A stretch of 13,322 nt of DNA, from the NCBI GenBank assembly GCA_028290085.1, contig JAQGKN010000220.1:1-13322 (forward strand). Reading direction: 5' to 3'. Shown here piece by piece: positions 1 through 13,322 of the stretch; within the stretch, counting starts at the first letter, position 1, and the number at the start of each line of letters is the position of its first letter. The notes beneath the pieces were generated by a model, which was not told the DNA's origin, did not search any database, and saw nothing but the letters and a program-made list of their open reading frames with translations. Source of the stretch: Hyphomicrobiales bacterium. GTDB taxonomy: Bacteria > Pseudomonadota > Alphaproteobacteria > Rhizobiales > Beijerinckiaceae. The position numbers were made by a program, and so were the translations under genes.

Positions 1-237
1 GCTGATAACTTCCCGATGTTTGACATCGACCGCAATCCCATCCCCACGAAGACAAACCCGCTGGGCGTGAAGGGTGCCGGGGAATGCGGCACAGTCGGCG
101 CGCTGCCAGCCGTCATGAATGCCATCAACGATGCGCTGGCGCCGCTCGGGGTGCGCAATCTTGCCATGCCCGCGACGCCTGACAAGGTCTGGCGGGCCAT
201 TCAGGATTGCAAGGCGCGACAAGGCAGCGCAAGCTGA
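1..237 (+). CDS. Molybdenum hydroxylase (xanthine dehydrogenase / CoxL-type) large subunit, C-terminal fragment
   Basis: Only the last 78 residues are present; the gene enters from the left edge in frame 1 and ends at TGA 235-237. The fragment carries the segment G-V-K-G-A-G-E-C-G followed by T-V-G-A-L-P-A-V-M-N-A-I. This matches the G-x-G-E-x-G motif of the molybdopterin-binding subunit, whose glutamate (codon 82-84 here) is the catalytic base that helps hydroxylate the substrate at the Mo centre. The ending with a D-K-V-W-R-A-I block is typical of CoxL-like aerobic-type dehydrogenases. Substrates in this family range from CO and purines to nicotinate, quinoline and aromatic aldehydes, and this piece cannot decide between them. 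The next gene begins 46 bp downstream on the same strand, so co-transcription is plausible. The FeS and FAD subunits are not in the window. Family call is strong; substrate is unknown. Confidence 0.9.
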   Translation, partial: ADNFPMFDIDRNPIPTKTNPLGVKGAGECGTVGALPAVMNAINDALAPLGVRNLAMPATPDKVWRAIQDCKARQGSAS

Positions 238-283
238 GAGCAAGTCGGACGCAAAAAGGTGCCGGCGCATCAGGGAGGACGCG

Positions 284-1225
284 ATGGCCGGCACTGGATT
301 ACCGACGCTTGGTCGTCGTCAGCTTTTTGCAGCGGCGGCGATCGCAGGGCTTGGCCTGACCATGACACCAGTCCATTCGGCAAATCTGCCGCCAGACCCG
401 TTCATGCCGGTGCCTCTGCCGCCCCTGCCCTCGTTCAAGGAGGGTGTGGCTGAGATCCCGGACGCCCGCCTCTATTATCGCGACTTCGGCGGAGACGGCG
501 TTCCCGTAGTGCTCATGCACCCGGCGACCGGCAGCGCGCTGATGTGGGGCTATCAGGTGCCGGCGCTGGTGAAAGCGGGCTACCGCGTCATCGCCTATTC
601 GCGTCGTGGGTATTACGGCTCCGACCCCGCAGACAAGGCGAATGGCGGACATCCCTCGATCGATCTACTCCATCTGATGGACAAGTTGGGGATTGGAAAA
701 TTCGCCATGGTCGCCACCGCTGCCGGTTGCACGATCGCGCTCGATTTTGCGATGGATCATTCTGGCAGGCTCGCGGGCATGGTGGTTTCCAGCGGCTCCT
801 ATGGAAACATTGCCGAGCCCGATTATAAACGCGTCAACGATGCCGTGATTACAAAGGGCTTCAACGAGATGCCGCCGGAGTTCCGGGAGCTTGGGCCGTC
901 ATACAGGGCCGCCAATTTCGAGGGCGTGAAGCTCTGGCTCGAACTCGAGCATCAGGCGTTGAGCGGCAACCGTGCCGGTCCCACGAATGCAAACAAATTC
1001 ACATGGGCCAATTTCGCGAGGATCAAGGCACCGACGCTGTTCATCGCTGGCGCGGCGGATCTTTACGCTCCGCCGCCCATGATGCGACTGGTCGCGAGCC
1101 ATGTGCCCGGTGCCGAGATGATTGTGGTGCCCGATAGCGGCCACTCGGTTTATTGGGAACAGCCCGACGCGTTCAACCAGATAGCGATCGACTTCCTCGC
1201 GCGCGTCACTGATCGGAATCGATGA
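284..1225 (+). CDS. Tat-exported alpha/beta-hydrolase-fold protein lacking the nucleophile serine
   Basis: 313 residues from ATG 284, chosen because GGGAGG lies a few bases upstream and because a signal peptide follows at once: G-R-R-Q-L-F at residues 10-15 (twin-arginine type), a hydrophobic stretch, then a likely cleavage site after V-H-S-A (about residue 33). An earlier in-frame ATG at 119 lies inside the upstream gene and is unlikely. The mature part has the alpha/beta-hydrolase plan: an H-P-A-T-G oxyanion-like loop, R-R-G-Y-Y-G-S after strand 4, an acid in G-A-A-D-L (D259) and a histidine in D-S-G-H-S (H287). At the nucleophile elbow, where G-x-S-x-G is expected, the sequence is A-T-A-A-G, with alanine (A146) in the serine position. 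It may be non-hydrolytic, use a different mechanism, or act as a binding or accessory protein. The gene follows the molybdenum hydroxylase gene and its 3' end overlaps the convergent Bug gene by 20 bp. Fold is confident; function is not. Confidence 0.85.
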   Translation: MAGTGLPTLGRRQLFAAAAIAGLGLTMTPVHSANLPPDPFMPVPLPPLPSFKEGVAEIPDARLYYRDFGGDGVPVVLMHPATGSALMWGYQVPALVKAGYRVIAYSRRGYYGSDPADKANGGHPSIDLLHLMDKLGIGKFAMVATAAGCTIALDFAMDHSGRLAGMVVSSGSYGNIAEPDYKRVNDAVITKGFNEMPPEFRELGPSYRAANFEGVKLWLELEHQALSGNRAGPTNANKFTWANFARIKAPTLFIAGAADLYAPPPMMRLVASHVPGAEMIVVPDSGHSVYWEQPDAFNQIAIDFLARVTDRNR

Positions 1226-2249
1226 TCTGATTATATTGCTCGATCACGGATTTCGACGTCTTCGCATATTTGCGTAGCAGATCGTTCAGGGGGCCGGCCG
1301 CGATCGGGCTGATCTCGATGCGCATTTGCTTCGCATCGGCAATGAAGGCGGGGTCGATGATCATGGCCTGAAAGGCTGCGTCCAAAGTCTTGTAGCGCTC
1401 CACGGGAATGTTGGGTGGCGCAGCCAGCGGCAAGGACGTGAGGAAGGGCAGCTCGGCGAACTCAACCAGTGCACGGGCATTTTCATCTTTCGCCAGCTCG
1501 ACGCCCGTTGGAACGTTTTCGTATCCTGCCATGCGCGTCGTGCGGCCAAACTGCACGAGCGGTCTGATGCCGCCATTCTGGAGCAGGTCCGGATGGCTCG
1601 ACTCGACCGACGACGTGCCGATGACCTGCCCATCGAGTTCGCCGTTGAGTAAGGCGATCCAGATCGGCCCGGCGCCCGGATACCCGGTGACGACATCGAC
1701 ATTCAGGTCGAGCACCTTCTTGGATATTTTCGACAAAAGATGGTTCGTGGCGCCCGTGATGGTGCCCAGACGCGTCTGTATTTTGGGATTGCGCAGGTCG
1801 GCGACGGTTTTGGCCGGATGATCCTTCCGTACCCACAGAATGCAGGCTTCATTTGCATAGGTGGAAAGCGATCCCAGCCATGTGAATTCAAGCGGATCGA
1901 ATTTTACGTTGGGGGCACCGCGAAAGCCTGCCTGCGGAACGCCCCGATCTAGTTGGCCGAGCACAGTTCCATCACGTGCGGCCACTTGAAACAGGTGATT
2001 GGCCGCGATGATGCCGCCAGCGCCCGGCATGTTCTTCACGATGATGTTGGGATCTCCAGGTACGAAACGCCCGAAGTGGCGCGCGATCAGACGCGTCGCA
2101 AGATCGTTAAACCCACCGGCCGCGAAACTGCTGATGAGTGTAATCGGATGGGTCGCGTAAAAATCCGGCGCGGGCTGCGCGCGCGAGGCCGACGCCGGAG
2201 CGAGCCCGACGAGGAGGCCAAGCGCTAGTCTTGCGATGCTGATTTTCAT
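1206..2249 (-). CDS. Bug/TctC-family periplasmic solute-binding protein (tripartite tricarboxylate transporter type)
   Basis: 347 residues from ATG 2249, preceded on the minus strand by GGGAGG at good spacing. The N-terminus is a Sec signal peptide: M-K-I-S-I-A-R, a hydrophobic core, and a likely cut after A-S-R-A near residue 24. Diagnostic Bug-family blocks follow: P-I-T-L-I-S-S-F-A-A-G-G-F-N-D, then V-K-N-M-P-G-A-G-G-I-I-A-A-N-H, which in this family form the loops that clamp a carboxylate ligand. The length is close to the family norm of about 320-340. These proteins capture organic acids for TctAB-type membrane permeases or act as extracytoplasmic sensors. No tctA or tctB is in the window, so the partner is unknown. 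It lies 27 bp downstream of the AhpD-like gene on the same strand, probably in one operon. Its 3' end overlaps the convergent hydrolase gene by 20 bp. Ligand is not predictable here, though the catabolic context suggests the pathway's carboxylate substrate. Confidence 0.92.
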   Translation of the reverse strand: MKISIARLALGLLVGLAPASASRAQPAPDFYATHPITLISSFAAGGFNDLATRLIARHFGRFVPGDPNIIVKNMPGAGGIIAANHLFQVAARDGTVLGQLDRGVPQAGFRGAPNVKFDPLEFTWLGSLSTYANEACILWVRKDHPAKTVADLRNPKIQTRLGTITGATNHLLSKISKKVLDLNVDVVTGYPGAGPIWIALLNGELDGQVIGTSSVESSHPDLLQNGGIRPLVQFGRTTRMAGYENVPTGVELAKDENARALVEFAELPFLTSLPLAAPPNIPVERYKTLDAAFQAMIIDPAFIADAKQMRIEISPIAAGPLNDLLRKYAKTSKSVIEQYNQIIDSDQ

Positions 2250-2276
2250 CGGCGCCTCCCGGCGTTCGTTGCCGTC

Positions 2277-2819
2277 TCAGTCCAGCAGGTAGTTGCCGCC
2301 TGGAGGGTCGGCTTCGAACGTGTTGAGCACCATCGCCACCATCACGTAGAACCCGACCAGCGAGACCAGTTCAACAAGGACGGGAATTCCAAAAAATGCC
2401 CGACCGCGTTCATAGGCCTTGGGCGAAAGCGTCTGCGTTTCGCTGAGTTCGCAGGCCAGATCATAGACGAGACGCTCGTCATCCTGCGCGAAGTTCGGCG
2501 TGATGCGGTCCCGGATCGCGTCGACGACATCGCGCGTCAAACCATTCTCAAGACCGCGCTTCTCGTGCACGGCCCATGCGAATTGTGCGCTCGCCTTGCG
2601 GGCCATGACGAGGATCGCCAGTTCGAGCAAACGCGACGGCAACTCGGATTTCTTCTGAAACCAATCCTGCGTCTGCAATGTGAGATCGCAGAGATCGGGG
2701 CTGTTGAGCCAGATCGCGAAGGGGCCGCGTACCTGACCGCGCACGCGTATGGTCTCATCGTACATCTGCCGTTGCCTGGCCGACAGCTTGTCCGGATCGA
2801 TGACCGGTAGACGGGACAT
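2277..2819 (-). CDS. Carboxymuconolactone decarboxylase (AhpD-like) family protein without CxxC
   Basis: 180 residues from ATG 2819, with AGGGAGG just upstream on the minus strand. The all-helical sequence has the family pattern: R-G-P-F-A-I-W-L-N-S-P near residues 31-41, then R-L-L-E-L-A-I-L-V-M-A-R-K-A-S-A-Q-F-A-W-A-V-H-E around residues 63-86, with H85 at the position of the conserved histidine. The redox C-x-x-C motif of true AhpD is absent. That places it with the CMD-like proteins found in catabolic clusters, which may act as decarboxylases, lactone-handling enzymes or accessory factors; many are uncharacterised. The C-terminal third (about residues 145-170) is rather hydrophobic (V-E-L-V-S-L-V-G-F-Y-V-M-V-A-M-V-L), as is usual for the last helix of this fold, so I do not call a membrane segment. 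It is the first gene of a likely two-gene operon with the Bug protein, divergent from the cupin gene. Confidence 0.85.
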   Translation of the reverse strand: MSRLPVIDPDKLSARQRQMYDETIRVRGQVRGPFAIWLNSPDLCDLTLQTQDWFQKKSELPSRLLELAILVMARKASAQFAWAVHEKRGLENGLTRDVVDAIRDRITPNFAQDDERLVYDLACELSETQTLSPKAYERGRAFFGIPVLVELVSLVGFYVMVAMVLNTFEADPPGGNYLLD

Positions 2820-2860
2820 GGGAGCCTCCCTGGAAGTTCTTTTTTATCTTGGAGAGAGTG

Positions 2861-2870
2861 TGGTCTACCA
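2861..2870. promoter_or_regulatory. Putative palindromic operator (TGGTCTACCA) between divergent genes
   Basis: The 169-bp divergent space between the AhpD-like and cupin start codons contains TGGT-CT-ACCA, followed immediately by the 8-bp palindrome AATCGATT (2871-2878). TGGT/ACCA half-sites are seen in operators of GntR-family regulators of the FCD/FadR type, which often control catabolic genes. No such regulator gene is in the window. On the minus strand an A-rich stretch including GATAAAAAAG (about 2838-2848) lies between this site and the AhpD-like start and could contain a -10 element. The assignment rests on symmetry and position only. Confidence 0.3.
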
Positions 2871-2988
2871 AATCGATTCCGGCAACAGGCACGCTCCTGT
2901 TGACGCGGAGGCGATATCAGCCGACTTTGCGGCAACGACAACACAAACCAGAGCAGATCGCCAAATCTGCCGGATGCAGGAGGTCCCC

Positions 2989-3531
2989 TTGGAGCGCAAA
3001 CCCATTCGCCGCGTAGTCACAGGCCATAATTCTGAAGGGCGCTCCTGTTTCATCTCGGACGGACCCGCGCCCAACGTTTTCCAGCGCAGCGTCGGCAGCA
3101 CGATCGTCACCGAGATGTGGAAAACGGCAACGGCGCCCGCCGACAATGCTGACGAGACTGACCCGACCGCACCGCCCTACCGCCTGACGCCACCCGAAAA
3201 CGGCAGCTCGCTGCGAATCATCACCTATCCGCCAGACAAGATCCGGCTGGCGACACTGGAACACGAACGCGCAGGCGCGGCTGACGAGGCGAGCGGACGT
3301 GCCGCGGCGCTGGATCCCGGCAATCCTCGCCATCCAGGTTTCCACAAAACACGCTCGATTGATTATGCCATCGTTCTGCAGGGCGAAATCTATGCGCTCA
3401 TGGATGAGGGCGAAACTCTGCTGCGCCAAGGCGACGTGCTCATCCAGCGCGGCACCAATCACGCGTGGAGCAACCGCACAGACGAGAATGCGGTGCTGGC
3501 ATTCGTGCTGATCGATGCGAAGCCGCTTTAA
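2989..3531 (+). CDS. Small cupin-domain protein, probable TTG start
   Basis: Read from TTG 2989 this is 180 residues, beginning M-E-R-K-P-I-R-R-V-V-T-G-H. I chose TTG because a strong ribosome binding site, GCAGGAGG (2976-2983), sits at ideal spacing before it. The nearest in-frame ATG (2974) would overlap that site and has no site of its own, and an ATG further up at 2749 would run into the divergent gene. The N-terminal half is a lead domain with W-K-T-A-T-A-P. The C-terminal half is the cupin barrel: P-G-F-H-K-T-R-S-I-D-Y-A-I-V-L-Q-G-E-I, then G-D-V-L-I-Q-R-G-T-N-H-A-W-S-N-R. These histidines and acidic residues correspond to the usual metal-binding cupin motifs 1 and 2, though the set is incomplete compared with classical dioxygenases. 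Proteins of this type often occur beside aromatic or hydroxy acid catabolic genes, as here; their reaction is mostly unknown. It ends 12 bp before the convergent fabI-like stop codon. Confidence 0.85.
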   Translation: MERKPIRRVVTGHNSEGRSCFISDGPAPNVFQRSVGSTIVTEMWKTATAPADNADETDPTAPPYRLTPPENGSSLRIITYPPDKIRLATLEHERAGAADEASGRAAALDPGNPRHPGFHKTRSIDYAIVLQGEIYALMDEGETLLRQGDVLIQRGTNHAWSNRTDENAVLAFVLIDAKPL

Positions 3532-3543
3532 GCGGCCGTTGCC

Positions 3544-4311
3544 TCACCCCATGATGTGGTAGCCGCCATCGACGTGGATGGTCTCGCCCGTAATGGCGCG
3601 GGCTGCCGGACTGGCGAGAAAGGCCGCTGTTGCACCGACATTCTCGATGGTCGCCAGCCGTTTCATAGGGGCGCGCTCGCGGGCCTGTTCGAGCATCGCG
3701 TCGAAAGACGCGATGCCTCCAGCAGCTCGCGTCGCGATGGTGCCCGGCGACAATACGTTGACTGTGATGCCGTTGGGGCCCAGCTCGGAGGCGAGCTCAC
3801 GCGCCGCGGCCTCCAGCGCAGCCTTCACGGGCCCCATCATGTTGTAGGTCGAGATCACCTTCTCGGCTCCGTAGAAGCTGACGGTCATGCACGCGCCACC
3901 CTCCGCCATCAGCGGTTCTGCTGAGCGGCAGAGACGTGCGAATGAATGCACGGATACGTCCATCGCCACGCCGAAGCCTTCCGCCGTCGTGTCGATCACC
4001 CGTCCCTGCAAATCGCCGCGCGGCGCGAACGCGATGCAATGGACCAGGATATCGAGCTTCCCCCATGTCTTGCCTATCTGGTCGAACAGCGCCTGCTGCT
4101 GTTCAGGCTGCGCGACATCCAGCGGCATGAAAATCGCCGTGCCCACGCGCTCTGCCAAGGGACGCACGAAAGGCTCGGCCTTGGCGTTGAGGAAGGTCAA
4201 GGCGAGTTCCGCGCCTGCCTCCCGCAACGCCATCGCGATGCCCCAAGCTATGGAATGCTCGTTGGCGACTCCAACGACGAGCGCTTTGCACCCCTGCAGA
4301 CTGTTGCTCAT
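3544..4311 (-). CDS. fabI: FabI-like enoyl-[acyl-carrier-protein] reductase (SDR family), divergent paralogue type
   Basis: 255 residues from ATG 4311, with AGAGG upstream on the minus strand. A TTG at 4335 would overlap the upstream stop but lacks a comparable site. The protein has the FabI form of the Rossmann dinucleotide motif, G-V-A-N-E-H-S-I-A-W-G-I-A (residues 14-26). The FabI catalytic spacing is Y156-x6-K163, in S-T-Y-N-M-M-G-P-V-K, and V-D-G-G-Y lies near the C-terminus. FabI reduces the enoyl double bond with NAD(P)H in fatty-acid elongation. Two departures from E. coli FabI stand out: the second active-site tyrosine (Tyr146) is Phe146 here, in S-F-Y-G-A-E-K, and the glycine of H-S-I-G-F (Gly93) is alanine here, in H-C-I-A-F. 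It lies 20 bp after the DUF3141 gene, so it is probably the second gene of that operon. A dedicated enoyl-thioester reductase for that operon is more likely than the housekeeping FabI. Family is sure; substrate is not. Confidence 0.88.
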   Translation of the reverse strand: MSNSLQGCKALVVGVANEHSIAWGIAMALREAGAELALTFLNAKAEPFVRPLAERVGTAIFMPLDVAQPEQQQALFDQIGKTWGKLDILVHCIAFAPRGDLQGRVIDTTAEGFGVAMDVSVHSFARLCRSAEPLMAEGGACMTVSFYGAEKVISTYNMMGPVKAALEAAARELASELGPNGITVNVLSPGTIATRAAGGIASFDAMLEQARERAPMKRLATIENVGATAAFLASPAARAITGETIHVDGGYHIMG

Positions 4312-4331
4312 TGTCTTGCCTCTCTGGCCAA

Positions 4332-6539
4332 TCAAGCGCGCGCTGAGCGGTGTACAACATGGGCCGCAGAAGGGTCGAACAGGTGAGAGACCTCTTCGAA
4401 TCGCTTTGCTTCAGCGTCGGTCCGATTGCGGCTCTCGAACAACGCGCGCACGATCGCCAATCCGCGACGCCGTTCGCTTGCGTCGTCGGGGAGCAGTTCG
4501 GGTAAAGTCTCCAGCGCCTGTCTCCGGTCCAGCCTCAGTGTGAGGAACTGCTTGCGCATCGACTCCTTAAAACGGTCTGTGCCGACTTTGAGGTTTGGCG
4601 GCAGGACGGCGCTGATGCGTTTCAGAGTGGAATAGGACCTCTCGTCGGCACTGCCGTTGCCGCCGCCCGCGATGTAGAGAACGCTGCGCAAGATGGCATC
4701 AGTGAGGTCGCCATGGTCCATGTCCGCCCGGAGAGTCTTGCGCAACTCGCGCGCCGACATGCGCCGCGTGACATCGCGCACGACATGCGTCGTCGCGGCA
4801 TTGTCCTCTGCCCGCATACCGACGAGTGCCTGAAGCACGGGCGACGAATAAGTCGACTGGAAGACCTGCTCGGTCAATCGGTCGCGCAATTGCCCCCACA
4901 ATTGAAGCGAATGCGCCATCTGGCTCGCCATGATTTCTTCCCACTGCCGCAGCGGGTTTTCACTCCCGACGGGGCGGCGATGGGCGCGCACGTTTTTCGC
5001 AGCCCAGGAAATGATCGGCGCCGCCGGGTTTCGATCAGAGATGGCCGAGAAGCGCAGACGATGCGGATGGATGCTGCGCAGCCATTGAGCGCTCGCCTCC
5101 GTCGTCATCCGCCGCACGAGTGGGGAGGCGAAGGTCTTGTAGAGCCCTTTGTTGATCTCTGACACGCGCGCCACAGTGGCAAAGTCAGCCTCGTCTTCCG
5201 GGCTGTTGGTCCCAAACGCCCTTATGTCGTCCAGCGTGCGCGGCTCAAGGGCAAGCAGGTATTTCCCTTCTATGAGATCGGCGCGCGCAGTCTCCGGGCC
5301 AGCGTCCGAGATCACGGCTTCGTAAAGCCCTGGCGGCAGCAGGTCGATCATGTCGATGCAGGATGCAAATTCGGCGTGTTCTTTGGTGGCCACCTTGCCT
5401 GATACGAAGATTCCGAGATGCCCGATGGTTTCGTGCACAGTGTAGACGACGGTCTGCCCCGTCTGAATCAAGTCATCGACATCCTGATAGACATCGAGCA
5501 GCCATCCCAGAGCCTGTTGCGGCGGCGTGATGTCGTCGCCCCATGAGCAGAAGATGAGAATTGGGGAGGTGATGTTACGCAGGTCGACACGCTCGCCGGA
5601 CGTCGTGGTAATCGCGCCCGTCCCGAGCTTGTTACCGACGAAGAGATTATCGGCGATCCATTGCATCTCGCCCGCGTCGAGCAAGACTGGCGAGCCCCAC
5701 CACGTCTCGAAGTCGAGAAATCGCTGCGGCTCAGTGTCGATCTTGGAATAGACGTTGTAAGCCTTTTCAAGAAAGGTGTTGTCGGGGTGCAGACGTTCGA
5801 AATTAGCGACGAGATGCGCTCCATCGAAAATGCCGTGCCCAAGATCACCTGCAAGCGACGTCATCCACGTGCCACCAAGAAGGCCGCCAAGATAGCGCAT
5901 CGGGTTTTTCCCGTGAACGCCGGCCCAGTAAGACAGCGGCGATCCCGCGAGAATGATCGGGCCTGACAGATCGGGCGAGATAGCTGCCGTCAGCATGATC
6001 TGCCATCCGGCCTGGCAATTGCCGATCAGGCATGGTTTACCCGCCGCATCAGGCTCGATCTCGATCACGTGTTGAATGAAACGTGCCTCTGCGACGCAGA
6101 CATCTTCGATGGTTTGTCCATGCACGGGCTCTGGTAGAAATCCGACAAAATAGCAGGGATGACCGGCGCGCATTGCGACACCAATCTCGCTATCCTGTTT
6201 CATGCCACCAATCCCAGGTCCATGACCCGCGCGTGGATCGAAGACGATGAACGGTCGCTTATTGTGGTCGATCTTCACGCCCTCTGGCGGACGGATCCGC
6301 GCAAGCAGATAATTGACAGGCCGCTCGAACTCGCGCCCATCGAGCACCAGATCTGCCCCGAAACTCAGGACATGAGGCGCAATCTTTTCGGCCTGTTCAA
6401 GATAGGTGTTGCCCCGCTGACGGAGCGTGTCGAGCATGAGAATGGACCTTTGCCAGGTATCCACCCAGTATGCGCAGGCGATCAGCGCAGGATTGGTGGT
6501 CCCGTGGCGAGGGGCCGATAGTGCATCCGCGTCACTCAT
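4332..6539 (-). CDS. DUF3141 protein, PHA-synthase-like alpha/beta hydrolase (735 aa)
   Basis: Start chosen at ATG 6539 because GGAAGGG lies 6 bases upstream on the minus strand; a TTG two codons earlier is the only close alternative. I recognise the DUF3141 family, often labelled 3-hydroxyalkanoate synthetase-like. Residues about 20-60 form a helical lead with Y-W-V-D-T-W-Q-R-S, as in PHA synthases. D-P-R-A-G-H-G-P-G-I-G-G (101-112) and G-H-P-C-Y-F-V-G-F-L-P-E-P (126-138) are family hallmarks. The nucleophile elbow is G-N-C-Q-A-G with Cys175, the G-x-C-x-G lipase-like box of polyhydroxyalkanoate synthases. D335/D336 in C-S-W-G-D-D-I-T-P-P and H374 in T-I-G-H-L-G-I-F-V-S-G complete a plausible Cys-Asp-His triad. 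The C-terminal third (about 450-735) is a helical extension absent from PhaC. It heads a two-gene operon with the FabI-like reductase. The FNR/FixK-like site at 6624-6637 lies about 90 bp upstream. True polymerase activity is unproven; acyltransferase or hydrolase activity on hydroxyacyl thioesters is equally possible. Confidence 0.88.
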   Translation of the reverse strand: MSDADALSAPRHGTTNPALIACAYWVDTWQRSILMLDTLRQRGNTYLEQAEKIAPHVLSFGADLVLDGREFERPVNYLLARIRPPEGVKIDHNKRPFIVFDPRAGHGPGIGGMKQDSEIGVAMRAGHPCYFVGFLPEPVHGQTIEDVCVAEARFIQHVIEIEPDAAGKPCLIGNCQAGWQIMLTAAISPDLSGPIILAGSPLSYWAGVHGKNPMRYLGGLLGGTWMTSLAGDLGHGIFDGAHLVANFERLHPDNTFLEKAYNVYSKIDTEPQRFLDFETWWGSPVLLDAGEMQWIADNLFVGNKLGTGAITTTSGERVDLRNITSPILIFCSWGDDITPPQQALGWLLDVYQDVDDLIQTGQTVVYTVHETIGHLGIFVSGKVATKEHAEFASCIDMIDLLPPGLYEAVISDAGPETARADLIEGKYLLALEPRTLDDIRAFGTNSPEDEADFATVARVSEINKGLYKTFASPLVRRMTTEASAQWLRSIHPHRLRFSAISDRNPAAPIISWAAKNVRAHRRPVGSENPLRQWEEIMASQMAHSLQLWGQLRDRLTEQVFQSTYSSPVLQALVGMRAEDNAATTHVVRDVTRRMSARELRKTLRADMDHGDLTDAILRSVLYIAGGGNGSADERSYSTLKRISAVLPPNLKVGTDRFKESMRKQFLTLRLDRRQALETLPELLPDDASERRRGLAIVRALFESRNRTDAEAKRFEEVSHLFDPSAAHVVHRSARA

Positions 6540-6623
6540 GTGCAACCCTTCCGCAACGGAACTCGCGATGCCAGATGAATAAGATCGGTAGGCGAAAGCT
6601 TATTGGCCATGGTCCAACGGGCA

Positions 6624-6637
6624 TTGACGCAGCGCAA
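6624..6637. promoter_or_regulatory. FNR/FixK-like operator between DUF3141 and zeta-inhibitor genes
   Basis: TTGAC-GCAG-CGCAA fits the CRP/FNR-family pattern TTGAY-N4-RTCAA with two mismatches in the right half-site; TTGCG-type halves are known in alphaproteobacterial FixK/FNR sites. Its centre (6630.5) is 91 bp from ATG 6539 and 90 bp from ATG 6721, almost exactly midway. A class II activator sits at about -41.5. That would place a minus-strand start near 6589, with TAAGCT (6602-6597) as a weak -10, and a plus-strand start near 6672, with TATAGA (6663-6668) as a possible -10. The site at 7515-7528 shares the same CAGCGCAA half. A 13-bp palindrome, GTCAT-GGA-ATGAC (6639-6651), lies just beside it. 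Recognition is by pattern and position only. Confidence 0.6.
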
Positions 6638-6720
6638 TGTCATGGAATGACCATGTGGTACTTATAGACATATGCTTCAGATCAGCATTGCCTGGCAGTT
6701 CTATTTAACGGGAGATCGCC

Positions 6721-7044
6721 ATGCCGCTTTTCGGCGACCGTGAGAAAGCTTACGAGGACGTATTCGCGCATGGCGAAGAGACGCGTTTCCGTGCGCTCGC
6801 CCGGCGCAATCGGGCGTTAGGACGTTGGGCGGCCGAACAACTCGAGCTCAGCGGTGATGCCGCCAGCGCTTACGTGGACAAGATCAGTAACAGTACGATC
6901 GTGACCTCCGCCGATGAAGCGCTGTTGGAAATTATCTACGCGGACTTTCAGGCTGCGCACGCTGCTGGGTCCAAGGAGCAGATCCGTCGAAAGATGTCCG
7001 AGTTGATGGCTCTTGCGATCACTCAGGCCAAGTCTACGACGTGA
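6721..7044 (+). CDS. F1-ATPase inhibitor subunit zeta (DUF1476 family)
   Basis: 107 residues from ATG 6721, with GGGAG upstream. The N-terminus reads F-G-D-R-E-K-A-Y-E-D-V-F-A, then E-E-T-R-F-R-A-L-A-R-R-N-R-A-L-G-R-W-A-A. This is the hallmark of the alphaproteobacterial zeta subunit described in Paracoccus denitrificans. In that family the N-terminal segment inserts into F1 and blocks ATP hydrolysis while leaving synthesis possible, and the rest forms a four-helix bundle. The length (about 105) is normal. The C-terminal part (residues 55-105) has the usual acidic then basic helices, with E-Q-I-R-R-K-M-S-E-L. It converges on an ATP synthase epsilon gene, leaving 17 bp between the two stop codons, and is divergent from the DUF3141 operon across the FNR/FixK-like site. 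Many relatives keep one zeta gene away from the atp operon, so this could be the only copy or an extra, conditionally expressed one. Confidence 0.9.
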   Translation: MPLFGDREKAYEDVFAHGEETRFRALARRNRALGRWAAEQLELSGDAASAYVDKISNSTIVTSADEALLEIIYADFQAAHAAGSKEQIRRKMSELMALAITQAKSTT

Positions 7045-7061
7045 ACGAATAACGTGCCGCG

Positions 7062-7463
7062 CTAGATCGTCAGCGTCTCCCTCACCAGCAGAAGACGGTG
7101 GCGGGCAGCTTCAGCTTCGTGCCGTGATGTTTCGCTTCCAGCTGTCTCAATAATGAGATCCATGCTCGCGATTTCCCGGTCGAGGGTGTCGCGTGAAATA
7201 TCGTCGGGAGATAACGTGCGCTCCGCCAACACCGTGACGGTGCGGCCGGTGATTTCCGCGAACCCGCCCCAGACGAACGCGCGACGCTTTCGGTCTTGAA
7301 CATCTGTCAGAACGATCATTCCTACCTGGAGCACCGTCACCAGAGGTTCATGGCCAGACATGATCGTCATCTCGCCTTCACTGCCGGGAAGCACGATTGA
7401 TTTCATCTCCCCGGTCAGGACGACACGTTCCGGCGAAATCAGCTCAAAATCGATAACGGCCAT
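7062..7463 (-). CDS. atpC: F-type ATP synthase subunit epsilon, solitary gene
   Basis: 133 residues from ATG 7463, with GGAGTG upstream on the minus strand; a GTG at 7484 is a weaker alternative. Residues 1-85 match the epsilon beta-sandwich: F-E-L-I-S-P-E-R-V-V-L-T-G-E, then V-L-P-G-S-E-G-E-M-T-I-M-S-G-H-E-P-L-V-T, then W-G-G-F-A-E-I-T-G-R-T-V-T-V-L-A-E. Residues about 90-133 form the C-terminal helical hairpin. Epsilon links the gamma stalk to the c-ring and, through its C-terminal helices, can restrain ATP hydrolysis. In most bacteria atpC is the last gene of atpHAGDC, but here no other ATP synthase structural gene is adjacent. The neighbour is instead the zeta inhibitor. The upstream FNR/FixK-like site (centre 7521.5) is 58 bp from this start codon. 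It may be a second, conditionally expressed epsilon, or the main copy displaced from its operon. Confidence 0.92.
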   Translation of the reverse strand: MAVIDFELISPERVVLTGEMKSIVLPGSEGEMTIMSGHEPLVTVLQVGMIVLTDVQDRKRRAFVWGGFAEITGRTVTVLAERTLSPDDISRDTLDREIASMDLIIETAGSETSRHEAEAARHRLLLVRETLTI

Positions 7464-7514
7464 TTGCGCCACTCCAATTCGCACTCATGGTGTGACTGGG
7501 CTGCAGAGTTGTAT

Positions 7515-7528
7515 TTGATACAGCGCAA
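7515..7528. promoter_or_regulatory. FNR/FixK-like operator between atpC and the hypothetical-ppk2 operon
   Basis: TTGAT-ACAG-CGCAA has a perfect left half-site for the FNR/FixK consensus TTGAT-N4-ATCAA and a CGCAA right half. It lies in the 165-bp divergent gap. For the rightward operon the centre at 7521.5 predicts a class II start near 7563. TATTTT (7550-7555), matching four of six bases of a sigma-70 -10 box, is in the correct place for this. For atpC the predicted start would be near 7480, 17 bp before the ATG; I see no good -10 there. The sequence shares TTGA-N3-AGCGCAA with the site at 6624-6637, which supports both as real. Confidence 0.65.
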
Positions 7529-7628
7529 GGCACGCGATGCTTTCGCGTTTATTTTCGATGAGCAGGGGGATGCTTGTAATGCTCTGCTCAAGACTTGACG
7601 ACCTGAGAGTCGATCACAGGAGTTGTCC

Positions 7629-8138
7629 ATGTCCCTCACGTCCGCACCGAAAGACGAAAAGCACGAAGCGCTCGGTGACGAAGCGTTCATGAGCGCTGAC
7701 GAGTTGCGCGCCTACATGCGCCAGATGGCAATGGCGGAGGCCGCCGGCGGCGACGATGCCGTGGCACGCGCGGAACGCGCGCAGAAAGACATGCTCGAAA
7801 CATTCTCGAAGCCGATCGAGGTCACAGACGAAGTGATCGCCAAGCTGAAGAAAAGGCTTGTTTCGTCGACGCGACAGGCAGCCAAGCGCGGCGAGACCGA
7901 GATCATGGTCATGCGGTTTCCCAACGCGCTGTGCACGGACAATGGCCGCGCGATCAACAATTCAGAAGACGGCTGGCCTGACACACTGACCGGCCGGCCT
8001 CGACAAGCCTATGAGTTCTGGCGCGATGAACTTCGACCCGCAAAGTACAAGCTTAAGGCGATGATAATCGACTGGCCGCATGGCATGCCCGGCGATGTCG
8101 GATTCTTCCTGAGCTGGGCAAGCGCAACCGAGCATTAG
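7629..8138 (+). CDS. Conserved hypothetical protein upstream of ppk2 (169 aa)
   Basis: Starts at ATG 7629 with AGGAG six bases upstream; a TTG two codons earlier is less likely. I cannot assign a named domain. Residues 1-80 are rich in Glu, Asp, Lys and Ala and look helical and soluble, with M-S-A-D-E-L-R-A-Y-M-R-Q-M near residues 21-33. Residues 92-163 look like a compact folded domain: I-M-V-M-R-F-P-N-A-L-C-T-D-N-G-R-A-I-N-N, D-G-W-P-D-T-L-T-G-R-P, Y-E-F-W-R-D-E-L-R-P, then I-I-D-W-P-H-G-M-P-G-D-V-G-F-F-L-S-W. The high content of Trp, Pro and Gly in that block suggests strong conservation of a binding surface. There is no signal peptide or membrane segment. The ppk2 start is 23 bp downstream, so the two genes are almost certainly one operon, and the FNR/FixK-like site with a TATTTT -10 candidate lies in front. 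A role with polyphosphate or low-oxygen physiology is inferred from context only. Confidence 0.85.
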   Translation: MSLTSAPKDEKHEALGDEAFMSADELRAYMRQMAMAEAAGGDDAVARAERAQKDMLETFSKPIEVTDEVIAKLKKRLVSSTRQAAKRGETEIMVMRFPNALCTDNGRAINNSEDGWPDTLTGRPRQAYEFWRDELRPAKYKLKAMIIDWPHGMPGDVGFFLSWASATEH

Positions 8139-8161
8139 CGCTGCGTGCAGGAGGGCGTGTC

Positions 8162-8953
8162 ATGGACGCTGTCATCAAAAAGCCTCTCAAACGTAAGGCC
8201 TACGACCGCGAACTGAAAAAGCTTCACGCCGAAATGGTGAAGCTGCAGCTTTGGGTGCAGCATACCGGTGCCAAGGTGTGCATAGTGTTTGAAGGGCGTG
8301 ACGGGGCCGGCAAGGGAGGTGTCATCAAGGCGCTTGTCGACCGCGTCAGCCCGCGCATCTTCAGGGTGATCGCCCTGCCCCCGCCGACCGAGCGCGAGAA
8401 ATCGCAGATGTTCGTGCAGCGCTAACTCCCACATCTCCCGGCAGCTGGCGAGATCGTGATCTTCGACCGTAGCTGGTACAATCGTGCCGGCATCGAGCGT
8501 GTCATGGGCTATTGCACGGACGAACAGCTGAAGGGCTTTCTGGCGACCGCTCCTGGTGTCGAAAAAGCCATTGTCGGATCGGGTGTGATCCTCCTCAAAT
8601 ACTGGCTGGAGGTTAGCCCGGACGAACAGACGCGCCGGATGGAGCAGCGGATTTCCGACCCGCGAAAAATCTGGAAGCTCTCGCCGATGGACCTCAAGTC
8701 TTACAGCCGCTGGTACGATTATTCGCGAGCGCGCGACGACATGTTCATGGCTTCGGACACGGCGTGGGCGCCATGGTACGTCGCGAATTCGGACGACAAG
8801 AAACGAGCGCGACTGAACATACTCACGCACATACTCTTCAACATCCCATACGAGGCCCCGCACCGCGACAAGGTCAAGTTGCCAAAGCGGCAGAAGGCCG
8901 AGGGTTATATCGAGCCCGATTACGCCTATCGGCGCGTACCGGATGTCCACTGA
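8162..8953 (+). pseudogene. ppk2: Polyphosphate kinase 2 (class I type) interrupted by one in-frame TAA
   Basis: ATG 8162 follows AGGAGGG at good spacing. Read through one stop, the frame gives 263 codons before the final TGA, close to a full single-domain PPK2. Walker A is G-R-D-G-A-G-K-G-G (residues 45-53, Lys51). Walker B is I-V-I-F-D-R-S-W-Y-N-R (98-108, Asp102). The lid-like basic segment includes Q-R-I-S-D-P-R-K-I-W-K-L-S-P. PPK2 moves phosphate between polyphosphate and nucleoside diphosphates. At codon 88 (8423-8425) there is TAA where the family has Tyr in Q-R-Y, and the reading frame continues without any shift into L-P-H-L-P-A-A-G-E. A single TAC or TAT to TAA change explains it. 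Everything downstream remains well conserved, so the lesion is recent, a sequencing error, or read through. Two separate products are possible, using GTG 8456 for the second, but these would split Walker A from Walker B. Confidence 0.88.
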
Positions 8954-8972
8954 CGATTTTTGGCATGAGATC

Positions 8973-8991
8973 GGAGGACTTTCGTTCCTCC
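8973..8991 (+). terminator. Weak hairpin after ppk2
   Basis: GGAGGA (8973-8978) and TCCTCC (8986-8991) can pair as a 6-bp stem with a 7-base loop, 20 bases after the ppk2 stop. There is no T-run after it, so intrinsic termination is doubtful. The rest of the 203-bp gap up to the adaptor gene shows no convincing promoter; TTGTCA at 9029-9034 has no well-spaced -10 partner. Confidence 0.2.
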
Positions 8992-9156
8992 ATATGTCGA
9001 AGGATATAGGGAGCCTCATCCGCGCAATTTGTCAGAAACGTACTTAGCTAAAGGAACGGTATCGCCGACCGAATTTCAGGTTCTATGTTGCTTCTCTGCG
9101 CCGAGGGGTCGCTTCTCGGGCACAGCCGATTTTGAGAACAACTGGAAAGCCTCGCC

Positions 9157-10284
9157 ATGGCTACAGCTGTCGATCGTTTCATCGCCCCCATCTTTTGCGC
9201 CTGTCTCGTCGTGCAACTTGCGGGGTCCGCCTGGTCACAACCAGCGGCCCCCCCCCCTATTCCGGTTGCTACGGCGCCGGTCGAGTCGCACGCCATCTCG
9301 AAAACGTCGACCTTCGTGGGCCGGGTCGAGGCGATCGGGCGGGTCGAAATCCGCGCACGCGTCAAGGGTTTTGTAGATGCTGTTCTCTTCACGGAGGGCA
9401 TGCTCGTCCACGAGGAAGATCCCCTGTACCGCATCGAAAAAGGGTTGTTCGAAGCCGATGTGCAGCAGGCACAGGGTGCGCTCGACCGCAGTATCGCGAC
9501 CCATCAACTCGCAGAGCTGCAGCTCGACCGCGCAGAGGAACTCCTCAGCAAAAAGGCCGGAACGGCGGTCGACCGCGACAAGGCACGCGCTGAGGAACAA
9601 CGGGCCAAGGCGACGATCCTCAGCGATCAGGGCAATCTGCAGACTGCCAAAATCAATTTGGGTTATACGGCGATCACCGCCCCGATCACCGGCCGCATCG
9701 GACGTACATCTGTAACCAAAGGCAACGTGGTCGGTCCGGACTCGGGTCCGCTGGCGATCATCGTGAGCCAGGACCCGATGTATGTGACCTTTCCGGTGAG
9801 CCAACGCGAATTCCTGCGTCGTGGAGATACGGCGCAGAAGGTCGATCTCAAAAGCATCAAGGTGCAGATCCAGTTTTCGGACGGCAGCACGTATGATCAG
9901 ACCGGGCAAATCGACTTCCTCGACGTGAGCGTGGACCGCACGACGGATACGGTGATCGCGCGTGCCAGAATGCCAAATCCTGCGGGCAACCTCACAGACG
10001 GACAGTTGGTCCGCGTGCTTCTCGAAAGCGGAACACCTGACAATAAGCTCGTGGTGCGCCAATCCGCGTTGATCGCCGACCAGGGTGGCACTTATGTCTT
10101 CGTGGTTCAGGACGGAAAAGCCGTCGTGAAGCGCGTCAAGCTGGGTGCGGAAGCAGGTTCCGACATCGTTGTCGAGGACGGGCTCGCGGCGGGCGATCAG
10201 GTGATCGTGGAGGGCCTGCAGACAGTGCGCGCCGGCTCACCCGTTCGTGCGAGACCTGCGCCCAAAGAGCTTGGGGGAGCCTAG
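9157..10284 (+). CDS. RND efflux periplasmic adaptor (membrane fusion protein)
   Basis: 375 residues from ATG 9157, with GGAAAG upstream. A signal peptide covers about residues 1-27, with likely cleavage near A-G-S-A-W-S; no lipobox cysteine is placed as in AcrA, so the protein may be unlipidated. Domains in order: a half lipoyl motif (I-R-A-R-V-K-G-F-V, 65-73), an alpha-helical hairpin (about 95-160), the second lipoyl half (A-P-I-T-G-R-I-G, 175-182), then beta-barrel and membrane-proximal domains. The hairpin has an RLS-like TolC-docking pattern: R125, L129 and T136 in R-A-E-E-L-L-S-K-K-A-G-T, with Thr replacing the usual Ser. It bridges the inner-membrane pump to an outer-membrane channel. 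The pump gene begins 3 bases after its stop, so the two are translationally close. No regulator (TetR or LysR type) or outer-membrane factor gene is in the window. Ten consecutive C bases fall at codons 31-34. Confidence 0.93.
   Translation: MATAVDRFIAPIFCACLVVQLAGSAWSQPAAPPPIPVATAPVESHAISKTSTFVGRVEAIGRVEIRARVKGFVDAVLFTEGMLVHEEDPLYRIEKGLFEADVQQAQGALDRSIATHQLAELQLDRAEELLSKKAGTAVDRDKARAEEQRAKATILSDQGNLQTAKINLGYTAITAPITGRIGRTSVTKGNVVGPDSGPLAIIVSQDPMYVTFPVSQREFLRRGDTAQKVDLKSIKVQIQFSDGSTYDQTGQIDFLDVSVDRTTDTVIARARMPNPAGNLTDGQLVRVLLESGTPDNKLVVRQSALIADQGGTYVFVVQDGKAVVKRVKLGAEAGSDIVVEDGLAAGDQVIVEGLQTVRAGSPVRARPAPKELGGA
9248..9257 (+). repeat. C10 homopolymer tract inside the adaptor gene
   Basis: Ten C bases in a row encode the A-P-P-P stretch just after the predicted signal peptide. 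A gain or loss of one C would shift the frame and abolish the adaptor. It is the longest single-base run I noticed in the window. Confidence 0.9.
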
Positions 10285-10287
10285 GCA

Positions 10288-13200
10288 ATGCTGTCATGGG
10301 TTTTTATCGACCGGCCCCGCCTCGCCATCGTCATTGCCATCGTCACGACCATCGCGGGCCTCGTTGCCTTGCTGTCGATCCCGGTTGCGCAATATCCGGA
10401 TATCGTTCCACCGCAGGTTTCGGTAACGACGTCTTATCCCGGCGCATCGGGCGCCGTTGTAGATGCGACGGTTGCCCAGCCCATCGAAGCGCAGGTCGTG
10501 GGCGTCGACAAGATGATCTACATGAAGAGCGTCAGCGGCGACGATGGCAGCTACTCGCTCATCGCGTCGTTTGAACTCGGCACCGATCCCGACATCAATG
10601 CGGTCAACGTGAATAATCGCGTGCAGGTCGCTGTGTCGAAGCTTCCGCAAGAGGTGCAGCGGCAGGGTATCACGGTCAAGAAGAAGTCGTCGGCGCTGCT
10701 TGGCGTGATCGCCTTCTACTCGCCCAAGAACACACTCGATCCGCTGTACCTGTCCAATTACGTCACCATCAACATTCTCGATCAAGTGCGCAGCACGCCC
10801 GGCGTCGGCGACGCCAGTCTGTGGGGGCCGCAGGATTACGCCATGCGGGCGTGGATCGACACCGATCGGCTGACCGGGCTCGGGCTGACGACAGGCGATC
10901 TCATCTCCGCAATCCAGTCGCAGAATGTGCAGGCCGCCGTGGGCCGTATCGGTGCGCGCCCTATCTCGGACGACCAGACATTGCAGCTCAACATCCAGAC
11001 GCAAGGACGCCTGACTTCCGTGGACGAATTCGCGCAGATTGTTATTCGCAGCAATCCGGACGGATCGGTGCTGCGTCTGGGCGATGTCGCGCGTCTGGAA
11101 CTCGGGGCCACCAGCCTCGACCGCGAGACCCGTTTGAACGGCGGTGCGGCGTCGGTGATGGCGATCTATCAATCCCCGGGCGCCAATGCGATCACGACGC
11201 TGGATGCCGTACGCAAGCGCATTGAGGAATTGTCGAAACGGTTCCCCGACGATCTCGCCTGGAAGACGACTTACGATCCGACAACCTTTGTGCGCGAGAC
11301 AATCCATGAGGTGCAGAAAACGCTGATCGAGGCGTTCATTCTCGTCGTTCTGGTCGTCTTCATTTTCCTCGGCAGCCTGCGTGCGACGCTTATCCCGACC
11401 CTCGCCGTTCCCGTGAGCCTGATCGGCACGTTCGTGGCGTTGAAGGCATTCGGCTATTCCGCGAATTCCGTGTCGCTGCTGGCCATTGTGCTGGCCATCG
11501 GCATTGTCGTGGACGACGCTATCGTGGTCGTCGAGAACGTCGAGCGCGTCATGGCGGAGGAGCCAGATCTCAGTCCGGCAGATGCCGCCAAGAAGGCCAT
11601 GAAAGAGATCACTGCGCCGATCATCGCGATTACGCTCGTGCTGTTATCTGTGTTTGTTCCGGTCGCGTTTATCCCGGGAATTTCAGGTGAATTGTTCCGC
11701 CAGTTCGCGGTCACGGTCACGGTCGCAGTTGCGATGCTGTTGTCCGCCGTCAATGCACTGACGTTGTCGCCTGCCCTTTGCGGTGTGCTGTTGCGTCCGC
11801 ACCATGGGCCGCAGCGCGGCGTCATGGGGATGATCATGCGCGCGATCGACCGGGTGCGCGACGCATACGGAGTTGCCGCGGCGCGTCTGGTGCGCATCTC
11901 GATCATTGGGCTTGTCCTCTGCGGCGCCGCGTTTGTCGGCATCGGCGCTCTGATGAAGATGACTCCGACGGGGTTTTTGCCCGAGGACGATCAAGGTGCT
12001 TTCTTCATCGTCGTACAATCGCCGGATGGGTCTTCCGTCGCGCGAACCGCCGAAATCGTGCGACGCGCGGAAGACGTGTTGCGGCAAGACGAAGCCGTGG
12101 CTGATTTTACCTCGGTGATCGGCCTCAACTTCATCGACAATTATTCGCAATCGAACGCCGCCTTTTTTGTTGTGACTCTGAAATCCTTCGAAGAGCGCAA
12201 GGACAAATCACTCAGCGCGGCGGCCACCATGGCGCGGCTGGCGCCCAAGTTCGCGCAAATCGAGGGAGGCCGGATCGTGCCTCTGGCGCCACCTCCGATC
12301 ATTGGTCTCGGCACAGGCGGCGGCTTCAGCTATGTGCTGCAGGATCTGCGCGGCGGCGACTCCAAGGCGCTTGCGCAGGTGTTGCGCGGCTTAACCATTG
12401 CTGCCAACGAAGACCCGCAATTGAGAGGCGTGTTCAGTACATTCTCTGCCACGAATCCATCGCTGTTTCTCGACATCGACCGGCAGAAGGTCGAAGTTCT
12501 CGGCGTTTCCATGAACAGCGTGTTTCAGGCTTTGCAAGCTTCACTCGGCGGCTACTACGTCAACGATGTGAATCTGTTTGGACGCACGTGGCAGGTGCAA
12601 GTGCAGGCCGAGGCCAAGGACAGGTCAGGCATCGACGACATCTACCGCATCAACGTGCGCAACAATGAGGGCAAGATGGTGCCCTTGCGCAGCGTGCTCG
12701 AGGTGCGCGTCGTCGTCGGCCCCCCTGCCCTGATTCGCTACAACAATCTGCGCGCCATCACCGTGCAAGGCGCACCCGCGCCAGGCGTTTCATCGGGACA
12801 GGCCCTGAAAGCGATGGAGGCGGTCGCCGCAAAGACACTGCCTGCTGCCTATGCCGGCGAATGGACCGACACCGCGTTTCAGGAAAAACGTGCCGAGGGC
12901 AAGACCGCGATGATTTTGGGCCTCGCTGTGCTCTTTGCCTTCCTGTTCCTGGTCGCGCTTTACGAGAGCTGGACGATCCCGGTCCCGGTTCTGCTGTCCG
13001 TGTCCATCGGCGTATTCGGCGCGCTGGGCGCGCTTTATCTCGGTCATCTGACGCTCGATCTCTACGCACAGATCGGCATGATCGTGCTTATCGGCCTGGC
13101 GGCGAAGAACGGCATTCTGATTGTCGAATTCGCCAAGGAGCAGCGTGAAAAAGGCGTCCCACTGCACGAGGCTGCGGCGGAGGGAGCGCGTCTGCGGTTC

Positions 13201-13322
13201 CGCCCGGTCATGATGACGTCGCTTGCTTTCATCCTCGGGCTGTATCCGCTTGTCGTTGCGGAAGGTGCCTCGCAACTGGCGCGTCGCGATGTCGGAACTC
13301 CGGTCTTCGGCGGTATGATCCT
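10288..13322 (+). CDS. RND multidrug efflux pump, HAE1 (AcrB/MexB) family, truncated by window end
   Basis: Starts at ATG 10288, 3 bases after the adaptor stop, with GGGGGAG about ten bases upstream inside that gene. It stays open for 1011 codons to the right edge; the family is about 1030-1060 residues, so only the last few dozen are missing. The first transmembrane segment follows [13 protein letters not shown] and Y-P-G-A-S-G are typical of HAE1 pumps. The proton-relay residues are intact: D409 and D410 in [16 protein letters not shown] (TM4) and K940 in [11 protein letters not shown] (TM10), corresponding to AcrB D407, D408 and K940. [13 protein letters not shown] lies near the end. It exports drugs, solvents or other amphiphiles from periplasm or inner leaflet, driven by protons. 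A metal-exporting (CusA-type) role is not supported. Substrate is unknown. Confidence 0.95.

Follow-up and report, generated by a model that had tools for sequence, protein, structure and literature searches.

Known brakes against ATP burning when respiration fails include conformations of the F1 subunit ε, the inhibitor subunit ζ and AtpΘ. Ordinary ε is encoded by atpC (TIGR01216, PF02823), and the N-type ATPase, whose own ε (TIGR03166) is a second atpC-like gene in a genome, comes as a whole second operon. The ζ subunit of Paracoccus denitrificans (PF07345, DUF1476; PDB 2ll0, 5dn6) inhibits hydrolysis and the wild-type ε does not (PMC9317440, in its available part), and the Sinorhizobium ζ, with changes among its first 14 residues, is reported to be non-inhibitory (PMC10469736, likewise in part), an example of an inactive member of the family. 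Cyanobacterial AtpΘ is a conditionally expressed small anti-hydrolysis protein of F1Fo (PMC9241938, excerpt). The FixK2 regulon of Bradyrhizobium diazoefficiens, with the box consensus TTGA/C-N6-T/GCAA, counts acetate kinase, phaC2, a universal stress protein and an RND adaptor among its targets (PMC9104804, excerpt).

Here we describe a pair of genes for a ζ and an ε subunit found in a 13,322-nucleotide stretch of Hyphomicrobiales DNA (the window). We label these second-type subunits ζ2 and ε2, and the ordinary ε encoded beside β is called ε1. ζ2 resembles the Paracoccus protein in family, N-terminal positions, four-helix pattern and best PDB fold match, and differs from ordinary ζ in forming its own clade, in lying beside ε2 and in lacking G64, which every one of the 32 ordinary ζ has, and V68, which 31 of them have. 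ε2 shares family, fold and length with ordinary ε, but forms its own clade, carries distinct residues such as R123 and lies without atpD in 23 stretches. The pair would parallel AtpΘ in its predicted conditional expression; unlike AtpΘ, it duplicates a structural rotor subunit together with an inhibitor, and no family relation is claimed. As with the N-type ATPase, a second atpC-like gene is involved; an N-ATPase remnant was ruled out, as the window ε2 had no TIGR03166 match at E 1e-3 and a related genome (G024) has a single γ gene, and the Microvirga ε2 of G1037 scored 29 against a cut-off of 100. The setting recalls the FixK2 regulon in box form and in the kinds of target, but the boxes described here are predicted, and the main text of PMC9104804 contains neither 'ATP synthase' nor 'ATPase'. 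Judged by title and abstract, no paper among the open-licence literature matches listed describes a second ε with ζ, the available parts of PMC9317440 and PMC10469736 mention no duplicated ε or ζ, and the main text of PMC4999443 contains no atpC, ATP synthase, ackA, fabI, Microvirga or Methylobacterium.

A convergent ζ2–ε2 pair and its gene cluster

The ζ2 gene (6721–7044, + strand) encodes 107 aa and matched PF07345 with 95.7 bits against a cut-off of 25 (E 2.5e-27); its product falls in one clade with the ζ of 13 other pairs, and its model resembles Paracoccus ζ 2ll0. The ε2 gene (7062–7463, − strand; 133 aa) was identified by PF02823 (E 1.5e-23, 83 bits versus 27, scanned on a longer ORF starting at 7484), by TIGR01216 (86.4 bits versus a cut-off of 67.25) and by its AlphaFold model, with a fold match to 1aqt, and each finer NCBIfam ε model listed for it fell short of its own cut-off. 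The two genes are convergent, with stops 17 bp apart, and a Pfam scan of ten window ORFs found no F1 subunit other than ε, so that the initial annotation's description of a solitary convergent ζ and ε without alpha, beta or gamma is confirmed.

To the left of the pair, on the − strand, lie genes for a FabI-type enoyl-ACP reductase (3544–4335; NF005717, 387 bits versus a cut-off of 337) and a DUF3141 protein (4332–6545; PF11339, E 2.9e-263), the latter with weak similarity to PHA synthases (TIGR01836, 24 bits, far below the cut-off). To the right, on the + strand, follow orf7632 (7632–8138), a conserved cluster partner with no Pfam or NCBIfam match, and a polyphosphate kinase 2 (PPK2) gene (8162–8953) with PF03976 in both halves. 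Further right, window positions 9157–13322 hold an HlyD-type gene and then an RND-permease-like stretch. The PPK2 gene has an in-frame stop at 8423–8425 in this assembly, either an assembly error or a true nonsense change; the copy in a related genome, G025, is intact. At the same place G025 carries an HlyD gene 80% identical to that of the window, preceded by a FixK-type box (L047:7331), and a relative of this gene was seen at four other ε2 loci.

We read 23 ε2 loci, comprising 20 stretches in addition to the window, G024 and G025, each 10 to 20 kb long and some ending at contig ends. None of the 23 contained the β motif (atpD). Near these loci we found fabI in 18 cases, ackA in 17, an orf7632 homologue in 17, DUF3141 in 16, ζ2 in 14 and PPK2 in 7, most loci lying in a pta-ackA-DUF3141-fabI cluster, a setting that looks to be of the fermentation or low-oxygen type. 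ε2 and ζ2 are thus mostly linked: all 14 ζ2 genes converge with ε2, their spacing ranging from an overlap of the ends in G024 to some 470 bp. At the other nine loci (G1121, G1054, G982, G1070a, G1110, G994, G1006b, G987 and G1087) ζ2 was not in the stretch read, which means that ζ2 is either not obligatory or located elsewhere; in G1070 and G1006 it is present at their other ε2 locus. Three Microvirga loci (L164:10866-11192, L170:8497-8823 and L172:11161-11487) encode a further ζ-like protein that is shorter by about 16 residues at the N-terminus and extended at the C-terminus. Missing the inhibitory segment, this protein is a possible antagonist of ζ.

Carriers of the pair and of the ordinary subunits

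The window's own genome (G000) is a MAG, 69.6% complete and in 682 contigs. The initial annotation had asked whether it holds another ζ gene, and a second, ordinary ζ does lie on contig C36. Searches of this 70%-complete MAG found neither γ nor a further ε, and for this reason the assembly seems to lack the main atp operon; relatives are therefore needed to judge whether the pair is additional.

Within the window's genus, three of 51 genomes carry the special ε (G000, G024 and G025; 220–236 bits with profile A1), other matches to this profile reaching at most 125 bits and five genomes having none. Each of the three has two ζ genes. G024 has one γ gene, in an operon α (cut by a contig end)-γ-β-ε1 on contig C111, its ε2–ζ2 pair on C13 and a second, ordinary ζ besides ζ2, which settles within the genus that the pair is additional to the ordinary genes. 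G025 (JAQGKD010000035.1, a Hyphomicrobiales MAG) shows the same gene order as the window, with ε 70% and ζ 60% identical; a search for γ in this draft assembly found none. As G024 is a draft assembly too, binning error was a concern until Microvirga-type carriers were found. Two other genomes of the genus (G015 and G033) have two ordinary-type ε matches each and no ζ match.

In a sample of 397 genomes of the family, special ε of at least 190 bits were present in G000, G024 and 15 genomes of the genus labelled g438, out of 44 listed for that genus. All 15 also have an ordinary ε; two more g438 genomes, G1129 and G1137, had two ε matches each, and six genomes of the sample gave no match. Nine of the 15 correspond to Microvirga lotononidis, thermotolerans, alba, subterranea, zambiensis, calopogonii, flocculans, puerhi and sp. 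TS319, and we term the remainder Microvirga-type by their shared genus label. Seven genomes of a further genus, g28 (probably Methylobacterium, given M. nodulans among the named relatives), had two ε matches, the better one scoring 148–159 bits in five; the loci of G987 and G1087 were read. Altogether, the ε2 that we read come from 20 genomes, three in the window's genus, 15 of Microvirga type and two in another genus; 18 of these also have an ε beside β. Outside the window's genus, ε1 lay downstream of β on the same strand in 17 of 17 genomes, and three Microvirga-type genomes (G1153, G1070 and G1006) have two ε2-clade copies each. The initial claim of an extra ε therefore stands for relatives, namely G024 and the 15 Microvirga-type genomes, in which ε1 adjoins β and ε2 lies at another place. 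That carriers have no other ζ is ruled out by the second ζ, and that they have no other ε is ruled out for relatives by the co-occurrence of ε1 and ε2.

In a sample of 397 genomes of the order, each of the 29 top-scoring other ε matches has β next to it, and in the class sample (385 genomes) the highest score of any other ε match was 123 bits. No g438 genome is listed in either sample, and both therefore say little about that genus. Two ζ matches were found in 16 of the 385 class genomes, G000 included, and none of the best 29 class ζ loci besides the window has an ε within 1.5 kb flanks. A scan of genome contigs brought up nothing beyond the record of G025, a Mesorhizobium operon of canonical form and one distant MAG. 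Among plasmid records, 24 match ε, two match ζ and none match both, and a plasmid-borne pair was rejected on this count. One of the plasmids, p3 of Rhizobium sp. NLR16a (L080), carries an F1 set in the order atpH-A-G-D, small unknown ORF, ε; another, a Sinorhizobium numidicum plasmid typed as conjugative (L081), carries a ζ (DUF1476), with no listed ε in the stretch shown.

Paralogue clades, kept motifs and co-divergence

ε2 and operon ε form two paralogue clades. A single branch of the maximum-likelihood tree (support 99/95) parts the 23 ε2 from the 28 operon ε, and the split needs one change in 98% of 200 bootstrap trees; the ζ tree likewise separates 14 ζ2 from 32 ordinary ζ (100/100). Because both trees are unrooted, a position on one side of a branch is no proof of a single duplication. 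The ε tree took 10 further operon ε selected from a first tree, whose rows P0007–P0028 are probably the operon ε of the family, and not all of them; its row for the G1087 operon ε has an overlong start and has lost the C-terminal end. In the ζ tree, neither group includes the three ζ-like rows that lack the N-terminal segment, and G960 had a short ζ-like match that was dropped because it had no full frame. Between ε2 and ε1 of the same genome, identity was 36–56% in the 14 genomes compared.

The distances within the two second-type families also run in parallel. Over 14 pairs the ε2 and ζ2 distance matrices correlated at r=0.91, with 0 of 5000 permutations as high, and within ten Microvirga pairs (one ε2 locus each for G1153 and G1070) r was 0.95, or 0.91 with ε1 distances removed (0 of 5000). 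Linked inheritance contributes to this co-divergence and can alone produce it.

The predicted fold of ε2 is intact. Its AlphaFold model shows a β-sandwich and two C-terminal helices, with a pLDDT of 91 in the best of five models (the other four were poor, with means of 42–65), and the best fold match was E. coli ε, 1aqt (TM 0.80). Residues were compared over 20 core ε2 sequences, without G1006b, G987 and G1087, with all 23 given beside. R123 is present in 23 of 23 ε2, where 26 of 28 operon ε have Q. At position 39, which in E. coli lies in the loop touching the c-ring, 17 of 23 ε2 have E and all 28 operon ε have A or S. The C-terminal domain of ε2 has on average 8.4 Lys/Arg against 3.7 in 17 ε1 of the same genomes, an excess that is smaller against ten ε of other genomes (8.4 versus 6.1).

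As for ζ2, positions F4, R7, E8, F11, E12 and F15 are common to at least 80% of the 14 ζ2 and of the 32 ordinary ζ. The window ζ2 has Y at conserved position 11. Its F4 and H17 agree with Paracoccus ζ and differ from the Sinorhizobium chain 7vkv, in which these two positions are M and L. Its model reached a pLDDT of 74 (54–59 over the N-terminal 20 residues), with Paracoccus ζ as the best match. Judged by its residues, ζ2 appears to carry an inhibitory-type N-terminal segment that keeps most of the conserved positions, which speaks for inhibition.

Candidate control and possible roles

A search with the pattern TTG[AC]-N6-[TG]CAA found three boxes in the window, compared with an average of 0.89 over 100 first-order Markov sequences. 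The two short intergenic regions hold two of these boxes, a placement whose chance we estimate at about 1e-4. The FixK2-type box TTGACGCAGCGCAA (6624–6637) lies between the DUF3141 gene (−) and ζ2 (+), and the box TTGATACAGCGCAA (7515–7528) lies in the gap that separates ε2 (−) from orf7632 (+), with its centre 58 bp upstream of the ε2 start; the FNR/FixK-like site that had been proposed upstream of each gene is therefore present in both cases. Because both regions are divergent, the boxes may serve DUF3141 and orf7632-PPK2 too, or instead. G025 has boxes in the same two intergenic regions (L047:4193 and L047:5171), and G024 has one, before its gene run from pta to ε2. Among Microvirga loci, a box lies no more than 300 bp from the ζ2 gene in four of 11 cases; for ε2, no box within 300 bp was found beyond G000 and G025. 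Six pta upstream stretches (400 bp, or to the stretch end, from the tblastn match start) yielded one box, 279 bp away, and the search for a FixK box general to Microvirga was negative. Seven of the 11 Microvirga ζ2 promoters share, by eye, a TATAAT-like GTGTATAATG/GTGTATGATG element, which could be an ordinary −10. The suggestion of FNR-type control thus gains from the boxes at the same places in G025 and loses from their absence at most Microvirga loci; on the pattern matches, low-oxygen control through the candidate boxes is plausible for the window and hypothetical in general.

We put the chances at about even that ε2 and ζ2 form a pair of linked isoforms serving the ordinary F1Fo, refitting the enzyme towards less hydrolysis when respiration is limited. 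We infer that the pair would be induced at low oxygen and incorporated into F1Fo, and that the refit would most likely go in the direction of curbing ATP hydrolysis. ε2 and ζ2 would then belong to an energy cluster for limited respiration, together with phosphotransacetylase/acetate kinase, DUF3141, FabI, a CoA transferase and, in some cases, polyphosphate kinase. With the cluster switched on, ε2 would replace ε1 on the γ/c-ring rotor and ζ2 would bind the F1 head through its inhibitory N-terminus; the refitted enzyme would hydrolyse less ATP, and ATP from acetate kinase and polyphosphate would be saved. ζ2 would be the brake and ε2 the matching rotor part. More tentatively, and a little short of an even chance, a co-inherited ε2–ζ2 cassette may swap the rotor subunit so that F1Fo passes to and from a low-hydrolysis form by expression and not by conformation alone. 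The initial annotation had both proteins limiting hydrolysis: for ζ2 this agrees with the kept N-terminal positions, but ε2 as a brake cannot be assumed, because wild-type P. denitrificans ε does not inhibit.

The opposite direction, in which ε2 and a weaker ζ2 displacing ζ1 would ease ATP-driven proton pumping in fermenting cells, is unlikely in our estimate. It must nevertheless be taken seriously, because cells that ferment depend on a membrane potential and the ε C-terminal domain of Bacillus subtilis promotes pumping, its deletion lowering ATPase and H+ pumping (PMC6692558, excerpt). Added ε slightly activates F1 in Paracoccus (PMC9317440, available part). Substrate-level ATP production is encoded in the cluster, and the three Microvirga loci with a truncated ζ-like protein would also fit; the conserved N-terminal positions kept in ζ2 itself point the other way.

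We give a similarly low chance to ε2 being an assembly or stability isoform that holds F1 to Fo at low energy, at low pH or in another membrane state, with ζ2 redundant. The kept ε fold and the many residues common to ε2 and ε1 are in line with such a role, and the difference at position 39, presumably in the c-ring loop, would mean that rotor contacts may be retuned, but convergent ζ2 genes at 14 loci and the co-divergence suggest a joint regulatory role. A free ε2 that acts outside F1, sensing ATP or titrating ζ or another partner, is improbable: its fold matches ε solved within F1 and F1Fo complexes, even if the ε2 gene lies without other F1 genes and the motif I(L)DXXRA lets certain bacterial ε bind ATP (PMC9317440, available part). 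A reading in which the pair does little and is carried along by a mobile or stress cluster is very improbable despite its patchy occurrence (three of 51 genomes of the genus, 15 of 44 listed g438 genomes), as the ε2 reading frames are open at all 23 loci and clade-specific residues such as R123 are kept.

The observation is far wider than one window, and the mechanism proposed in the initial annotation, a curb on ATP loss when respiration falls, is plausible and partly supported. The carriers include named species, among them Microvirga lotononidis and M. thermotolerans, so that the question is directly testable. If the reading as a linked isoform pair is true, the subunit make-up of the ATP synthase itself would change with conditions.
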